64,000 bases of DNA from Agathobaculum sp. NTUH-O15-33 (GTDB taxonomy: Bacteria > Bacillota > Clostridia > Oscillospirales > Butyricicoccaceae). The stretch lies in assembly GCF_033193315.1 (NCBI RefSeq), contig NZ_CP136187.1, positions 3,169,501-3,233,500 of the forward strand, given 5' to 3'. This document shows, one piece after another, positions 1 through 64,000 of this stretch (position 1 is the stretch's first letter; each line of letters begins with the position of its first letter). The notes below the pieces were generated by a model that worked only from the letters and a program-made list of their open reading frames with translations, was not told where the DNA came from and did not search any database. A program made the position numbers and the translations under genes.

Positions 1-722
1 CCATGCTGGATTCGCTGGCCCATAACCACGCGCACCGCAACCCGTCGGCGTCCCTGTTTGAACTGGGCACCATCTACACGCCCACCGTAAGGGACGGCAA
101 GGCCGATCAGACCATCCTCCCGCGCGAGGAAAAGATCCTCGCCCTCGGCTCGTACGGCAGCCGTTCGTTCTTCCAGTTCAAGGGTGTGATCGAAGCGGTT
201 GCGCACGAACTGAACATCAAGGGCCTGTCCTTTGAGACCGAATCCGGAAACCCGTCGTACCATCCGGGCCGCTGCGCGCGCGTCATGGCGGGCGATCAGC
301 TCCTCGGCGTATTCGGCACCGTGCACCCCACCGTGTGCAAAACCTACGGTCTGTCCGGCGAGGTGCTTGCCGCCGAGCTGCACATGGACGTGCTCTTCGC
401 CGCCATGGACCCGACGCGTCTTTATCACGCGCTGCCCAAGTTCCCGGCTTCCACCCGCGACATTGCCGTCATCGTGGACGACGCGGTACCCGCGGCTTCC
501 CTGCAAAAGGCGATCGAGCAAGCCGCCGGCTCTATTCTGGAGAGCGTCAGCCTGTTCGACGTATACAAGGGCGAAAACATTCCGGAAGGGAAAAAGTCCC
601 TCGCCTACTCGATGAGCCTGCGCGCGCCCGACCGCACCCTGACCGACGAGGAATGCGACAAGGCCATGCGCGACGCCATCGCCGCGCTGGAAAAAGATTT
701 TGGCGCGAAGCTTCGCGGATAA
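1..722 (+). CDS. pheT: Phenylalanine--tRNA ligase beta subunit, C-terminal part (5' end outside window)
   Basis: The frame is open from the first bases, so the gene is cut by the window edge and only about 240 C-terminal residues are seen. PheT pairs with PheS in the cytoplasmic alpha2-beta2 enzyme that charges tRNA-Phe. The last ~95 residues match the ferredoxin-like anticodon-binding domain: LPKFPASTRDIAVIVDD opens it, SLFDVYKGENIPEGKKS follows, and it ends near LTDEECDKAM. The upstream stretch with FELGTIY and YHPGRCARV is the end of the catalytic-like core typical of PheT. pheS would be expected upstream. The ATG at position 3 is only an internal methionine. Confidence 0.93.
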   Translation, partial: MLDSLAHNHAHRNPSASLFELGTIYTPTVRDGKADQTILPREEKILALGSYGSRSFFQFKGVIEAVAHELNIKGLSFETESGNPSYHPGRCARVMAGDQLLGVFGTVHPTVCKTYGLSGEVLAAELHMDVLFAAMDPTRLYHALPKFPASTRDIAVIVDDAVPAASLQKAIEQAAGSILESVSLFDVYKGENIPEGKKSLAYSMSLRAPDRTLTDEECDKAMRDAIAALEKDFGAKLRG

Positions 723-797
723 GACTTTACTTTTTCCTCGTTTTGTATTATCCTATAGGTAGACGAAACGAAGGAACGACCCGGAAAGGAGACAGAC

Positions 798-1043
798 ATG
801 CTTGACGGTACGAGAAAATTCAGCCTTGTAGATGAGAACAATAAAGAAATGAAGCGCACGCTCACCGCGGTATACGATGCGCTCAAGGAGAAGGGCTATA
901 ACCCGATCAACCAAATCGTCGGTTACCTCCTCTCCGAGGATCCCACCTACATCACCAACCACAACAACGCCCGCAGCCTGATCTGCAAGATCGACCGCGA
1001 CGAGTTGATGCAGGAACTGGTGCAGTACTATCTCGATAACTGA
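798..1043 (+). CDS. ireB: IreB family regulatory phosphoprotein
   Basis: The 81-residue protein matches the IreB/UPF0297 family of Bacillota over its whole length, starting [19 protein letters not shown] and ending [10 protein letters not shown]. In enterococci IreB is a small cytoplasmic substrate of the Ser/Thr kinase IreK and dampens cephalosporin resistance; the phosphorylated threonine lies in the N-terminal region, where TRKFSL is kept here. The start follows GGAAAGGAG at a good distance. The usual ruvX-like and DUF1292 partners are not next to it. It is followed directly by a strong terminator, so it is probably monocistronic or the last gene of a pheST transcript. Confidence 0.9.
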
Positions 1044-1053
1044 TGAAACAATA

Positions 1054-1092
1054 AATAACCGTTTCCTTCAATCGGGAAACGGTTATTTTTTT
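1054..1092 (+). terminator. Rho-independent terminator after ireB
   Basis: A 13-bp perfect stem (AATAACCGTTTCC pairing with GGAAACGGTTATT) with an 8-nt loop is followed by a T run. It ends just before the ribosome site of the next gene. Confidence 0.9.
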
Positions 1093-1105
1093 GCAAAGGT
1101 GTAAA

Positions 1106-3010
1106 ATGAACGATTTTCTCCCCATTTCCAAAGAGGATATGACCGCGCGCGGCTGGTATTACTGCGATTTTCTGCTCGTTACCGGCGACGCTTATATCGA
1201 TCACCCCTCCTTCGGCACCGCGATCATCTCGCGTGTTCTCGAAGCGGAGGGGTATAAGGTCGCGATCCTGTCCCAGCCCGATTTCCGCAGCGAAAAGGAC
1301 TTTCTCGCGATCGGCCGCCCGCGCTACGCGGTGCTGGTCAACGGCGGCAATATCGATTCCATGGTCGCCCACTACACAGCCGCCAAAAAACGCCGTTCAG
1401 ACGATGCCTATACGCCCGGCGGCAAAGCGGGCGCCAGACCCGACCGCGCGGCCACCGTATACGCCATGCTGGCCCGCCGCGCCTTCCCCGAAACGCCGGT
1501 CTACCTCGGCGGGATCGAAGCCAGCCTGCGCCGTTTCGCCCATTACGACTATTGGGCGGACCGCGTGATGCCCTCGGTCCTTGTTTCCTCCGGCGCGGAC
1601 GGGCTGATGTACGGCATGAGCGAGCGCTCGGTACGCGAACTGGCCAACAACCTAAAGCACGGCAAGAAGGGCGCGGAAGCGCTTTTCGGCGTGCGCGGCA
1701 CGGCCTACCTGACCCATACGGCGGAAAACCTGCCGTTTCCCGCCGTCCAATGTCCCTCGTTGGAGGACGTTTGCGAAAGCAAGGCGGATTATGCCCGCTC
1801 GGTCAAAATGCAGTATGACGAACAGGATTTTGTCACCGGTAAAGCGCTGCTGCAGCGCCATGGCAAGCACCTTTTGGTGCAGAACCCGCCCGCCAAGCCG
1901 CTTACCACCGCCGAAATGGACGAGGTATACGCCCTGCCCTATCAGCGGGCCTATCACCCCTCCTATGACGCGGCGGGCGGCGTGCCCGCCATCCAAGAGG
2001 TGCAGTTTTCCATCATCCATAATCGCGGCTGCTTTGGCGCGTGTAACTTCTGCGCGCTCGCGTTTCATCAAGGCCGGTTCATCTCGGCCCGCAGCCACGA
2101 AAGCGTGATCGCGGAAGCCGAACAGATCGCCGCCAGCCCCGGCTTTAAGGGTTATATCCACGATGTCGGCGGACCGACCGCCAACTTCCGTTTCCCCGCC
2201 TGCCATAAGCAGCAGGCGCATGGGCTTTGCAAGGACAAGCGCTGCCTGTTCCCCTCTGCCTGTAAAAGCCTGCAGGCCGATCATTCGGATTACCTGAATT
2301 TGCTGCGCGAACTGCGGCAGGTTGAAGGCGTCAAAAAGGTATTTGTGCGTTCCGGCCTGCGGTATGATTACATGATGGCCGACCATAACGACGCCTTTTT
2401 CCGCGAGCTGGTGGAGCACCACATTTCGGGCCAGCTCAAGGTCGCGCCCGAGCACATGAGTGATAACGTTCTGTATTATATGGGCAAACCATCATTTTCC
2501 GTATATGAATCCTTTCGAGAACGGTATGCCCGCATCAACCAAAAGCTGGGCCGCAAGCAGTACCTTGTGCCCTATCTGATGAGTTCGCACCCGGGCGCTA
2601 CCCTGCGGGACGCGGTAGAGCTCGCCTGCTATTTGAACCGCGTCGGCTATATGCCGGAACAGGTGCAGGATTTTTATCCCACACCGGGCACGCTGTCCAC
2701 CGCGATGTATTACGCGGAGCTTGACCCGCGCACAATGAAGCCGGTCTATGTCGCCAAAACGGCGGAAGAGAAAGCGATGCAGCGCGCGCTTTTGCAGTGG
2801 CGCAAGCCGGAAAAGCGTCCCATCGTGCTCGCCGCCCTGAAAAAGGCGGGCCGCGAGGATCTGATCGGTTTTGGCAAGGAATGCCTGATCCGCCCCGCGC
2901 CGGGCACAAGACCGCCCGCCCCCAAAAAGACTGCAACGCCCGCTTATGCCGGGAAGAAGCCCGCTCCCGCCCGCCGTAAAGGCTGGGCCAAGTCCAAGGG
3001 CAAGAAATAA
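1106..3010 (+). CDS. YgiQ-type radical SAM protein
   Basis: About 634 residues, matching the YgiQ family over its length. The N-terminus (DFLLVTGDAYIDHPSFG, then AILSQPDF and VYLGGIEASLRRFAHYDYW) is the family signature. A radical SAM cluster-binding CxxxCxxC is visible as CFGACNFC near residue 320, after SIIHNRG. An extra cysteine patch (CHKQQAHGLCKDKRCLFPSAC) follows. The C-terminus is Lys/Ala/Pro-rich and probably disordered. The substrate of YgiQ proteins is not established. I place the start at the ATG preceded by AAAGGTG; an in-frame TTG at 1091 lies in the terminator T run and has no ribosome site. Confidence 0.88.
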   Translation: MNDFLPISKEDMTARGWYYCDFLLVTGDAYIDHPSFGTAIISRVLEAEGYKVAILSQPDFRSEKDFLAIGRPRYAVLVNGGNIDSMVAHYTAAKKRRSDDAYTPGGKAGARPDRAATVYAMLARRAFPETPVYLGGIEASLRRFAHYDYWADRVMPSVLVSSGADGLMYGMSERSVRELANNLKHGKKGAEALFGVRGTAYLTHTAENLPFPAVQCPSLEDVCESKADYARSVKMQYDEQDFVTGKALLQRHGKHLLVQNPPAKPLTTAEMDEVYALPYQRAYHPSYDAAGGVPAIQEVQFSIIHNRGCFGACNFCALAFHQGRFISARSHESVIAEAEQIAASPGFKGYIHDVGGPTANFRFPACHKQQAHGLCKDKRCLFPSACKSLQADHSDYLNLLRELRQVEGVKKVFVRSGLRYDYMMADHNDAFFRELVEHHISGQLKVAPEHMSDNVLYYMGKPSFSVYESFRERYARINQKLGRKQYLVPYLMSSHPGATLRDAVELACYLNRVGYMPEQVQDFYPTPGTLSTAMYYAELDPRTMKPVYVAKTAEEKAMQRALLQWRKPEKRPIVLAALKKAGREDLIGFGKECLIRPAPGTRPPAPKKTATPAYAGKKPAPARRKGWAKSKGKK

Positions 3011-3027
3011 TCGGCTTGATCAAAGGC

Positions 3028-3075
3028 AACCGGCCCCGTCTTTCGCTCAGTGCGAAAGACGGGGCCGGTTTTTCT
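3028..3075 (+). terminator. Rho-independent terminator after the radical SAM gene
   Basis: A 19-bp stem beginning AACCGGCCCCGTC with the loop TCAGT runs into a T run. It sits 17 bases after the stop codon. Confidence 0.92.
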
Positions 3076-3126
3076 CTGCCTGACAGAGTGCTGAAATAGA
3101 AGGATCGACAGGGATTAACTTGCCGC

Positions 3127-3172
3127 GTTCGGTTTGCCGCCGCCCATGCTCAGAAACGGCGGCAAGCCGAAC
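3127..3172. repeat. GC-rich inverted repeat in the convergent gap
   Basis: Two 16-bp arms (GTTCGGTTTGCCGCCG and its near-exact complement, one mismatch) enclose 14 bases. There is no T run on either strand, so it is not a typical terminator. It is the only structure I see in the gap from 3076 to 3280. Confidence 0.6.
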
Positions 3173-3280
3173 GCCGAACGCAGCCACGGCCGCGTATACG
3201 AACATTACATAAGATTTTGAGAGAGAATCTGAAGAGCGATAGAAAAATGAGAAGCAAGTATCCGGTGGATTTCCTATCTT

Positions 3281-4598
3281 TTAAAAGGTCTTAAAAATAT
3301 CATCCATCCGCGTGAGCGTTTCGTCGATGTCCTTCTCGGTGTGTGCAATGGTGATGCCATAGTGCGCCGGGGATACCGGGCCCGCCGTATCGTGGAACCA
3401 CAGGCCGCGCGGCAGGCATTCGGTAACGAACTTTTTATACATGGACCGATCCAGCTCGGCCGCGACCTTGCGGAAATCAAAGTCGTCCTCGGTGTTTTCC
3501 ACGCCGAAGTAAATGGCAAAGCGCGCGCCCACGCCGCGGCAGTGGCCCTTCTTGCCATGCTTGGCAAACAGATCGTCGATACCGCGGTACAGCTTGTTGC
3601 CGATCTTCTCGATCTGATCGTAAAAGCCGGGCTCCATCGCCATCTTGATGCACTCGATCGCCGCGATAACCGGCATGTAGGAGCCTGTGTAGGTGCCGCT
3701 CACCGTTGTCTTGCCGATGGGGTTGAGGCAGTTCATAATATCCGCACGGCCGCCGAACGCCGCGATCGGCAGGCCGCCGCCAATGGCCTTGGCCATGGTG
3801 GTCATATCCGGCGTAACGCCGTAATATTTTTGCGCGGAACCCGGACGCATGCGCAGACCGCAGACAACCTCGTCAAAAATAAGAATGATCTTCTCGCGGG
3901 TGCAAAGCTCGCGCACCTGCTCTAAGTACTGCTTGCGCGCCTCATAGCAGCCGCAGTTGAAGCTGATGGGCTCTAAAATAACGCAGGCGATTTCGCCCTT
4001 GTACTTCTGTACCGCGTGCTCCAGCGCGTCGATATTGTTGAACACCACGTTCACGACGCTGTCCTTCGCGTTCTGCGGGAAGCCTTCGGAATCCGCCGCG
4101 GTCTCGACCTCGCCGTACTCGTCCGCCTTGCCCACGCCGTTGTGGTTGAACCAAATGTTCTCATGCATGCCGTGGAAATGGCCTTCAAATTTCAGCACCT
4201 TGTCGCGGCCGGTAAAGCTGCGCGAAACACGGATTGCCGCCTGCGTCGCCTCTGAGCCCGTGTTGGCCAACCGGACGCGCTCGCAACTCGGGAACACCTC
4301 GCGCAGAAGCTTGCCCAATTCCACATGGTACGCGGTATCAAAGTTCATGAAAAAGCCCTTGTCCATCGCGCGGCCGATGGCCTCGCGGATGCGCGGGTGG
4401 TTGTGTCCATAAAGGCCCGCGCCGGCGCAGGTGTGGTAATCGATGTACTCCTTGCCGTCCGCGTCCCAAACATGGCTGCCATCCGCGTGATCGATGTATA
4501 GCGGCTGCTTCCAGCACTGCGTTATAGCGCTGTCCCGCCGAGGCGCCCGCCACAAAGATCTGCTCGGCCTCGCGGTAAATTTCCTGTATGCGGCTCAT
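3281..4598 (-). CDS. Class-III PLP aminotransferase, glutamate-1-semialdehyde aminomutase-like, with a +1 frameshift near its start
   Basis: A PLP-dependent class-III aminotransferase of about 438 residues, related to glutamate-1-semialdehyde aminomutase and omega-aminotransferases. NTGSEATQAAIR binds the phosphate of PLP, IFDEVVCGLRM carries the cofactor-contacting Asp, and the lysine in TMAKAIGGGLPIAAFGG is the Schiff-base residue. The long open frame reaches only to about 4555 and has no ribosome site there. The natural start (ATG at 4598, after AGGAGT) lies in another frame and encodes SRIQEIYREAEQIFVAGASA. Removing one C from the CC at 4511-4512 joins the frames into VLKQPLYIDHADG, as the family expects. 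It is divergent from the aldehyde dehydrogenase. The substrate is unknown; the neighbours suggest an amino acid or aldehyde route joined to glutamate. The frameshift may be real or an assembly error. Confidence 0.82.
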
Positions 4599-4686
4599 AC
4601 AGTCCACTCCTTTTTATCGTTTGTATTTGAGCATGTGTATCAGCGGTTCCTTAATTATTTCAACCGTTGATATATGTCATGTTTTA

Positions 4687-4715
4687 TTTATAACACCCAA
4701 TCTCCATTCTGTCAA
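4687..4715 (-). promoter_or_regulatory. Sigma-A promoter for the aminotransferase
   Basis: On the minus strand TTGACA (4715-4710) and TATAAA (4692-4687) are 17 bp apart, in the AT-rich gap between the divergent genes. Confidence 0.7.
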
Positions 4716-4718
4716 CAC

Positions 4719-4739
4719 TTATTTTAATGGTTAATTTAA
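4719..4739. promoter_or_regulatory. Degenerate ROK-operator-like dyad
   Basis: TTATTTT-N7-AATTTAA lies just upstream of the aminotransferase -35 box. It matches 12 of 14 positions of the dyad that is exact at 7965-7985 and 11545-11565. Confidence 0.35.
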
Positions 4740-4843
4740 TTTACCGGGTTTTCTGCTGTTTTCCATCCTATTCAAAACATTGCATTTGTCATTCGACAAG
4801 GCTCTCACTTTTTCATTATATTTTTTAATTATTAAAAAAAGTG

Positions 4844-4872
4844 TTGACACCATATATTTTATATGTTAAATT
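4844..4872 (+). promoter_or_regulatory. Sigma-A promoter for the aldehyde dehydrogenase
   Basis: TTGACA at 4844-4849 is followed after 17 bp by the weak -10 TAAATT at 4867-4872. A T/A-rich palindrome (TTTTTTAAT-T-ATTAAAAAA, 4821-4839) sits directly upstream and may be a regulator site. Confidence 0.55.
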
Positions 4873-4943
4873 AAAGCTAATAAAAAGCGGCGGTCAAACG
4901 TCGCTCCACCATACAACATCGTCAAAATAGGAGGAACAAAATC

Positions 4944-6440
4944 ATGCGCATGATGGAAATCATCGATGAATCGACCGGCAAGGTAGTGGGCAGCGTCCCG
5001 CACTACGACGGCAAGGAGATCGCGGAAATGGTAGACGTCGCTTACGCGGCGCAGCCCCGCTGGGAAAAGGTGCCGCTGTTCGAGCGCGGCCAGATCCTTT
5101 ACAAGTTCTGCGACCTGATCGACCAGAACCGCGAGGAGATCGCAAACTACATGTCCTGCGAAATGGGCAAGCCCATCCTTCAGTCCCGCGCGGAGACCAC
5201 CTACGCCGCCGAGATCGGCCGCGCCAACATCGAAGTGGGCAAGCACATGTACGGCGAGGTGCTGTGCGACAGCTCCGAGGGCTACGAGGATCACGTGGTC
5301 ATGGTCCGTCACGAGGCGCTGGGCGTCGTCGCGGCGGTCATCCCCTTCAACTACCCGGTCGAGCTGACCCTGCAAAAGGTCGTTCCGGCGCTTCTGATGG
5401 GCAACACCATGATCGTCAAGGCATCCACCACGGCCCCCTGCTGCGTCAAGAAGCTGATCGATCTGGCGATCGAAGCCGGCGTGCCGCAGGACGTGCTGCA
5501 ATTCGTCACCGGCAGCCGCGAGGACTGCACCGAAAACCTGCTGACCAACAAAAAGGTCGCCTGCATCGCCATGACCGGCAGCACCGAGGCCGGCGCCGAG
5601 ATGATGCACGACGCCGCGCCCACCATCAAGAAGGTCATTCTGGAACTGGGCGGCAACGATCCCCTCATCATCACCGAGGAAGCCGCGAACGATCCCGAAC
5701 TGATCGCCAAGGCGATCGAGTGCCTGTGCTGGGGCCGCATCAACGAAAACAACGGGCAGGTCTGCGCCTCCCCCAAGCGCACTATCGTACATAAGAAGGC
5801 GCACGATGTGTTCGTCAAGTGCCTAGTGAACTTTGTTTCCACCCTCAAGCGCGGCCACGCGACCGATCCCGAGGCGCAGCTGACCCGTCTGGTCTCCACC
5901 AAGGCGGCCGAGCGCGTCGAGAAGCAAATTCAGCACACCATCGATCAGGGCGCGAAGCTCCTTTACGGCGGCAAGCGCAACGGCCCCGAAATGGACGTGA
6001 CCATTCTGGACAACGTGACCAAGGACATGGATATCGCGTGCGATATGGAGGTATTCGGCCCCGTCGTTCCGATCATCACCTTTGAGACCGACGAAGAAGC
6101 CGTCGCGATCGCCAACCAGAGCCAGTACGGCCTGTCCGCCTGCGTGATCACCAAGGACCTGAAGAAGTCCTTCTACTACACCGAGCACGTGGAATCCTCG
6201 GCGGTATGGGTCAACGGTTCCAGCGCGCTGCGCCATAACGACCAGCCGTTCGGCGGCTGCAAGGGCACCGGCATCGGCAACGAGGGCGCGGGCTACTCCT
6301 GCGCTGAGTTCACACGCCTAAAGACCTACGGCTTCTGCGACGTTTCCCCCAAGGAGCGCCTGTACGAGCATGCCGACGGCATGGGCGATTTCCTTTCCAA
6401 CTTCCGCGCGCAGGTCGCGCAGCAGATGAAGGATATGTAA
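4944..6440 (+). CDS. NAD(P)-dependent aldehyde dehydrogenase
   Basis: A 498-residue aldehyde dehydrogenase, full length for the superfamily. It oxidises an aldehyde or semialdehyde to the acid using NAD(P). Seen are the nucleotide-binding stretch VVAAVIPFNYPVELTLQKVVPALLMGNT, the general-base Glu in LELGGNDP (about residue 234) and the catalytic Cys in NNGQVCASPKR (about residue 274). The C-terminal FGPVVPIITF and the PFGGCKGTGIGNEG region are also conserved. The start follows AGGAGG and opens with clustered methionines (MRMM). It is divergent from a semialdehyde-aminotransferase-like gene, so an amino-aldehyde or succinate-semialdehyde-type substrate is plausible, but the sequence does not settle this. 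Confidence 0.9.
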   Translation: MRMMEIIDESTGKVVGSVPHYDGKEIAEMVDVAYAAQPRWEKVPLFERGQILYKFCDLIDQNREEIANYMSCEMGKPILQSRAETTYAAEIGRANIEVGKHMYGEVLCDSSEGYEDHVVMVRHEALGVVAAVIPFNYPVELTLQKVVPALLMGNTMIVKASTTAPCCVKKLIDLAIEAGVPQDVLQFVTGSREDCTENLLTNKKVACIAMTGSTEAGAEMMHDAAPTIKKVILELGGNDPLIITEEAANDPELIAKAIECLCWGRINENNGQVCASPKRTIVHKKAHDVFVKCLVNFVSTLKRGHATDPEAQLTRLVSTKAAERVEKQIQHTIDQGAKLLYGGKRNGPEMDVTILDNVTKDMDIACDMEVFGPVVPIITFETDEEAVAIANQSQYGLSACVITKDLKKSFYYTEHVESSAVWVNGSSALRHNDQPFGGCKGTGIGNEGAGYSCAEFTRLKTYGFCDVSPKERLYEHADGMGDFLSNFRAQVAQQMKDM

Positions 6441-6451
6441 GCACCTGTATG

Positions 6452-6489
6452 AAAAAGGGCACGCCGCGTTTTTGCGGCGTGCCCTTTTT
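6452..6489 (+). terminator. Terminator after the aldehyde dehydrogenase
   Basis: AAAAAGGGCACGCCGC pairs with GCGGCGTGCCCTTTTT across a short T-rich loop. It is symmetrical and could work on both strands. Confidence 0.9.
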
Positions 6490-6519
6490 GCGGCTTCCCC
6501 TCCCGCGCTTCACCCAACA

Positions 6520-6720
6520 CAAAAAAGCCGTCGCTTATGCGACAGCTTCTTTGTTGTTCGATGCAGTTATATCATGATTTTGTGCGGCCGCTTCATGCGT
6601 TTTTCCAATAACGCCGCAGCGGCACAGCGTTTTCAGCGTTCCTTTCCGCTATCGCAGCACCTCCCTTCCCCGTCAACGCCTCATGGCGCAGATTTGTTTT
6701 TGTACTTATTCTAATAGTTT
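6520..6720 (-). ncRNA. Possible minus-strand structured RNA ending in a terminator
   Basis: The gap from 6490 to 6906 has no convincing gene. On the minus strand a GC-rich patch of several short stems (about 6590-6700) lies between AT-rich flanks. It is followed by the stem GTCGC-ATAA-GCGAC and a T run at about 6545-6520, which looks like a terminator without a gene. A TATAAT-like box lies near 6730, but I find no good -35. I compared it by eye with common riboswitch classes, SRP RNA and 6S RNA and found no match. It may be a small RNA, the remnant of a lost gene, or chance structure. Confidence 0.25.
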
Positions 6721-6906
6721 ATATTATATATCAATAAATAGCAAGGCTTATTTTTTATAAAATTTACAAACACATTTTGTCACCGCGAAACTGTTCATTT
6801 CGCTTTACAAAAAGGTGCTTTTAGGATAAAATATAAATAAAAAATACTTAAAATAAATTACAAAATATATTGCCGTGCCGAGACGCGCGGTTCGGGAGGT
6901 TAACCC

Positions 6907-7926
6907 ATGACTATCAACACCGCTATCGACATCCGTGAGCGTAATTTAGAGCGCATCCGCAGCGCGATCCAGCGCCACGAGACCTGCACCAAAACAGAGA
7001 TCGCGCGCGAGACCGAACTGAGCATGGCGACCACCAGCACCGCCTTGAACGAAATGCTGATCAGCGGCGAGATCGCCAAGATCGACCAGACCGGCGTCAG
7101 CATCGGCCGCCCAGCCGATATATTTGCCTATAACCCCGATCACCTGCATACCCTCGCCATCTGCACCACCATGAAAAACGGTACGGACGCCGTGGAATAC
7201 ATCATCGCCGACGCGCTCGGCCGAATCATCCAGCGGGAAAGCCAGCCGATCGCCTCCGTCAGCGCCGAGCTGCTCGAAGCGCTGGTCACCACCTGTATCG
7301 TGCAGGACCCGCTCATCCGCACGGTCGGCCTCGGTATCCCCGGCCACGCGCAGTCCGGCTGCATCACCCAATGCGACATCGCCGCTTTGGAGGGCGTGGA
7401 CTTCGCATCGCGCATCCGCGCCAAGCACAACGTTGCCGTCGTCGTGGAAAACGATATGAATATCATCACCTATTGCCTCTATCAGGAGCTCGATTGCCCA
7501 CAGGACGATTTTGCAGCCCTGTATTTTCCCACGCAGGAAAACTCCTTTGTCGGCGGCGGCTTCATCATTGGGGGCCGCCTGCACAAGGGCTGGACGATGT
7601 TTTCCGGCGAAGTGAGCTATATCGCCCGCGCCTTCGGCTTTTCCTCGGCCGATCAGGCCGCTCTGCCGCGCGAGCGCGGGGCGTTCTGCCGCTTTGCCGC
7701 GCAGATCGTAACCACGGTCGTGTGCACGATCAACCCGCCCCGCATCGTTATCATGGGCGAAGCGCTGGCGGAAACCGACCTGCCGGATATTTGCGGCTAT
7801 TGCCGCCAGTTCATTCCCGCCCACAACGTGCCCGAGCTGCGCATCGATAACAATATCTTTGATAACTACGCTGAAGGGTTGGTCCGCCTCACGCTCGACC
7901 ATGTGCTCTTCCCCACGCTGATATGA
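6907..7926 (+). CDS. ROK-family transcriptional regulator
   Basis: 339 residues with the layout of NagC/XylR-type ROK repressors. The N-terminal winged helix (about residues 10-65) reads ERIRSAIQRHETCTKTEIARETELSMATTSTALNEML and is followed by the wing IDQTGVSIGRPA. The rest is a ROK sugar-kinase-like fold with VGLGIPGHA, VVENDMN and SGEVSYIARAFG. The cysteine zinc motif of ROK kinases is absent, so it is unlikely to phosphorylate sugar. The ligand is unknown. A GGGAGGT ribosome site precedes the ATG. It lies between the aldehyde dehydrogenase and the HyuA-like gene. AT-rich dyads TTATTTT-N7-AAAATAA nearby are of a kind bound by ROK repressors, so it probably controls this cluster. Confidence 0.85.
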   Translation: MTINTAIDIRERNLERIRSAIQRHETCTKTEIARETELSMATTSTALNEMLISGEIAKIDQTGVSIGRPADIFAYNPDHLHTLAICTTMKNGTDAVEYIIADALGRIIQRESQPIASVSAELLEALVTTCIVQDPLIRTVGLGIPGHAQSGCITQCDIAALEGVDFASRIRAKHNVAVVVENDMNIITYCLYQELDCPQDDFAALYFPTQENSFVGGGFIIGGRLHKGWTMFSGEVSYIARAFGFSSADQAALPRERGAFCRFAAQIVTTVVCTINPPRIVIMGEALAETDLPDICGYCRQFIPAHNVPELRIDNNIFDNYAEGLVRLTLDHVLFPTLI

Positions 7927-7964
7927 GCGGAGCAATCCACAAAACCGGCAGCGGTTTTATGCAT

Positions 7965-7985
7965 TTATTTTGCTATTTAAAATAA
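7965..7985. promoter_or_regulatory. Candidate ROK operator before the HyuA-like gene
   Basis: Perfect dyad TTATTTT-N7-AAAATAA in the 83-bp gap after the ROK gene. The same half-sites and spacing recur at 11545-11565 before the mutase gene. Confidence 0.5.
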
Positions 7986-8009
7986 TACAAAATTTATAGG
8001 AGGTTTCAT

Positions 8010-9986
8010 ATGCGTAAGATATTGGGCATCGATACCGGCGGCACCTATACCGACGGCGTTATCGTCGCAGCCGGTACCCGTGAAATACTGTGTAAGACCA
8101 AAACGCTCACCACGCACCGCAACCTGCGTTTGTGCATCAATAACTGCATCCACGCCTTCCGCCCGGACCAGCTGGAGGGCGTATCCCTCGTCTGCCTGTC
8201 CACCACGCTGGCGACCAACGCCATCGTCGAGGGGCGCGGCTGCAAGGAAGGCCTCATTTTAATCGGCGGCAGGCCGGAGGGCAAAATGCCTTCGTCCCGC
8301 TACCGCGTTATCCGGGGCAAACCGGATATTCGGGGCCGCATGCGTGAAAACATCGATCCAAACGAGGTGGACGAGGCGATCGAGAGCTTTCGCGGCGAGG
8401 TCGACGCGCTGGCGGTCTCCGGCTACGCCAGTGTGCGCAATCCGGAGCATGAGATCTATGTCAAGCAGCGCATCCAGCAAAGGCTTGGCGTTCCCGTTGT
8501 CTGCGCGCACGATCTGACCGGCTCGCTCGGCTTTTACGACCGTACGGTAACCGCCACGCTGAACGCCCGCCTCATCCCCCTGCTTTGCGAGCTGATCGAT
8601 TCGGTCCGGCAGGTCATGCTTGGCCACCAGATTGAAGCGCCGCTTATGATCGTCCGGGGCGACGGTACGCTCATGACCGCCGAATGCGCGCGGGATAAGC
8701 CCATCGAGACCATCCTTTCCGGTCCCGCGGCCAGTATCATCGGCGGCGTGTTCCTATCCGGCGAAACGAACCCCATTGTTCTGGACATGGGCGGCACGAC
8801 AACCGATCTTGCCAATGTGGAAGAAGGCCGCATGCTTATGAATAACGACGGCGCCAAGGTCGGCGGCTGGTTTACCCAGATTCGCGCAGCCGAGGTCTAT
8901 ACCATCGGCCTTGGCGGCGACAGCCGCGTGTATTTAGACAGTGAACGCCGCGTGTCGGTCGGGCCGCAAAAGGTCATTCCATACTGTGTCGCCGCCACAT
9001 GGTTCCCCGATCTGCTACGGGAGCTGCAAGACATCTATGGGCAAGAGGACCGGCCCTATCTGAACTTTTGGCGCAATGAGATCGAAGCCTTCATGCTTGC
9101 GCGCTACGCGGAAGAGAATGAGCTGAGCGAGTTGGAATGCCAGATCGTGCGCACGCTCGACCGGTCGCCCCACACGCTCTATGTGCTGCAAAAGCAGATC
9201 GGGGTGCCGAGCCTTATCTCCGCGCTGGAGCGTCTGCTCGCGGCGGGCTACGTTTCCCGCATCGCCCTTTCGCCCACCGATGTTCTGCACGCCACCGGCG
9301 CGTATGTCGAGTGGGACGCCGAAGCCGCGCGGCTCGTCCTGCAAATCATGGCCGATCAGCTTTCCATCCGCTTTGGCGAATGCGCCGAGCGGGTGCGCGC
9401 CACCATCCACCGCTTGCTGGGCTGCGCCTGCATCCAGAGCGGCTTATACTTTGACCGGCAGGATTTTGACGCCAGCTCCAGCGAAGCGGCGGATTATTTC
9501 GTCAACCGGATTTTCCTGAACGACCAAAGCCCCGTGCTTGGCGGCCACTATTATTTGAAAAAGCCGGTCGTCGCCATCGGCGCGCCCACCGGGGCGTGGG
9601 TCGGCACGCTGGCCGAAACGCTGGGCACCCGCGTCATCGTGCCGCCCTACGCGGAGGTCGCGAACGCCGTGGGCGCCGCGGTAGGGCAGGCCACCGAGCA
9701 GGTCGAAATATTGATCCGGCCCGACCCTATCACCAAAACCTATACCGTGTTCGGCTCCCAGAAGCGTCTCAGCGAGCCCACGCTGGATCAGGCCACTGAT
9801 TGCGCGCGCCGGCTGGGCGCGGAGCAAGCCGCCGCTTACCTGCCCGGCGCCTTCTTTGATCTGACCGACCGCGTCGAGGACGTGGAGGTCGCCGACCGCT
9901 ATACCGGACAAACGCGTTTTGTCGAACGCCGCGTGATCATCACCGCCGTTTCCCACCTGACCGCGCGAAATAACGTTCACTCGTAG
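8010..9986 (+). CDS. Hydantoinase/oxoprolinase A-like (HyuA-like) ASKHA protein
   Basis: 658 residues, similar to HyuA, the ATP-using subunit of hydantoinases and 5-oxoprolinases. ILGIDTGGTYTDGVIV (residues 4-19) is the N-terminal phosphate loop, LSTTLATNAIVEGRG follows near residue 70, and the ASKHA phosphate-2 motif LDMGGTTTDLANVE is near residue 258. GLGGDSRVYL is also typical. The ribosome site TAGGAGGT is strong. No hydantoinase B gene is near, although HyuA and HyuB usually work together. ASKHA proteins next to B12 mutases (for example MutL) act as activators or chaperones, so a role in keeping the downstream mutase active is possible. This is inference; an orphan hydrolase is the alternative. 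Confidence 0.78.
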   Translation: MRKILGIDTGGTYTDGVIVAAGTREILCKTKTLTTHRNLRLCINNCIHAFRPDQLEGVSLVCLSTTLATNAIVEGRGCKEGLILIGGRPEGKMPSSRYRVIRGKPDIRGRMRENIDPNEVDEAIESFRGEVDALAVSGYASVRNPEHEIYVKQRIQQRLGVPVVCAHDLTGSLGFYDRTVTATLNARLIPLLCELIDSVRQVMLGHQIEAPLMIVRGDGTLMTAECARDKPIETILSGPAASIIGGVFLSGETNPIVLDMGGTTTDLANVEEGRMLMNNDGAKVGGWFTQIRAAEVYTIGLGGDSRVYLDSERRVSVGPQKVIPYCVAATWFPDLLRELQDIYGQEDRPYLNFWRNEIEAFMLARYAEENELSELECQIVRTLDRSPHTLYVLQKQIGVPSLISALERLLAAGYVSRIALSPTDVLHATGAYVEWDAEAARLVLQIMADQLSIRFGECAERVRATIHRLLGCACIQSGLYFDRQDFDASSSEAADYFVNRIFLNDQSPVLGGHYYLKKPVVAIGAPTGAWVGTLAETLGTRVIVPPYAEVANAVGAAVGQATEQVEILIRPDPITKTYTVFGSQKRLSEPTLDQATDCARRLGAEQAAAYLPGAFFDLTDRVEDVEVADRYTGQTRFVERRVIITAVSHLTARNNVHS

Positions 9987-9997
9987 ACTTCTATTTT

Positions 9998-10028
9998 AAT
10001 ACTTAAATAAATATTTAATTTAAGTATT
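9998..10028. promoter_or_regulatory. Inverted repeat overlapping the gdh -35 box
   Basis: Perfect 11-bp arms AATACTTAAAT and ATTTAAGTATT with a 9-bp spacer. The right arm covers the -35 of the next promoter, where a repressor would block transcription. Confidence 0.5.
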
Positions 10029-10054
10029 GACTTTTAAAAAAGTCATTGTAAAAT
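10027..10054 (+). promoter_or_regulatory. Promoter for glutamate dehydrogenase
   Basis: TTGACT (10027-10032) and TAAAAT (10049-10054) are 16 bp apart, 107 bp before the gene start. Confidence 0.55.
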
Positions 10055-10160
10055 ATAATATATACAACGTTTGAAATAAGTCGTAAATTTACTCGCACCG
10101 CCCGCATGCGCGACCGAACCAAACACCGCCATTTTCTAAATGCAGAAAGGAAGAAACGCA

Positions 10161-11417
10161 ATGAAACAGCAATACAACCCCTACGACAATGTACTCAAAG
10201 TCGTCGACCATGCCGCTTCGATGCTCGGCTACAAAGAAAAAGAGTACGCCATCCTGAAATATCCGGAGCGCGAGCTTCAGGTATCCATGCCCGTTGTGAT
10301 GGACGACGGCTCGCTCAAGGTATTTGAGGGCTTCCGCGTACAGCACTCCACCGCGCGCGGACCGGCCAAGGGCGGCGTGCGCTTCCATCCCGGCGTCAAC
10401 CATGACGAGGTCAAGGCTCTCGCCGCTTGGATGACGTTCAAATGCGCCGTTGTCAACATCCCCTACGGCGGCGGCAAGGGCGGCATCATCTGCGACCCGT
10501 CGGGCATGAGCGAACGCGAGCTGCACGCCCTCACCAGCAAATACACGGCGGCCATCGCCCCGCTGATCGGGCCAGAGCAGGATATCCCGGCGCCCGATGT
10601 GGGCAGCAACGCGCACGTCATGGCGTGGATGATGGATACTTATTCGATGCTCAAGGGGCACAGCGTGCTGGGCGTGGTCACCGGCAAGCCGATCGGCCTT
10701 GGCGGTATTCTGGGCCGAAACGAAGCGACCGGCCGCGGCGTCATGTTCACGATCAACAACCTGCTGAAAAAGGAAAACCGCCCGATTGAAGGCACCAGCG
10801 TGGTCGTGCAGGGCATGGGCAACGTGGGCTCCATCACCGCGAAGCTGCTGCACCGTCAGGGCATGAAGATCATTGCCGTTTCCGATGTTTCGGGCGGCGT
10901 GTACGATCCGAACGGTCTGGATATCCCCGGTATCCTCGCTTACCTGTCCGGCGGCAAAAACCTTTTAAAGGATTTCGACGCGCCCGGCATCAACCATATC
11001 TCCAATGCCGAGCTGCTGGAGCTGGACACCACCGTACTGGTTCCCGCCGCGCTCGAAAACCAGATCAACGGCGAGAACGCCGAGCGCATCAAGGCCAAGT
11101 ATGTTGTCGAAGCCGCCAACGGCCCGACCACGCTGGAAGCCGATGATATCCTGCAAGCGCGCGGCATCAAGCTGGTCCCCGATATTCTTGCCAACGCCGG
11201 CGGCGTGGTCGTTTCCTACTTCGAGTGGGTGCAGAATATTCAGGAGCTGTGCTGGAGCGAAGAACGCGTAAACAGCGAACTGAAAAACATTATGGATACC
11301 GCGTTTGAAGCCGTGTGGGAGATCGCCGAGCAGCGCGATACCACGCTGCGCACCGGCGCTTACCTGATCTCGGTCAAGCGCGTCGTGGAGGCTCGTCAGG
11401 GCCGCGGCGTTTTCTAA
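10161..11417 (+). CDS. Glu/Leu/Phe/Val dehydrogenase, probably glutamate dehydrogenase
   Basis: 418 residues, full length for a hexameric glutamate dehydrogenase: L-glutamate + NAD(P)+ + H2O to 2-oxoglutarate + NH4+. The dimerisation domain holds GPAKGGVRFHP and the substrate-binding lysine motif PYGGGKGGI (about residues 101-109). DIPAPDVGSN and GVVTGKP follow, and then the Rossmann domain with VVQGMGNVGSITAK. ILANAGGVVVSYFEW near the end is typical of Gdh. I start it at the second ATG, which has AAAGGAAG at the right distance. It sits between the HyuA-like protein and the mutase and could supply or remove glutamate for the aminotransferase. Coenzyme choice cannot be read safely. Confidence 0.9.
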   Translation: MKQQYNPYDNVLKVVDHAASMLGYKEKEYAILKYPERELQVSMPVVMDDGSLKVFEGFRVQHSTARGPAKGGVRFHPGVNHDEVKALAAWMTFKCAVVNIPYGGGKGGIICDPSGMSERELHALTSKYTAAIAPLIGPEQDIPAPDVGSNAHVMAWMMDTYSMLKGHSVLGVVTGKPIGLGGILGRNEATGRGVMFTINNLLKKENRPIEGTSVVVQGMGNVGSITAKLLHRQGMKIIAVSDVSGGVYDPNGLDIPGILAYLSGGKNLLKDFDAPGINHISNAELLELDTTVLVPAALENQINGENAERIKAKYVVEAANGPTTLEADDILQARGIKLVPDILANAGGVVVSYFEWVQNIQELCWSEERVNSELKNIMDTAFEAVWEIAEQRDTTLRTGAYLISVKRVVEARQGRGVF

Positions 11418-11544
11418 AAAATACTTGTTTTTGCGTTTTCTGCCCGCCGTCCATCGCCATTGCTTGAAATTTCGTTCATTCTTACGAAATTACATACGGA
11501 ATCCTATTGCTTTTGTCGATTGACGGCGGGCTGCTTTCCCTCTA

Positions 11545-11565
11545 TTATTTTTATATTAAAAATAA
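11545..11565. promoter_or_regulatory. Candidate ROK operator before the mutase gene
   Basis: TTATTTT-N7-AAAATAA. Here the palindrome extends to TTATTTTTA-TAT-TAAAAATAA, 50 bp before the start codon. Identical half-sites and spacing to 7965-7985. Confidence 0.5.
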
Positions 11566-11614
11566 CACTTTCATAAACCTCACCATCCACATAGATATAA
11601 GGAGGAGTGCCAAT

Positions 11615-13372
11615 ATGGACGAACAGCTGCGTGAATATATCAAAAGTCTGATCCCGGAAAACTTTCCCGACGGCCGCGAGCTGCTCAAGGAAGGCAGGGA
11701 AATGGGCCCCACCATCAACGTCCCCCGCACCCCCTTCCTGCAAAAGCACGGCTGTAAAACTTATCTGGAATACCGCAAGAAGCGTCTGGCGGAGGGCAAG
11801 CAGACTTGGCAGCTGCTGATCGGTCTCGCCACGTTGGAAGACGAATTGAACGCGATCCGCGCGATTGACGCTTTCAACCAGCGAAATGCGGATGAGGGCA
11901 TGGAAATCTCGGGCATTCAGTCCATCCCGTCGCAGATCGTCGGCCTGCCCCATGAATACTGGGACACGTTCCCGAAGCAGACCAGCTACGAAATGTTTGA
12001 TCCCGCCGACTGGAAAGCGCATACCGACGCCGCGCCCATTCAGGTCGCGTGGCAGGATTTTCATTTGGCTTGTCCCGCGTCCCTGCAAACGACCATCAAC
12101 GCGCTGGAAGCGGGCACCGACCGTTTGGGCTGTTTTTCCACGCTAATCTGGGAGTACACCGGCTACCACGAGGAAGTGAACCGCTTTTCCGACATGGTCC
12201 GCTCGCTCGGCATCCTGTCCACCAAAAAGGATCTGGATATCGACGTTGTCACCTACCCGGAGGACGGCATCCCCGGCTACTTTCTGGACGTTGTCTCTTG
12301 GGTCGGCTATATGATGGTCGAGCACTACATCGCCACCGAGCTGTGCGGCACCCTGTTTTCCGTCAGCTACGGCGGTCTGCTGACCGAGGTGCAGCCCCGC
12401 ATGGCGTTCGCCCTTGCCATGCACAAGCTGTTTTCCACCCCCGATCATCCGGGCGTCGTCTACTACAACGGCGGCACGGTCGATCAGCTCGACCACGACG
12501 TCAACGCCAACTTCGGTACCGGCGTGCAAGAGGCGCTCATCCAAACGCTGTTTAACCTAAAATATAACCTGCCGGTCATCATCAGTCCTACCGCCGTCAC
12601 CGAGCGGCTGCGCCACCCCTCGCTCGACGAACTGCTCGACATCGCCGCGGCCGGTATGCGCGCCGAATATAAGGCAAAGGAATGGCTGCCGCTGATGGAT
12701 TTCACCCCCATCGAGCAAATGTGCGATAAGATGATCGAAAAGGGCGTCAAATTTTACGAAAATGTGATGAACGCCTTCCGCGAGGCAGGCGTCGACACCG
12801 AGGATCCGCTGCAAATGATCATGATGCTCAAGCGCTTTAGCCCGACTAAATTTGAACAGAGCTTCCACCCCAGTATCGAGGAGACCGGTTCGTTCCATCC
12901 CTACTTCCCGAGCCAGCTCGGCCAGCAGACCATGGAGATGAAGGACGAGATCGTCGCCGAGCTAAAGGAAAAGGGCATTCGTTTAAACGGCCAAAAGATC
13001 GTCTGCGTATCGGCCGACGGCCACAGCTACGGTCTAATGCTCATCACCGAGGTATACCGCGAAATACACGCCGAGCCGGTCAACGGCGGCGTCGATATGG
13101 AGCCCGCCGCCGTGCTCGATCTGGCGGATGAGGAAGGCACCGATATCATCTGCGTCAGCTCGCACTGCGGCCAATGCTTGTCCTACGCGCAGTCGATCAC
13201 CGCGCTTGCAAAGGAGCGCGGCAAAAAGTACCGTATCCTGATGGGCGGCATGCTCAACGCGCTGCTGCCCGGGAACGAGCTGCCGGTCGATGTGCAGGAT
13301 CTGGTGCGCGACACCGGCGTTTGCGGCACCAACGATTTCTGCGAGCAGGTCAGCTTCATTTTAGAGCATTGA
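11615..13372 (+). CDS. Single-chain B12-dependent mutase, glutamate-mutase-like
   Basis: 585 residues. The last ~130 are a cobalamin-binding domain with the base-off/His-on signature D-x-H-x-x-G (DGHSYG, residues 468-473), then VSSHCGQ and MGGMLNALLPG, which resemble VSSLYGQ and VGG in the small subunit of glutamate mutase. Residues ~70-400 resemble the large glutamate mutase subunit, for example LEDELNAIRAIDAFNQRN where MutE has TIDAYTRQN. Glutamate mutase normally comes as two chains; here they look fused, with the B12 domain last. No methylaspartase follows, so the product is probably not used as in the methylaspartate pathway. The start follows AAGGAGGAG; an upstream in-frame start lacks a site. 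Substrate unknown. A methyltransferase-type corrinoid protein is less likely because of the barrel and the VSS/GG motifs. Confidence 0.75.
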   Translation: MDEQLREYIKSLIPENFPDGRELLKEGREMGPTINVPRTPFLQKHGCKTYLEYRKKRLAEGKQTWQLLIGLATLEDELNAIRAIDAFNQRNADEGMEISGIQSIPSQIVGLPHEYWDTFPKQTSYEMFDPADWKAHTDAAPIQVAWQDFHLACPASLQTTINALEAGTDRLGCFSTLIWEYTGYHEEVNRFSDMVRSLGILSTKKDLDIDVVTYPEDGIPGYFLDVVSWVGYMMVEHYIATELCGTLFSVSYGGLLTEVQPRMAFALAMHKLFSTPDHPGVVYYNGGTVDQLDHDVNANFGTGVQEALIQTLFNLKYNLPVIISPTAVTERLRHPSLDELLDIAAAGMRAEYKAKEWLPLMDFTPIEQMCDKMIEKGVKFYENVMNAFREAGVDTEDPLQMIMMLKRFSPTKFEQSFHPSIEETGSFHPYFPSQLGQQTMEMKDEIVAELKEKGIRLNGQKIVCVSADGHSYGLMLITEVYREIHAEPVNGGVDMEPAAVLDLADEEGTDIICVSSHCGQCLSYAQSITALAKERGKKYRILMGGMLNALLPGNELPVDVQDLVRDTGVCGTNDFCEQVSFILEH

Positions 13373-13411
13373 TCCCTGTCCTCAGCAGTATCATAGAAAG
13401 GGGAAACCACC

Positions 13412-14500
13412 ATGACAGTGTCTCAACCGACACAGGAAGAAGTATGCAAACAGGCATCCCAAATGACGCCCGAACAAGCATATACACAAAAGAAGATCCG
13501 GATGGCGACAAGCGGGATGAAGATCGCGATCTTGATGCCCATCACCGCGATCCTGCAAAACATTTTTAACAACTCGGTCACCTCGACCATCATCCCCACC
13601 CTGTCCGACAAGGTGATCGTTTCCATACTCTGTTCCATCACGCTGATTGGCCTTTGCGACTTGTTTGCCGGTGTTTTCACCTTTCTCTACAACACGTCCC
13701 GCGGAAAAGGTCTTACCGAGTATAAGCGCACCATCTCCCTTAAGGTATCGTGGATGATGCTGGCCTCGGCCGCGTTCGCGGGCCCGCTCGCCACCGGCTG
13801 CTGGATGGCCGCCACGCCCTTTTGCGGACTCACCACGGTCGCGGTCGTCACCAGTCTGGGGCCGATTCTCACGGCGATCATCGGCAAGTTCTTTCTTAAG
13901 GAAAATATCAGCGCGCGCGTATATCTCGGCATCGGCATCACGGTCGTGGGCGTGATCGTTTCGGGCTGGACAGGCTTTTCCGAAGGCGGCAGCAACTTTA
14001 TTTTAGGCTTTATCCTCGCCCTGATGGCGCCCATCGGCTTTACGCTTGAAGGGCAGTTCTCCACCTACGCGGGCGATATGATCGATCCGAATGTCGGCTG
14101 CGGCTTTTACCGCTGCTTTGGCTCGGGCGTGATCGGCCTGATCGCCATGACCATCCTGTCCGCCGCCACCGGCAATCTGGCCGCCTTTACCGGCATTCTG
14201 CGCATGGTGTTCACCACGCCCATTCTGCTTTTATTCGTCGTCATCACTGGGCTGCTCGGCGCGATCAACTACAACTGTGCGTACACCGCGTTTAACAAGG
14301 CCGGCCCCTCCCGCACGCTCGCGGTCGATTCCTCGCGTCCGATCTGGAGCATCCCCTTCGGCTACCTGTTTGCGGCCCTTGGCGTCGCGGCTTATTCGGT
14401 CAATGCGTTAGGCGTGGCCGGCGCGGTGATCGTTGTGCTCGGCCTGATCCTCATCATCTGCAAGCCGTCCGAGCTGGTCAACCTGCGCGACGTGTCGTAA
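13412..14500 (+). CDS. DMT superfamily transporter (EamA-like)
   Basis: 362 residues with about ten hydrophobic segments in two halves, as in the drug/metabolite transporter superfamily. The first half includes SLGPILTAIIGKFFLKENISARVYLGIGITVVGVIV, a typical EamA end-of-repeat pattern. The last helices are FGYLFAALGVAAYSVNALGVAGAVIVVLGLILII. About 35 polar residues precede the first helix, longer than usual. It starts 39 bp after the mutase gene with AGAAAGGGG and is probably in the same operon, so it may import or export the pathway substrate or product. Direction and solute cannot be read from sequence. Confidence 0.82.
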   Translation: MTVSQPTQEEVCKQASQMTPEQAYTQKKIRMATSGMKIAILMPITAILQNIFNNSVTSTIIPTLSDKVIVSILCSITLIGLCDLFAGVFTFLYNTSRGKGLTEYKRTISLKVSWMMLASAAFAGPLATGCWMAATPFCGLTTVAVVTSLGPILTAIIGKFFLKENISARVYLGIGITVVGVIVSGWTGFSEGGSNFILGFILALMAPIGFTLEGQFSTYAGDMIDPNVGCGFYRCFGSGVIGLIAMTILSAATGNLAAFTGILRMVFTTPILLLFVVITGLLGAINYNCAYTAFNKAGPSRTLAVDSSRPIWSIPFGYLFAALGVAAYSVNALGVAGAVIVVLGLILIICKPSELVNLRDVS

Positions 14501-14516
14501 GGAAGGAGAAAGACTG

Positions 14517-14783
14517 ATGAAATTACCGCTGAAAACGCGTATTCTGCAATACGCCATTCTGCTCGGCAACCCGTTCACAGTGTCCGACGTATACCACGAT
14601 CTCGCGGATGAATACGGCGGCGAAAAGCTTTTCACCCTTAAAACAGTGAACGATTACGTCGATTCCTTCCTCGGCATTGGCTTTTTAAAGGCCGCCCAGC
14701 TTGAATTTGATCCCCAAGGGGAACTGCTGATCCACTATCAGGTCACCGAATACGGCAAAACGCGACTCAAATACATACACTAA
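14517..14783 (+). CDS. Small winged-helix-like protein
   Basis: 88 residues with the helix/wing pattern of small winged-helix proteins: RILQYAILLGNPFTVSDVYHDLADEYGGEKLFTLKTVNDYVDSFLGIGFLKAA, then a strand pair ending YQVTEYGKTRLKYIH. It begins 16 bp after the transporter stop with AAGGAAGGAG, so it is the last gene of the mutase operon. It may be a second regulator of the cluster or an adaptor. No named family was recognised. Confidence 0.6.
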   Translation: MKLPLKTRILQYAILLGNPFTVSDVYHDLADEYGGEKLFTLKTVNDYVDSFLGIGFLKAAQLEFDPQGELLIHYQVTEYGKTRLKYIH

Positions 14784-14823
14784 AAAAGCGCGGCACAGAA
14801 GAAATGCTTTCTGTGCCGCGCTT
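14784..14823. terminator. Bidirectional terminator between convergent genes
   Basis: Stem AAGCGCGGCACAGAA / TTCTGTGCCGCGCTT with A and T runs on either side serves the mutase operon and possibly the opposite protease gene. Confidence 0.85.
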
Positions 14824-14831
14824 CAGCTTTT

Positions 14832-16358
14832 CTATTTTTTGCTTTGCATGCCCGCGTACCGGGTCAAAAAGAGCTCGAGCCGTTCATTCAGCCGGTCTCC
14901 CGTCAGGTACACGTCCGGCGTCATACCCGCGCCCTCTTGAAAATAGGCGGGATCCCAGTAAAACAGGCACTCGCCGAACTGGAAAAACAGACCGGAATAG
15001 GGCAGCGAAATACCGTAATTCGCGCCGTTTGTCAGCACGCCGCCGGTATTCGCGCCGATCGTCACCACGTTTTGCAGGTTGTGCATCAGGTCGGTAAACG
15101 CTTCGGCCGCGGAGGCTGTGTGGCGCGCGGTCAACACAAACAGCACGCGGTCCGGCTGCTCCAAAAACTGCGGCTCGGGCGCGCCGACATAGTAGTCGCC
15201 GTCCACGCGCAGGCCGCCCGCCGCATGGTAAGCGTCCGTCTGTGCGCGGATCTCCGCGCACTGCTCCTCGTTTTCCGCGCCGTAGCAGGATCGAAGCCAT
15301 GTATCGCTCGCGCGGATGCGCAGCGTGCAGTAATTCGGCCGCGCTTGCTCGCCGGTGTACCGGTAGAACCATTCAGGCGGCAGGTCGCCGTTGCCGCCGG
15401 GGTTGTGCGATAAATCGAGCACCGCCGCCGGGTATTCCTTAATCGCTTCGGCGGAGGCGAGAAACGCCTGCTTGTCATCCTCATCGTGTTGGTTGGACCA
15501 GCCGCTCTGGTCGTCCTCACCGAACACGGTACGGTTCAGCTCCATAAACGGAATGCCGCCCCGCACGCTGTAAACGTAGTTTTCTTCCGGCGCTGTGCGC
15601 GAATCGAGCGATACGGCAAGGTGCAGCTTTGCCGTAAACGTTCCCCCCGCGGTCTCCACCTTCATTTCCAGCGCTTCCGCGCGCGGCGCGAGCCGGTATA
15701 GGTAATAGGTCAACTCGCCGTTTTGACCAATGGCGCGTTTCAAATACGTCTCCGGCGCTTGTCCGTCTATCGCGCGCACCGCGTCCGTACAGGCCGCGTC
15801 GGTATAAAACGCGCCGTTCTTGCGGTAATAGGCGCGGCTCTCATCCGCAAACAGCTGTATGTCCGGCTGGAAGTTGTGTCCGTCAAAGGAAAAGTGTGTG
15901 TCGCCGATAAAGGAAAGGTGCCGGATCATCAGCGCCTTATAGTCGACAAGAGCGATCGTTCCGGTCTCCGGCAGCGCGGCCAGTATTTCTTTTTCAGCCT
16001 TATCAAACGCCGCGTCCCCACCCGACCATGTGTACAGGCCGTATTGCGAACGCAGCAGACGCATCACCCAGCCCACCTCGTCCCGCGCCTCGTCCGCCGG
16101 CAGCGGATCGTGCAGATCCAGATTGTTCTGGTCAAAGGCGCGGATACGCTTGCCGTCCTCCAGTGTGAAAAGCGGCTTATCGCTTTGGAAATCGTATCGG
16201 TAACGGTCGAGATCGGCGCGGGGCGCGTCGATTTTGGCGTGCGCCGCGTTGGTCTCCTCCAAAAGCGCCGCGAACGTCGCGGCGTTGCCCGATAGCGGAA
16301 CAGACGCGCCCGCCCCCAGTGAAAGCGCCGCGAGCAGCGCGGCCAGTTGTTGAACCAT
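14832..16358 (-). CDS. Exported S41-family peptidase-like protein
   Basis: 508 residues. The N-terminus (MVQQLAALLAALSLGAGASV) looks like a signal peptide. The C-terminal third has the pattern of S41 (C-terminal processing/tricorn-like) serine peptidases: AAVLDLSHNPGGNGDLPPEW, then RVLFVLTARHTASAAEAFTDLMHN, where the serine in TASAAE is the predicted nucleophile, and TIGANTGGVLTNGANYGISLPYSGLFF. GMTPDVYL matches the family end. There is no obvious PDZ domain between. The start follows GAGGGGA. It stands alone with its own promoter. The substrate is unknown, and it could be a non-proteolytic relative. Confidence 0.75.
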   Translation of the reverse strand: MVQQLAALLAALSLGAGASVPLSGNAATFAALLEETNAAHAKIDAPRADLDRYRYDFQSDKPLFTLEDGKRIRAFDQNNLDLHDPLPADEARDEVGWVMRLLRSQYGLYTWSGGDAAFDKAEKEILAALPETGTIALVDYKALMIRHLSFIGDTHFSFDGHNFQPDIQLFADESRAYYRKNGAFYTDAACTDAVRAIDGQAPETYLKRAIGQNGELTYYLYRLAPRAEALEMKVETAGGTFTAKLHLAVSLDSRTAPEENYVYSVRGGIPFMELNRTVFGEDDQSGWSNQHDEDDKQAFLASAEAIKEYPAAVLDLSHNPGGNGDLPPEWFYRYTGEQARPNYCTLRIRASDTWLRSCYGAENEEQCAEIRAQTDAYHAAGGLRVDGDYYVGAPEPQFLEQPDRVLFVLTARHTASAAEAFTDLMHNLQNVVTIGANTGGVLTNGANYGISLPYSGLFFQFGECLFYWDPAYFQEGAGMTPDVYLTGDRLNERLELFLTRYAGMQSKK

Positions 16359-16384
16359 ACCGATCCCCTCTCTTTCTTTCTATC

Positions 16385-16413
16385 AGTATAGCAGACCCGC
16401 CGTGCGGTTACAA
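16385..16413 (-). promoter_or_regulatory. Promoter for the S41 gene
   Basis: TTGTAA (16413-16408) and TATACT (16390-16385) on the minus strand, 17 bp apart. The -35 lies in a small GTGCGGTT...AACCGCAC hairpin. Confidence 0.55.
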
Positions 16414-16425
16414 CCGCACCGGACA

Positions 16426-16461
16426 CAAAAAAGGCAATGGGCGCACCCATTGCCTTTTTTG
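16426..16461. terminator. Terminator after pcrA
   Basis: A 16-bp perfect stem CAAAAAAGGCAATGGG with loop CGCA, symmetrical A and T runs. About 90 bp beyond the helicase stop codon. Confidence 0.85.
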
Positions 16462-16551
16462 TTAAGGAATTTTCATTTATTTGTCATCCTTCGTCACTAT
16501 ATTCCTTAGAACGACAAGTCCAATAACATTTCGAAACGCGCTTTCCTCTTT

Positions 16552-18954
16552 TTATAGCTTCTCCATGAACTGCGCCGCGCTCTTCGCCATCAGGCGCTTG
16601 GTGCCCTTCTGGTCAAACGCGATCTCCAATAAGCAATCGCCGCCCATCGGCTTGGCGGAAACGATCAGGCCGTCGCCAAAGGCGCGGTGCCGTACCCGCC
16701 CGCCGACGGCAAAATCCGGCGCGGGCTGGGCCGCGGCGCGCCCCGGCCTTGCGGCGGGAGCGGGCGCGACCGACGCGCTGCGCGCGTGCACGATGCCTTC
16801 GCGCGCGGTCTGCGCGGCGGGCTGCACCGGCGGGTCAAAGGCGCGCTGGTTCACGTTGCTGTCCGTCAGCTCCTCGGGAATCTCCTGTAAAAAGCGCGAG
16901 GGGTGCGCGTACTGCGTGCGGCCGTACAGCAAGCGGCGCTCGGCGCAGGTCATGTACAGCTCTTCCCGCGCGCGCGTCACCGCCACATAGCACAGGCGGC
17001 GCTCCTCCTCCATGTCCTCGTCTTTTTCCATGGCGCGGAAGCCGGGGAACAGCCCGTCCTCCAGACCCGCGAGGAACACCACCGGGAACTCCAGCCCCTT
17101 GGCCGAGTGCATGGTCATCATCGTGACCGCGTCCTCTTCGTCGCCGGTCTTGTCCGCGTCGGTGTAAAGGGCCATTTCCTCCAAAAAGCCGGCAAGCGTC
17201 GGATCTTCGTTCTTTTCTTCATAAGTAAGCAGATAGCTCTTCAGCTCCTCGATATGCTCCAAACGGCTTTTGGATTCCATATCGTCCTTGTTTTCCAGCG
17301 CCTCGGCGTAGCCCGTGCGGTTGAGCACTTCGGCGTACCACTCGGAAAGCCCCAAAAACTCGCGCTGCTGGCGCAGATCCTCTATCATTTTGCCAAAGCG
17401 CTCCATCGCGGAAGCGGCGCGCGAAAGCGTAGGGTACGCGGAAGCGTTTTTCACCACTTCAAACAGCGGCAGGCCGTTTTCCTCCGCCGCCTGCTCGGCC
17501 AGCTCGACCGAGCGGTCGCCGATTTTGCGGGCGGGCACGTTGATGATGCGCTTCAGGCGCAGCGTGTCCGCCGGGTTCTCCACAACCCACAGATAGGCGA
17601 ACATATCCCGAATTTCCGCGCGTGAGAAGAAGTCGCGCCCCTTATATACCCGGTAGGGGATGCCATTACGAATGAACGCGGCGGCAATATTATCCGAAAG
17701 AACGTTGTTGCGGTACAGGATCGCGTAATCGCTGAACCGCCGCCCGCCTTCCACGCCCGCTAGGATGGTGTCCGCGATATAGCCGGCCTCGCCCTCTTGG
17801 CTGTCCGAGCGGTGCACACGCAGCTTGGCGCCGCCGGTCTGGTCGGTCCAAAGCTCCTTGCCCTTGCGCTGGGCGTTGTTGCGGATCAGCTCGTTCGCCG
17901 CGGAAAGAATGTTGCCGGTTGAGCGGTAGTTTTGTTCCAGCCGGATGGTGCGCGCGTTCTGGTACTGCTTTTCAAATTCCAGAATATTTGTAATGGTCGC
18001 GCCCCGGAATTTGTAGATGGACTGGTCGTCGTCGCCGACGACGCAAATATTCTGGTACCCGCCCGCGAGCAGGCTGGTCAGCACGTACTGCGCGTAGTTG
18101 GTATCCTGATATTCGTCCACCAGCACATAGCGGAACTTGCGCTGGTAGTATTCGAGCACGTCCGGATAGTTTTGCAGCATCAGCACGGTTTTCATGATAA
18201 TATCGTCAAAATCCAGCGCGCAGGCCTTTTTCATTTCTTTTTCGTAAAGCTTGTACACATCGGCCACTTTTTCGCGGTAGTGGTCGCCGTGCGCGTCGGT
18301 CATGAACTGCCTCGGCGTCATCAAGCGGTCCTTGGCGCGGGAAATCATGCCCATCACCGCGCGCGGGTCGTATATTTTCTCGTCCATGTTCAGGCGGCGC
18401 AGCGCCGCGATAATCACGCGCTTTTTCTCATCCTCGTCGTAGATCGTGAACGGCTGTTCAAAGCCCAGCAGATCGACGTTGCGGCGCAGAATGCGCAGGC
18501 AGGCGGTGTGGAACGTATACGCCCAAATGGCGGAAGCGTCCTCCTCGCCCACCGCGCCGGTCAGCCGTTCCTTGAGCTCGCGCGCGGCCTTGTTCGTAAA
18601 GGTAATCGCGATGATCTCCCACGGCTTCGCGGGGTCTATCGCGCACAGCGCTTCGGCGCGCGCGCGGTTTTCCGGCTTGGGGTCGGTCAGGTATTCGGTC
18701 AAAAACAGCAGGTCTTGCTCGGTCGCGCCGGGCTGCGCCTGCTGGGCGTCGTATCCGCGCCCAAAGCGCAGCATGTTGATGATGCGCTGGATCAGCACGG
18801 TGGTTTTACCGCTGCCCGCGCCCGCGAGGATGAGCAGCGGCCCCTCGGTCGCGTATACCGCCTCGCGCTGCTTTTCGTTTAAATGTTCAAAGCGGGCCTC
18901 GATCACCGCGCGGCGGATGGAGGCGTACTTCATATCGAATTTCGTCGGTTCCAT
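16552..18954 (-). CDS. pcrA: ATP-dependent DNA helicase PcrA/UvrD
   Basis: 800 residues, slightly longer than Bacillus PcrA. A superfamily-1A 3'-5' helicase acting in nucleotide excision repair and in removing RecA or stalled complexes. Motifs in order: Q-motif LNEKQREAV, Walker A GAGSGKTT (residues 44-51), motif II LVDEYQDTNYAQY, GDDDQSIYKFRGA, the late motif TMHSAKGLEFPVVFLAGLEDGLFP, and RLCYVAVTRAREELYMT. The C-terminal ~50 residues (VGGRVRHRAFGDGLIVSAK) form the small beta-barrel that binds RNA polymerase in PcrA/UvrD. Insertions relative to shorter homologues include a 20-residue loop after the Walker A helix. The ATG lies 12 bases after GAGG. Confidence 0.93.
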   Translation of the reverse strand: MEPTKFDMKYASIRRAVIEARFEHLNEKQREAVYATEGPLLILAGAGSGKTTVLIQRIINMLRFGRGYDAQQAQPGATEQDLLFLTEYLTDPKPENRARAEALCAIDPAKPWEIIAITFTNKAARELKERLTGAVGEEDASAIWAYTFHTACLRILRRNVDLLGFEQPFTIYDEDEKKRVIIAALRRLNMDEKIYDPRAVMGMISRAKDRLMTPRQFMTDAHGDHYREKVADVYKLYEKEMKKACALDFDDIIMKTVLMLQNYPDVLEYYQRKFRYVLVDEYQDTNYAQYVLTSLLAGGYQNICVVGDDDQSIYKFRGATITNILEFEKQYQNARTIRLEQNYRSTGNILSAANELIRNNAQRKGKELWTDQTGGAKLRVHRSDSQEGEAGYIADTILAGVEGGRRFSDYAILYRNNVLSDNIAAAFIRNGIPYRVYKGRDFFSRAEIRDMFAYLWVVENPADTLRLKRIINVPARKIGDRSVELAEQAAEENGLPLFEVVKNASAYPTLSRAASAMERFGKMIEDLRQQREFLGLSEWYAEVLNRTGYAEALENKDDMESKSRLEHIEELKSYLLTYEEKNEDPTLAGFLEEMALYTDADKTGDEEDAVTMMTMHSAKGLEFPVVFLAGLEDGLFPGFRAMEKDEDMEEERRLCYVAVTRAREELYMTCAERRLLYGRTQYAHPSRFLQEIPEELTDSNVNQRAFDPPVQPAAQTAREGIVHARSASVAPAPAARPGRAAAQPAPDFAVGGRVRHRAFGDGLIVSAKPMGGDCLLEIAFDQKGTKRLMAKSAAQFMEKL

Positions 18955-18991
18955 TTTCTCAGCTTACCTCGTTTAAGTAGAAGATAATATG

Positions 18992-19020
18992 ATTATATCA
19001 TATCTCAGCCTACAAAACAA
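18992..19020 (-). promoter_or_regulatory. Promoter for pcrA
   Basis: TTGTTT and TATAAT on the minus strand, 17 bp apart, 38 bp before the gene. The -10 lies in the palindrome ATGATTATATCAT. Confidence 0.6.
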
Positions 19021-19033
19021 ACACTTGTTCTCC

Positions 19034-19061
19034 TTGACAGGCCGCGCAGAAGGGGTATAAT
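19034..19061 (+). promoter_or_regulatory. Promoter for folC
   Basis: Consensus TTGACA and TATAAT on the plus strand with a 16-bp spacer, divergent from the pcrA promoter. Confidence 0.8.
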
Positions 19062-19110
19062 TTGTATATCCACATGCAAATATTGATAAAAGTGAAGGTT
19101 ATTACCCATT

Positions 19111-20406
19111 ATGGATCAACCGAAAACCGCAATCGAATACATCCACTCGCTCGGCCGCTTTTCGGGCGCGCCCGGGCTGCACCGCATCCGCGCGCTTTGC
19201 GCCGCGCTGGGCGATCCGCAGAAGCGCCTGAAATGCGTGCATTTGGCGGGCACCAACGGCAAAGGCTCAACCGCCTGCATGATCGCAAACACCCTGCGCT
19301 GCGCGGGCTACCGCACCGGGCTGAACACCTCGCCCTATCTTGTCCATTTTCACGAGCGCATCCGCGTGGACGGCGCCATGATTGGGGACAGCGACCTGTC
19401 CCGTCTGGCCGAGCGCGTCGCCCTCGCGGCGGAAAGCCTTACCCTGCCCGAAGGCGAGACCATAGGCGAATTTGAGTTTACCACCGCCATTTCCTTTCTC
19501 TACTTTCTAGAGCAGGAGTGCGATATCGTCGTGCTGGAAACCGGCCTTGGCGGCCGGTGCGACGCATCGAACGTCATCGACCCGCCGGAGGTCTGCGTCA
19601 TTACGCCCATTTCGCGCGACCATATGGACGCTTTGGGCGATACCGTGGCCGAGATCGCGGCGGAAAAGGCCGGCATCATCAAACCGTCCAGCGCGGTGGT
19701 CTGCGCGGTCGATCAGCCGGCGGAGGCGCTCCCCGTCCTGCGGCGCGCGTGCGACGCGGCGGGCGCGATCTGGTGCTCCTTCCCGACGGATACCACCGTA
19801 TTGCGGTGCGATATTCACAACACCGCTTTTCTGTACGAAGGGCAGGGCTACACGCTCGCCATGCCGGGCCGCTACCAACTGCAAAACGCGCTCACCGCCC
19901 TGCACACCATACAGGCCCTGCGCGAGCGCGGCTGGAAAATCGACGTTTCCGCCGTGGTGCGCGGCCTTGCCTCGGCGCGCATGGCGGGCCGCTTGGAGCG
20001 CGTGCGCGAAAACCCGCTTGTTCTGCTGGACGGCGCGCATAACGTGGCGGGCACGGACGCTCTGTGCGATGCGATCGATGAAATGCTGGGCCGCAAGCGC
20101 CTGCACGTCGTCATGGGCATGGTGCGCGATAAGGAATACGAAGTCTGCGTGCGGCAGCTCGCCCGCCGGGCCGATATCTTCTACGCCTGCGCCCCGGATA
20201 ACGACCGCGCGCTCATCACCACCACGCTGGCCGCGCTGGCCGAGCAGGATTGCGACGCCGTGTTCGACTGCGGCACCGCCGAGCGGGCGATCGCCCTCGC
20301 GCTCGAAAACGCAGCCCCCAACGATTGCGTGCTGGTCTGCGGTTCGATCTACCTTGTCGGCGAAGCGGAAAAGATCCTCCGCACGCGACAGAAAGCGACC
20401 GAATAA
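19111..20406 (+). CDS. folC: Folylpolyglutamate synthase / dihydrofolate synthase
   Basis: 431 residues, full length. Adds L-glutamate to dihydropteroate or to tetrahydrofolates using ATP, in the cytoplasm. The Mur-ligase-type P-loop is HLAGTNGKGST (residues 44-54), followed by TGLNTSPYLVHFHERIRVDG. VLETGLGGRCDASNVI and ITPISRDHMDALGDT are family signatures, and LLDGAHNVAGTDAL opens the C-terminal domain. GEFEFTTAISFLYF sits between. It is alone between its own promoter and terminator. Whether it is bifunctional (FolC) or only a polyglutamylase cannot be read from sequence. Confidence 0.93.
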   Translation: MDQPKTAIEYIHSLGRFSGAPGLHRIRALCAALGDPQKRLKCVHLAGTNGKGSTACMIANTLRCAGYRTGLNTSPYLVHFHERIRVDGAMIGDSDLSRLAERVALAAESLTLPEGETIGEFEFTTAISFLYFLEQECDIVVLETGLGGRCDASNVIDPPEVCVITPISRDHMDALGDTVAEIAAEKAGIIKPSSAVVCAVDQPAEALPVLRRACDAAGAIWCSFPTDTTVLRCDIHNTAFLYEGQGYTLAMPGRYQLQNALTALHTIQALRERGWKIDVSAVVRGLASARMAGRLERVRENPLVLLDGAHNVAGTDALCDAIDEMLGRKRLHVVMGMVRDKEYEVCVRQLARRADIFYACAPDNDRALITTTLAALAEQDCDAVFDCGTAERAIALALENAAPNDCVLVCGSIYLVGEAEKILRTRQKATE

Positions 20407-20429
20407 AAACATTTTATATGGTAAACTTT

Positions 20430-20468
20430 GGCTTGTACCGAAAAAAAACGGTACAAGCCGTTTTTTTT
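20430..20468 (+). terminator. Terminator after folC
   Basis: GGCTTGTACCG and CGGTACAAGCC flank an A8 loop and are followed by a run of eight or nine T. Confidence 0.92.
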
Positions 20469-20605
20469 AGTTAGGAATTAGTAGTTAGTAATTATTTTAG
20501 CGTTTCCGTTTCTGTTTCACGATTTTTGCCTTACATAAGCGCCAACGCCTTATTTCCCGGCTCAAACTGTCGCCGCTCCCAATTACTAATTACTAATTCC
20601 TAACT
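20469..20605. repeat. Inverted-repeat element (possible MITE) before spoIIAA
   Basis: A 25-bp arm (20469-20493, starting AGTTAGGAATTAGTAGTTAG) recurs as its reverse complement at 20581-20605 with one mismatch, enclosing 87 bp. Each arm is itself built from TTAGTA/TTAGGA-type units. The element fills the gap between the folC terminator and the sporulation operon and encodes nothing. It looks like a small non-autonomous repeat; I could not see a target duplication. Confidence 0.55.
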
Positions 20606-20634
20606 ACTAATTAACTGAAAGTGTGGTGTGGCTA

Positions 20635-20952
20635 ATGTTACAAATCACCCCAACCATGAAAGAGGGCACATTAATTGTTTCCCTCGCGGGCGACCTGGAT
20701 CATCACGAGGCGCGCCTTGCGATTGAGCAATCGGAGGATTTGCTCGCGCTCTACCCCTGTGAAAAGCTGGTTTTGGAGCTGCACGGGCTTACGTTTATGG
20801 ATAGCTCCGGCCTAGCGGTCGTTATGCACCTGTTTCGCACGTCGGCACGCAGCGGGCGCGATTTTGCCGTGCGCGGCGCGCCGCCGCAGGCCATGCGCGT
20901 GTTTGAAGCGGCCGGTCTGCCGCAGGTCATGATTTTTGAAAAGGGGGAATGA
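20635..20952 (+). CDS. spoIIAA: Anti-sigma F factor antagonist SpoIIAA
   Basis: 105 residues from the chosen ATG. A STAS-domain protein that, when dephosphorylated by SpoIIE, binds SpoIIAB and frees sigma F in the forespore. GTLIVSLAGDLDHHEA opens the STAS fold and MDSSGLAVVMHLF carries the serine phosphorylated by SpoIIAB. Earlier in-frame GTG codons at 20623 and 20626 exist, but homologues begin close to the ATG. It is the first gene of a three-gene operon, with 3-bp gaps to the next two. Confidence 0.92.
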   Translation: MLQITPTMKEGTLIVSLAGDLDHHEARLAIEQSEDLLALYPCEKLVLELHGLTFMDSSGLAVVMHLFRTSARSGRDFAVRGAPPQAMRVFEAAGLPQVMIFEKGE

Positions 20953-20955
20953 ACG

Positions 20956-21387
20956 ATGCGCGGCGTAGTCAATAAAATGAGCATTAAATTTGAAAGTCAC
21001 TCGGTAAACGAGGCGTTCGCCCGGCAGGCCGTGGGCGCTTTTGTTTCCCAGCTCGACCCGACGATGGAGGAGCTGGGCGATATCAAAACCGTCGTGTCGG
21101 AGGCGGTGACCAACGCCATTGTCCACGGCTACGCGGATAAAGCGGGCTTTATCACCGTGTCCGTGCGCCTTTTCGAGGGACGCGCGCTGGAGATCAAGAT
21201 CAAGGACGCGGGACGCGGCATCGCGGACGTGCAAAAGGCGCGCCAGCCGATGTTCACCACCGGCGACGATACGCGTTCGGGCATGGGCTTCACCATCATG
21301 GAGACCTTTACGGACAAGCTTCGCGTCCGCTCTACCGAGGGACGCGGCACGCTCGTGACCATGATCAAGACGCTATCGGAGCGATAG
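20956..21387 (+). CDS. spoIIAB: Anti-sigma F factor SpoIIAB
   Basis: 143 residues. A GHKL-fold serine kinase and anti-sigma factor: it holds sigma F inactive and phosphorylates SpoIIAA. The N-box is TVVSEAVTNAIVHGY, the ATP-lid Asp motif is IKIKDAGRGIADV, and the G2 box is RSGMGFTIMETFTDKLRV. The ATG follows GGGGGA. It sits 3 bp after spoIIAA and 3 bp before sigF, the conserved spoIIA order. The first seven residues (MRGVVNK) are a short extension. Confidence 0.94.
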   Translation: MRGVVNKMSIKFESHSVNEAFARQAVGAFVSQLDPTMEELGDIKTVVSEAVTNAIVHGYADKAGFITVSVRLFEGRALEIKIKDAGRGIADVQKARQPMFTTGDDTRSGMGFTIMETFTDKLRVRSTEGRGTLVTMIKTLSER

Positions 21388-21390
21388 GCC

Positions 21391-22104
21391 ATGACCGAAC
21401 TAACGCGCGACCTGCTGCGCGACGCGGCGGCGGGTGACCGCGAAGCCGAAGCGCGTCTTTTGCAGGAGAACAGCGGCCTGATCTGGTCGATCGCGCGGCG
21501 CTATTACGGGCGTGGCGTCGAGCCGGACGATCTATACCAGCTTGCCGCCGTTGGGTTTATCAAGGCGGTGCGCGGGTTCGATCTGGAACTCGGCACGCAG
21601 TTTTCTACTTACGCGGTACCCAAAATCGCGGGCGAAATACGGCGGTTTCTCCGGGATGACGGCGCGGTCAAGGTCAGCCGCGCCATGAAGGAACGTTCGG
21701 CCAAGCTGCACCGCATCGAAACCGAGCTGACCGCCAAAACCGGCAATTCCCCCACCATCTCTGAAATCGCCGAAGCCGCCGGGCTTACCCCGGAAGAGGT
21801 AGCGGCCTGCGAACAGTCCAACGTAACGGTGGATTCCTTTGAGCGCGAGCTTTCGGGCGGCGGCCACCTGTCCGACCTGATCGGCGACGACGGGCTCGAA
21901 GAGCGCGCCTGCCTGTATCTCTCGCTGCGCGAAGCCATACGCACCCTGCCCGAGCGCGACCAAGAGGTGCTCGCCCTGCGCTTCTCGCGCGACCTGACCC
22001 AGCAGCAGGTCGCCAAGCTCATCGGCGTGTCGCAGGTGCAGGTATCCCGCATTGAAAAGCGCGCCATCGCCCACCTGCGCGGCCAACTGACGGACAGCGG
22101 ATAG
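21391..22104 (+). CDS. sigF: RNA polymerase sporulation sigma factor SigF
   Basis: 237 residues. The first forespore-specific sigma factor. Region 2 contains DLYQLAAVGFIKAVRGFDLELGTQFSTYAVPKIAGEIRRFLRDDG, the classic sigma-70 -10 recognition and core-binding segment. Region 3 holds RIETELTAKTGNSPTISEIAEAAGLTPEEV, and region 4 ends with LTQQQVAKLIGVSQVQVSRIEKRAI, a helix-turn-helix for the -35. Last gene of the spoIIA operon. Its presence shows that the host carries endospore genes. Confidence 0.95.
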   Translation: MTELTRDLLRDAAAGDREAEARLLQENSGLIWSIARRYYGRGVEPDDLYQLAAVGFIKAVRGFDLELGTQFSTYAVPKIAGEIRRFLRDDGAVKVSRAMKERSAKLHRIETELTAKTGNSPTISEIAEAAGLTPEEVAACEQSNVTVDSFERELSGGGHLSDLIGDDGLEERACLYLSLREAIRTLPERDQEVLALRFSRDLTQQQVAKLIGVSQVQVSRIEKRAIAHLRGQLTDSG

Positions 22105-22125
22105 CAAAGGATAAAGCACAAAAAA

Positions 22126-22381
22126 GCCAATGCTATTAAAATAAGAATAACTGACTCCTAGCGCATCCCTTTGGCCTTTCCTCCACGAGGGCATATGCGT
22201 AAACTTAAGCAACGCGCGGGGGGCAAAGACCGCTTTCTGGCCTTCCCCTCGTCGGGGGAAGCCCAAAGAGCGCGCTATGCATACGCTGCTTCAATTTACG
22301 CATATGCCCTCGTTAGGGGGAGCCCAAAGGGTGTTTGCTACCCAGTTATTACTTGCTCATTCTTAACTGAATGACATTGAC
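22126..22381. repeat. MITE-like hairpin element after sigF
   Basis: The outer ends are imperfect inverted repeats: GCCAATG... at 22126 and ...CATTGAC ending at 22381. Inside is a perfect 17-bp inverted repeat, GAGGGCATATGCGTAAA (22187-22203) with its complement at 22295-22311. A third nested hairpin (CGCGC...GCGCG) lies within. No gene is seen. The right end TTAACTGAATGACATTGAC resembles the ends of the element at 40778-41086. Confidence 0.5.
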
Positions 22382-22383
22382 AC

Positions 22384-22419
22384 AAAAAAGCTCCCCCTTT
22401 TTCAAGGAGGAGCTTTTTG
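22384..22419 (-). terminator. Terminator of the blaI-blaR1 operon
   Basis: Stem of AAAAAGCTCC with GGAGCTTTTT, A/T runs on both sides, 10 bp beyond the stop of the last minus-strand gene. Confidence 0.85.
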
Positions 22420-22428
22420 TTATGAATT

Positions 22429-22674
22429 TTAAAGATAAATCCATTCGGGGTCGACCCAATATCCCCGCGTTTCATTCCAGCGGCGGTATTGCACCCTTCC
22501 ACCTAGAACTCTCGTTTTTGTAACAATCACATCCGCACGGGGGGTCACCTCAGCAGCCGAAGTGGTGGTTTCCACAGAAGGCGTTTGGGCGGTTACGTCA
22601 GCCGCACACGCGGCAGGGGCAGCGCTTGCGAGCACTACCGCAGCACTGATGGCACATAATAACCTTTTTTTCAT
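22429..22674 (-). CDS. Small secreted protein of unknown function
   Basis: 81 residues. MKKRLLCAISAAVVLASAAPAACA is a clear signal peptide with a probable cut after ACA-A. The mature ~55 residues are Thr/Ser-rich, then TKTRVLGGRVQYRRWNETRGYWVDPEWIYL, rich in aromatic and basic residues. The ribosome site AAGGAG is well placed. It lies 17 bp after the BlaR1-like gene, so it is co-transcribed and may be an output of that signalling pair. No family was recognised. Confidence 0.7.
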   Translation of the reverse strand: MKKRLLCAISAAVVLASAAPAACAADVTAQTPSVETTTSAAEVTPRADVIVTKTRVLGGRVQYRRWNETRGYWVDPEWIYL

Positions 22675-22691
22675 TCTTTATTCGCTCCTTA

Positions 22692-23825
22692 TTAATAAAT
22701 TAAAAATCCTGTGTTTTTATAAAACTCCACCTCTTCTTCTGCCACAGGTAAGTATCGAGTATTTTTAATGTATAACCAATACTCTCCGTTCGCTTCCTGC
22801 TGAATATATGAGTTAGATGGATTGAAATCTACTGCATCCTGCTCAGTGCTTTTCGGCGCTTCAAACACAGGTTGCGGCACAACTGAATACGAAAAGTGCA
22901 ATAAGAAAACAAAAATGCACATAAACAGTGCGTTAGTTACAACATGGTACTTTCCTTTGTCACAATTCATGACCGCAGCGAAACGCTCTTTGGTTTCTGC
23001 CGCAGAATTGTAATTAAAAAATGCGGTCGCGGCGCATGGCGGCATCGTTTGAGCGCAATCCCGCTTTAGCGTGTTAATAATCGTCCATAAGTAGGCCGCC
23101 CGTTCCTGTGGATTTAAATGCTTGGCCAGCGCTAGGTCACATTTGATTTCCAGCGTTTGCTCTAAATCTTTTTTCAAAAGATAAACAACGGGATTCCACC
23201 AGAAAATCATGCAGAAAAACGATATTAACAGTTTAACCGGAATATCCCGGTTGATAAAATGCGTATATTCATGTAGAAGAATATAACGCAATTCGTCTTC
23301 CGGGTAGTTGCCGAATGGCAGTAGGATTTTCTTGCGGAAAAGGCCAAACCCAAACGGTACGCTGATATTGCCGGTCATCAGAACGGAAACCTTAATATCT
23401 TTTCGGGCTAGGCTCTTTACTTCTCCTAGGATGCGATCCTCATCTTCACCGTAAGGCACAGCGTATTGCTTAATGCTTTTAAGCGCCTTATAATAGTTCC
23501 CAATATAGCGAACCATTAATACAATAAACACGCTGACCCAAATTGCAATAAGGATTTGATAAAGAGATATACCCCCTACCACCTCGTTTTCGTTAACAAG
23601 TAATTTATATATCTGCGGATATATCGTATCATTTCCAATCACATAAGTATGTGGCAGTTCGATCGGCAAAAACACCCGTGCCGCACAGAACAAATACAGC
23701 AAAACGATTGATAGAACGCCAAAGTAATGCTTATAGTGCTTCGATTTCCGCAAAAAGTAAATTGCGATAATTAAAACGCTGCTCCACAGAACTGCCGAGA
23801 GAAAAGAAAACAAAGTTATTTGCAT
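22692..23825 (-). CDS. BlaR1/MecR1-like M56 membrane metallopeptidase
   Basis: 377 residues. A membrane protein with N-terminal helices (about 5-25 and 33-52), another pair near 88-105, and the M56 zinc site HEYTH (residues 185-189) with the supporting Glu in DLEQTLEIKCDLALAK. PFGFGLFRKKILLPFGNYPEDELRYILLHEYTHF is the family core. In BlaR1 this protease cuts or triggers loss of the repressor BlaI. The large C-terminal penicillin-sensor domain is absent: after the last helix (ALFMCIFVFLLHFSYS) only ~70 outer residues remain, so the signal is probably not beta-lactam. It overlaps blaI by 10 bp. Confidence 0.85.
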   Translation of the reverse strand: MQITLFSFLSAVLWSSVLIIAIYFLRKSKHYKHYFGVLSIVLLYLFCAARVFLPIELPHTYVIGNDTIYPQIYKLLVNENEVVGGISLYQILIAIWVSVFIVLMVRYIGNYYKALKSIKQYAVPYGEDEDRILGEVKSLARKDIKVSVLMTGNISVPFGFGLFRKKILLPFGNYPEDELRYILLHEYTHFINRDIPVKLLISFFCMIFWWNPVVYLLKKDLEQTLEIKCDLALAKHLNPQERAAYLWTIINTLKRDCAQTMPPCAATAFFNYNSAAETKERFAAVMNCDKGKYHVVTNALFMCIFVFLLHFSYSVVPQPVFEAPKSTEQDAVDFNPSNSYIQQEANGEYWLYIKNTRYLPVAEEEVEFYKNTGFLIY

Positions 23826-24250
23826 GTCACATCTCTATTTTTGTCCTTATTTTTTGTTTCAAACTGCTCTACCATTTTTTCAAGTTCCGCAATTAGCTTC
23901 TCGTTCTTGTCGTCCGGTTTTTCACCAGCTTGCTTTTTCACAAGGGCAACTGCAATTTTTGCCAAAGAAGCCGTGCCCACGCCCTGCGATTCTAAAATTT
24001 TTGATATATATTGTTCCTTATCAAAACAGGGTGTAAACTGCCGGGAGTAATGTTTGCCTTCTTGCAAAACGCCGCACATCGTTAAAAACTGTTTTTCTTG
24101 CAGCAAACTTAGAAGCTTGTGAATATAGTTACTGCTCCAATTCTGCTCAGTAGAAAGCTTGACGAGCTGCGCGCTGGTAAGCGGCACGTTTTCCCGCCAA
24201 AAAATATTCATTAATATCTCTTCCGAGTTTGACAATTTAATGCTTCGCAT
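23816..24250 (-). CDS. BlaI/MecI/CopY-family repressor
   Basis: 144 residues. N-terminal winged helix, LSNSEEILMNIFWRENVPLTSAQLVKLSTEQNWSSNYIHKLLSLLQEKQFLT, as in BlaI, then a C-terminal dimerisation helix that is very charged (KKQAGEKPDDKNEKLIAELEKMVEQFETKNK). First gene of a three-gene operon with the BlaR1-like protease and a small secreted protein. Its promoter carries a motif shared with two more promoters nearby, which suggests a small regulon. It could also be a copper-type (CopY) repressor, but it has no Cys-x-Cys tail. Confidence 0.85.
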   Translation of the reverse strand: MRSIKLSNSEEILMNIFWRENVPLTSAQLVKLSTEQNWSSNYIHKLLSLLQEKQFLTMCGVLQEGKHYSRQFTPCFDKEQYISKILESQGVGTASLAKIAVALVKKQAGEKPDDKNEKLIAELEKMVEQFETKNKDKNRDVTCK

Positions 24251-24255
24251 TTATT

Positions 24256-24280
24256 TCACCTTTACAAATATCAAATCACC
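24256..24280 (-). promoter_or_regulatory. Shared leader motif, copy 1 (blaI)
   Basis: On the minus strand GGTGA-N2-TGATAT-N7-GGTGA. The second GGTGA also serves as the ribosome site of blaI. The same motif with identical spacing occurs at 25241-25265 and 25972-25996. Confidence 0.55.
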
Positions 24281-24302
24281 CATGCGGTGTTTTTGTGCTT
24301 TT

Positions 24303-24331
24303 ATTGTATCTCGAACCGCTCTATCTGTCAA
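24303..24331 (-). promoter_or_regulatory. Promoter of the blaI operon
   Basis: TTGACA (24331-24326) and TACAAT (24308-24303), spacer 17 bp, on the minus strand. Confidence 0.8.
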
Positions 24332-24396
24332 CCGTATTTGCCAAAATTTTTAAAATTTTGCTAAACGCTGCCTGCCTTCGTGGAGCGGTTTGGCAG

Positions 24397-25110
24397 AGTC
24401 ATGACCACCCCAAAGCGGGGTGGCATGAACAAGCCCTATAAGGGCATAAAAAAAGCCAGCGCCTAAAAGACGCTGGCTTTCACTTCGTTCAAGCCCTGAT
24501 GGTAAGACTACTTACTACCCTTGAAAGGGTCAACATATTCTTTCTTACTTAAGCTATCTTCGATTTGATCCTGCTTATCTTGCTCCCTGATATATTTTTG
24601 AATCGTGGCCGTATTGATTCCTACCGTGCTCACATAATATCCAGTCGCCCAGAAATTACGACTGCCGAATTTATATTTTAAATTCCCATGCCGCTCGAAT
24701 ATCATCATCGCACTTTTCCCTTTTAAATATCCCATAAACTGCGAGATACTGTATTTCGGCGGCACGCTTACGAGTAAATGAATATGGTCAGGCATCATAT
24801 GCCCTTCGATGATTTCCACACCCTTCCACTTGCACAAATCCTTTATAATTTGCTGTATATCTTTTCGCAGCTGCTTATAGATTATTTTCCTTCGATATTT
24901 CGGTGTGAATACGATGTGATACTTGCATACCCATTTTGTATGTGCTAAACTGTTTGCCATAAAGGTCTTCCTTTCTGTTTCTTTGGTGGCTTGAACACTC
25001 ACCATTTTATCAGTTTGGAAGTCCTTTTTTGTTTAAACTTGAATCCCACCCGCATTGCGGGCGGTTCTTACCGTATTTGCTCTGCAAATACGCCACCGCT
25101 AAAGCACTAA
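24397..25110 (-). mobile_element. IS200/IS605-family insertion sequence, copy 1
   Basis: 714 bp, bounded by the sequence shared with copies at 33449 and 49695: AGTCATGACC at the low end and GCACTAA at the high end. It carries only tnpA (minus strand), as in IS200. Subterminal hairpins are visible: CCACCCC...GGGGTGG and the stem GCCAGCG...CGCTGGC at the transposase 3' side, CCGC...GCGG and CGTATTTGC...GCAAATACG at the 5' side. No target duplication is expected for this family. It sits between the blaI promoter and a short terminator unit. Confidence 0.92.
24508..24960 (-). CDS. tnpA: IS200 TnpA Y1 transposase, copy 1
   Basis: 150 residues from the ATG that follows AAAGGAAG; MANSLAHTKWVCKYHIVFTP is the usual IS200 start, so an upstream in-frame start is discounted. 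A single-strand DNA transposase of the HUH Y1 class: the HUH motif is HIH (residues 59-61, in MPDHIHLLV) and the nucleophilic tyrosine is Y123 in YIREQ. The protein is identical in all three copies. No tnpB accompanies it. Confidence 0.95.
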   Translation of the reverse strand: MANSLAHTKWVCKYHIVFTPKYRRKIIYKQLRKDIQQIIKDLCKWKGVEIIEGHMMPDHIHLLVSVPPKYSISQFMGYLKGKSAMMIFERHGNLKYKFGSRNFWATGYYVSTVGINTATIQKYIREQDKQDQIEDSLSKKEYVDPFKGSK

Positions 25111-25113
25111 TAC

Positions 25114-25145
25114 AAAAAGCTCCCCTTTTAAAGGAGGAGCTTTTT
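25114..25145 (-). terminator. Terminator left beside IS copy 1
   Basis: AAAAAGCTCC / GGAGCTTTTT stem, very like the one at 22384-22419. It closes the short unit that begins at the promoter at 25292. Confidence 0.75.
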
Positions 25146-25240
25146 GCTATGATAGAAATGATAGGAGTGGTCGTTATTATGCGGGGGGAACCCAACGCGG
25201 CGCTTTGCAGAGCGCACCAGAAACGCCGGTTCTATTTTGT

Positions 25241-25265
25241 TCACCCACCAAGATATCAATTCACC
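25241..25265 (-). promoter_or_regulatory. Shared leader motif, copy 2 (no gene downstream)
   Basis: GGTGA-N2-TGATAT-N7-GGTGA on the minus strand, downstream of a consensus promoter. No credible coding frame lies between here and the terminator at 25114, only about 100 bases of non-coding sequence. Confidence 0.5.
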
Positions 25266-25291
25266 TTCAAGGTGTTCCGTTTTCTGTTTCT

Positions 25292-25320
25292 ATTGTATAT
25301 ATAGTCCGGCCAAATGTCAA
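25292..25320 (-). promoter_or_regulatory. Promoter of a short unit without a gene
   Basis: TTGACA (25320-25315), 17 bp, TACAAT (25297-25292). The bases ACTATATA just before the -10 are almost the same as in the promoter at 26020-26048. Confidence 0.7.
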
Positions 25321-25379
25321 CATAAACTTTTATTTTTTTGTAGAATTTTGTCTAGTCGCTCCTTTTGCTTGTCGCCTGC

Positions 25380-25901
25380 TCACTCGTCCTGCGAACGAAA
25401 TTGTTCAAGAATTTTCGTTTTTGTCCCTTCCTGCATACGCGAATCAACGCTAAAAACATCATAGAACCCCGTATCGGAAGCTATGAAATAATAGTGTGTT
25501 GTCTCTTCCCCTTCCGCGTTTTTATAGGTTACTTCGTATATTGCGCCGAAAGACGAACTGGACATGGAAAAGGGATCTGCGTTTTTCAAATCCTCGTCAG
25601 CCGTAATCTCCCACAAAAACTGTTTTTTATCCATGGACGTATCAAATTGAACCCGGTCACTGAGCAGGGACTCAATACTCGTTAACCGCTCCCCTGTCAC
25701 CTCGTAAAACCGGATACCGCCACATACCATATCATCTTTCATAAAGGTGCTTTGTCTATCCTCAAGAGAAGTAACAACGGAAATTTCCGACGGAATGCTA
25801 ATCTCCCGTTGTTCGATCCGTAATGTATTTGCGCCATCCGTACCGCAACCGACAAGCCCCAGCACAGCAAAACAAACGCAAGCGATGAATATTTTCTTCA
25901 T
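25380..25901 (-). CDS. Putative lipoprotein of unknown function
   Basis: 173 residues. MKKIFIACVCFAVLGLVGCGTDG is a lipoprotein signal with lipobox LVGC, so the mature protein is predicted to be anchored on the outer face of the membrane through Cys19. The rest is soluble with no recognised domain; YEVTYKNAEGEETTHYYFIASDTGFYDVFSVDSRM suggests a beta-rich fold. The start follows AAAGGAGAT; an upstream in-frame ATG is weaker. Its promoter and leader share a motif with the blaI operon, so it may be co-regulated. Confidence 0.7.
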   Translation of the reverse strand: MKKIFIACVCFAVLGLVGCGTDGANTLRIEQREISIPSEISVVTSLEDRQSTFMKDDMVCGGIRFYEVTGERLTSIESLLSDRVQFDTSMDKKQFLWEITADEDLKNADPFSMSSSSFGAIYEVTYKNAEGEETTHYYFIASDTGFYDVFSVDSRMQEGTKTKILEQFRSQDE

Positions 25902-25971
25902 GATTTCTTTTCCATCTCCTTTGCCATTCAGAGGCATGCAGTCAGCTCTTTATGCCGTGTGTCATTCTGCT

Positions 25972-25996
25972 CACCTATAGAGATATCAGTTCACCT
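25972..25996 (-). promoter_or_regulatory. Shared leader motif, copy 3 (lipoprotein gene)
   Basis: GGTGA-N2-TGATAT-N7-GGTGA on the minus strand. The second GGTGA is followed by a tiny frame encoding MTHGIKS before the lipoprotein start, possibly a leader peptide. Confidence 0.55.
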
Positions 25997-26019
25997 TTAT
26001 CATGTTTCGTTTGATTTTA

Positions 26020-26048
26020 TTGTATATATAGCCCAACCGCTTGTCAAT
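26020..26048 (-). promoter_or_regulatory. Promoter of the lipoprotein gene
   Basis: TTGACA (26048-26043), 17 bp, TACAAT (26025-26020) on the minus strand. Confidence 0.8.
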
Positions 26049-26197
26049 GAAAATCTGAATATTTACATCTCAATCTGTCGGCCCTGTTTTCGGCTCCCTA
26101 TCAATTCCAGTTCAAAAAAATATCGGCTTATGCAAATCCGGCGTATTTATAGTCCATTCCATCCCCGAAAAGCCCAATTCAAAGACAACGAAAAAAA

Positions 26198-26351
26198 CCA
26201 AGGGTGCGTTACAAAACAAAAGAATCTCCGTATGTCATTCTGAACAAAGTGAAGAATCTCGCGCGAACGCGCGGAATTTACATAAAACCGCTCGCTCGCG
26301 CGAGATTCGCTCTCATCGAAACGCTCTTCTATTTTGTAACGCGGCCCTTGG
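26198..26351. repeat. Palindromic repeat element (possible MITE)
   Basis: CCAAGGGTGCGTTACAAAA at 26198 recurs inverted with few changes, ending CCCTTGG at 26351. Inner arms GAATCTCGCGCG and CGCGCGAGATTC add a second hairpin. A plus-strand frame through it gives VILNKVKNL-type peptides often seen as spurious calls on intergenic repeats. The rest of the gap (26049-26378) holds nothing else that I can see. Confidence 0.6.
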
Positions 26352-26378
26352 CTCGATTTACAGATATTTTCAGCCGCC

Positions 26379-29300
26379 CTACGCTTCCAAATACCGATTC
26401 AGCCGCATGAGGATCGCGGCGGTCTCGCTGCGCTTGGCGTTCCCCTTCGGGTCCAGAAGGCCGCCGCCCTTGCCAGTGATCAGTCCGGCGGCGTTGGCCC
26501 AGCGCATCGCGTCCGTGGCATAGGCGCTGATCTGCGCCGCGTCGCTGAACGCGGACAGGTCGGCCCCGACAGAACCATCGTGCCCCCGCAGCCGCGCATA
26601 GCGGTACAGAATGGCCGCAAGCTGCTCGCGGGTGAGCGCGTCGTCCGGCCCGAAAAGGCCGCCGCCATAGCCGGTCACAACGCCCTCAGCGCTGGCCCAA
26701 GTGATCGCGGCAGTATCATACCGGTTTGTTGCCACATCCGTAAACGCGCTTTCCGCGCCGACGGAGGGGCTTCCCTCCCGCCGGTACAGGATGGCGGCAA
26801 GCATGCCGCGCGTGGTATCGACATCGGGCGCGAACGTGGTGTCGCTTGCACCCTTCATCAGCCCGTGCCCCACCACGTAATCCACCGCTTCATGGTACCA
26901 GCTCGCCGCCGGTACATCGGTAAAGCGCTTTGCCGCGCAGTGGTCGCTGTACGCGCAGCCATCCGATGCGGAAAAGGAAGCCGCCACCGTCACCTTGCCC
27001 GCGGGCATTTGGAACTTATAAACGCCGTTCCCCGCATCCGTCACCGCCACGGTTTTTCCGTTCGGGCCGGTCACGGTCAGCTCACCCAGCGTATAGCCCG
27101 CATCCGGTTTCACGGTAATGGTCACGGTTGCGTTTCGGGCCGCATAATACCGGTCCACCGTTACGGCGCCGTGCGCCGCGCCCTCCGCCACAGCGACCCG
27201 ATAGGTCGCGCTCCCGCTCGAACCGGAGCTTTCCCGCTGCGTATCCTGATAGGCTAGCGTATAAACGGAAAACTCGGCTGCTGCGCACCGTGTAGGTATT
27301 CGGGTCGTCGTCCTCATCCGGGAGCGCCTCGGTCACCTGCGCGCCGTCTACCTGATGCGTGCGCAAAATGAGGAATTCGCGGCTGATATTGCCGGGCGTT
27401 TGTCGAAGCTCCGCCGGGATCGGGAATACCAACTCGACCGGCCGCTTCAGCTCGCTCAGCTCCACGATCTCTTGCTTCTCCTGCGCGTCGGTGATGATCT
27501 TTTTCACCGTCACATCCGCAAAGCTTGCGACCAACGCGCCGCCCAGCGCGTTCGTGATCGATTCTTGCACCGCGTCCTCCGGTTTCGCCTCCGCTACCTC
27601 CAGCACGATCTCAAACTGCGCGGCCGCGCCTGTTTTCAGCGCCTCCGCGTCCTCGCTCGTCATGTTTTCCAGTAGGCTGCCCGTGTTTTGCGGCGCGGCG
27701 GGCGCGGCGTCGGCCTCCACGCGCACCTTCACGTTCGGCAGCTGCGCCAATTTGTCGTTGAGCGTTTCGGCGGCTTCGTCCGCGCCTTCCAGCTCATCCT
27801 TCACGGCTTCATAGTGCATTTTTGCGTCCAGTATCGCGTCGATCGCGCTTTGGTCTCCGCTTGAAGGGGCCTCCGGCAGGTTATCGACGATTTCATCCAG
27901 ATCGTCTACCACCAGTTGTTCAAATACGGCCTCTATGGCGCAGTCCTTTTCCGGAATCAGCGTAAACGTATTGCCGTTGACCGGCACCGCCGCGCCGTCC
28001 ACCGTTACGCGGGCCAGCTTGTAGCCATAATCCGGTGTAAAGGTAAGGGTAAGCGCTTCTCCGGCCGCCGCGCTTACCGTTCCGGCGGGCGAGACCGTGC
28101 CATGCGCGCCCGCTGTTACCGTTACCGTGTGCTCTTGCCGATAGGTGACCGTGACTGCCACCGGCGCGTCCGGCATGGAAAAGGTATAGGCGCCGTCCTC
28201 CTGCCGCTCGGCGGCGACTAATGTGCCATCGCTCGCCGTCTTTACCGTGACCGCGCCGATACCGTTGCCCGCCGCGGGCGAGCCGGGCAAAATGGTCACT
28301 GTTTCATCGGGAATAACGAAAAGCGTCGTTTGATCTCCCTGTGTTTCCAGCCGGCTCACCGCGTCGTCCGCGTGCACCCGCGAACCCGCCGCGCCCACGC
28401 CCGCGCTGTCGGTTATCGTAATGGAATGGCCTTTTTTACCGGTGATGTTCGCCGCGCCGGTCACGGTCTCATAATTTTCAGTATCCTCCGGTGTGAACAC
28501 CCAGTTATATTCGCCGCCGCCCTCGCGGACGGTTTCCTCCGCTTCCGACCAAGCGATCACTCCCGCGCCCGCGTCCTTCCCCGCCGCAAGCGGCAGGTCG
28601 GCCAGTTTTTTGCCCGCGATCGACACCGCCGGATATTCCGGCGCGACGGTCGGGGTGGCCTTGGTAATGCTTACTTTGAAATAAATATCTTCCCGGTGCA
28701 GCAACGTATTGGTGGACTCGTTTCTTTTATAAAAAACCGCTATTACATAATATCCGTGGGCGATATTATTGCTGTCGTACTGCCCATCCATGCTGTCCGC
28801 CACATCGGAAAACCCAATGGCGTTGGCGGGCCCGGAATAGATCTTGGTATATTCCACCGGCGCGTTGACGCCCTGCGACCAGCTATACCACTGGTAATGC
28901 ATAAAATAGTCGCCGGGCTGCGCGGTGGCCGAGGTTTTCAGTTCATACCCTTCGGGCAGGGTGGCGGTGATCGTGAAGTACGTGGTTTCCCCGTCATACA
29001 CCTTCTTGATATCGCCGCTGGTCGTGATCGTCACCTTGGGCTCGGCTGTTACCGGATACAGCACCGTGCCCGTGGCCTTATCAGTCTCGGCCACGGTGTT
29101 AATCACGTCGCCTTCCGTAAAGCTCCACGCGTTCCCCTCGCCCTTGGGGAATTTGTAATCCGTGTTTTCAAAATACGTGTAGCCGTCGCTGTTCAGCTCC
29201 CAGTTGATGGGCCGGTCGTGCAGCACGGGCCGGTCGTAGCTACTGTCCAAACCGGAAAACGACAGCGTGGTTTGGTAGGTAAGCCTATTTTGATATACGG

Positions 29301-30339
29301 AATACGTTTTTCCCTCTAAATAGTCGTACGCTTCCTTATTATTTAAAACGACGTTTAAATCGCTTCTGTAATTGCCCGATCCCATAAACCTAGCTTCTGT
29401 GTTCATATCATCCGCTTTTAGAACACGAATGGTAGAATCAAAATCCAGCCCCGCCCATTTTAATTGGTCGCAGTTCGCAATGATCGTCGAAGCAATCGCC
29501 GTTACGCTCTTCGGCACATACAGCGAATCAATCTGAGACCCCTGAAAGGCGGAGTTTAAGATCGTGATCGTATCCGGCAAAACCACGTCGCCCGTGATGT
29601 TGGTATAACCAAACGCGTTCTTCCCCAGTTCTGTGATAGCGGATGGAAAAACGCCTTCCGCCGTCAGCCCCGCGATCGCCGTCAACGGCGATTCATACGC
29701 AAACTGCATGCTTACCTTGGTATACGCCGGATTATCCGGCAGTTTCAAGGTACCGTCCAGCCCGGTCCAAGCAAACGCGCTGTCGCCTATCGTTTCCACA
29801 CTGTCCGGCAAAAGCAGGTCACCGTGCAAACCCTTAAGATTACCAAAAGCATTACTGCCGATCGTCGTGATCCCATTGGGAATAGTCAGCGTACTGTCCA
29901 GTTTCTCGTACACCTCATAGGAACCCGTCATATTGTAAAACGCTCTTTCCCCAATTTTCTGCAATTCGGTTGCGTTCGACAGATCGATCTCTGTAAACCG
30001 CACGTTTTCATAAACCGGATCTTTCATTTTATGCTTGCCAAGCGCCGCATTGGCGATCTCCACCACATCTCTGCCGCCAATCTGCGCGGGAATAACGAGC
30101 GGAATACGCGTAATCCCATCCTCGTCAGGCGAGAGAGTCTTTACATAATCGGTGTTCAGCCCGATAATGGACACCCCGCCCGTCGCGCCCGCCGTGGTGT
30201 ACAGCCGCTCATAATCGATGCTCTGCCCCTCGCTGTAGACAGCGGGCGGCGCTTGTTCCTCCGCCGCGAGCGCCGTACCCGGCAGCAAGGAAACCACCAT
30301 GCACAAAATTAGTATTCCAGCGGTCCATCTTTTCTTCAT
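26379..30339 (-). pseudogene. Large surface protein with leucine-rich repeats and three SLH domains, split by a +1 frameshift
   Basis: Signal peptide MKKRWTAGILILCMVVSLLPGTALA; BspA-like leucine-rich repeats at about 90-300 (IPNGITTIGSNAFGNLKG, LPDSVETIGDSAFAW); a beta-rich middle; a Listeria-Bacteroides-type repeat (HTVTVTAGAHGTVSPAGTVS); and three C-terminal SLH domains (KRFTDVPAASWYHEAVDYVVGHGLM onward) that would bind cell-wall polymer. The first frame runs from 30339 to past 27300, then garbles. The second frame, with the SLH domains, is open from about 27310 to 26379. Deleting one base of the GG at 27276-27277 joins them as YTVRSSEFSVYTLAYQDT. The product would be about 1,300 residues. 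Without repair the protein loses its wall anchor. Could be a real pseudogene, phase variation, or an assembly error. The start follows GGAGGGC. Confidence 0.78.
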
Positions 30340-30430
30340 CAGGTGCCCTCCTGCCCATATCGGCGGCGTTTCTTATCTCAAAATATCGGCTTACCATATT
30401 ACCCTTAAATCGCAGTTTTTTACACATAAA

Positions 30431-30439
30431 ATTATACCA
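30431..30439 (-). promoter_or_regulatory. Extended -10 promoter for the LRR-SLH gene
   Basis: TGGTATAAT on the minus strand (TG extension plus consensus -10), 92 bp before the start codon. No good -35. Confidence 0.5.
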
Positions 30440-30513
30440 TACTGCGAAGCCTAAGGATAGTGACAGTTTCATCCTATGCACCGCACGGAATGAAGGAAAC
30501 TGCCCGCCTTGAC

Positions 30514-30542
30514 TTGACAAACCCCGCTTTTCCCGCTATACT
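30514..30542 (+). promoter_or_regulatory. Promoter of the valS T-box unit
   Basis: TTGACA, 17 bp, TATACT, directly before the T-box leader. Confidence 0.8.
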
Positions 30543-30798
30543 AAAAAAGTTATAGCAGAAAAATGCTGCGAAGAAGAGGAGTATTCCCGCTTCCGGGCCT
30601 TTTAGAGAGAGGGCGGCTGGTGCAAGCCCTTGGGCGGACGGGGAGAAGGTCGCTTCCGAGCAGAACGGCTGAAGCGTATGTAAGCCGTTCCGGCAGGCCC
30701 CCGTTACGGGCTGTTGAGTGTCCGGGTCAGCGCCCGGAAAATCAGGTGGTACCACGGAGCCATGCTTCGTCCTGTCATAGGACGGAGCTTTTTTTATT
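30543..30798 (+). promoter_or_regulatory. T-box riboswitch controlling valS
   Basis: A leader of about 250 nt with a long stem I, the T-box sequence AGGTGGTACCACGG (30744-30757), and a terminator stem GCTTCGTCCT / AGGACGGAGC followed by seven T (30764-30795). Uncharged tRNA-Val would pair through its CCA end with the T-box and favour the antiterminator, allowing valS transcription. A plausible valine specifier codon GTC is at 30650-30652, in the 3' side of stem I (GAAGGTCGC); this assignment is by eye. Confidence 0.88.
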
Positions 30799-30829
30799 TT
30801 CCGCCACATTTTTAAAGGAGATCATATTT

Positions 30830-33442
30830 ATGAGCGAACTGCCCAAGACCTATGACCCCAAAGCGGTAGAAGACAAGCTGTACCGCTTCTGGAACGACAA
30901 GGGCTATTTCCATGCCGAGGTAAACCCGGATAAAAAGCCCTTCACCATCGTTATCCCGCCCCCGAACGTTACCGGCCAGCTTCACATGGGCCACGCGTTC
31001 GACGAGACCCTGCAAGATATCCTCATCCGCACCAAGCGCATGCAGGGCTACGAAGCCCTGTGGATGCCCGGCACCGACCACGCGGGCATTGCCACGCAGA
31101 TCAAGGTAGAGGAAGCCCTTCGCAAGGAAGAGGGCAAGACCCGCTACGACCTTGGCCGCGAAAAGTTCCTAGAGCGCGTTTGGGATTGGAAAAACAAATA
31201 CGGCGACCGCATCATCGACCAACTGAAAAAGCTCGGCTCGTCCTGCGACTGGGAGCGCGAGCGCTTCACCATGGACGAAGGCTGCTCCAAGGCCGTGCGC
31301 GAGGTATTTGTCAATCTGTATCACAAGGGCCTTATTTACAAGGGCCACCGCATCATCAACTGGTGCCCGCACTGCACCACCGCCCTATCCGACGCGGAGG
31401 TCGAATACGAAACCCAGCCCGGCAAGCTGTGGCACATCCGCTACCCGCTCGCGGACGGCTCGGGCGATCTGATCGTCGCAACCACCCGCCCGGAAACCTT
31501 CATGGGTGATACCGGCGTGGCCGTCAACCCGAACGACGAACGCTATCAGCACCTGATCGGCAAGACCTGCATCCTGCCCATCATGAACCGCGAAATTCCG
31601 ATCTTCGGCGATGAATACGTCGATATGGAGTTCGGCACCGGCTGCGTCAAGGTGACGCCCTGCCACGACCCGAACGACTTCGAGATGGGCCAGCGCCACG
31701 ATCTGGAACAGATTCTCGTCTTTAACGAGGATGCTACCGTGAACGAAAACGGCGGCAAGTATAACGGCATGGACCGTTACGAGTGCCGGAAAGCCGTCGT
31801 CAAGGATTTGGAAGAGGGCGGCTACCTCGTTAAGATCGAGGAGCACGAGCACAACGTAGGCACCTGCTACCGCTGCGGCACCACGGTGGAACCCATGACC
31901 TCCGCCCAGTGGTTCGTGAAAATGGCGCCGCTCGCAAAGCCCGCCATGAAGGTCGTAACCGATGGCGAAACCAAGTTCGTGCCCGACCGTTTCTCCAAGA
32001 CCTATCTGCGCTGGATGGAAAACGTGCACGATTGGTGCATCTCCCGCCAGCTTTGGTGGGGCCACCGCATCCCCGCGTTCTATTGCGACGATTGCGGCGA
32101 AATGATTGTTTCCAAGGAAGATATCCACACCTGCCCCAAGTGCGGCTCGCACAACGTCCGGCAGGAAGAGGATGTGCTCGATACCTGGTTCTCCTCCGCG
32201 CTGTGGCCGTTCTCCACGCTCGGCTGGCCGGAAAAGACCAAGGAGCTGGAATATTTCTACCCCACCTCCGTTCTTGTCACGGGCTATGATATCATCTTCT
32301 TCTGGGTCGCCCGCATGATCTTCTCCGGCGTGGAGCACATGGGCGAGACCCCGTTTGATACCGTTTATATCCACGGTCTGGTGCGCGACGCGCAGGGCCG
32401 CAAAATGTCCAAATCCCTTGGCAACGGCATCGACCCGCTCGAGGTGATCGACCAGTACGGCGCGGACGCGCTGCGCTTTACGCTCGCCACCGGCAACAGC
32501 CCCGGAAACGACATGCGCTTCTCCACCGAGCGCGTGGAAGCGTCCCGCAATTTCTGCAACAAGATTTGGAACGCTTCGCGCTTTATCCAGATGAACCTGA
32601 CCATACAGAAGGCCGACCTGCCCGAGACCCTCACGCTGGAAGACAAGTGGATTGTTTCCAAGTTCAACACCCTTGCGCGCGAGGTCACCCGCAACATCGA
32701 CCAGTATGAGCTGGGCCTTGCGGCGTCCAAGCTGAACGATTTCATTTGGGACAACTTCTGCGATTGGTATATCGAGATCGCCAAGACCCGCCTGCAAACG
32801 GGGGACGAGAACGTGCAGAAGGTGCTGTGCTACGTTCTTTCCGGCGCGATGCAGCTGCTGCACCCGTTCATGCCCTTCATCACAGAGACCATCTGGCAGG
32901 CGCTCCCGCACGAGGGCGAAAGCGTCATGATTTCCCAGTGGCCGGAATACAAGGAAGAACTGAACTTCGCCGCCGAGGAAGCGCAGATGGAAACGCTGAT
33001 GAACGCCGTGCGCGCCATCCGCAACCGCCGCGCGGAAATGAACGTGCCGCCCTCCAAAAAGGCCAAGGTTCTGATCCTGACCGAAAAGACGGCCACCTTC
33101 AACGCCGGCAGCGGCTTCTTCCCCAAGCTGGCCTACGCTTCGGAGATCGAGCTGATCACGCAGGCCCCGGCGGACGCGGCCAAAATGGCCTCCGTCGTCA
33201 CCGAGGACGCGCAGCTTTATATGCCCATGGGCGATTTGATCGACTTTGAAGCCGAGCGCGCGCGCCTGCTCAAGGAAAAGGCCGAGGTAGAGGACGACCT
33301 CGCCTTTGTCATGAAGAAGCTGGATAACCCCGGCTTCACCGCCAAGGCCCCGGAAAAGGTCGTAGCAGTCGAACGCGCCAAGGCGGACAGCCTGCGCGAA
33401 CATCTCACAAAGCTGGCTTCCTCCATCGAAGCCCTGCAATAA
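30830..33442 (+). CDS. valS: Valine--tRNA ligase
   Basis: 870 residues, full length. Charges tRNA-Val with valine and edits threonine. Class I motifs: HIGH-type HMGH (residues 52-55, [16 protein letters not shown]) and KMSKS in [14 protein letters not shown] near residue 525. The editing domain lies between ([17 protein letters not shown]). The C-terminal coiled coil ([40 protein letters not shown]) is typical of ValRS. The start follows AAAGGAG; the open frame upstream lies in the T-box leader. IS copy 2 begins 6 bp after the stop codon, so the natural terminator may have been displaced. Confidence 0.96.
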
Positions 33443-33448
33443 ACACCA

Positions 33449-34161
33449 AGTCATGACCACCCCAAAGCGGGGTGGCATGAACAAGCCCTATAAGGGCATA
33501 AAAAAGCCAGCGCCTAAAAGACGCTGGCTTTCACTTCGTTCAAGCCCTGATGGTAAGACTACTTACTACCCTTGAAAGGGTCAACATATTCTTTCTTACT
33601 TAAGCTATCTTCGATTTGATCCTGCTTATCTTGCTCCCTGATATATTTTTGAATCGTGGCCGTATTGATTCCTACCGTGCTCACATAATATCCAGTCGCC
33701 CAGAAATTACGACTGCCGAATTTATATTTTAAATTCCCATGCCGCTCGAATATCATCATCGCACTTTTCCCTTTTAAATATCCCATAAACTGCGAGATAC
33801 TGTATTTCGGCGGCACGCTTACGAGTAAATGAATATGGTCAGGCATCATATGCCCTTCGATGATTTCCACACCCTTCCACTTGCACAAATCCTTTATAAT
33901 TTGCTGTATATCTTTTCGCAGCTGCTTATAGATTATTTTCCTTCGATATTTCGGTGTGAATACGATGTGATACTTGCATACCCATTTTGTATGTGCTAAA
34001 CTGTTTGCCATAAAGGTCTTCCTTTCTGTTTCTTTGGTGGCTTGAACACTCACCATTTTATCAGTTTGGAAGTCCTTTTTTGTTTAAACTTGAATCCCAC
34101 CCGCATTGCGGGCGGTTCTTACCGTATTTGCTCTGCAAATACGCCACCGCTAAAGCACTAA
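33449..34161 (-). mobile_element. IS200/IS605-family insertion sequence, copy 2
   Basis: 713 bp, identical to copies 1 and 3 as far as I can compare by eye, except for one fewer A in the A run near 33502. It lies between the valS stop codon and the terminator of the next minus-strand gene. Ends and hairpins as in copy 1. Confidence 0.92.
33559..34011 (-). CDS. tnpA: IS200 TnpA Y1 transposase, copy 2
   Basis: Identical 150-residue protein to copy 1 (HIH at 59-61, Tyr123). Start chosen at the ATG after AAAGGAAG. Confidence 0.95.
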   Translation of the reverse strand: MANSLAHTKWVCKYHIVFTPKYRRKIIYKQLRKDIQQIIKDLCKWKGVEIIEGHMMPDHIHLLVSVPPKYSISQFMGYLKGKSAMMIFERHGNLKYKFGSRNFWATGYYVSTVGINTATIQKYIREQDKQDQIEDSLSKKEYVDPFKGSK

Positions 34162-34190
34162 AAGAAGGACGCGCCGTTATGGCGCGTCCT
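34161..34190 (-). terminator. Terminator of the 1508-residue SLH gene
   Basis: AGGACGCGCC / GGCGCGTCCT stem with loop GTTAT. On the minus strand it runs into TTCTTTT at the edge of IS copy 2, so the IS inserted in or just after the T run. Confidence 0.7.
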
Positions 34191-34209
34191 TTGCTGTTGC
34201 TAAGCTTCT

Positions 34210-37200
34210 TTAGTCTGTTACGATTATGGTAAATACCTTGTCTGCATATCCATTAGCTTGCAAGGTAACGGTATTGGGGCCGGAGACAAATTGTTCCGCC
34301 GGAATCGTCAGCACATTAACGCTAGAATAGCCGACGCTTTCTTCCGCAATCTTTGGCTCGCTCAAAGGTGCCGATTCGATCAGTACGCTTGTAAGCGCGT
34401 TTTGATAGGACGCATCCCAACTATCACCCACCACAATCTTCACCGCAGTACCTAGGGCAACCTCCATTTCCGTACCGTAATACAGCTCATCGTTTTGGAT
34501 CAGTTTAACGACGTAGGGCGCTTGCTGCGCGGTTACGTTGACTGTCAGCGTCTTATCGTGATAGCCGGCGGCGTGCAGAATAATTTCATGCTCGCCAATC
34601 GACAGGCCCGACAGGGTAAAATAATAGCCCCACGAATCCAAACCTAGTTCGTCAGCCGTTTTTTCCTCTTGGTCTATTGTGGCCCCGGTAAAGGCGTCAA
34701 AATAGGTGCGATCCACATAGGACCCAAGATAAACTTTAACGTCTTTACCCACCTCCACGGAATCGCTATCCAGCTTTACCGCTTCCGGCGCGTCCAGCTT
34801 GTCGGTACTGCCGCCTTCGTTGCCGTTACCTTCGTTGCCGTTACCTTCGTTGCCGTTACCTTCGCTGCCGCCGCCTTGATTGCCGCCGCCGTTGTCCGAC
34901 GGAGTGACCGCAAAGGATAAGTCCTGATAGCCGGTCGCTGACACAACCACCGGAACTTCCGTCTTGCCGTCAAAGCAATCGGCGGTAAAGTCAAGGTACG
35001 TCGCGCCGCCAAAGTTATCATGGTTCGATACCTTAAAGGACTTGGTATCCTGCCAAAAGCTTACAACCATCGTGCAGCTTTCGCCGCCCACCGCAGCGCC
35101 GGTAACCGCGTTTAAGTACGCCTTCAGATCCTCGTCTTCTGCGGTAAAGGATACTCGATAATAATCATCACCGACGATCTGGTCAACCCGTTTCGTACTT
35201 GCCACGCTCGGCGGGGTCGTGGTTTCCGAGGCGGGCGGTGTTTCCTTAGCGGCCATGACAAACGCCACGGTCACTTCGTTATAATATGTGTTGGTGAACT
35301 GAACAGCGTAGTCACCCGGCGCGGTAAAGATATCCTTCCCCAGCGTCAGCCGGTTGTCGGATATTTCATAGCCAAGCTTCTTGAAGCTGCTTTCCTGCCC
35401 CTCCGGCAGGATCTGCTTGGTCTCGCCGTCCGGCAGGATCAGCGTGACGGTATTCAAATGCTTAAAGTAATCGCCGGTCTCCTCCCCGGAGATAACGACA
35501 ACAGGATCGCCAACTGTATAGCTTTCTTGATCCTTCGTCATCGTTTCCGCGCCCTCAAGCTGCTTCTTCTGGCTGCGGAAGGAGATGCTCGCCGTCTGAT
35601 AGCCCTTTGCTTCGATTTTCAGCGTGTTGCTGCCCAGCGGCAAGGCGGCGGTAAGGGTCAGGGTATTGTCGGAAATGCTGTATGCGTCCGCACCGAGCGC
35701 CTGCCAATTATCATTTAAATAAACGTCGGAGACCGCGCTTAAATAGTCCGCGTTTGCTTTGAAAACAGCGTTATCGCCCTCAGTCACAGCGGAAATGGCC
35801 TCGCCGTTCGCATTCACAAGCGTTATATCGGCGGCTGGCTTAGCTGCGGACTGGTTAAACGAAGTGGTTTCTCCCAGCAGGTTGTCTTCCAGCACCTGCT
35901 TGACCGCGTAGGGGCGGTTCGGCGTGGTCTGCGCGCTGCCGGAGGCCGTATATGCCGCCAGCGATAAATACGTACCGTTTACCTTAGCCGTGTTGACCGC
36001 GTCAAAGTATCCGGTGGTGGTGTATACCTGCTCCGCGCCCTGATAATAGACATACAGCGGCGTCAGCTCCGCCCAGCGGTCGGCAATGGCCGTGGCGTGG
36101 GCGCTTTCCACACCCAGATCGTCCAGCAGCCGCGCATTCGCCAGCAGATCGGCGTCGAACACGATATAAGCGTTCATGGTGTTGCCGCCGCCCTCCGAGC
36201 CGCTGCCCGAGGACGCGCCGCCGCTCGAGGTCGCGCGCGAGATCGCATCGACCTTCATCGACGCGGCGCGCGGCGTGGCTTCGGCTTTTACCGTACCGAC
36301 GGCAAACGATTTTGCAAAGGTTTTAAACCCATCCGCGTAAACGGTCAGCGTATAGTTACCCGCCTGCGCGATATTATTATTGATGGTATTGTACAGCGTG
36401 AACGTGTCGCCGATCAAATACCAATCGGTAATGCGCTCCAGCTCGCGGGTTTTGCCGTCCGGCCCGGTCATCTGCACGCGGTAGATCGGCATGGTGATGC
36501 CGTAGGTCATATCGGCAACGGTAAAATGCGTGTTTTGTCCACTTACAACGGCGCTGTCAGCCAGCATCATGGAAGGCATTTTTTCGTTTACCACGTGGAT
36601 CGGAAACAGCTCCGCCTTACCGTTGGAAGTAACGCGCAGGCGATAACGTCCGTTGGCGTAGAAATTAGACTGACCCAGCGGCACGGTGACCTGCGCCACC
36701 GTATACGCGCCGTGCGGCGCGGCCTTATCGACCTGATACGTCAAATCCGTATTAAGCGCGGTATTGTTTTCGTCATACGCGATGAGATCAACATCTGTAA
36801 TACCATCCACCCACGCGCGCTCGGCGTCTGTTCCATTGGCATAGTTGAACATCAGCGCGACCTCACCGCTGACATTAAAAACGTTATCGCCGCCCTCGTA
36901 CAAAACGGCGTCGGGCGAATAGAAAGCGACGCCGCCTTCCGCCTCGCCCACCGCGAATGTGGTCTTGGCCGGGCTTACGCGCACGTTGCCTGCCGCATCG
37001 TAATTGGTCAGGTGATAATCCCAAACATAAACCGGGCCGTTGGACATAAAGTAGGCCGGCTCATCCGCGTTGGTCACCGCAACGGGCGCGGTTGGCGCGG
37101 GGTTATCACTCAGCGTAACGGTTTGCGTTTTTCCGCCGCTGGCGGCTGTCAGCACGGCGGGATTTGGCGAGGTCAGCTCCCATTTCATGATAGCGCCGTC

Positions 37201-38736
37201 GTCCGTGACCGGGGTAAGCGCTTCGGTCACATCCGTGCCGTCGATCGTGACGGCGGTGTTGTTTTTGGAATAGCCGCTGCTGAATGCAACGCTTACATAT
37301 TGGGCGTATCCAAGATCCACCAGCTTGGTCTGGGCGGCAATGACCGGCTCGGCCTGCGTGCTCGGCGTATCGCTGCCGGAGGACGAACCGCCGTTAGACG
37401 AACCGTCCGAAGACGACGAACCACCAGAGGACGATGAACCGCCCGAAGACGACGAGCCGCCAGAGGACGATGCTCCGCCGCTTGTCACGCCGGAACCGGA
37501 CGAATTGGTGGTGGCGCTATTGCCGCCCTCCACCGCCTTTCCGCCGACGGTACTGCCGCTGACGCCGCTTGCCACAGTTACCTTGGTGTTCGGCGTGGCG
37601 ACCACAACGTTATTGGCATTCGCGGCAACCGCAGAAACCGTGCCTTCACCGCTCACGCTAACGCCGGCCGCGTTGGCCATCACCGTGGCAACCTTTGCGC
37701 CCTTGTTCACCGCAATGCTGGACGAAGCCGCTTCCGGTTTAACGGTTAACGTATCCACCGTGCCGCTCTGTACCGTAACGGATGCTTGCCGCGTTACCTC
37801 TATGGCTGCAATATCACCGTCCACCACCAGATCGCTCTGCACATCTACCGTGCCTAGCGTGCTGCTATGCGGCACCAGCCGGGTCGCGTTGTTGGGGTTG
37901 GCCAGCGTAACGCCGCCGCTGATCTTGGAATTTGTAACATGTATGGAATTCGCGCCGCCGCCACGTATGATCAGCTTGCCCGATACGGTCACACCGTCCA
38001 GCGTCGCGTCACCGGCGCCCACGCCGTCGGCCAGAATCAGGTCGCCGCTTACCGCCGTGTCCTTCAGCGTTGCGCCCGCCGCGCGTACCACCACGTTGCC
38101 GCCGCTCACCTGCGATACGGTCTCCGCGTCGCTTACATATGTGCCGACAAGGCTGTCCATTACCTGTGCGAACTCGGCGCGGGTAATGCTGTTTTTGGGG
38201 CTGAGCTTGCCGCCGGCGCCGTTTATATATCCGCCGCCCACCATCGCGGCCAGACTGCCCTTTGCCCAAGCCGATATCTCCCCGCTATCCGCAAACCGGC
38301 TGAGAGACGCTTCGCTGCCATCCTCCAGCGAAAAGGCCCGCGCAAGCACGACGAACGCCTCCTCCCGCGTGATCGCGCTGTCCGGCGACAGTTTGCCGTT
38401 CGAGCCTTGGAACGCGCCCATCTGCACGGCCTTGGCCATGTCGCTATAGTACCATGCGCTCTGCGGTACATCCTGATAGCCTGATAGCGACGCGGCCGCG
38501 CTTGCGCCAAAGGCGCGGTTAACGATTGCCGCCATCTCCGCGCGCGTCAGCTTGCCGGAAGCGTTAATTTTGCCTTCCGAGCCACTCAGCAACCCGTTTT
38601 CCACCGCATGCGTCAGCGCTGCTGCCGACCAGTCGGACGGAAAATCGCTGAAATCCGCTGGTGCCAGCGCCAATGCGTTGGACGGTAACAGCATGGCGGC
38701 CGCCAGAGCAATGGCTATGGTATTTTTTCGTTTCAC
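34210..38736 (-). CDS. Large SLH-domain surface protein
   Basis: 1508 residues. Signal peptide MKRKNTIAIALAAAMLLPSNALA, then three SLH domains (about 28-200: FSDFPSDWSAAALTHAVENGLLSG; YQDVPQSAWYYSDMAKAVQMGAF; FADSGEISAWAKGSLAAMVGGGYI). A short beta-helix-like repeat region (about 215-400) of VSGDLILADG / VSGKLIIRGG-type strands follows, then a Ser/Gly linker. The rest is many beta domains. Segments such as NDNWQALGADAYSISDNTLTLTAALPLGSNTLKIEAKGYQTASISF resemble the DUF1533/Shr haemoglobin-interacting domain, so haem or protein binding is possible but unproven. A second low-complexity linker (NGNEG repeats) lies near residue 1300. Start after AAGGAGG. The transcript begins with a long hairpin. 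Confidence 0.85.
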   Translation of the reverse strand: MKRKNTIAIALAAAMLLPSNALALAPADFSDFPSDWSAAALTHAVENGLLSGSEGKINASGKLTRAEMAAIVNRAFGASAAASLSGYQDVPQSAWYYSDMAKAVQMGAFQGSNGKLSPDSAITREEAFVVLARAFSLEDGSEASLSRFADSGEISAWAKGSLAAMVGGGYINGAGGKLSPKNSITRAEFAQVMDSLVGTYVSDAETVSQVSGGNVVVRAAGATLKDTAVSGDLILADGVGAGDATLDGVTVSGKLIIRGGGANSIHVTNSKISGGVTLANPNNATRLVPHSSTLGTVDVQSDLVVDGDIAAIEVTRQASVTVQSGTVDTLTVKPEAASSSIAVNKGAKVATVMANAAGVSVSGEGTVSAVAANANNVVVATPNTKVTVASGVSGSTVGGKAVEGGNSATTNSSGSGVTSGGASSSGGSSSSGGSSSSGGSSSSDGSSNGGSSSGSDTPSTQAEPVIAAQTKLVDLGYAQYVSVAFSSGYSKNNTAVTIDGTDVTEALTPVTDDGAIMKWELTSPNPAVLTAASGGKTQTVTLSDNPAPTAPVAVTNADEPAYFMSNGPVYVWDYHLTNYDAAGNVRVSPAKTTFAVGEAEGGVAFYSPDAVLYEGGDNVFNVSGEVALMFNYANGTDAERAWVDGITDVDLIAYDENNTALNTDLTYQVDKAAPHGAYTVAQVTVPLGQSNFYANGRYRLRVTSNGKAELFPIHVVNEKMPSMMLADSAVVSGQNTHFTVADMTYGITMPIYRVQMTGPDGKTRELERITDWYLIGDTFTLYNTINNNIAQAGNYTLTVYADGFKTFAKSFAVGTVKAEATPRAASMKVDAISRATSSGGASSGSGSEGGGNTMNAYIVFDADLLANARLLDDLGVESAHATAIADRWAELTPLYVYYQGAEQVYTTTGYFDAVNTAKVNGTYLSLAAYTASGSAQTTPNRPYAVKQVLEDNLLGETTSFNQSAAKPAADITLVNANGEAISAVTEGDNAVFKANADYLSAVSDVYLNDNWQALGADAYSISDNTLTLTAALPLGSNTLKIEAKGYQTASISFRSQKKQLEGAETMTKDQESYTVGDPVVVISGEETGDYFKHLNTVTLILPDGETKQILPEGQESSFKKLGYEISDNRLTLGKDIFTAPGDYAVQFTNTYYNEVTVAFVMAAKETPPASETTTPPSVASTKRVDQIVGDDYYRVSFTAEDEDLKAYLNAVTGAAVGGESCTMVVSFWQDTKSFKVSNHDNFGGATYLDFTADCFDGKTEVPVVVSATGYQDLSFAVTPSDNGGGNQGGGSEGNGNEGNGNEGNGNEGGSTDKLDAPEAVKLDSDSVEVGKDVKVYLGSYVDRTYFDAFTGATIDQEEKTADELGLDSWGYYFTLSGLSIGEHEIILHAAGYHDKTLTVNVTAQQAPYVVKLIQNDELYYGTEMEVALGTAVKIVVGDSWDASYQNALTSVLIESAPLSEPKIAEESVGYSSVNVLTIPAEQFVSGPNTVTLQANGYADKVFTIIVTD
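34814..34870. repeat. 15-bp tandem repeat in the SLH gene
   Basis: CCTTCGTTGCCGTTA repeats three times exactly and a fourth time in part, encoding NGNEG units. Such tracts vary in copy number by slippage and keep the frame because 15 is a multiple of three. Confidence 0.8.
37378..37478. repeat. Ser/Gly linker repeat in the SLH gene
   Basis: Imperfect 15-bp units encode GGSSS repeats between the beta-helix-like part and the C-terminal domains, a flexible tether. Confidence 0.7.
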
Positions 38737-38755
38737 TTTTTTGCCTCCTTCTCAG

Positions 38756-38860
38756 TTAGCTTACGCTAACTTATATGGAAAAATCTTGTCGCCCCTTGTT
38801 GCGCAACTCTGCGCTTCAAATAGGCGACAACAACTTCCTCCATAGTTAGCAATTGCTAAT
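38756..38860 (-). promoter_or_regulatory. Long hairpin leader of the SLH gene
   Basis: Two half-palindromes, GTTAGC-TTAC-GCTAAC (38756-38771) and TTAGCAATTGCTAA (38846-38859), flank TATGGA...TCCATA and TTGTCGCC...GGCGACAA arms, so the 105 bases fold back on themselves almost entirely. The loop holds GTTGCGCAAC. Transcription starts at about 38870 on the minus strand, so nearly the whole 5' leader is this structure; the ribosome site AAGGAGG follows it. It may stabilise the mRNA, act as a regulator or protein site, or be a hairpin repeat that landed there. Confidence 0.6.
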
Positions 38861-38876
38861 CACAGTGTCCGAATGC

Positions 38877-38905
38877 AGTATATCATGCTGTTATTTATTT
38901 GTCAA
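38877..38905 (-). promoter_or_regulatory. Promoter of the SLH gene
   Basis: TTGACA (38905-38900), 17 bp, TATACT (38882-38877) on the minus strand. Confidence 0.8.
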
Positions 38906-38966
38906 CCACGTTTTTATGCTTTTAGCAGAAAGGCCCGCGCAAGCAACTCGCGCGGGCCGTCGTTCT

Positions 38967-39791
38967 TTACTGATCTTGCGGTTGACACGCGGCGCAATAA
39001 TACACCGAACCGCCAAGATACGCTTCCTTCGTAATCGGGCCGCCGCATTTTGGGCAGCCGCCCGCAAGCGCGTTTTTGCTCATGCGGGTCTGATAGCCGC
39101 CCTTTTGTCCAAAAATGTTCTTTTCCGTATCGCGCCCGCCCTTTGCCGCCATTTCCGCCAAAACAGAGCGGATGCTTTCCAGCAGCCGCTCGCGGTCCGG
39201 CCCGGTCAGCGTGCCCAGCTTGCGCTTGGGGTGAATGCCCGCCTGAAACAAGATATCCTGCGCCACGCCGTTGCCGATACCGGGGAAGCGCTGCTCGGTC
39301 GCAAGCAGCGCCTTGGCGCTTAAATTCGGCTTGCTCTCTTCCAGCAGCCGCCGGTAGTACGCGGCAAAGCCTTCGTCCCCCGGCGCGAGCGCCTTTCTGC
39401 TTTTCAGGTAATACGGATCGTCGTACTCGCCCGTGTGCAAGTAGATGCCGCCATACATCGCCACCGTGAACACCAGCGCCGCGCCATCCTCAAATGAAAG
39501 GAAAAGCTGCCAGTCCTTTATTTTATCCCCACTGTCCACAAGGCGCACGTTCACCCCGTCGTTGATGCAAAGCCGCTGCCCGTTGTCAAAAACAAGCTCT
39601 ACAAAAATGCCGAAGCCCTCCGCGCCGGCAACCGTGCTTCCCGCAAGCTTTTTTTCATAATCCGCCGCTTCTCCGCTAAACCAACAAAATTTATGCGGCT
39701 TTGTCGGCGGCAGCACCGACTTGATCCGCTTGCCTGCCACATGCGCGCGCAGCTCTTCCGCCCGCGCCGTTACTTCGGGATATTCCAGCAT
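38967..39791 (-). CDS. Fpg/Nei-family DNA glycosylase-like protein without the N-terminal proline
   Basis: 274 residues in the formamidopyrimidine-DNA glycosylase/endonuclease VIII family. The core segment PNLSAKALLATEQRFPGIGNGVAQDILFQAGIHPKRK is the helix-two-turns-helix. The C-terminal zinc finger CPKCGGPI...YYCAACQ is complete, and the Glu of the N-terminus is kept. However, the mature N-terminus reads MLEYPEV, where active Fpg has PELPEV: the catalytic Pro2 is Leu. Such enzymes may use another amine, be very weak, or only bind DNA. The start follows AAGGATG and no proline-starting alternative is seen. A GGCCCGCGC...GCGCGGGCC hairpin (about 38932-38959) lies after its stop. Confidence 0.82.
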   Translation of the reverse strand: MLEYPEVTARAEELRAHVAGKRIKSVLPPTKPHKFCWFSGEAADYEKKLAGSTVAGAEGFGIFVELVFDNGQRLCINDGVNVRLVDSGDKIKDWQLFLSFEDGAALVFTVAMYGGIYLHTGEYDDPYYLKSRKALAPGDEGFAAYYRRLLEESKPNLSAKALLATEQRFPGIGNGVAQDILFQAGIHPKRKLGTLTGPDRERLLESIRSVLAEMAAKGGRDTEKNIFGQKGGYQTRMSKNALAGGCPKCGGPITKEAYLGGSVYYCAACQPQDQ

Positions 39792-39862
39792 CTTTGTTCA
39801 CATCCTTATCTTCTAGTTGCTTTTATTATACCTGCGCCGCCCGGTTTGTAAAGGGCGGGCTT

Positions 39863-40252
39863 TTATTTTTTCAGCAACTTTTCCGCTTCGTCACGCGCGT
39901 CGCGCAAAACGACGTGCGTGCGGTCCTCCAACCAAACGGCGGCTGCGCTTAAAAAGAACCACGCAAAGGTGAATTGCGGCGTGATCTGGCCGAGAAAGTT
40001 AAACGGCATATCGCTGTAATCCCATACGTTCCAGCCCAAATGCGTGTTCACAATCAGCCCGACCGCAAGCTCCAGCGCCGTGACGATGAACGCCCCTTCT
40101 ATCATTTGCAGCAATAGCGGCGGGCGCTTGCCGCGCGTTTCGTTTAAAAGCCCGATCAAAACGAAGCACAAGCCGCCCAAAACACCCATTGTCCAGTGTG
40201 TTTTGCCACGCCACAGCATCTCCACGCCCATGTACAGCACCCCGCCGATCAA
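39863..40252 (-). CDS. Small membrane protein, CmpB-type putative permease family
   Basis: About 129 residues with four hydrophobic segments: WTMGVLGGLCFVLIGLLNE, the helix around GAFIVTALELAVGLIVN, NFLGQITPQFTFAWFFLSAAAVW, and the N-terminal IGGVLYMGVEMLWRG. The pattern WDYSDMPFNFLGQI is typical of the family once called ABC_trans_CmpB; no ATPase partner is near and its function is unknown. The start is unclear. The track of good homology runs upstream to IKKFVHHIPIAL, whose first codon (40285-40283) is ATC, with AAAGGGG at the right distance. The nearest standard start is TTG at 40252, inside the first helix. Confidence 0.65.
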   Translation of the reverse strand: MIGGVLYMGVEMLWRGKTHWTMGVLGGLCFVLIGLLNETRGKRPPLLLQMIEGAFIVTALELAVGLIVNTHLGWNVWDYSDMPFNFLGQITPQFTFAWFFLSAAAVWLEDRTHVVLRDARDEAEKLLKK

Positions 40253-40380
40253 CGCGATCGGAATATGGTGAACAAACTTTTTGATACGATCAGCCCCTTT
40301 TATCCGTGCCTTTCTATGTTATATGCGGGGCGTAAACGGCACATACTACCGCTAAATAAAATTCAAACGAGGTGTTTTAC

Positions 40381-40530
40381 ATGTCCCATATCGCCCCGCG
40401 GCTCCAGCCGCAGTTCGAGACCCTTTCCATTGATCTGAAAAACGAGATTCTCTCACGCGACGTGCAGATCAATACGCTGCCGGATCTGATCGCCGTACTG
40501 GAACAGATCGTAAACGAAGGAGGACACTAA
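40381..40530 (+). CDS. Small conserved protein of unknown function (49 aa)
   Basis: 49 residues, MSHIAPRLQPQFETLSIDLK through NTLPDLIAVLEQIVNEGGH. The start follows GAGGTG. It is acidic and helical, with no membrane segment. It overlaps the ribosome site of the next small gene, so the two are co-translated. The function is not known to me; small pairs of this kind are common in Clostridia. Confidence 0.65.
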   Translation: MSHIAPRLQPQFETLSIDLKNEILSRDVQINTLPDLIAVLEQIVNEGGH

Positions 40531-40531
40531 A

Positions 40532-40708
40532 ATGGATATTTTACGCGAGCTTCCCATGGGCTTCGGCATGGCGCTGATGCAAAACGAGGATGCTTACCGC
40601 CGCTTCAGCAGTATGCCTGAAAGCGAGCGCCGCGAAATCGTGAACCGCACGCACGCGGTCACCTCCAAAACCGAGATGCAGCAGCTCGTGGACAGCATCA
40701 TATCGTGA
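40532..40708 (+). CDS. Small conserved protein of unknown function (58 aa)
   Basis: 58 residues, MDILRELPMGFGMALMQNED through TEMQQLVDSIIS. The ribosome site AAGGAGG lies in the last codons of the gene before it. The pattern 'PMGFGMAL-Q-...-F-...ES-R-I...T-...S--EM--LV' looks conserved and helical. Function unknown. Confidence 0.65.
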   Translation: MDILRELPMGFGMALMQNEDAYRRFSSMPESERREIVNRTHAVTSKTEMQQLVDSIIS

Positions 40709-40777
40709 ATCTACTGGTGGTTCGCTGCGCTCACAATTTAATACGCGGCAGTAGCCGCGATAATGGCGGGCTTACCT

Positions 40778-41086
40778 CAGCAATGTCATTTAGTTAAGGG
40801 AAACGCATAGGAAAAAACAAGGGAATTACCGAGCTAGCAGGGCGCGAGAAGGTGAATTGTCCGAAGGCCAAGAGAAGCTGGTCTGGGCCACGCCTCGGCG
40901 CGCCGTCTCAAAGGGACGTAACACTTGCTGAGAAACCATGTCCCTTCGCTCGGCCGTACCAGCCTGTTTGATGCTCTCACTTATCCCGGTGCTTCGCTCT
41001 CGGCGCGCCGAGGGCGTCGCGCCCTACATGTTCTGTGTTTGCGTTACCTTTTTCTCTTGCCTGACCTTATATGAATGACATTGCTG
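40778..41086. repeat. MITE-like element with imperfect terminal inverted repeats
   Basis: CAGCAATGTCATTTAGTTAAGG at 40778 recurs inverted as GACCTTATATGAATGACATTGCTG ending at 41086. The ~310 bp between hold internal inverted repeats (TCTCGGCGCGCCGAGG) and no gene. The right end resembles that of the element at 22126-22381. The following gap (41087-41408) has short hairpins (GGGCGGCACACGCCGCCC; AAGGGGGAAGGAA...TTCCTTCCCCTT) and no gene that I can support. Confidence 0.5.
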
Positions 41087-41408
41087 CCCCAGCCCGCCGA
41101 AAGCGAAGCGCCAGCAAATGTGGGCGCGCATACCAGCCCGGTCCGGCCGAGCAAAGCAACCCGTCCACTGAATCCCTAGGCACCCGATCCGGCACCGCCA
41201 CAAATTGTTTCTATAACAAAAGGGCGGCACACGCCGCCCCTATACAGGAGAAGGGAAAAGAATGGAGGTCAAGGGGGAAGGAAAAACCGTATGGTTGTTC
41301 CTTCCCCTTTGCCCCCGCGCCGGGCGGCGCGACCGTCCTTCGCGGCTACCGCCGCGCATTTCATCGCGAGCGCAGCGAGACACCTGAAAAAATGCAACTT
41401 TTTTGCGT

Positions 41409-41437
41409 TTGACATTCGCTAGATGTCCTTTTATCAT
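41409..41437 (+). promoter_or_regulatory. Promoter before the XRE pair
   Basis: TTGACA and TATCAT, 17 bp apart; a second TATAAT lies at 41449-41454. Confidence 0.5.
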
Positions 41438-41588
41438 ATACTTTCGTGTATAATAGACTCCATAAGCCAATATTCGTAGTCCACAGGCTTTTAGGCCCCT
41501 TCCTCAAGAATCTACCACCGAAAGCACCTTTCATATAAGCTAGTAGTATACATTAAAAAAGAGTTTGTTCACACGACAAGAGGATAAT

Positions 41589-41912
41589 ATGGACAGAAAA
41601 TTCATGGGGTTGCGGCTCAAGGCCGCACGCAAAAATAAAGATTTAACCGGAGAGCGTTTGGCTGAAATGTGTCATATCAATGCGACGTACCTACGCCAAA
41701 TTGAAGCTGGCCGAAAAATACCCAGCCTTCCGGTATTTATTACCTTATGTAATCTATTAGAGGTTTCACCTACTTACTTGTTGGAAGATACCTTGACGAA
41801 AAACGAATTGACCGACTTTGAAGTATTGTCACAGCTCTGGTCAAGCGCTACCCCCGGACAAATCGAACTTGTAACCACAATGATTCGCAGCGCACTTGAA
41901 TACATGAACTAG
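41589..41912 (+). CDS. XRE-family helix-turn-helix regulator
   Basis: 107 residues. The N-terminal HTH_3 domain is GLRLKAARKNKDLTGERLAEMCHINATYLRQIEAGRKIPSLPVFITLCNLLEVSPTYLL (about 6-65). A helical tail, QIELVTTMIRSALEYM, probably dimerises. The ATG after AAGAGGATAAT is preferred to an upstream TTG. It is followed 16 bp later by a 201-residue protein of unknown function, likely a two-gene unit. The target is unknown. Confidence 0.8.
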   Translation: MDRKFMGLRLKAARKNKDLTGERLAEMCHINATYLRQIEAGRKIPSLPVFITLCNLLEVSPTYLLEDTLTKNELTDFEVLSQLWSSATPGQIELVTTMIRSALEYMN

Positions 41913-41928
41913 CACCGGAGGCCAAATC

Positions 41929-42534
41929 ATGACCAACTACACGCCTTTTCTCCAATCTCTATCGAATAACGGCAACGATATGGATGATTATTGGGAAAAT
42001 TTCGACTGCACACACCGTTTTCTCATCAAAACCAATCCCGCTTATGTCGCGGCGGATCTGGAATGCATTCACAAAACCGCCGTGCTTTTTGATGAACTGA
42101 ATACCGCGCAGACCGCCATCGTGGAAGTGCACTTTTATCTCGTTACAGATTTCATTGAACTTGGCAACCGGTTTTACTATGCCTTCGGGCAAACCCTAGC
42201 CCTGCTTGAATGGTTTTCTCCACAGGATGTGGACGCGTTCCTGCAAACGCTGGATGAAAAGCGCGAGGCGTTTGATTCCTCCCCCGTCGCTGTCACAACG
42301 CGCCGCCAAGCAAAAATCAGCTATCATAGACTCAGCTCCCTATACGTCGGCCTGCACCGCCAAACCCAGCTTGCCGAAACGCTCGCCGCTTACCAGAAGT
42401 CCAAGCAAGTTACTGAGCGTTTTCTCCCCTTCGCGGGCTACGCAGCCCAGCGCCTTCGCCAGTTGGGCTGCGTTCCCAACCGTACCACGCCCCTAGCCGA
42501 ATCCCTGATCGCGTATTACGAAAATAGCCGCTAA
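41929..42534 (+). CDS. Protein of unknown function paired with the XRE regulator
   Basis: 201 residues, soluble and mostly helical, acidic at the N-terminus (NNGNDMDDYWENFDCTHRFL). No domain was recognised and I see no catalytic motif. The ribosome site CGGAGG is well placed. It shares its transcript with the HTH gene and ends at a strong terminator. It could be the effector or partner of that regulator. Confidence 0.6.
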   Translation: MTNYTPFLQSLSNNGNDMDDYWENFDCTHRFLIKTNPAYVAADLECIHKTAVLFDELNTAQTAIVEVHFYLVTDFIELGNRFYYAFGQTLALLEWFSPQDVDAFLQTLDEKREAFDSSPVAVTTRRQAKISYHRLSSLYVGLHRQTQLAETLAAYQKSKQVTERFLPFAGYAAQRLRQLGCVPNRTTPLAESLIAYYENSR

Positions 42535-42540
42535 CGCAAA

Positions 42541-42579
42541 CAGAACCGCAAGTCAAACTGACCTGCGGTTCTGTTTTTA
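42541..42579 (+). terminator. Terminator of the XRE unit
   Basis: CAGAACCGCA...TGCGGTTCTG stem followed by five T. Confidence 0.9.
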
Positions 42580-42686
42580 TATTCCTATCATTGCGTTTCT
42601 TGTCGAATCGTGGTATTTTATAGTTACGGGCACTGTTACCAGACGGGGCAGGCGGCTGACCACTCCTTTTGAAAGGGGTGGTGTAT

Positions 42687-42764
42687 ATGGATATACCGAA
42701 ATTCTTACGAATTTCAATATGTGCAATCATCTTGCTACATATTTTTATCACATATGCAAAGTAG
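42687..42764 (+). CDS. Hydrophobic 25-residue peptide, type-I-toxin-like
   Basis: MDIPKFLRISICAIILLHIF-ITYAK: one predicted membrane helix with a basic end. The ribosome site GAAAGGGGTGG precedes the ATG. A 12-bp perfect hairpin begins in the last codons. Inverted copies of GGGCACTGT...GGCTGAC flank the locus. This is the size and layout of type I toxin loci, in which an antisense RNA silences the peptide. No antisense promoter was proven by eye. Confidence 0.5.
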   Translation: MDIPKFLRISICAIILLHIFITYAK

Positions 42765-42798
42765 CCGCCCCCTCTCCCAAGAGATAGCGGCTACTTTG
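42757..42798. repeat. Hairpin at the end of the toxin-like frame
   Basis: CAAAGTAGCCGC (42757-42768) and GCGGCTACTTTG (42787-42798) form a perfect 12-bp stem. There is no T run. A partly changed copy with compensating bases (CAAAGCAGCCG / CGGCTGCTTTG) lies at 42923-42964. Confidence 0.7.
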
Positions 42799-42908
42799 TA
42801 GCGCATTTCCGGGTCAGCCGTCTGCCGACAGTGCCCCTTTACATGTTTATTTTATACCACTTATCCGTAAATGTCAATCGCTTTGCATAGCCTTCACCTT
42901 ACCACACA

Positions 42909-43018
42909 GATTATCACATATGCAAAGCAGCCGCCCCCTCTCCCCAGAGTGAACGGCTGCTTTGTAGCAACAACCTAGGGTCATCCGTCTGCCGACAGCG
43001 CCCTTTACAGGTCTATTT
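42909..43018. repeat. Degenerate duplicate of the toxin-like locus
   Basis: TTATCACATATGCAAAG...GTCTGCCGACAG...CCCTTTACA repeats 42743-42850 at high identity, but the toxin frame upstream is gone. It keeps the hairpin and the flanking stretch, so it could be an extra copy of the antisense part. Confidence 0.65.
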
Positions 43019-43109
43019 TAATGCACAAAAAGCGAATTGTCAACATGGTACTTGGCGCTCCATCGAAAACAGCCGATGGCAGCGCCTGTTCCAAAATGGC
43101 TGTTGGGTT

Positions 43110-43838
43110 TTAAGCGTGTGCTATGTAATCCGCCCGATACTCTGGAATAAAAAATACGCAGGTACACAGCACCGCAACAAGGCTTTTCAGTTCCATCATT
43201 TGCGACTGCGCCCTAAAAACATCGCTTTGGCACGGTATCACATCCGCCGGCATTTTGCTTAAGTGCTGTGCTTTCTCTAAATTTTGGCGGATCACGCTGT
43301 TCATTTCATCGCGCGTGGCGGCAAATTTGCGGTAATCATGGTTTCTGTTCTCTTGATTGACCCGCTGCTTATATGTACCGCAGCGCAGCTCTTCAAGGGT
43401 TGCACAATAGGTGTCAAACGCCGGGTCGGGTATGCTGCGCATGTGATAAAAAGCTTCCACCATGGGATAATTCAAGTACAGCTTGCCCATGTCCGAAGAT
43501 TCCACAAAGTATTGCGCCATGCGTTCTATTTTTTCCACGGTATAAGCCGGGTCTTGCGGGTCAAGATCAAAAATCAAAAGAATATCCGAATATACTTCAT
43601 CAAATATCCGTTTCTTTTGCTCGTCCGGCTCGCGTTCCTTGAGTAATTGCAGCAGATCAAAAGCTTCGGGATCATTTTCCGAAAACATTTCCTGATACAG
43701 CGTATAGATATTCGTATTGTAAGAGACGATTTTATAGCGACTCGCCAGCTCGTAAACGGCAAGCAGCTTTTCCATCAGCCGCACGTCGGTTTTTGCGCCT
43801 TCCACAAGTATTAAAATCTTAGGCTGGGGATCAGGCAT
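43110..43838 (-). CDS. TOPRIM-like protein paired with an AAA ATPase (candidate defence effector)
   Basis: About 242 residues. ILILVEGAKTDVRLMEKLL has the E-G-x-x-D of TOPRIM folds, and SDILLIFDLDPQD gives a DxD. LYLNYPMVEAFYHM resembles the third motif of RloB/OLD-type nucleases. I place the start at the ATG that overlaps the stop of the ATPase gene by 8 bp; an upstream GTG is the alternative. Coupled ATPase plus TOPRIM pairs (RloAB, PARIS AriA/AriB, split OLD) act in phage defence, where the TOPRIM protein is the nuclease. The exact family is not certain. A GGCGCT...AGCGCC hairpin follows it. Confidence 0.62.
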   Translation of the reverse strand: MPDPQPKILILVEGAKTDVRLMEKLLAVYELASRYKIVSYNTNIYTLYQEMFSENDPEAFDLLQLLKEREPDEQKKRIFDEVYSDILLIFDLDPQDPAYTVEKIERMAQYFVESSDMGKLYLNYPMVEAFYHMRSIPDPAFDTYCATLEELRCGTYKQRVNQENRNHDYRKFAATRDEMNSVIRQNLEKAQHLSKMPADVIPCQSDVFRAQSQMMELKSLVAVLCTCVFFIPEYRADYIAHA

Positions 43839-44928
43839 TAAATTCACCACTCATATATAGTTTTTCCAGATTGTGCCCTTCGCGCAGTTCCCGCTTGGTA
43901 GCATTCGCAAATGAAGTGAGGCCCGCTTGCGATAAAATGAAATAACAATCCGGCCGCATGATCCGGTTCGTGAGCAAATTTGTATTGTGGGAAGTTAAAA
44001 TCGTTTGACAGCCCGGAACGTTCTCCAAAAGCAGCACTAGGGTTTCTGCCAATTCATAGTGGTAAAACGCATCAAATTCATCAATAAACATGAGGGAAAC
44101 GCGCTGCGCCGTTTTATACCAGTAAAAAAACGTATACAGCGCTTTTGTGCCGCTGGAGGCGGCTTTAAAAAACGGCAATGGCGTTGCAGTGTCAAAATAC
44201 AAGCGCATTACGCCGTCCGCATCCTCCTTTGCAACTAAATTCTCAGTTAATCCGGCGCGGTGTAAAAAGTTTTCCAGCTCTTTCAGGTTGCCTTCTTCAA
44301 ACACAAAATCAAAATAATCGTTGCTGTTTGCCCTGTATCCAATATATCTATTTTCATCTAAGCTTCTGAACCAAAGCATATGGGATACAAACTCGATCAA
44401 CTGATATAGCGGGTGGTTTTCCTGCAATGCGGAATTCGTGATCACATATTTCAGCATCGAATCCTTGCCTCGAAAACTCAGGTTCAGCGTGGGCACAAGC
44501 TCGCTTATTCCTGACAGATCGCCAATCTGCGTTAAATAGTCATACGCAAACAACGCCTTTCCGTCGATTGCAATCGCCTCGTAAGTCAACTCCTGTTTTT
44601 CGTTTTTTCGGTACCGATAATCCACCTCAACAGAATGGAAGCAGAAAACATAATGAAATTCCGCCACTTTTTCTTGATTATTAACATTTAAATAGTAGTC
44701 ATATAAACCCGGCGAAATATTGTTGGACGTTAAATGCGAAACAATATCGAAAAGAGCCAAGCCAAAGTTGGATTTTCCCACTGAATTTTTACCGTAAATA
44801 ATCACTTTACTAAGCAGATCGCGAGAAATGCAGGCGGGGTTAAACTTATAATCCCTTACATCCGAAAAATCCAGAGTAACGGTACCCGCAAAGTTCTTAA
44901 ATCCAGTTACCTCAAATCGTTTCAGCAT
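43831..44928 (-). CDS. AAA15/21-type ATPase, OLD/RloA-like
   Basis: 365 residues. An SMC-like ABC ATPase head: FEVTGFKNFAGTVTLDFSDV at the start, Walker A YGKNSVGKSNF near residue 50, the signature region around FKAASSGTKAL, Walker B SLMFIDEFDAFYHYEL, and the H-loop TSHNTNLL. There is no coiled-coil arm, so it is a short OLD/RloA/AriA-type head. It has its own promoter (TTGACT-17-TATACT) and overlaps the TOPRIM gene. Together they look like a two-gene abortive-infection or restriction module. Confidence 0.78.
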   Translation of the reverse strand: MLKRFEVTGFKNFAGTVTLDFSDVRDYKFNPACISRDLLSKVIIYGKNSVGKSNFGLALFDIVSHLTSNNISPGLYDYYLNVNNQEKVAEFHYVFCFHSVEVDYRYRKNEKQELTYEAIAIDGKALFAYDYLTQIGDLSGISELVPTLNLSFRGKDSMLKYVITNSALQENHPLYQLIEFVSHMLWFRSLDENRYIGYRANSNDYFDFVFEEGNLKELENFLHRAGLTENLVAKEDADGVMRLYFDTATPLPFFKAASSGTKALYTFFYWYKTAQRVSLMFIDEFDAFYHYELAETLVLLLENVPGCQTILTSHNTNLLTNRIMRPDCYFILSQAGLTSFANATKRELREGHNLEKLYMSGEFNA

Positions 44929-44949
44929 GGTATCACCTCTTCTAAACTG

Positions 44950-44978
44950 AGTATATCCAGTTTTTTTTAATAAGTCAA
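44950..44978 (-). promoter_or_regulatory. Promoter of the ATPase/TOPRIM pair
   Basis: TTGACT (44978-44973), 17 bp, TATACT (44955-44950), minus strand. Confidence 0.65.
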
Positions 44979-44982
44979 TGTT

Positions 44983-45003
44983 ATCCGTAAAAAAATTACG
45001 GAT
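44983..45003. promoter_or_regulatory. Palindrome between the defence pair and the PTS gene
   Basis: ATCCGTAA-A5-TTACGGAT, 8-bp arms. It could be an operator for either divergent unit. I see no clear plus-strand promoter in 45004-45167. Confidence 0.4.
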
Positions 45004-45167
45004 GACTGTGCAATATCTTAATTTTGCGACATTTTATCCGCACAAATCACCAAAACCTACTTACATACGAACTAACCGATCAATTTGCGTTGCCATTTTC
45101 CTTCCGCGCATTTTTCTCCCCAAAACTGGGCACGCTAACACCCAATCCAAATTGCGGAGGAATGCGT

Positions 45168-46668
45168 ATGTTTAAGCAACTGCAAAAACTGGGCAAGGCG
45201 TTTATGCTGCCGATCGCGATCCTGCCGGCGGCGGGCCTGCTGCTCGGCATCGGCGGGGCGCTGTCCAACCCAAACACCGTCGGCGCTTACCCCTTCCTAA
45301 ACCACTTCGCGTTGCAGGCGGTTTTCCAAATCATGTCCGCCGCCGGTAACGCGGTTTTCAGCAACCTGTCGCTCATCATCTGTATCGGCCTTGGCGTTGG
45401 CCTTGCGACGAAGGACAAGGGCACGGTTGGCCTTGCCGCCGCGGTCTCCTTCCTCGTCATGAACGCGACGATCGCCATGATGCTGGATATTTTCCACCCC
45501 GGCGCGGACGCGATTGACACCGGCGTGGTCGGCTCCATCGTGATCGCGCTGATCGTCACGTTTTTCCACAAGCGCTATAACGGCATTCAGCTGCCCGCCT
45601 TTTTAGGCTTCTTCGGCGGCTCGCGGTTTATCCCCATCATTTCGTCCTTTGCCGCTATTTTCGTCGGTATGGCGTTTTTTCCTCATCTGGCCGCCCGTAC
45701 AGACCGGCCTTGTCGCGCTGGGCGGCGTTATCGCAAAGCTCGGCCCGATCGGCACCTTCCTGTACGGCTTCCTGCTGCGCTTGACCGGCGCAGTCGGCCT
45801 GCACCACATGGTATATCCGCTGTTCTGGTATACCGAGTTGGGCGGCGTGGAGATGGTTGCGGGCCAGCAAATCGTCGGCGCGCAGAACATCTTTTTCGCA
45901 GAGCTGGCCGATCCCACTCACGTGGGCCTGTTCACGCACGGCACCCGCTTTTTCGCGGGCCGCTTCGCGACGATGATGTTCGGTCTGCCCGCCGCGTGCC
46001 TTGCCATGTACCATTGCGTGCCCAAGGAACGCCGCAAGGCCGTATACGGCCTGTTCCTCAGCGCCGCGCTGACCTCGTTCCTCACCGGTATCACCGAACC
46101 GATCGAGTTCATGTTCCTTTTTATCGCGCCGTGGCTGTACGTGGTGCACGCGGCGCTGGACGGTCTGTCCTTCCTCGTTGCCGATCTGCTTTCCATCCGC
46201 ATCGGCAACACATTTTCGGGCGGCCTGATCGACTTTACGCTTTTCGGCGCTTTGCAGGGCAACGAGCGCACCAACTGGCTGCTGGTCATTCCGGTTGGCA
46301 TTCTGTGGGCGGTAATCTACTACCTTCTGTTCCGTTTCCTGATCCGCCGCTTCAATGTGCCTACGCCGGGCCGTGAGGAAAACGCGGACGACGAGGTAGC
46401 CGTGACCACCAAGGATTCGCTTCACGACACCGCGCGCTACGTGATCGAAGCCCTTGGCGGGCGCGATAATCTGGAGGACGTGGACGCCTGCATCACCCGC
46501 CTGCGCGTTGCCGTGAAGGACCCCGGCAAGGTGGATAAGGACGCGCTCAAATCCCTTGGCGCGGCGGCTGTCTTAGAGGTAAAGGGCGGCGGTATCCAAG
46601 CCGTTTGGGGCGCGAAGGCCGACCTGATCAAGCAAAAAATCCACGAGATCATTGGGGAGGCGGGCTGA
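45168..46668 (+). pseudogene. PTS transporter subunit IIBC, glucose/N-acetylglucosamine family, split by a T-run frameshift
   Basis: The N-terminal frame (MFKQLQKLGKAFMLPIAILP to SSFAAIFVGMA) and the second frame (FFLIWPPVQTGLVALG onward) are two parts of one membrane EIIC. They part at T6 at 45675-45680; with five T the protein reads GMAFFLIWPPVQ. The IIC active region ITEPIEFMFLFIAPWLY is intact, and the IIB domain with phospho-Cys in DVDACITRLRVAVKD ends the gene. Full length would be about 500 residues. It imports and phosphorylates a hexose or amino sugar, using EIIA supplied elsewhere. nanE starts 2 bp later, pointing to an amino sugar. Homopolymer slippage could be real (phase variation) or a sequencing error. 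Confidence 0.85.
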
Positions 46669-46669
46669 T

Positions 46670-47332
46670 ATGGGTAAAACGTTACCGCGCGGGCTGATCG
46701 TTTCCTGTCAGGCGCTTGAAAACGAACCGCTGCACTCCCCCTTCATTATGGGCCGCATGGCCGTGGCCGCCCAGCAGGGCGGCGCGGCCGGTATCCGCGC
46801 CAACGGCGCGGAGGATGTGGCCGAAATCCGCAGCCTTGTGCCCCTGCCGGTGATCGGCATCATCAAGCGGGAGTACCCCGGCATGGCGCCCTATATCACG
46901 CCGACCGACGCGGAGATCGAAGCGCTTGTCCGCGTCGGGGCAGAGGTCATCGCGCTGGACGCGACCATCGATCAGGATGAAACCTTCCTTTCCACCCTGC
47001 ACGAGCGCTGGCCCGGCCAAGCCTTTATGGCGGATATTTCTACCGCGGAAGAGGGCCTGCGCGCCGACAAGCTGGATTTCGATTATATCGGCACCACGCT
47101 GATCGGCTATACCACGCAGTCCAAGGGTCTGGACAAGTTCGAGGTGCTGCGTCGGCTGATCGCGGAGTGCCGCCACCCGGTCATTGCGGAAGGTAATTTT
47201 AACACACCCGAGCAGGCGGCAGAGGCCATACGCCTTGGCGCGCACGCCGTTGTGGTCGGCAGCGCCATTACGCGCCCGCAGCTGATCACCCGCTCGTTTG
47301 GCGACGCGGTAAACGCCGCTTTAAACGGATAG
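46670..47332 (+). CDS. nanE: Putative N-acetylmannosamine-6-phosphate 2-epimerase
   Basis: 220 residues, a TIM-barrel epimerase that converts ManNAc-6-P to GlcNAc-6-P in sialic acid and amino-sugar use. Seen are LIVSCQALENEPLHSPFIMGRMAVAAQQGGAAGIRANG at the N-terminus, IGIIKREYPGM (the catalytic Lys and Glu region), ALDATIDQDE, and VIAEGNFNTPEQAAEAIRLGAHAVVVGSAITRP at the C-terminus. The ATG follows GGGGAGG and lies 2 bp from the PTS stop, so the two are one operon. nanA and nanK are not in the window. Confidence 0.92.
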   Translation: MGKTLPRGLIVSCQALENEPLHSPFIMGRMAVAAQQGGAAGIRANGAEDVAEIRSLVPLPVIGIIKREYPGMAPYITPTDAEIEALVRVGAEVIALDATIDQDETFLSTLHERWPGQAFMADISTAEEGLRADKLDFDYIGTTLIGYTTQSKGLDKFEVLRRLIAECRHPVIAEGNFNTPEQAAEAIRLGAHAVVVGSAITRPQLITRSFGDAVNAALNG

Positions 47333-47446
47333 TTTTCCCCACTTTTCTTGTTTTTTTATTCAGCAAAAGAAAGTGGTTATATCCTCCCTATTTTATTCGT
47401 TATTTTATCCTCTTGTGGGGATTAATTTTTAACCGAGGTGAAAGAA

Positions 47447-47872
47447 ATGCAAGACATTGAACTGCTTCAATATGTACACGAAACCGCCGAAATGGGCATA
47501 GAAGGTCTGCAAAACGTGACCAGCCAAATAGAAAACCCAAAGCTTCGCCAAGCCGTCGAATCGCAAATTGTGGAGTATCAGGATATTGCGCAACAATCCG
47601 GCTCCATGCTGCGTTCCAAGGGCGAAACGCCGAAAAACCCCGGCCTTATGGCGCGCGTTTCCAGCGAAGTCATGTCCACTCTAGAAACGCTGACCGATAA
47701 TTCCTCGTCCAAGATCGCGGAAATGGTCATTCAGGGCAACAACATGGGCATTACCAAGGGCCTAAAGCACCTGCACGACTACGCGGGCGATGATAAGCAG
47801 GTGCGCGGCCTTGCCGAAAAGCTGCTCCACACGGAACAGTCGAACGTCGAACAGATGAAGCCGTTTCTATAA
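47447..47872 (+). CDS. Small helical protein, ferritin-like fold possible
   Basis: 141 residues, four predicted helices: DIELLQYVHETAEMGIEGLQNVTSQI, KLRQAVESQIVEYQDIAQQSGSMLRSKG, SSKIAEMVIQGNNMGITKGLKHLHDYAG and KQVRGLAEKLLHTEQSNVEQMKPFL. The Glu/His in these helices could bind metal as in ferritin-like small proteins (DUF2383/DUF305 type), but no clear di-iron motif is seen. The start follows GAGGTGA. Function unknown. Confidence 0.65.
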   Translation: MQDIELLQYVHETAEMGIEGLQNVTSQIENPKLRQAVESQIVEYQDIAQQSGSMLRSKGETPKNPGLMARVSSEVMSTLETLTDNSSSKIAEMVIQGNNMGITKGLKHLHDYAGDDKQVRGLAEKLLHTEQSNVEQMKPFL

Positions 47873-47901
47873 ATGATACAACCGAACCACCCGCGCAAAG
47901 G

Positions 47902-47937
47902 AGAGGCCGTTGCTTACCAGAAAGCAGCGGCCTCTTT
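47902..47937. terminator. Bidirectional terminator
   Basis: AGAGGCCGTTGCTT / AAAGCAGCGGCCTCT with T runs, between a plus-strand gene and the minus-strand Cys-rich frame. Confidence 0.8.
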
Positions 47938-47943
47938 ATGCTA

Positions 47944-48105
47944 TTACCGGCAGCAGCAGCATTTGCAGCACTTCAGCCGGCCTTGGGCAATTTCATTTCT
48001 GCGGATCGCTTCAAAATCAACGTTTGCAGCATCCGACATAAAGCGCGTGCGGCAGCAGCAACAGCAGCAGCAACACCGGCGGTTTCTTCCAGACAGGCGG
48101 CACAT
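47944..48105 (-). CDS. Cys-rich 53-residue microprotein with eight consecutive cysteines
   Basis: It begins MCRLSGRNRR, then eight cysteines in a row, then RTRFMSDAANVDFEAIRRNE and a second block (CCK plus four cysteines and Arg) before the stop: 15 Cys in 53 residues. A textbook ribosome site AAAGGAGGG lies six bases before the ATG. It follows the GNAT acetyltransferase gene by 45 bp on the same strand and ends just before a terminator, so the two may be one operon. Opposite-strand frames give poly-Ala and have no such site. Possible roles are metal binding, redox, or a peptide precursor; no family was recognised. Confidence 0.6.
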   Translation of the reverse strand: MCRLSGRNRRCCCCCCCCRTRFMSDAANVDFEAIRRNEIAQGRLKCCKCCCCR

Positions 48106-48150
48106 ACTATTCCCTCCTTTACATTAAGGTAAGTACGCCCCCATCTGTTA

Positions 48151-48639
48151 TCACGATATGCCGCCGGGCTTGCCGCTGTTACCGGTTTCGGCAAGGGGCA
48201 GCACCAGCACGTCCTCACCGTTTATATCCTTTTCCCCGTTTGGAGCAAAGCCCAGCTTTTGATACAGCCGCATGGCCGCCGTGTTTTGCGGGTAACAGCT
48301 CAAAAACACCTCGCCGCAGCCGTATTCCCGCCGCAGCCGGTCGATCAACAGGCCAATAGCCGCCTTGCCGTAGCCCTTGCCCTGCTGTCCGCCGCCGATG
48401 AGCAGCCGATCCAGCCAAACGCGGCCGTGCGCGCCCTCGCGCGGGAAAAAGCCGTACATGGCAAAGCCGATCACCGCTTGCTCCGCTAAAATTGCCACGG
48501 GCCGCCATAGCCGCAGCCGCCGCGCCTCCCGCAGGCATGCGGCGGGCGTTTCCACAAAGCCCTCCTGCCCGGGCGCGGCGGTGAGCGCCAGCACACTTTT
48601 CCGGTTTTTTGCCGATACCGGCTCAATTTTCAGTTCCAC
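48151..48639 (-). CDS. GNAT-family N-acetyltransferase
   Basis: 162 residues, similar to spermidine/spermine-type acetyltransferases. The acetyl-CoA motif is GGGQQGKGYGKAAIGLLIDRLR (Q/R-x-x-G-x-G/A) near residue 85, and LSCYPQNTAAMRLYQKLGFAPNGE is the C-terminal part. The start MELKIEPVSAKNRKSVLAL is typical. The substrate is unknown. It is upstream of the Cys-rich frame and divergent from the amidase gene. Confidence 0.85.
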   Translation of the reverse strand: MELKIEPVSAKNRKSVLALTAAPGQEGFVETPAACLREARRLRLWRPVAILAEQAVIGFAMYGFFPREGAHGRVWLDRLLIGGGQQGKGYGKAAIGLLIDRLRREYGCGEVFLSCYPQNTAAMRLYQKLGFAPNGEKDINGEDVLVLPLAETGNSGKPGGIS

Positions 48640-48767
48640 AAATATCGAAATCCTTTCTAAGCGCCAGTATAACGCATGGCGAATGAGGATTCAAGCGGAT
48701 AAATGTAAACTCTCCCCGCGCACCGCGGGCGGGCGCGCGGCATAAAATACAGCGAGGTGATTTTACC

Positions 48768-49340
48768 TTGGCTATTAAAATTTTTATCGATCCGGGGCAC
48801 AACCCCTCCGGCCCGAACACGGGGGCCGAAGGCAACGGCCTGCGCGAACAGGATGTAACCTACACCGTTTCGCACTATCTGGCCGACATGCTCCGCGCCG
48901 ATCCACGGTTCGAGGTGCGGCTCAGCCGCAACACGCCGGATGAGGTACTCGGCACCAGCAACGCCACGAGCCTTGCCGCGCGCGTCAACATGGCCAACAG
49001 CTGGCCGGCCAATTACTTTATCAGCATCCACTGCAACGCCAATACCAACCCGGCCATCAACGGCACAGAGGTCTACGTTTACCAGCAGTACTCCCAATCC
49101 TACTGGCTGGCCCAGCATGTGCTGAACGGCATTGTGGAGCGTGTGGGCACGCGGGACAACGGCGTGCGGCTAAACCCCAGTTTATACGTGCTGCGCCGTA
49201 CCAACATGCCCTCTATCCTAGTCGAATTGGCGTACCTGACCAACGTAAACGACGCCAACAAGCTGCGCGATGATCCCTACGGCTTCGCGCAGGGCATTTA
49301 TAACGGCTTACTCGCATATTTTGGTTTTTCGTATCCTTGA
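48768..49340 (+). CDS. N-acetylmuramoyl-L-alanine amidase (Amidase_3)
   Basis: 190 residues, a zinc amidase that cuts MurNAc-L-Ala bonds in peptidoglycan. FIDPGHNP carries the first His ligand, FISIHCNANTNPAINGTEVYVY the second His, and SILVELAYLTNVNDANKL the catalytic Glu. There is no signal peptide and no wall-binding domain, as in CwlC-type amidases that act from inside the mother cell at the end of sporulation. The start is a TTG after GAGGTGA. It stands alone with a terminator after it. Confidence 0.88.
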   Translation: MAIKIFIDPGHNPSGPNTGAEGNGLREQDVTYTVSHYLADMLRADPRFEVRLSRNTPDEVLGTSNATSLAARVNMANSWPANYFISIHCNANTNPAINGTEVYVYQQYSQSYWLAQHVLNGIVERVGTRDNGVRLNPSLYVLRRTNMPSILVELAYLTNVNDANKLRDDPYGFAQGIYNGLLAYFGFSYP

Positions 49341-49347
49341 CGGCAGC

Positions 49348-49377
49348 AGGGGCCGGGCATAAGTCCCGGCCCTTTTG
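49348..49377 (+). terminator. Terminator after the amidase
   Basis: GGGCCGGG-loop-CCCGGCCC followed by TTTT. Confidence 0.85.
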
Positions 49378-49452
49378 CTTGTGTCATAAAAGCGATTGCG
49401 CTTTCTCAGCCGCTGGTGTATAATGGGGCAAACAACAAGGAAGGTGAACCCC

Positions 49453-49695
49453 ATGAGAAGATTGCTCTCGAGCGTCGCGGTCACCGCTATGATCGTCTGT
49501 TCGCTCATCGGCACGGCGAGCGCGCACGGCGGCCACCACCGCGCCGCCGCCCGCCAGTGCGATTCGTCCGTCTGCATGGTAAACGGCGTGTGCGACGGTT
49601 CTTGCACCGGCACCGGCTCGTGCCGGAATTACGATGGCTGCAATTACACCGGCTCCACTGCTGCCGTATGCCATTCGCACCACGGCCACCACTAA
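49453..49695 (+). CDS. Small exported His- and Cys-rich protein
   Basis: 80 residues. Signal peptide MRRLLSSVAVTAMIVCSLIGTASA, then HGGHHRAAARQCDSSVCMVN, regular cysteines (GVCDGSCTGTGSCRNYDGCNY) and the tail CHSHHGHH. The His/Cys pattern suggests metal binding outside the cell. The start follows AAGGAAGG; an upstream in-frame ATG is less likely. IS copy 3 begins at the last base of the stop codon. Confidence 0.7.
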   Translation: MRRLLSSVAVTAMIVCSLIGTASAHGGHHRAAARQCDSSVCMVNGVCDGSCTGTGSCRNYDGCNYTGSTAAVCHSHHGHH

Positions 49696-50408
49696 GTCAT
49701 GACCACCCCAAAGCGGGGTGGCATGAACAAGCCCTATAAGGGCATAAAAAAAGCCAGCGCCTAAAAGACGCTGGCTTTCACTTCGTTCAAGCCCTGATGG
49801 TAAGACTACTTACTACCCTTGAAAGGGTCAACATATTCTTTCTTACTTAAGCTATCTTCGATTTGATCCTGCTTATCTTGCTCCCTGATATATTTTTGAA
49901 TCGTGGCCGTATTGATTCCTACCGTGCTCACATAATATCCAGTCGCCCAGAAATTACGACTGCCGAATTTATATTTTAAATTCCCATGCCGCTCGAATAT
50001 CATCATCGCACTTTTCCCTTTTAAATATCCCATAAACTGCGAGATACTGTATTTCGGCGGCACGCTTACGAGTAAATGAATATGGTCAGGCATCATATGC
50101 CCTTCGATGATTTCCACACCCTTCCACTTGCACAAATCCTTTATAATTTGCTGTATATCTTTTCGCAGCTGCTTATAGATTATTTTCCTTCGATATTTCG
50201 GTGTGAATACGATGTGATACTTGCATACCCATTTTGTATGTGCTAAACTGTTTGCCATAAAGGTCTTCCTTTCTGTTTCTTTGGTGGCTTGAACACTCAC
50301 CATTTTATCAGTTTGGAAGTCCTTTTTTGTTTAAACTTGAATCCCACCCGCATTGCGGGCGGTTCTTACCGTATTTGCTCTGCAAATACGCCACCGCTAA
50401 AGCACTAA
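49695..50408 (-). mobile_element. IS200/IS605-family insertion sequence, copy 3
   Basis: 714 bp with the same ends as copies 1 and 2. It inserted exactly at the stop codon of the His-rich gene on one side and next to the long terminator at 50412 on the other. Confidence 0.92.
49806..50258 (-). CDS. tnpA: IS200 TnpA Y1 transposase, copy 3
   Basis: Identical 150-residue protein to the other two copies; HIH at 59-61 and Tyr123. Confidence 0.95.
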   Translation of the reverse strand: MANSLAHTKWVCKYHIVFTPKYRRKIIYKQLRKDIQQIIKDLCKWKGVEIIEGHMMPDHIHLLVSVPPKYSISQFMGYLKGKSAMMIFERHGNLKYKFGSRNFWATGYYVSTVGINTATIQKYIREQDKQDQIEDSLSKKEYVDPFKGSK

Positions 50409-50411
50409 TTC

Positions 50412-50465
50412 AAGGAAAGAGGGCGTGGAAAACCTTAACGGTTTTCCACGCCCTCTTTCCTTTTA
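50412..50465 (-). terminator. Long terminator after the LysM gene
   Basis: AAGGAAAGAGGGCGTGG... pairs with ...CCACGCCCTCTTTCC over about 22 bp, loop TTAAC, T run on the plus strand and A-rich start. It serves the minus-strand LysM gene. Confidence 0.85.
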
Positions 50466-50481
50466 TCAATCCTCAGCGCAC

Positions 50482-50670
50482 TTATGCCGCGGGCAGCCGC
50501 AGCACCGTACCGGGGTAAATATAGCGCGGGTCGCTGATCTGATCGCGGTTAAGCGCATAGATCGCGGGCCACTTCACGCCGCCGCCCAGCGTTTCGCGGG
50601 CAATGCCCCACAACGTATCGGACAGGTAGGTGATCAGCACCTGATTGTCCAATACGTTCTCATCCTTCAT
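50482..50670 (-). CDS. LysM-domain protein, C-terminal part, probably cut by the prophage
   Basis: 62 residues from the first ATG: NQVLITYLSDTLWGIARETLGGGVKWPAIYALNRDQISDPRYIYPGTVLRLPAA is a complete LysM peptidoglycan-binding module. The frame stays open upstream without a ribosome site (IRAAFQGAKLMKDENV) until about 50720, where the sequence turns prophage-like. The gene was therefore probably longer and was interrupted by insertion of the Mu-like prophage; the 5' part would lie beyond its right end. Confidence 0.6.
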   Translation of the reverse strand: MKDENVLDNQVLITYLSDTLWGIARETLGGGVKWPAIYALNRDQISDPRYIYPGTVLRLPAA

Positions 50671-51281
50671 AAGCTTCGCGCCCTGAAACGCGGCACGAAT
50701 GCAGCGCGGGGCAGTTGACGGCGCTGTACGGGGACAACGTATTTGAGAAAGACGGGATAAGGCGGGACAGGACGGGAGACGGCGAGAAAACCCGCTGTTT
50801 ATGCGGGAAACGGGGCATTTTCAACCGGGACGGGCCCGCGATGGGGCCGCAAATTATCAGACAACTTGAGTGAAGGGCGTCGAGGCGATCGGCGTCCTTT
50901 TTTCATGCCCTGGCGAGCCCTGGGAGGCCCAGGAACGGCGGCGGCGCGTCGGGCGCATATCAACCCGCCGAGGGGCGAAAAACCTTGATACAAGGCCATT
51001 TTCGGGCGCAAGAAGGGCCGCTCGGCCCGTCCCGGAAGTCACAGCAGCAGACAAAGAGGACGGGCTTCGCGGCCCTTGAGGATAGTATAGCAGACGAGGC
51101 CCCGGAAGGCAAGCGGGCGAAGCGTGCAAACAGGGCGTTAAACCGTGCAGGAATTAACAGCAGGGGGCAAAAACAGGGGTTCGGCGGCGCAGATCGGCGG
51201 GGCGGGCGCGTTACGAGCCGTTAAACGGGGCGTTACTCACAGGGCGGCGACGGAGCGGAACCAGGGGCAAAACGCCCGCTC

Positions 51282-51326
51282 GCAATTCTACAATTCCCCC
51301 AAACCCGTGTAGAATTGTAGAATTGC
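51282..51326. promoter_or_regulatory. Inverted repeat near the prophage left end
   Basis: GCAATTCTACAATTC and its perfect complement GAATTGTAGAATTGC, 15 bp apart. A third partial copy (GCAATTCTACA) is at 51376-51386. Possible transposase or repressor sites. Confidence 0.5.
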
Positions 51327-51425
51327 CCGGAATACGCGGGTTTTCCGGGGTCGGGACGCTCTCCCGGCCTCCTTTGCAATTCTACAGACTTTTGATTTAT
51401 TTTTTAATCATAGCAGGGCAAAAAA

Positions 51426-51872
51426 TCAGGCGGTTCCGTCGCGGGTCTTACGGCCTTCGGCGGGGCCGCTTTTACCGTCGTCGCTCCCGTCGTTCTCGTC
51501 GAAATATGTCCAGAAGATAGACTCTTTTTTCTGTTCGACAATCCGCTTGTACTTGAAGTGAACCAGGTCGAAGATCTCCTCTCTGGCGTCCGGGGGCAGG
51601 AGGCGGAACATGGCAAGAAAATCGGCCTCAAGCTGGGACAAGGGGACGCCGTCACAAGTGGGCGGGCTTGAGGGTAGCGGAGGCAATTCTAAGAGACGCC
51701 CGGCATCAATCTCGAAATAACGAGCGAGAGCGACCAGGGCCTCATAGCCTGGCTTGCTCCTCCCCCGTTCCCAGTCTCCGACATTTCCATTAGAAACGCC
51801 GATAGCCTTTGCAAGTTCTACTTGCGTTACGCCCTTTTTCGAGCGTAATTCTCGTAAAAGTTCACTAAACAT
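51426..51872 (-). CDS. Prophage XRE-family repressor
   Basis: 148 residues from the ATG after GAGAGGTGC. The HTH is LLRELRSKKGVTQVELAKAIGVSNGNVGDWERGRSKPGYEALVALARYF; the C-terminal part is acidic with no peptidase motif, so it is not a LexA-type self-cleaving repressor. It is transcribed leftward, away from the early genes, as Mu c is. Direct repeats TTCTCGTAAAT in and before its start are likely its operators. Confidence 0.82.
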   Translation of the reverse strand: MFSELLRELRSKKGVTQVELAKAIGVSNGNVGDWERGRSKPGYEALVALARYFEIDAGRLLELPPLPSSPPTCDGVPLSQLEADFLAMFRLLPPDAREEIFDLVHFKYKRIVEQKKESIFWTYFDENDGSDDGKSGPAEGRKTRDGTA

Positions 51873-51902
51873 AAAAAGCACCTCTCGAAAATCCGTGAAT
51901 TT

Positions 51903-51945
51903 TTCTCGTAAATGTATTGACATTCTCGTAAATACGCAATATAAT
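51903..51945 (+). promoter_or_regulatory. Prophage early promoter with repressor repeats
   Basis: TTGACA (51917-51922), 17 bp, TATAAT (51940-51945): a consensus rightward promoter. TTCTCGTAAAT occurs at 51903 and again at 51923, 20 bp apart, one copy inside the spacer, and TTCTCGTAAA once more at 51849 inside the repressor gene. Bound repressor would cover the promoter. Confidence 0.75.
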
Positions 51946-52021
51946 ACTCATAGATTAAAAAATTAAGCAAAACAAGCATACCACACCGACCACAAAAAGG
52001 AAAGCGTAAAGGAGGCCGAAC

Positions 52022-52186
52022 ATGAGAAACGGCAGAAAGCCGACTATAAAACAGAAGATCAGGCTCGGGCAAGCGGGCCTCGCGCCGGAGAACTGGCTCG
52101 TCGTGCGGCAGAAGCCGGACGGGGAACTCATCATCCTCCACAAGCGCACGAACATGATCCGGGTCGTCCCTTCGCTGGGACAATGA
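52022..52186 (+). CDS. Small prophage protein, DUF6906-like
   Basis: 54 residues: MRNGRKPTIKQKIRLGQAGL, then APENWLVVRQKPDGELIILHKRTNMIRVV. The K-P-T-..-QK-.-GL-PENWLV pattern is that of a family of small phage and mobile-element proteins of unknown role (DUF6906). AAGGAGG precedes the ATG. First gene after the early promoter. Confidence 0.7.
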   Translation: MRNGRKPTIKQKIRLGQAGLAPENWLVVRQKPDGELIILHKRTNMIRVVPSLGQ

Positions 52187-52212
52187 CCCACACAACAGGA
52201 AGGAGCAGCAGC

Positions 52213-52440
52213 ATGAGCGAGAAAAGAGAACGCATTTGCCCGGTCTGCGGGCGCAGTTATACCGACCCTCCCGCGCTTTCACGGCGGGACAACAAGACGG
52301 ACATCTGCCCGGAGTGCGGGATGCGGGAAGCCCTAGCAGCAATTCCTCGGCGCGAGACCCCCGCCGAACGGACGCGGCGGGCCGTCTACGCTACCGGGAA
52401 CAAGTGGGCGATCGAGAACTTCGAGGCCACACACTCATAG
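52213..52440 (+). CDS. Small zinc-ribbon protein
   Basis: 75 residues with CPVCGRSY and CPECGMRE, two CxxC pairs of a zinc ribbon. The start follows GGAAGGAG; an earlier in-frame ATG overlaps the gene before. Role in the phage unknown. Confidence 0.6.
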   Translation: MSEKRERICPVCGRSYTDPPALSRRDNKTDICPECGMREALAAIPRRETPAERTRRAVYATGNKWAIENFEATHS

Positions 52441-52530
52441 CCGAAACGCCCCTCGGGGCGTCATCGAGGGGGAGAGCCCGCCCTCGGTCTGATGATGGCA
52501 GGGCACGGAACAACAGGAAGGAGCAGCAGT

Positions 52531-53664
52531 ATGAGAAAGATGAAGAAGATCAACGGCTACCTCGTCGTCAAGTTCAACGACCGGGAGCTTCGGGAATGGG
52601 AGGGCACGGCCCTCGGCAAGTACGGCGTCATCGACGCGGAGCTCTACACGGGGACGCTCGAGGTCGACCGGGGCGCGATGGAGTACGACAACGCGGACAG
52701 CATTGAGGAGGCCGTGGAGCTGGCCCGTGGGCTTGAGTCGGAGCTCGACACCGAGGAGCCCGAGGTCAAGGTCACGCTCATCAAGGAGACGGACGAGGCC
52801 ACCGAGGAGGAGGAAGTGGACGCGCAGAAGATGATCGCCGGATGGGAGAACACCCTCCGGGGACAGGTCGCGAGCCCCCACTACAAGGACGTGGACGAGC
52901 GCACGGCGGCACATGAGCTTTACGGCTACAAGGCCGCGCTCCGCGACCTGGGCCTTCTGGATCGGGAAGACTGCTACGTCCTCCCGGACACCTTCGGGGA
53001 GGCCCCGGGGCCGCTCCCCAAGAAGCCGGAGGAGCTCCTCTCCTATGTGTGCGACGAGCTTTGCCGCCACCACCTCCCGGAGATGACGCAAGAGCAGCTC
53101 GACGCGGTTTGTGCGCGGTGCTCCCTTGAGCGGCTGGCGGACAAAGCGGACGAGGCGGAGCTCCGCATCCGCACAAAGGCGCACCGGGAGCTCAACGGCC
53201 TCATCGCGGATCTCCGGGACGCCCGGCCCGGCGCGGAGGCCGGACGGCTTGAGCACGAGGCCCGGGCCTATCTCCGGGCGCTGGCGGCGACGGGGACGGT
53301 CACAGAGGGCGAGAGCGCAGCCCTCACCGCCGCGATCGAGGAGGCCCGCACCGCCCAGGCCCACACGCCGGAGCGGACGACCTTCGAGCACCTCCACCCG
53401 GAGCTCAAGCGCCACCGGGAGACGGCGCAGATCTACACCCTGGGGCTGGCGCTGGCGGCGGATTGCCCGGACAACGATTGCCGGGTCTACCTCAACATCT
53501 TCAACGGGGCCCGGGAGCTGGATGCCGCCCTGGACAACCTGGACGCGGAAGGCGCTCCGGCGCTCGCCTTGCGGAAGGCGCTCCGAGAACGGGTCGGAGA
53601 GCTGGCGGAGATGTTCGACGGGAACTTCGCCGTCAAGCAGTATCGGAAGGAGGCGAGATCATGA
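52531..53664 (+). CDS. Prophage early protein of unknown function
   Basis: 377 residues. An N-terminal part (INGYLVVKFNDRELREWEG... about 1-90) is strand-rich; the rest is helical and very acidic (ETDEATEEEEVDAQKMIAGWENTLRGQ and many Leu/Ala/Glu helices). No motif recognised. The start follows GGAAGGAG. It overlaps the next gene by 4 bp. Confidence 0.6.
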   Translation: MRKMKKINGYLVVKFNDRELREWEGTALGKYGVIDAELYTGTLEVDRGAMEYDNADSIEEAVELARGLESELDTEEPEVKVTLIKETDEATEEEEVDAQKMIAGWENTLRGQVASPHYKDVDERTAAHELYGYKAALRDLGLLDREDCYVLPDTFGEAPGPLPKKPEELLSYVCDELCRHHLPEMTQEQLDAVCARCSLERLADKADEAELRIRTKAHRELNGLIADLRDARPGAEAGRLEHEARAYLRALAATGTVTEGESAALTAAIEEARTAQAHTPERTTFEHLHPELKRHRETAQIYTLGLALAADCPDNDCRVYLNIFNGARELDAALDNLDAEGAPALALRKALRERVGELAEMFDGNFAVKQYRKEARS

Positions 53665-53990
53665 ACGGGTTAGACCTCTTTAGATCCCCGAAGACGGCGG
53701 CGGACGAGATCGCCGACATCGTCTCGGCACAATGTCCGCCCGTTGTCCCTGAGAACTGCGACGCCTTCTCATGCCGGGAGTGCTGGCTTGCGTGGCTGAC
53801 TACAGGCGAACCGCCAAAAGAAAAGGGGCCGTCCGACAAGCAGACAGCCCCGGGCAGAGACTCCGCTCCATACTACCCGCCCACAGAAGCAATCAGAAAA
53901 GCAGCAGAAAGACTTAAGGACGGAAACATGGAGTACACGGCTATAGCTCTTATTCGGGCTCATGATGGCGAAGAACTTCCGCAGCCTTAA
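53661..53990 (+). CDS. Prophage protein of unknown function with a Cys motif
   Basis: 109 residues. AFSCRECWLAWLTTGEP resembles the short Cys/Trp motif of small phage proteins. The C-terminal half has YPPTEAIRKAAERLKDGNMEYTAIALI. ATGA overlap with the gene before, so translation is coupled. It runs into the convergent minus-strand gene by about 40 bp. Confidence 0.55.
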   Translation: MNGLDLFRSPKTAADEIADIVSAQCPPVVPENCDAFSCRECWLAWLTTGEPPKEKGPSDKQTAPGRDSAPYYPPTEAIRKAAERLKDGNMEYTAIALIRAHDGEELPQP

Positions 53991-54210
53991 ACGCATACGC
54001 CCGAGCGATGATCGAAGCTGCATAGTATGTTTCACGGCATACCGCTATAATTGCTTCCTTTTGGGCGTCGCTAAGGTTGGCTCCGGCGTGTTCATCGGAG
54101 TCGAGGATGGTTTTGCGAAGGCGCTCCCCAAGAATAGACCAGTCGGCGTCACGACAGGCATCTACCTCGTCATGAACTCGCTCCACAGCGTTGAGAACAT
54201 CGTCACACAT
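53950..54210 (-). CDS. Reverse-oriented small gene inside the early region
   Basis: 86 residues, helical: DVLNAVERVHDEVDACRDAD, then SDAQKEAIIAVCRETYYAASIIARAYAFKAAEVLRH. It has a near-perfect ribosome site (GGAAGGAGGTGAT) and an extended -10 promoter upstream. It opposes all neighbouring early genes, as lysogeny-expressed accessory genes often do. No family recognised. Confidence 0.6.
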   Translation of the reverse strand: MCDDVLNAVERVHDEVDACRDADWSILGERLRKTILDSDEHAGANLSDAQKEAIIAVCRETYYAASIIARAYAFKAAEVLRHHEPE

Positions 54211-54248
54211 TTAGATCACCTCCTTCCCGGGCCGGAAGCCCTACTTCG

Positions 54249-54257
54249 ATTATACCA
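54249..54257 (-). promoter_or_regulatory. Extended -10 promoter of the reverse gene
   Basis: TGGTATAAT on the minus strand, 39 bp before the start codon. Confidence 0.5.
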
Positions 54258-54293
54258 GCGCCGGGGAGGGGCACACAAGGAGGAAACAGCAGC

Positions 54294-54692
54294 ATGAAAG
54301 CAGAACTCAAACGAGCCGCCGACCTCGTCGCCTTCCAGCGGCGGGAGGCCCTGGCACGGAAGCGGCTCTCGGGCGATCCCCGGAACCCCTTCCGGCCCCG
54401 CTACGGGGCGGAGCTGACCTTCACGGCGGCGGCGCAGGAGGCGGAGACCTGGGCTATATTCTCAAATTACTTGAGAAGGAAGCGGCCCGGGAGTGTGCGC
54501 GGCGGGTCATCCCCACGCTGGACGCGATCCTTGACTTTGTCATCGGGTTCGGGCTTCTGGCCCTGGCGATGCTGGGCGTCGCCGCCGCGTGTGTGGCAGC
54601 GGGAGCGCCGGACGGCATCACCCGGACGGCGGCGCTTTTGGGCGTGGGTTTCATCACAGCCCTCTCGCTGCACCGCCTGGGGCGGAAGTAAT
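54294..54692 (+). pseudogene. Small membrane protein with an apparent -1 frameshift
   Basis: The first ~52 residues (MKAELKRAADLVAFQRREAL to TFTAAAQEAET) are in one frame; the sequence then continues sensibly in another: LGYILKLLEKEAARECARRV, TLDAILDFVIGFGLLALAML, GVAAACVAAGAP, LLGVGFITALSLHRLGRK, with two membrane helices and a stop at 54692. Adding one C in ACCTGGG (about 54447) would join them. It may be a real lesion, a programmed frameshift or an error. Function unknown. Confidence 0.5.
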
Positions 54693-54725
54693 TCTAAGAA
54701 CGACTACACAGGAAGGAGGACAGCG

Positions 54726-54947
54726 ATGAAAAGCAACGGCAAACTTTGCCCCCTGGGGAAGCTCGTCGTCAAGGCGCTCGCCGACCAGGAGAAGACAAAG
54801 TCGCAGCTCGCCGCCGAGATCGGGACGTCGCCGCAGTATCTAAGCTACATTCTCTACGGCGTCCGCTCGGGCGAGAAGTACCTCCCGGCGCTCATCGCGG
54901 CCCTCAAGCTCGACCCCCGGAAGGTCGAGAAGGCAACGGCAGCATGA
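54726..54947 (+). CDS. Small HTH protein, possible Ner-like regulator
   Basis: 73 residues: KLVVKALADQEKTKSQLAAEIGTSPQYLSYILYGVRSG is an XRE-type helix-turn-helix. It lies directly before the transposase gene, where Mu has the early regulator Ner. AAGGAGG precedes the ATG. By position it may limit early transcription; this is inference. Confidence 0.65.
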   Translation: MKSNGKLCPLGKLVVKALADQEKTKSQLAAEIGTSPQYLSYILYGVRSGEKYLPALIAALKLDPRKVEKATAA

Positions 54948-54969
54948 CAGCAGGAAGGGAGGGACAGGA

Positions 54970-57042
54970 GTGCCGGACGTATTCATCACCATGAAGGAGG
55001 CGGCGGAGTTCGAGGGCGTGAAGTATGGGACATTCGCCCAACGCATCGCCCGCAACCCCAAGCAGTACAAGACCAAGACGCAGCCCCGGGAGGGCGGAGG
55101 CAAGGAGCAAGTTTTGATTGCGGTCTCCTCGCTCTCCCCAAAAGGCCGGAAGGCGTGGCGGGCGGCGCAGAAAGTGGACGGGAGGGATGTCGTCATAGAG
55201 AAGCGAGCAGAGTCCGCGCCCTGGTATGTGGGCGTCGACCTCAACCACTACACCGAGCAGCATAAGAAGGAGTTCTACGAAGCCGTCGAGCTGGCGGCAC
55301 GGGTTCAAGACTTCATAGAGTACGACGGCCCGGAAAACCGCACGGCCTACGCGGAACGCTACGCGCTGGGGCTGGGCGTGAGCCCGCAAACCCTCTACCG
55401 CTACATGAGCAACGTCCTCAAGGCGAACGCCTGGGCGCTCAAGCTGGAGAAGGAGGACGGGCAGAACCGGGACTACTTCCGGGCGCTGGCCTTGTGCCGG
55501 AAGCCGAAGGAGAAGGCAACCTTCCCAAGCCTCACGGACGAGCAAAAGGCGCTCATTGAAAACATCTGGTTCGACCACCGCTTCGCCGCCAACCTGGGGA
55601 CGATTGAGATGCTCTATGAGAAGTTTGAGGAAGTCGCCGAGGGCCGGGGCTGGGAGAGCTACCCCAGCATCAAGACGGTCGCCCGGTACATCAAGCACCT
55701 CATGGACAGCCGGGGCGCAGAGTCGGCCCGCTACCTCGCGGCCAACGGCTCCCGGGAGTGGAAGAACAAGAAGATGCTCAAGGGCAAGCGGGACGCGACG
55801 AGCCTCAAGGTCATGGAGTACGTGGTCGGCGACGAGCACACCTTCGACTTTTGGGTTCAGTGGGTTGCCCCGAACGGGAAAGTCAAGGCCGTCCGCCCGA
55901 AGCTCGTCGCATGGATGGACATGCGGAGCCGGGCGATCGTGGGCGACGTGGCTTGTGTAGACGCCAACAACCAGACCCTCAAGGAGAGCCTTGTGAAGAT
56001 GCTCTACTCCCACCCGGGCGGCGTCCCCCACATCCTGCACGTGGACAACGGCAAGGACTACACGGCGAAGACCATGACGGGCCAGAGCCGGAAGAAGCGG
56101 AACATCGAGTTCGAGTTCGACGCGGAGACGGTGGGTTTCTACCAGAGCATCGGCATCGAGGAGGTGGGGCGGTCGCTCCCCTATCAGCCGTGGGACAAGC
56201 CGATCGAGCGTTTCTTCTCGACCGTGTGCTCCAAGTTCTCAAAATGGTTTGAGAGCTACACGGGCACCCTCACGGGTTCCAAGACCTACGCCAAGCGGCA
56301 GAAGGACGTCGACGGGATGCTCGAGCGTGGGGAGCTGCTCACGATGGAGGAGTTCTTCGAGGCGTGGACGGAGTGGAAGGAAACGAAGTACCACACCCGG
56401 GAGCACCGGGGACTCAAGGACGCGGGCGAGAAGTGGGTCACGCCGATCTCGCTCTTTGAGAACGGCGAACGCTATGAGAAGGCAGCGCCGCCCCGGGAGT
56501 ATGCGGCGATGCTGCTCATGAAGGCGGACACCGCCCTCGTGCGGAACCAGGGGATCACCAAGTTCGGGACGCTCTACACGGACTACGAGCTTTGTCACTA
56601 CGTCGGCAAGCACGTCGGCATCAAGTGGGACATCGACGACGTCACGAAGCTCTACGTCTTCGACGAGGAGGGCCGGAAGATATGCGAGGCCGTCTCCGCC
56701 GAGCTCCTGGCCTTCGGGCCCCACTGTTCACAGGCGGCGCTTGAGCGCCACCTCCGCGACCAGAAGCGGCAGGAGAAGGAAATGCGCGAGATCCTGGAAG
56801 ACATGCGGAGGCCCTACGAGCTCCGCGTCCAGGAGGGCGGACGCCCCTCGAGCGCGGTCGGCATGATCGACCTCACCATCAAGGCGGAGCGGAGCCCGAA
56901 GGTCATCGCCCTCCCGAACGACAAGGAATACCGGGCGGAAGCGGCGGCAAGCCGGAAGGCCAGGAAGAAGACATCCGGGGACGAGTTCCTCACCAACAAG
57001 GCAGACGACGCCCTCGCCCGTTTGAGGGCTATGAACGAATAG
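54970..57042 (+). CDS. MuA-like DDE transposase
   Basis: 690 residues, close to MuA. N-terminal winged helix (VFITMKEAAEFEGVKYGTFAQRIAR) binds DNA. The rve/DDE core reads VVGDEHTFDFWVQWV (Asp288), HILHVDNGKDYTAK (Asp359) and WDKPIERFFST (Glu413). A MuA-type C-terminal beta-barrel (FGTLYTDYELCHYVGKHVGIKWDIDDVTKLYVFDEEGRKIC) and a basic helical tail follow. It joins phage ends to target DNA for both integration and replication. GTG start after GGGAGGG. MuB follows 10 bp later. Confidence 0.93.
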   Translation: MPDVFITMKEAAEFEGVKYGTFAQRIARNPKQYKTKTQPREGGGKEQVLIAVSSLSPKGRKAWRAAQKVDGRDVVIEKRAESAPWYVGVDLNHYTEQHKKEFYEAVELAARVQDFIEYDGPENRTAYAERYALGLGVSPQTLYRYMSNVLKANAWALKLEKEDGQNRDYFRALALCRKPKEKATFPSLTDEQKALIENIWFDHRFAANLGTIEMLYEKFEEVAEGRGWESYPSIKTVARYIKHLMDSRGAESARYLAANGSREWKNKKMLKGKRDATSLKVMEYVVGDEHTFDFWVQWVAPNGKVKAVRPKLVAWMDMRSRAIVGDVACVDANNQTLKESLVKMLYSHPGGVPHILHVDNGKDYTAKTMTGQSRKKRNIEFEFDAETVGFYQSIGIEEVGRSLPYQPWDKPIERFFSTVCSKFSKWFESYTGTLTGSKTYAKRQKDVDGMLERGELLTMEEFFEAWTEWKETKYHTREHRGLKDAGEKWVTPISLFENGERYEKAAPPREYAAMLLMKADTALVRNQGITKFGTLYTDYELCHYVGKHVGIKWDIDDVTKLYVFDEEGRKICEAVSAELLAFGPHCSQAALERHLRDQKRQEKEMREILEDMRRPYELRVQEGGRPSSAVGMIDLTIKAERSPKVIALPNDKEYRAEAAASRKARKKTSGDEFLTNKADDALARLRAMNE

Positions 57043-57052
57043 GAGGTACAAC

Positions 57053-58027
57053 ATGGAAGTCACAGCAGCAGCGGCCCAGGCCGCAACCTATACCAACAGC
57101 AAGAGTCTCGCGGAGCAGATCAACGACTACCTCGCGGCGACGAAGACCAGCATCGCGACCCTGGCAAGCGAGATCCCGGGCTATTCCCGCCCGACGATCT
57201 CCCGCTACCTCTCGGGCAAGTACGAGGGGGACATCGCAGCCATTGAGAAGCTGCTCGCGGACTGGCTGGCCGGGCGCACCGGGGAGGACGTGGCCCTCCC
57301 GGAGCCGGGCCGGAAGACCGGGACGAAGCCCGCCTTCTTTGAGAGCCGGGACGCCCTCAAGGTGCTGGGCGTGTGTCAGAGCTGTCAAGAGTACATCGGG
57401 CTCGGCATCGTGGTCGCCCGCAGCGGCTACGGCAAGACCTACTCCCTCCGGCAGTACGCCAAGCTCCCCCGGGTCGCCTATATCGAGTGTGACGACACCA
57501 TGAGCAGCCGGGATCTTGTGGAGGCGATCGAACGGGCCCTCGGCATCCCCAGCGGCTACGGGACGATCTGGCGCAGGGTCAACGGCATCCGGGACTATTT
57601 CAACACGAACAAGGGCTACCTCCTCATCATCGACGAGGCGGACAAGCTCGTCTCGAAGTACACCCAAAAGAAGATGGAGATCCTCCGGGCGATCTTCGAC
57701 CAGTCGGACGTGGGGCTCGTCATCGCCGGGGAGCCGAAGCTCGAGGCGCAGATCAAGACCTACCTCGTCCGCATGGCGAACCGGGTCGACTTCTACGTCA
57801 GCCTCAAGGGGCTTGACCCCTCGGAGGTGGAGGGCTACCTCGCGGGCTTCGAGGTCGCGCCGGACGCGATGGTCGAGCTCAAGGCCCGGGCCTGCAACAT
57901 GCAGACGGGATGCTTCCGCCTCCTCGACCGCACCCTCTCCAATGTGTCCCGCATCCTTGAGGAGAGGGGCGAGAGGGTCGTCACGGTCAAGATCATTGAG
58001 CAAGCCTCGAGCCTCATGATGCTTTGA
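57053..58027 (+). CDS. MuB-like AAA ATPase
   Basis: 324 residues. An N-terminal lambda-repressor-like helix-turn-helix (LAEQINDYLAATKTSIATLASEIPGYSRPTISRYLSG) precedes a AAA+ domain with Walker A ARSGYGKTYS (about 122-131), Walker B YLLIIDEADKL and a sensor VIAGEPK. MuB coats target DNA and brings MuA to it. The MuA-MuB order supports the call. Confidence 0.9.
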   Translation: MEVTAAAAQAATYTNSKSLAEQINDYLAATKTSIATLASEIPGYSRPTISRYLSGKYEGDIAAIEKLLADWLAGRTGEDVALPEPGRKTGTKPAFFESRDALKVLGVCQSCQEYIGLGIVVARSGYGKTYSLRQYAKLPRVAYIECDDTMSSRDLVEAIERALGIPSGYGTIWRRVNGIRDYFNTNKGYLLIIDEADKLVSKYTQKKMEILRAIFDQSDVGLVIAGEPKLEAQIKTYLVRMANRVDFYVSLKGLDPSEVEGYLAGFEVAPDAMVELKARACNMQTGCFRLLDRTLSNVSRILEERGERVVTVKIIEQASSLMML

Positions 58028-58046
58028 CGCGGAGGAGGCCGGGACA

Positions 58047-58433
58047 ATGAAAATGAGAAAGCAGCGGCTCATGGGGCTCGCTATGCTGGCGATCACCGCC
58101 CTCATCCTGGTTATGGCCCGAGGCGGGAGGACGCCGGAGGACAGCGACGCGACCGCCGCCTTCCTCACCGGGCCCCTGGGCTTGTATATGCTCCTCTCGA
58201 AGACCTACATCCTATACGACGGCGAGGAGCAGGAGGCGGGCGGGCAGAAGGAAAGCGTCGGGGAGGCAGCTCCCCGGGCACATAACAAAACTACAAGAAA
58301 GGAAGTTGTCAACACATGGCAAGAAAGAGAGTGGTCGAGCCCTCGGGCGTCAAGACCTGGGAGGACGCAAACGACGCCCTCCGTCAGATTGCGGAAGCGC
58401 AGCTTGCCCTCGCGGACATTGAGGGTGAGATGA
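58047..58433 (+). CDS. Small prophage membrane protein
   Basis: 128 residues as read, with two hydrophobic stretches (LMGLAMLAITALILVMARGG and AAFLTGPLGLYMLLSKTYIL). The last ~40 residues overlap the Gam gene in another frame and look like translated non-coding sequence. Function unknown. Confidence 0.5.
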   Translation: MKMRKQRLMGLAMLAITALILVMARGGRTPEDSDATAAFLTGPLGLYMLLSKTYILYDGEEQEAGGQKESVGEAAPRAHNKTTRKEVVNTWQEREWSSPRASRPGRTQTTPSVRLRKRSLPSRTLRVR

Positions 58434-58837
58434 ACAAGCAGATCCTCGGGGCGAAGAAGGCCGCAGAGGAGCAGAGCAAGCCGTACAAGGACAGGGTCGC
58501 CAAGCTCGAGCGCGAGCTCAAGGATTTTGTCACCGAGCACCGGGCAGACATGGGGAAGACGAAGACCCGGGCCCTCACCTTCGGCGAGGTAGGGTTCCGG
58601 CTCTCGACCTCCGTGTCGCTCCCCCGGGCGAAGGAGAAGATCGAGGAGATCATCCGCCGCCTCAAGACCCGGCAGATGATGGACTGCATCGTCGTCAAGG
58701 AGGACGTCTCGAAGGAGGCCCTCAAGAAGTACGGCGAGGACACCGTCAACGCGGTCGGCGCTACCTGGAAGCAGCAAGACGTCTTTGGCTATGAGCTGAA
58801 CTTCTCGAAGCTGGAACAGGTCAAGGCCGGGCAATAA
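58316..58837 (+). CDS. Host-nuclease inhibitor Gam-like protein
   Basis: 173 residues, matching Mu Gam: VKTWEDANDALRQIAEAQLALADIEGEMNKQILGAKKAAEEQSKPYKDRV forms the long helix, then MGKTKTRALTFGEVGFRLSTSVSLPRAK. Gam is a Ku-like protein that binds DNA ends and shields phage DNA from host exonucleases. The ATG follows AAAGGAAG. Confidence 0.88.
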   Translation: MARKRVVEPSGVKTWEDANDALRQIAEAQLALADIEGEMNKQILGAKKAAEEQSKPYKDRVAKLERELKDFVTEHRADMGKTKTRALTFGEVGFRLSTSVSLPRAKEKIEEIIRRLKTRQMMDCIVVKEDVSKEALKKYGEDTVNAVGATWKQQDVFGYELNFSKLEQVKAGQ

Positions 58838-58863
58838 GAGGGCCGAGAAACGAGGTGTAAATC

Positions 58864-59334
58864 ATGGCAGCAGCAACAACACGCAGCGGGCGGAAGCTCC
58901 CCTCCATCCGCACCCTATGGGCGATCGCCAAGTCGCCGGAGCTGGGGCTCACGGACGAAGACCTCCACGGGGTCGTGTACCGGGAGACGGGCAAGGGGAG
59001 CATGAAGCAGCTCACCCAGGGCGAGATCACCGCCGTCGCCCGCGTCCTGCAAAACATGAAGGACAGCGCAGCCCGGGGAAGCCGGAGCAAGCGCACGGAT
59101 GAGGGAGGCAACCCCACGACCGAACGGCAGCGCCGGAAGATCTACGCGCTGACCGAGGCCCTCGGCTGGAACAGCGACAAGCGCCGGATTGAGGGGTTCG
59201 TGAAGCGGATGACGGGCATCGACCGCCTTGAATGGCTGGACGCGGGCCAGTGTGAGAAGGTCATCGAGGGGCTCAAGGCAATCCTCGCCCGGGAGCAGCG
59301 GAAGGAGGGCGCGGATGGACGTCGGGACAAGTAA
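58864..59334 (+). CDS. GemA-like protein (Mu gp16, DUF1018)
   Basis: 156 residues. IRTLWAIAKSPELGLTDEDLHGVVYRETGKGSMKQLTQGEITAV is the DUF1018 core, and RRKIYALTEALGWNSDKRRIEGFVKRMTGIDRLEWLDAGQCEKVIEGLK the C-terminal part. In Mu it modulates host gene expression; the role here is inferred from family and position. Confidence 0.85.
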   Translation: MAAATTRSGRKLPSIRTLWAIAKSPELGLTDEDLHGVVYRETGKGSMKQLTQGEITAVARVLQNMKDSAARGSRSKRTDEGGNPTTERQRRKIYALTEALGWNSDKRRIEGFVKRMTGIDRLEWLDAGQCEKVIEGLKAILAREQRKEGADGRRDK

Positions 59335-59728
59335 AGGGCTTGAGAGCTTCCTCGCCTTCCTCCGGGAGACCACGGAACGGCACAGGATGGCGGAGGCCGA
59401 CCGCGCTGAGGCGGAGGCCGCGACGCAAGACCTCCTCCACGCGCTCGAGCTGGGAGACGACAAGGCCCCGGGCCGGGCGCGGCTGGGGCTCAAGATCCGG
59501 GAAGTGCGGCGGCAGCGCCGGACGGCGAAGGACATCGCGGAGCAGACCCGGCCCGTGGTGGATTGGGTAGAGCAGAACCGCACCGTCATCAAGGGCCTTG
59601 AGCGGCTTTTAGGCGATGTCCGCAAGCAGGAGCGCCGGAGCGAGGGGCGCAGCTATGCGCCCCGTACCCACATATTAGAGGACATACGGCGCGACGGAGA
59701 GAAGGAGGGGCAGCATGAACAACTTTGA
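59315..59728 (+). CDS. Prophage protein of unknown function
   Basis: 137 residues, helical and highly charged (FLAFLRETTERHRMAEADRA, then LGLKIREVRRQRRTAKDIAE). It overlaps the GemA-like gene by 20 bp and the next by 14 bp, so translation is coupled. No domain recognised. Confidence 0.55.
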   Translation: MDVGTSKGLESFLAFLRETTERHRMAEADRAEAEAATQDLLHALELGDDKAPGRARLGLKIREVRRQRRTAKDIAEQTRPVVDWVEQNRTVIKGLERLLGDVRKQERRSEGRSYAPRTHILEDIRRDGEKEGQHEQL

Positions 59729-60092
59729 CGAGCCCGTCAAGAAGGCGGAGACCGACGCGGAGATCCTGGACGCGCTGCAAGGGGTCAAGCTGACACAGGA
59801 CGAGATCCGGCGCGGGGCGTGTGGCGGGATGGGGCTCGCCTTTTTCCGGGCCTACTATGAGAAGCTCCCGGAGGAAGTCGCCCGCCGCCTCACGGAGATC
59901 GACACCGAGGCCGTGGAGCACATCACCCGGGCGACGGGTCTCAACCTGTCCGGCTCGCTCCTGGATCGGTTCGGGGAGAAGCTGGCAAGCGACGCCGCCT
60001 TCGCCCAGGTCATCCGGGCGGCGAACGTGTACCGGGGGCGGCTGGGCTACGCTCCCCTCGGGCCGGACGGCTGGCCGGAGGTGGAGACATGA
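59715..60092 (+). CDS. Prophage protein of unknown function
   Basis: 125 residues, mixed helix and loop (AYYEKLPEEVARRLTEIDTE and ending LGPDGWPEVET). Good ribosome site GGAGGGG. ATGA overlap with the next gene. No domain recognised. Confidence 0.55.
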   Translation: MNNFDEPVKKAETDAEILDALQGVKLTQDEIRRGACGGMGLAFFRAYYEKLPEEVARRLTEIDTEAVEHITRATGLNLSGSLLDRFGEKLASDAAFAQVIRAANVYRGRLGYAPLGPDGWPEVET

Positions 60093-60775
60093 GCGAAAGA
60101 GCGCGGAAGGCGGGGCAGTTTGCCGGAGCGGTGGAGCGGCTGGCCGTGGAGCTGGCGATGGTCGAGATCATCCAGGCGCGGCGGTTCCTGGGCAAGCCCA
60201 CCAGCAAGAAAGACCGCGAGGAGCTGCTCAAGCTCACGACCCCCGAGCTTGCCTCGGCAGCCCAGGCACTCGGAGCCGCCGTACACCTTCGGCAACAGAT
60301 GGAGATAGCGGAGTTCACTCGGGGCCTCATAGAACAGCAGAAAGCCGCGCAGGAGCCCAGGGCGGGCCGCTTCCGTGTTGAGGGGGGAGTTATGCCAACG
60401 AAGAAGAAGCGCCTCACACAGCGCGAGAAGGCCGAGAGAGCAGCGATGAAGAAGCAGCTCCAAGCGGAGGGAGTCCTCCCGCCCGACAAGCCCAGGCTCA
60501 ACCGCAAGAAGTTCGCCCGGGAGACCTGGGCGGAGTGGGAGGAGTTCCTCAAGGGCGACCCGATCCGGGCGGAGGTCTCCCTTCTCCGGGCGGTGGAGTT
60601 CATAGCGGGCCCGGAGCTTCCGGCAGTCACGCCGGAACAGGTGGGCGTCTATAAGGCCCTCAAGCTGGCGGTGGAGTACAACAAATTCCTCCGCAAGCTG
60701 GAAGCCGAAGGGCGCAGCAAGTACACAATCGGGGAGCTGGCCGACGAGGTCGTCCTCCCCATCTGGAAATTATAA
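60089..60775 (+). CDS. Prophage protein of unknown function
   Basis: 228 residues, almost wholly helical and charged, with a Lys-rich middle (MPTKKKRLTQREKAERAAMKKQ) that could bind nucleic acid or join two domains. An internal ATG at about 60392 could start a shorter second product, but its ribosome site (GAGGGGGAG) also fits chance. Confidence 0.5.
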   Translation: MSERARKAGQFAGAVERLAVELAMVEIIQARRFLGKPTSKKDREELLKLTTPELASAAQALGAAVHLRQQMEIAEFTRGLIEQQKAAQEPRAGRFRVEGGVMPTKKKRLTQREKAERAAMKKQLQAEGVLPPDKPRLNRKKFARETWAEWEEFLKGDPIRAEVSLLRAVEFIAGPELPAVTPEQVGVYKALKLAVEYNKFLRKLEAEGRSKYTIGELADEVVLPIWKL

Positions 60776-60793
60776 GGAGGCAAACAACACATC

Positions 60794-62143
60794 ATGAAGT
60801 ACAGCAAAAGCAACCCGCCCATGACGTGCATGATGACACAGAGCACGTGCTACAAGGGCACCAAGAAGATGACGGTCAAGGGCGTCTTGTGGCACAGCAC
60901 CGGGGCGAACAACCCGACCCTCAAGCGATATGTTCAGCCGGACGACGGCGCACCCGACCGAGCCGAGCTCCTGTCCAAGCTGGGCACCAACGCGAACAAG
61001 AACGACTGGAACCACATCGACACACAAGCGGGCCTGAACGCCTGGATCGGGAAGCTCGCGGACGGGAGCGTCGCGGCGGTTCAGACGATGCCCTGGGACT
61101 TTAGGCCGTGGGGATGTGGGAGCGGCAGCAAGGGGTCATGCAACAGCGGATGGATTCAGTTTGAAATCTGTGAGGACGCCTTGACGGACGCCGACTACTT
61201 CGCCGCCGTGTATCAAGAGGCGTGTGAGCTGACGGCGTACCTCTGCACCCTCTACGGCATCGCCCCCAAAGGAACCGCCGATTGCTCCGGCGTCACCGTC
61301 CCGACCATTTTGTGCCACGCGGACAGCCACAAACTAAAGCTCGGCAGCAATCACGCCGACGTGACACACTGGTTCCCCAAGTTCGGGAAGTCGATGGAGA
61401 CCGCCCGGGACGATGTCGCGGCCCTGATGAGCGGCTCCACCGCGCCGGGCACGGAAGACAAGACGGCGATCATGGGCAAGGCCCAGGCCACCGCGTCACA
61501 GATGGCGGCGTTCTGCTTGAGCAAGAACGCCTCGCCGCAGCTCCCGAGCTGCACCGTGGAGGAGCTGGCCCGCATGTTCATCGAGGAGGGCGAGGCCGAG
61601 GGCGTCCGGGGCGACGTGGCCTTCGCGCAGAGCCTCCACGAAACGGGCTATTTCAAATACGGCGGCATCGTGACGCCGGAGATGAACAACTTCGCGGGCA
61701 TCGGGGCCCTCAACGGCAACGCCACGGGACAGGCGGCGAGCTTCCCCGACCCGCGCACGGGCGTCCGGGCGCAGATCCAGCACCTCAAGGCATACGCATC
61801 CACCGAGGCCCTCGTGAACGCTTGCGTCGACCCCCGCTTCTCCCTGGTCGCCCGTGGCGTGGCCCCCTATGTGGAATGGCTGGGCGCGGCGGACAACCCG
61901 CAGGGGCGCGGCTGGGCGGTTCCCGGCGCGGGCTATGGGGCGAACATCGTGAAGCTGCTCGGCCAGATCCTCGCCTTCCAAGACCCGGGGGACGGCTACC
62001 CGGCCAATACCCCGGAATGGCAAAAGGCGGGCTTTGAGGCCCTGGTAGAGCGCGGCATCATCAACTCCCCGGACGTGTGGAAGGCGAAGTTCGACCAACC
62101 GATCAAGGTCGGGGAAATCCTGGCGATCATCGGCAGGATGTAA
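60794..62143 (+). CDS. Two-domain endolysin: amidase plus glucosaminidase
   Basis: 449 residues. The N-terminal half is an N-acetylmuramoyl-L-alanine amidase of the PGRP/Amidase_2 type: zinc ligands lie in GVLWHSTGANNP and in CHADSHKLKLGSNHADVTHW. After a linker (about 220-245) comes a lysozyme-like glucosaminidase domain with FAQSLHETGYFKYGGIVTPEMNNFAGIGALNG. The C-terminal ~50 residues (TPEWQKAGFEALVERGIINSP) may be a small wall-binding or helical tail. No signal peptide, so it needs a holin; one follows at 62618. Confidence 0.88.
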   Translation: MKYSKSNPPMTCMMTQSTCYKGTKKMTVKGVLWHSTGANNPTLKRYVQPDDGAPDRAELLSKLGTNANKNDWNHIDTQAGLNAWIGKLADGSVAAVQTMPWDFRPWGCGSGSKGSCNSGWIQFEICEDALTDADYFAAVYQEACELTAYLCTLYGIAPKGTADCSGVTVPTILCHADSHKLKLGSNHADVTHWFPKFGKSMETARDDVAALMSGSTAPGTEDKTAIMGKAQATASQMAAFCLSKNASPQLPSCTVEELARMFIEEGEAEGVRGDVAFAQSLHETGYFKYGGIVTPEMNNFAGIGALNGNATGQAASFPDPRTGVRAQIQHLKAYASTEALVNACVDPRFSLVARGVAPYVEWLGAADNPQGRGWAVPGAGYGANIVKLLGQILAFQDPGDGYPANTPEWQKAGFEALVERGIINSPDVWKAKFDQPIKVGEILAIIGRM

Positions 62144-62164
62144 CAGGAAGGGAGGGCACAGGAC

Positions 62165-62506
62165 ATGGATAAACTCGCCGAGGGTTTGACGCTGGAAATG
62201 CTCCCCGAAGGGCTCTACCGCATGATCGCCGAGGCGATCGGGACGGATAACTTCTATAAGCTCGCCGAGGTCGTCGGGGGTACGACGGTTTACATCCCGA
62301 AGCCCGAGAGCGTCACCCGGCCCGTCCGCGACGCCCGCATCAAAGAGGAGTTCAACGGCTACAATCACCCGGAGCTCGCCCGGAAGTACGGCGTCACAGA
62401 GCGATGGGTTCGCCGGATTTGCGGCCCAGGGCAGACGGAGGGGCAGATCGACATCTTCGACTATTTCAACGACCCGGGGCAGGAGGACGACGAGCTCCTC
62501 CCGTGA
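62165..62506 (+). CDS. Mor-family transcription activator
   Basis: 113 residues. LPEGLYRMIAEAIGTDNFYKLAEVVGGTTVYIPKPESV is the Mor dimerisation part, and FNGYNHPELARKYGVTERWVRRI the helix-turn-helix. In Mu, Mor turns on middle transcription. Here it is the last gene before a terminator and the late-type cluster. Confidence 0.85.
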   Translation: MDKLAEGLTLEMLPEGLYRMIAEAIGTDNFYKLAEVVGGTTVYIPKPESVTRPVRDARIKEEFNGYNHPELARKYGVTERWVRRICGPGQTEGQIDIFDYFNDPGQEDDELLP

Positions 62507-62559
62507 GCGGCAACTCTTAGAACTGCTTTGTATATAAGTTTCCGGGAACGGGATTTAAG

Positions 62560-62597
62560 ATAAGAGTACAAGCTATAGCTTGTACTCTTATTTTTTG
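62560..62597 (+). terminator. Terminator after mor
   Basis: A 15-bp perfect stem ATAAGAGTACAAGCT with a 2-base loop is followed by a T run. It separates the early/middle operon from the holin-led genes. A TATAAG box lies at about 62531. Confidence 0.9.
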
Positions 62598-62617
62598 TCC
62601 AAAGGAGGCAGACACAC

Positions 62618-63127
62618 ATGAACATGGAACTCATCCAAAGCGCAGCGAGCGACGCTCTTGTCAACGTCGTTCTCGCGGTCATCGCCCTGGCCGGGGCCTA
62701 CGCGGTGTACTACATCCGCCTGGGCGCGGCCAAGCTCAAGGAGCAGACGGCGCAGATCAAGGACGAGGCGGGCCGGAAGGTGCTCGAGGACGCCCTTGAT
62801 GACGTCGTCAACCTTGCGACGGTCTCGGTGGGGGCGATGGAGCAGACCACGGCGAAGGCGCTCCGGGACGCGGTCAAGAGCGGCAAGGCAAGCCGGGAGG
62901 AGCTGCTCGCCCTGGGGAAACAGGTCTTCGACGAGGTAAAGGCGGCGATCAGCCCCCAGGCGCAGAAGGTCATCACCGACAACCTGGGCAGCTTCGACAA
63001 GTACCTCACCGCCGTCATCGAGGACGCCGTCCTCAAGGTCAAGCAGGAAGACCCCTATCTCACACTCTCCGGGGAACTGATTAAGGACGCCGCGCCGGAA
63101 GACAAGGCCGGAGCCGCCGCGCAGTAA
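62618..63127 (+). CDS. Phage holin, LLH-type
   Basis: 169 residues. One N-terminal membrane helix (LVNVVLAVIALAGAYAVYYI) then a long charged helical part (AAKLKEQTAQIKDEAGRKVL, then ELLALGKQVFDEVKAAISPQ), as in LLH holins. It would open the membrane for the endolysin. AAAGGAGG precedes the ATG. First gene after the terminator. Confidence 0.8.
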   Translation: MNMELIQSAASDALVNVVLAVIALAGAYAVYYIRLGAAKLKEQTAQIKDEAGRKVLEDALDDVVNLATVSVGAMEQTTAKALRDAVKSGKASREELLALGKQVFDEVKAAISPQAQKVITDNLGSFDKYLTAVIEDAVLKVKQEDPYLTLSGELIKDAAPEDKAGAAAQ

Positions 63128-63139
63128 GGAGGGGCCGAC

Positions 63140-63436
63140 ATGGACGGAGCGACAATCGCGATGTTCGTCTTTCAGACGGTCATCACGGCGATCATCGGGG
63201 TCGCCGCGTGGGGAGTGAAGAACGCGATCGGCGAGATGAAGGCGGCGGTCTCGGAGCTCAAGGCAGCGGACAAGAAGAACGCCGAGGAGATCGCCGCCGT
63301 GCGCGGAGAGCTGGGCGACCTCAAGGCCGACCTCCCCCTCATCTACACGACCCGGGAGGACTTCATCCGGGTCTCGAACAACATCGACCAGAAGCTCGAC
63401 AAGCTCCTATACAGGGGCGCAGCAAAGGAGGGATAA
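63140..63436 (+). CDS. Small prophage membrane/coiled-coil protein
   Basis: 98 residues: one membrane helix (MFVFQTVITAIIGVAAWGV) and a coiled coil (MKAAVSELKAADKKNAEEIAAVRGELGDLKADLP). Such proteins often sit beside holins as accessory lysis proteins; Mu has a DUF2730-type gene in this place. The function is inferred from position. Confidence 0.6.
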   Translation: MDGATIAMFVFQTVITAIIGVAAWGVKNAIGEMKAAVSELKAADKKNAEEIAAVRGELGDLKADLPLIYTTREDFIRVSNNIDQKLDKLLYRGAAKEG

Positions 63437-63442
63437 AAGCGT

Positions 63443-63766
63443 ATGGCATACTTTGACGACATGACGGAGCAGGAGATCCGGCAGAACAAGGCGATCCGGG
63501 GCTACATCGTCCGGGCCCTGGCGAAAGGCAATCAGAACTCGCTGCTTGTGCGGCAGATCACGAACGCCCTCCTCGCCGACAACCTCATCACCGTCCCGGA
63601 CATCTCGAAGCAGCTCTCCTATTTGGAGGACGGCGGCTACATCGAGTTCACGGACAAGCGGGCCACGGCCTACAACGCCTACCGCCGCGACGCCGTCATC
63701 CAGCTCACGAAGGCGGGCGTCGACCTTGTGGAAGGCACGAGGGACGACCCGGGCGTCGATGTCTAA
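63443..63766 (+). CDS. Phage protein of the Mu gp26 / VpaChn25_0724 type
   Basis: 107 residues with a winged-helix pattern (IRGYIVRALAKGNQNSLLVRQITNALLADNLITVPDISKQLSYLEDGGYIEF). Members of this family lie between the lysis genes and gp27 in Mu-like phages. It overlaps the next gene by 8 bp. Confidence 0.65.
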   Translation: MAYFDDMTEQEIRQNKAIRGYIVRALAKGNQNSLLVRQITNALLADNLITVPDISKQLSYLEDGGYIEFTDKRATAYNAYRRDAVIQLTKAGVDLVEGTRDDPGVDV

Positions 63767-64000
63767 GAAAGAGCGCCGGAGGACGCGGATCAGCTCGACG
63801 ATCGACAAGCTCCCGGACGACATCAAGACGGAGCTCGACGTCCGGCTCGCGGACACGGCCAACACCTACGAGGAGCTCTCCGCGTGGCTCAAGGCGGAGG
63901 GCTACGAAATCAGCAAGAGCGCGATCGGGCGCTACGCGATCCGCAGCACCCAGGCGGCGCAGCGGGTCGCCGAGACCCTACAGCGCACCCAGGCTGATCG
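63759..64000 (+). CDS. Mu gp27-like protein (DUF3486), cut by the window end
   Basis: 81 residues seen: MSKKERRRTRISSTIDKLPD, then ELDVRLADTANTYEELSAWL and GYEISKSAIGRYAIRSTQAA. The K-LP-.I...L...L......Y-EL..WL-..GY-IS-SA..RY pattern is that of DUF3486, a DNA-binding-like protein just before the terminase genes in Mu-like phages. No stop before the window ends. Confidence 0.82.
   Translation, partial: MSKKERRRTRISSTIDKLPDDIKTELDVRLADTANTYEELSAWLKAEGYEISKSAIGRYAIRSTQAAQRVAETLQRTQAD

Follow-up and report, generated by a model that had tools for sequence, protein, structure and literature searches.

The mutase gene, its neighbours and its copies

The window analysed here is a stretch of 64,000 nucleotides from Agathobaculum sp. 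NTUH-O15-33, which lives in the gut and is closely related to Butyricicoccus faecihominis. On its forward strand an open reading frame (11615..13372) encodes a single-chain B12-dependent mutase-like protein of 585 aa, which matches PF02310 above the curated cut-off (E 5.9e-8) and has three paralogues in the genome. The N-terminal barrel (residues 1-440; 11615..12934, forward strand), with the E330 codon at 12602-12604, appears from HHalign to be a remote homologue of MutE, and it is followed on the same strand by a C-terminal cobalamin-binding domain (13001..13276, the extent of PF02310) containing the motifs DGHSYG (residues 468-473; 13016-13033), VSSHCGQ (514-520; 13154-13174) and GG (544-545; 13244-13249). 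Residues D468, H470, S515, G519, G544 and G545 of this domain are invariant in 14 of 14 family members, and G473 is nearly so. The frame is uninterrupted and both parts are consequently on one chain, unlike in the two-chain glutamate mutase.

Upstream, the cluster begins with a class-III, HemL-like aminotransferase on the reverse strand (3281..4555; PF00202, with HemL and GntE as best NCBIfam matches, under their cut-offs), whose 5' end, by comparison with L013, is frame-broken in this assembly relative to the B. faecihominis record. The other genes are on the forward strand: an aldehyde dehydrogenase (4944..6440; PF00171, E 7.4e-131; best NCBIfam matches lactaldehyde and succinate-semialdehyde dehydrogenase, under their cut-offs), a ROK-type protein that is a probable regulator (6907..7926; PF00480, with a ROK match in L086 too), a HyuA-like protein of 658 aa (8010..9986; PF05378 and PF01968), a glutamate dehydrogenase (10140..11417; PF00208/PF02812) and, downstream of the mutase, an EamA/DMT-type transporter (13412..14500; PF00892), homologues of which lie directly 3' of the mutase in L047 and L048. 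The single chain of 585 residues, the three motifs and the neighbours named in an earlier note on this DNA were all found as described there, using the reading frames and Pfam/NCBIfam; the three paralogues, the probable role of the HyuA-like protein and the break in the aminotransferase are additional to it.

The four mutase copies of the genome are full-length, the other three being 43-51% identical to the window copy. A locus in the B. faecihominis record encodes a 99%-identical mutase, and full-length relatives were found both among other Clostridia/Bacillota and on plasmids carried by Rhizobiaceae and Phyllobacteriaceae. With the window protein as sole query, the scan of genome contigs returned just the near-identical B. 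faecihominis locus, and no relatives were found in the viral contigs scanned. Because of this near-identical locus, the three paralogues and the wider set of full-length relatives, the window mutase is not a chance reading frame.

Kinship of the barrel and of the cobalamin domain

Residues 1-440 have no Pfam match above noise in any of the 14 members scanned. PF06368 (Met_asp_mut_E) matches none of these 14 at E up to 1 and is absent from the whole genome in a profile search at E 0.001, and PDB sequence searches with the mutase reached the cobalamin domain, with no B12-enzyme barrel matched. The MutE-like barrel proposed in the earlier note is thus invisible to Pfam, yet it is supported by profile-profile comparison: with HHalign, a 15-member barrel profile aligned end to end to a 10-sequence MutE profile over 330 collinear columns (score 50.1, E 1.4e-5), against a mean of 17.2 and a maximum of 28.2 in 200 column shuffles and a score of 24.7 for the reversed profile. 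This strong score depends on pooling both clades into one family profile, since clades H and D taken singly scored 26.6 and 28.8 (60 shuffles each, maxima 23.7 and 23.4) and the window protein by itself gave 19.7, which is noise; an earlier MutE profile built on three sequences also matched the family barrel more weakly (29.4). Against other B12 barrels the family scored 18.4 (KamD), 18.8 (OraE) and 18.3 (MCM), the first two at shuffle level. These comparisons support the view that the family barrel is a distant relative of MutE and unlike the three other barrels compared, and on sequence grounds the window protein is a single-chain MutE relative. The D-ornithine and lysine aminomutases (OraE and KamD) also combine B12 with a barrel, but their barrel profiles differ, and an aminomutase was ruled out on these scores. 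A structure model computed from the window mutase sequence alone had a mean pLDDT of 36 and was left unused.

Concerning the cobalamin domain, small mutase subunits and MutS are the top PDB profile matches, and MutS is the sole NCBIfam match of the window mutase. With a wider profile, the PDB search also brought matches to methionine synthase and corrinoid proteins, and L049 holds, by eye, corrinoid-protein-like and methyltransferase-like genes, as might be expected if the protein were a B12-dependent sensor or one component of a corrinoid methyltransferase. We consider this highly improbable, as all 14 members are without a B12-binding_2 cap domain and without a DNA-binding domain (E up to 1), the best single-sequence matches are mutase subunits, the barrel matches MutE and MutL is a neighbour in three members. 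A corrinoid methyltransferase was ruled out on the missing cap domain.

The architecture resembles that of 2-methyleneglutarate mutase (MGM), a B12 carbon-skeleton mutase of nicotinate fermentation whose single chain, some 600 residues long, ends in a B12 domain; the likeness is one of general description and not of sequence. If the window protein were a member of that family, its architecture would not be new and the substrate alone would differ. A 2009 survey has MGM solely from Eubacterium barkeri, unsequenced at that time (PMC2667541), which is compatible with such kinship. The pathway context differs, however: neither inspection by eye nor the Pfam/NCBIfam scans revealed a nicotinate-pathway gene at the loci examined, and the aminotransferase and glutamate dehydrogenase point toward amino compounds, so that we regard membership of the MGM family as unlikely. 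The same survey (PMC2667541) predicts a novel B12 protein family, of unknown enzyme, consisting of a TIM barrel and a B12 domain. Set beside the window family by description only, it resembles it in these two predicted parts but has the B12 domain at the N-terminus and an octopine/nopaline dehydrogenase as neighbour, and it was set aside on the described domain order. A literature search, with subscription papers and preprints outside its reach, found no description of the window family.

The residues of the arginine claw separate the family from glutamate mutase (GlmE/MutE with GlmS/MutS and GlmL/MutL). In the MutE comparison set arginine occupies R66 in 9 of 10 sequences, R149 in 9 of 10 and R100 in 10 of 10, whereas none of the 15 family members has arginine at the positions of R66 and R149, and that of R100 is a gap in all 15. 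MutE E330 and P335 are retained throughout (15/15), and together with the barrel and the DxHxxG...GG cobalamin domain they constitute the likeness to glutamate mutase; the single chain, the missing PF06368 match and the lost claw constitute the difference. Glutamate mutase proper was ruled out on the last two of these. Since the claw positions are without arginine in every member, the substrate is probably other than glutamate, and glutamate is an unlikely substrate of the window mutase, in agreement with the earlier note.

The HyuA-like protein near the mutase

Four proteins in the genome match PF01968 and one is found near each mutase, with gaps of about 0.8, 1.6, 5.9 and 12.3 kb; the chance of four such pairings is about 8e-7, assuming independent placement. 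It should be noted that the HyuA genes may have been duplicated along with the mutase genes, in which case the four linkages would not be independent.

No full MutL reactivase (PF13941) was found in the source genome (G000). In three distant relatives (G412, G663 and G748) a full MutL occupies the place beside the mutase, 48-88 bases away from match to match, and the HyuA-like profile aligns to MutL with a score of 38.6 over 236 columns, against 18.1 for ROK and 16.0 for one FGGY sequence. Together with the linkage described above, these observations suggest the HyuA-like protein as the probable reactivating chaperone of the mutase. It differs from MutL/GlmL in possessing PF05378/PF01968, while its PF13941 matches are short and partial (copies of L010, L012, L047, L085 and L087), never full-length; the window protein is unmatched by PF13941 at E 0.001, and weak partial MutL matches occur too in proteins distant from any detected mutase.

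In total, 9 of 15 family members have a MutL or MutL-like gene near the mutase (6 HyuA-like and 3 MutL), which is a further likeness to glutamate mutase; the HyuA-like helper in the window's clade is a difference. By eye, HyuA was not recognised in the open reading frames of L048, nor HyuA or MutL beside the mutase in L041 and the plasmid members, and G425, the genome of L041, gave no MutL match at E 0.01. A HyuB partner was not among the cluster proteins scanned in the window and at other loci, and the NCBIfam relatives of the HyuA-like protein carry the names of lactamase and carboxylase subunits.

Recurring partners and a candidate pathway

The search of relatives for the gene set, which the earlier note had proposed, revealed that it recurs at the four paralogous loci of the genome and, in part, elsewhere in other genomes. 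At 4 of 4 mutase loci of the genome there is a class-III aminotransferase together with an aldehyde dehydrogenase, each drawn from three lineages, and at 3 of 4 a glutamate dehydrogenase. The interpretation given in that note is supported as to the single chain, the MutE homology, the non-glutamate substrate and the recurring gene set, and only in part as to the neighbourhood in other genomes; its carbon-skeleton rearrangement and amino-aldehyde route are candidates, beside which an elimination or an amino shift may also be considered. The position of the mutase loci near aminotransferase and aldehyde dehydrogenase genes points to a B12-dependent breakdown of amino compounds.

The most constant partner is the aldehyde dehydrogenase, found at 7 of 7 clade-H loci; it occurs at the two G939 loci, where inspection of the reading frames by eye revealed neither a class-III aminotransferase nor a glutamate dehydrogenase. 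This would also suit an enzyme that uses adenosylcobalamin for an elimination (as an ammonia-lyase or dehydratase does) or for an amino shift, and whose direct aldehyde product would be oxidised by the adjacent dehydrogenase. The invariant acidic residues of the family (D148, D217, D225, E236, E330 and E414), with no invariant arginine, could suit ammonium or hydroxyl groups, and sugar-type transport, kinase or aldolase genes occur at three loci of the genome. In a comparison limited to MutE, KamD, OraE and MCM, and hence without diol dehydratase or ethanolamine ammonia-lyase, the barrel nevertheless matches MutE and neither of the two aminomutases, and the full MutL beside three clade-D members recalls glutamate mutase operons. 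We consider an eliminase or amino-shifting enzyme a minority possibility, although a more serious one than the alternatives discussed above.

The reading we prefer, with a probability of roughly 0.6, is an adenosylcobalamin-dependent mutase of a non-glutamate amino compound, with a MutE-type barrel and a MutS-type cobalamin domain fused on one chain, followed by transamination and aldehyde oxidation. By analogy, cobalamin would be bound base-off, His-on, and the amino compound would be rearranged by radical chemistry. The HyuA-like protein would act as an ATP-driven reactivating chaperone, the role of MutL/GlmL for glutamate mutase. The class-III aminotransferase would deaminate the rearranged product or its precursor, in whichever order the steps occur, with 2-oxoglutarate as acceptor; glutamate dehydrogenase would restore 2-oxoglutarate and the aldehyde dehydrogenase would oxidise the resulting aldehyde. 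The domains, the remote MutE homology, the loss of the arginine claw and the recurring gene set are established at the level of sequence. Rather more tentatively, at slightly under even odds, the proteins may form a new family of single-chain adenosylcobalamin mutases for non-glutamate amino compounds, with four copies accompanied by different transporters and a HyuA-family protein replacing MutL as reactivating chaperone.

The known B12-dependent carbon-skeleton mutases are few and have few substrates. If our reading is true, it would add a new reaction for amino-compound catabolism, in a family of Clostridia (including a gut species) and rhizobial plasmids in which the glutamate-binding arginines have gone and the reactivase has apparently been exchanged, and it would give HyuA-like proteins annotated as hydantoinases a new role that can be tested. 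As one genome holds four paralogues, comparing them is a practical way to assign substrates.

Methylaspartase, the classic partner of glutamate mutase, was not among the seven window cluster proteins scanned (Pfam, NCBIfam), which at the level of this cluster is a further difference from glutamate mutase systems. No cobalamin riboswitch reached the Rfam gathering score in the window, L011, L012, L041-L043, L047-L049 and L085-L087, a scan that covered L010 only in its overlap with L086 and left out the plasmid loci. In L049 the mutase-MutL pair has as its neighbour a tyrosine phenol-lyase-like gene, upstream of which lies a T-box with specifier UAC (tyrosine, by eye); the T-box was set aside as a clue to the substrate, since that gene has a leader of its own.

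The mutase and its relatives

The mutase-like B12 protein (585 residues) is encoded by an open reading frame at 11615-13372 (+) of the window, which covers positions 3169501-3233500 of a 4.0-Mb single-contig genome (G000). Its sole Pfam match is the B12-binding domain (E 5.9e-8) and its sole NCBIfam match, a weak one, is methylaspartate mutase subunit S (E 7.6e-4). A Butyricicoccus faecihominis DFI.6.109 record encodes a protein 99% identical to it, and G000 itself carries three further copies, likewise full-length, with identities of 51, 46 and 44% along almost the entire protein.

The family looks rare. Among 25 genomes of the genus, G000 and G1052, marked as the same species, possess four full-length copies each, G1054 possesses one and G231 a fragment some 140 residues long, and the remaining matches concern the B12 domain only. 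At the order level no full-length mutase was found in the 295 genomes searched except in G000, and matches occurred in 4 of 391 genomes at the class level (E 1e-30) and in 3 of 398 at the phylum level (E 1e-20), G000 being among them both times; of 25 genomes searched in the order of G939, G939 itself was the one match. These sets are overlapping samples, scored after a loose prefilter. Among 72,556 plasmid records nine matched, eight of them covering 80% or more of the query; every one belongs to Shinella, Neorhizobium, Sinorhizobium, Phyllobacterium or Rhizobium. The phage records searched gave no match. The G231 fragment (locus L050, 8880-9320) lies beside genes that by eye resemble those of glutamate dehydrogenase, aldehyde dehydrogenase and an isomerase, and is a decayed mutase locus.

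Fifteen members were aligned, omitting the four G1052 copies, the B. faecihominis record, the G231 fragment, four further Shinella records and a partial Rhizobium hit. The resulting tree has strong support on 11 of its 12 inner branches. Clade H comprises the window protein, the other G000 copies (L010, L011, L012), that of G1054 (L085) and the two of G939 (L047, L048); clade D comprises L041, L042, L043, L049 and the plasmid members (L036-L039).

A full-text literature search of limited depth found no description of this family. 2-Methyleneglutarate mutase is a precedent for single-chain B12 mutases, its likeness to the family being one of architecture. In a 2009 survey (PMC2667541), that enzyme is known only from E. 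barkeri. The same survey presents a 'novel B12-dependent family' whose B12 domain is N-terminal and whose neighbours are others, while here the domain is C-terminal, so that the two are set apart by description.

A barrel remotely related to MutE

The N-terminal 440 residues matched no Pfam family above noise in any of the 14 members scanned, and profile searches of the PDB did not match a B12-enzyme barrel. A profile of the 15 barrels scored 50.1 against ten MutE sequences (E 1.4e-5, probability 80), aligning collinearly over 330 columns (51-417 versus 61-425), compared with a mean of 17.2 (s.d. 2.7, maximum 28.2) for 200 column-shuffled MutE profiles and 24.7 for the reversed profile. Other B12 barrels reached 18.4 (KamD), 18.8 (OraE) and 18.3 (methylmalonyl-CoA mutase), and five further families, two of them barrels, 17.2-20.6. 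Since the pooled profile aligns collinearly above all controls, the barrel is a remote homologue of MutE, and the earlier note was correct in this sense in calling it MutE-like. The strength of the match leans on pooling clades H and D: clade H alone scored 26.6 over 359 columns, still collinearly (maximum of 60 shuffles 23.7), clade D alone 28.8 (maximum of 60 shuffles 23.4), and the window sequence alone gave no signal (19.7).

In glutamate mutase, according to PMC9545868, the glycyl part of the substrate is held by R66, R149 and E171 and the acrylate part by R100 and Y177. Arginine occupies these positions in 9/10 (R66), 9/10 (R149) and 10/10 (R100) of the MutE reference set, but at none of them in the 15 family members, which have L, I, H or Q for R66, A, C, S, T, D or H for R149 and a gap for R100. 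E330 and P335 are conserved in all 15. E171 corresponds to G and Y177 to W, H, Y or F, the local alignment just past E171 differing by one residue between two alignment modes. The polar barrel residues invariant in 14 members are T123, D148, D217, D225, E236, N299, E330 and E414, and no arginine of the barrel is invariant among them. The absence of these three arginines and of any invariant one argues against glutamate, or a dicarboxylate bound likewise, as the substrate.

Neighbouring genes and a candidate pathway

The neighbours listed in the earlier note (class-III aminotransferase, aldehyde dehydrogenase, HyuA-like protein, glutamate dehydrogenase and EamA transporter) were confirmed by Pfam and NCBIfam, and a ROK-type protein gene is a further one. 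The aminotransferase frame (3281-4600, -) starts late owing to a difference in length of one base from the B. faecihominis record, close to the 5' end; either the assembly is wrong at this point or the gene is broken.

An aldehyde dehydrogenase lies near the mutase at all seven clade H loci, with 28-47% identity between lineages (78-92% among the window, L085 and L086, which overlaps L010; 68% between the G939 loci). The class-III aminotransferase is present at all four G000 loci in three lineages, 24-30% identical to each other (window versus L086, 80%); the G1054 contig starts just before the aldehyde dehydrogenase, so that any aminotransferase gene there would lie beyond its end, and at both G939 loci none was recognised by eye. 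Glutamate dehydrogenase occurs at four of the seven clade H loci (window, L010, L011, L085), alanine dehydrogenase at L012, and an EamA transporter directly after the mutase at three of seven. Because the same kinds of enzymes, though diverged, recur at paralogous loci, these data suggest that what is retained is an amine to aldehyde to acid function. Sugar-type transport, kinase or aldolase genes are found at three G000 loci and the EamA carrier at the window, and, given this variation, the four copies may serve different substrates.

Most likely, the substrate would bind within the mutase barrel, H470 would hold the adenosylcobalamin, whose Co-C bond would break, and the adenosyl radical would abstract a hydrogen, after which the substrate would rearrange; the product would pass to the aminotransferase and aldehyde dehydrogenase, and inactivated mutase would be cleared by the HyuA-like ATPase. 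Kinship with MutE and the neighbouring genes point to this putative radical chemistry and order of steps. The main rival is an eliminase that forms the aldehyde directly, which is favoured by aldehyde dehydrogenase being the most constant partner.

UvrA-like ABC proteins are encoded near two mutase loci, L010 (5566-8004, 812 residues) and L085 (11226-13523, 765 residues). At L048, an 884-residue frame (3222-5876) joins a xylose-isomerase-like barrel to an AMP-binding enzyme, and a T-box leader overlaps its listed start.

The HyuA-like partner and clade D surroundings

G000 has four PF01968 matches, one near each mutase, at about 0.8 kb (L012), 1.6 kb (window), 5.9 kb (L010) and 12.3 kb (L011/L087). 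The chance of four such genes within 14 kb of mutases is near 8e-7 under independent placement, an assumption that joint duplication of HyuA and mutase would break. According to PMC4682846, MutL is the chaperone reactivating glutamate mutase. G000 lacks a full MutL, its partial matches all falling within the HyuA-like genes; in three clade D genomes (G412, G663, G748) a full MutL (E below 1e-130) is encoded beside the mutase, the two matches being 48-88 bases apart. The HyuA-like profile scored 38.6 against MutL across 236 columns but aligned neither with ROK (18.1) nor with the one FGGY sequence compared (16.0). Weak MutL matches are also encoded elsewhere in the same genomes, HyuA was not seen within the 19.9-kb stretch of L048, and neither HyuA nor MutL was recognised by eye at L041 and the plasmid loci; for these reasons we only infer that the HyuA-like protein is the mutase reactivase.

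Clade D neighbourhoods have an amino-acid-like look. A sodium:neurotransmitter-type symporter is encoded at L041, and the plasmid loci carry annotated branched-chain amino acid ABC transporters and pyrroline-5-carboxylate reductases. L043 encodes a glycyl radical enzyme (nearest to HypD, below the cut-off), an HpaB-like enzyme, an aminotransferase and a 2-oxoacid oxidoreductase; this set was recognised by eye also at L042, from a different family of Clostridia, together with the mutase-MutL pair common to both, and possibly represents an undescribed amino acid pathway.

At L049, a T-box (5089-5352, -) with specifier UAC (tyrosine, by eye) precedes a tyrosine phenol-lyase-like gene beside the mutase-MutL pair. 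Locus L053 has a divergent MutE (1369-2817), 40% identical to that of L051, followed by what by eye resembles an Ldh2-type dehydrogenase, not methylaspartase. In the window, the Rfam scan located a T-box leader at 30559-30777 (+, 135 bits) and a type II hammerhead ribozyme match at 52439-52507 (+), with 41.3 bits versus a gathering score of 37.
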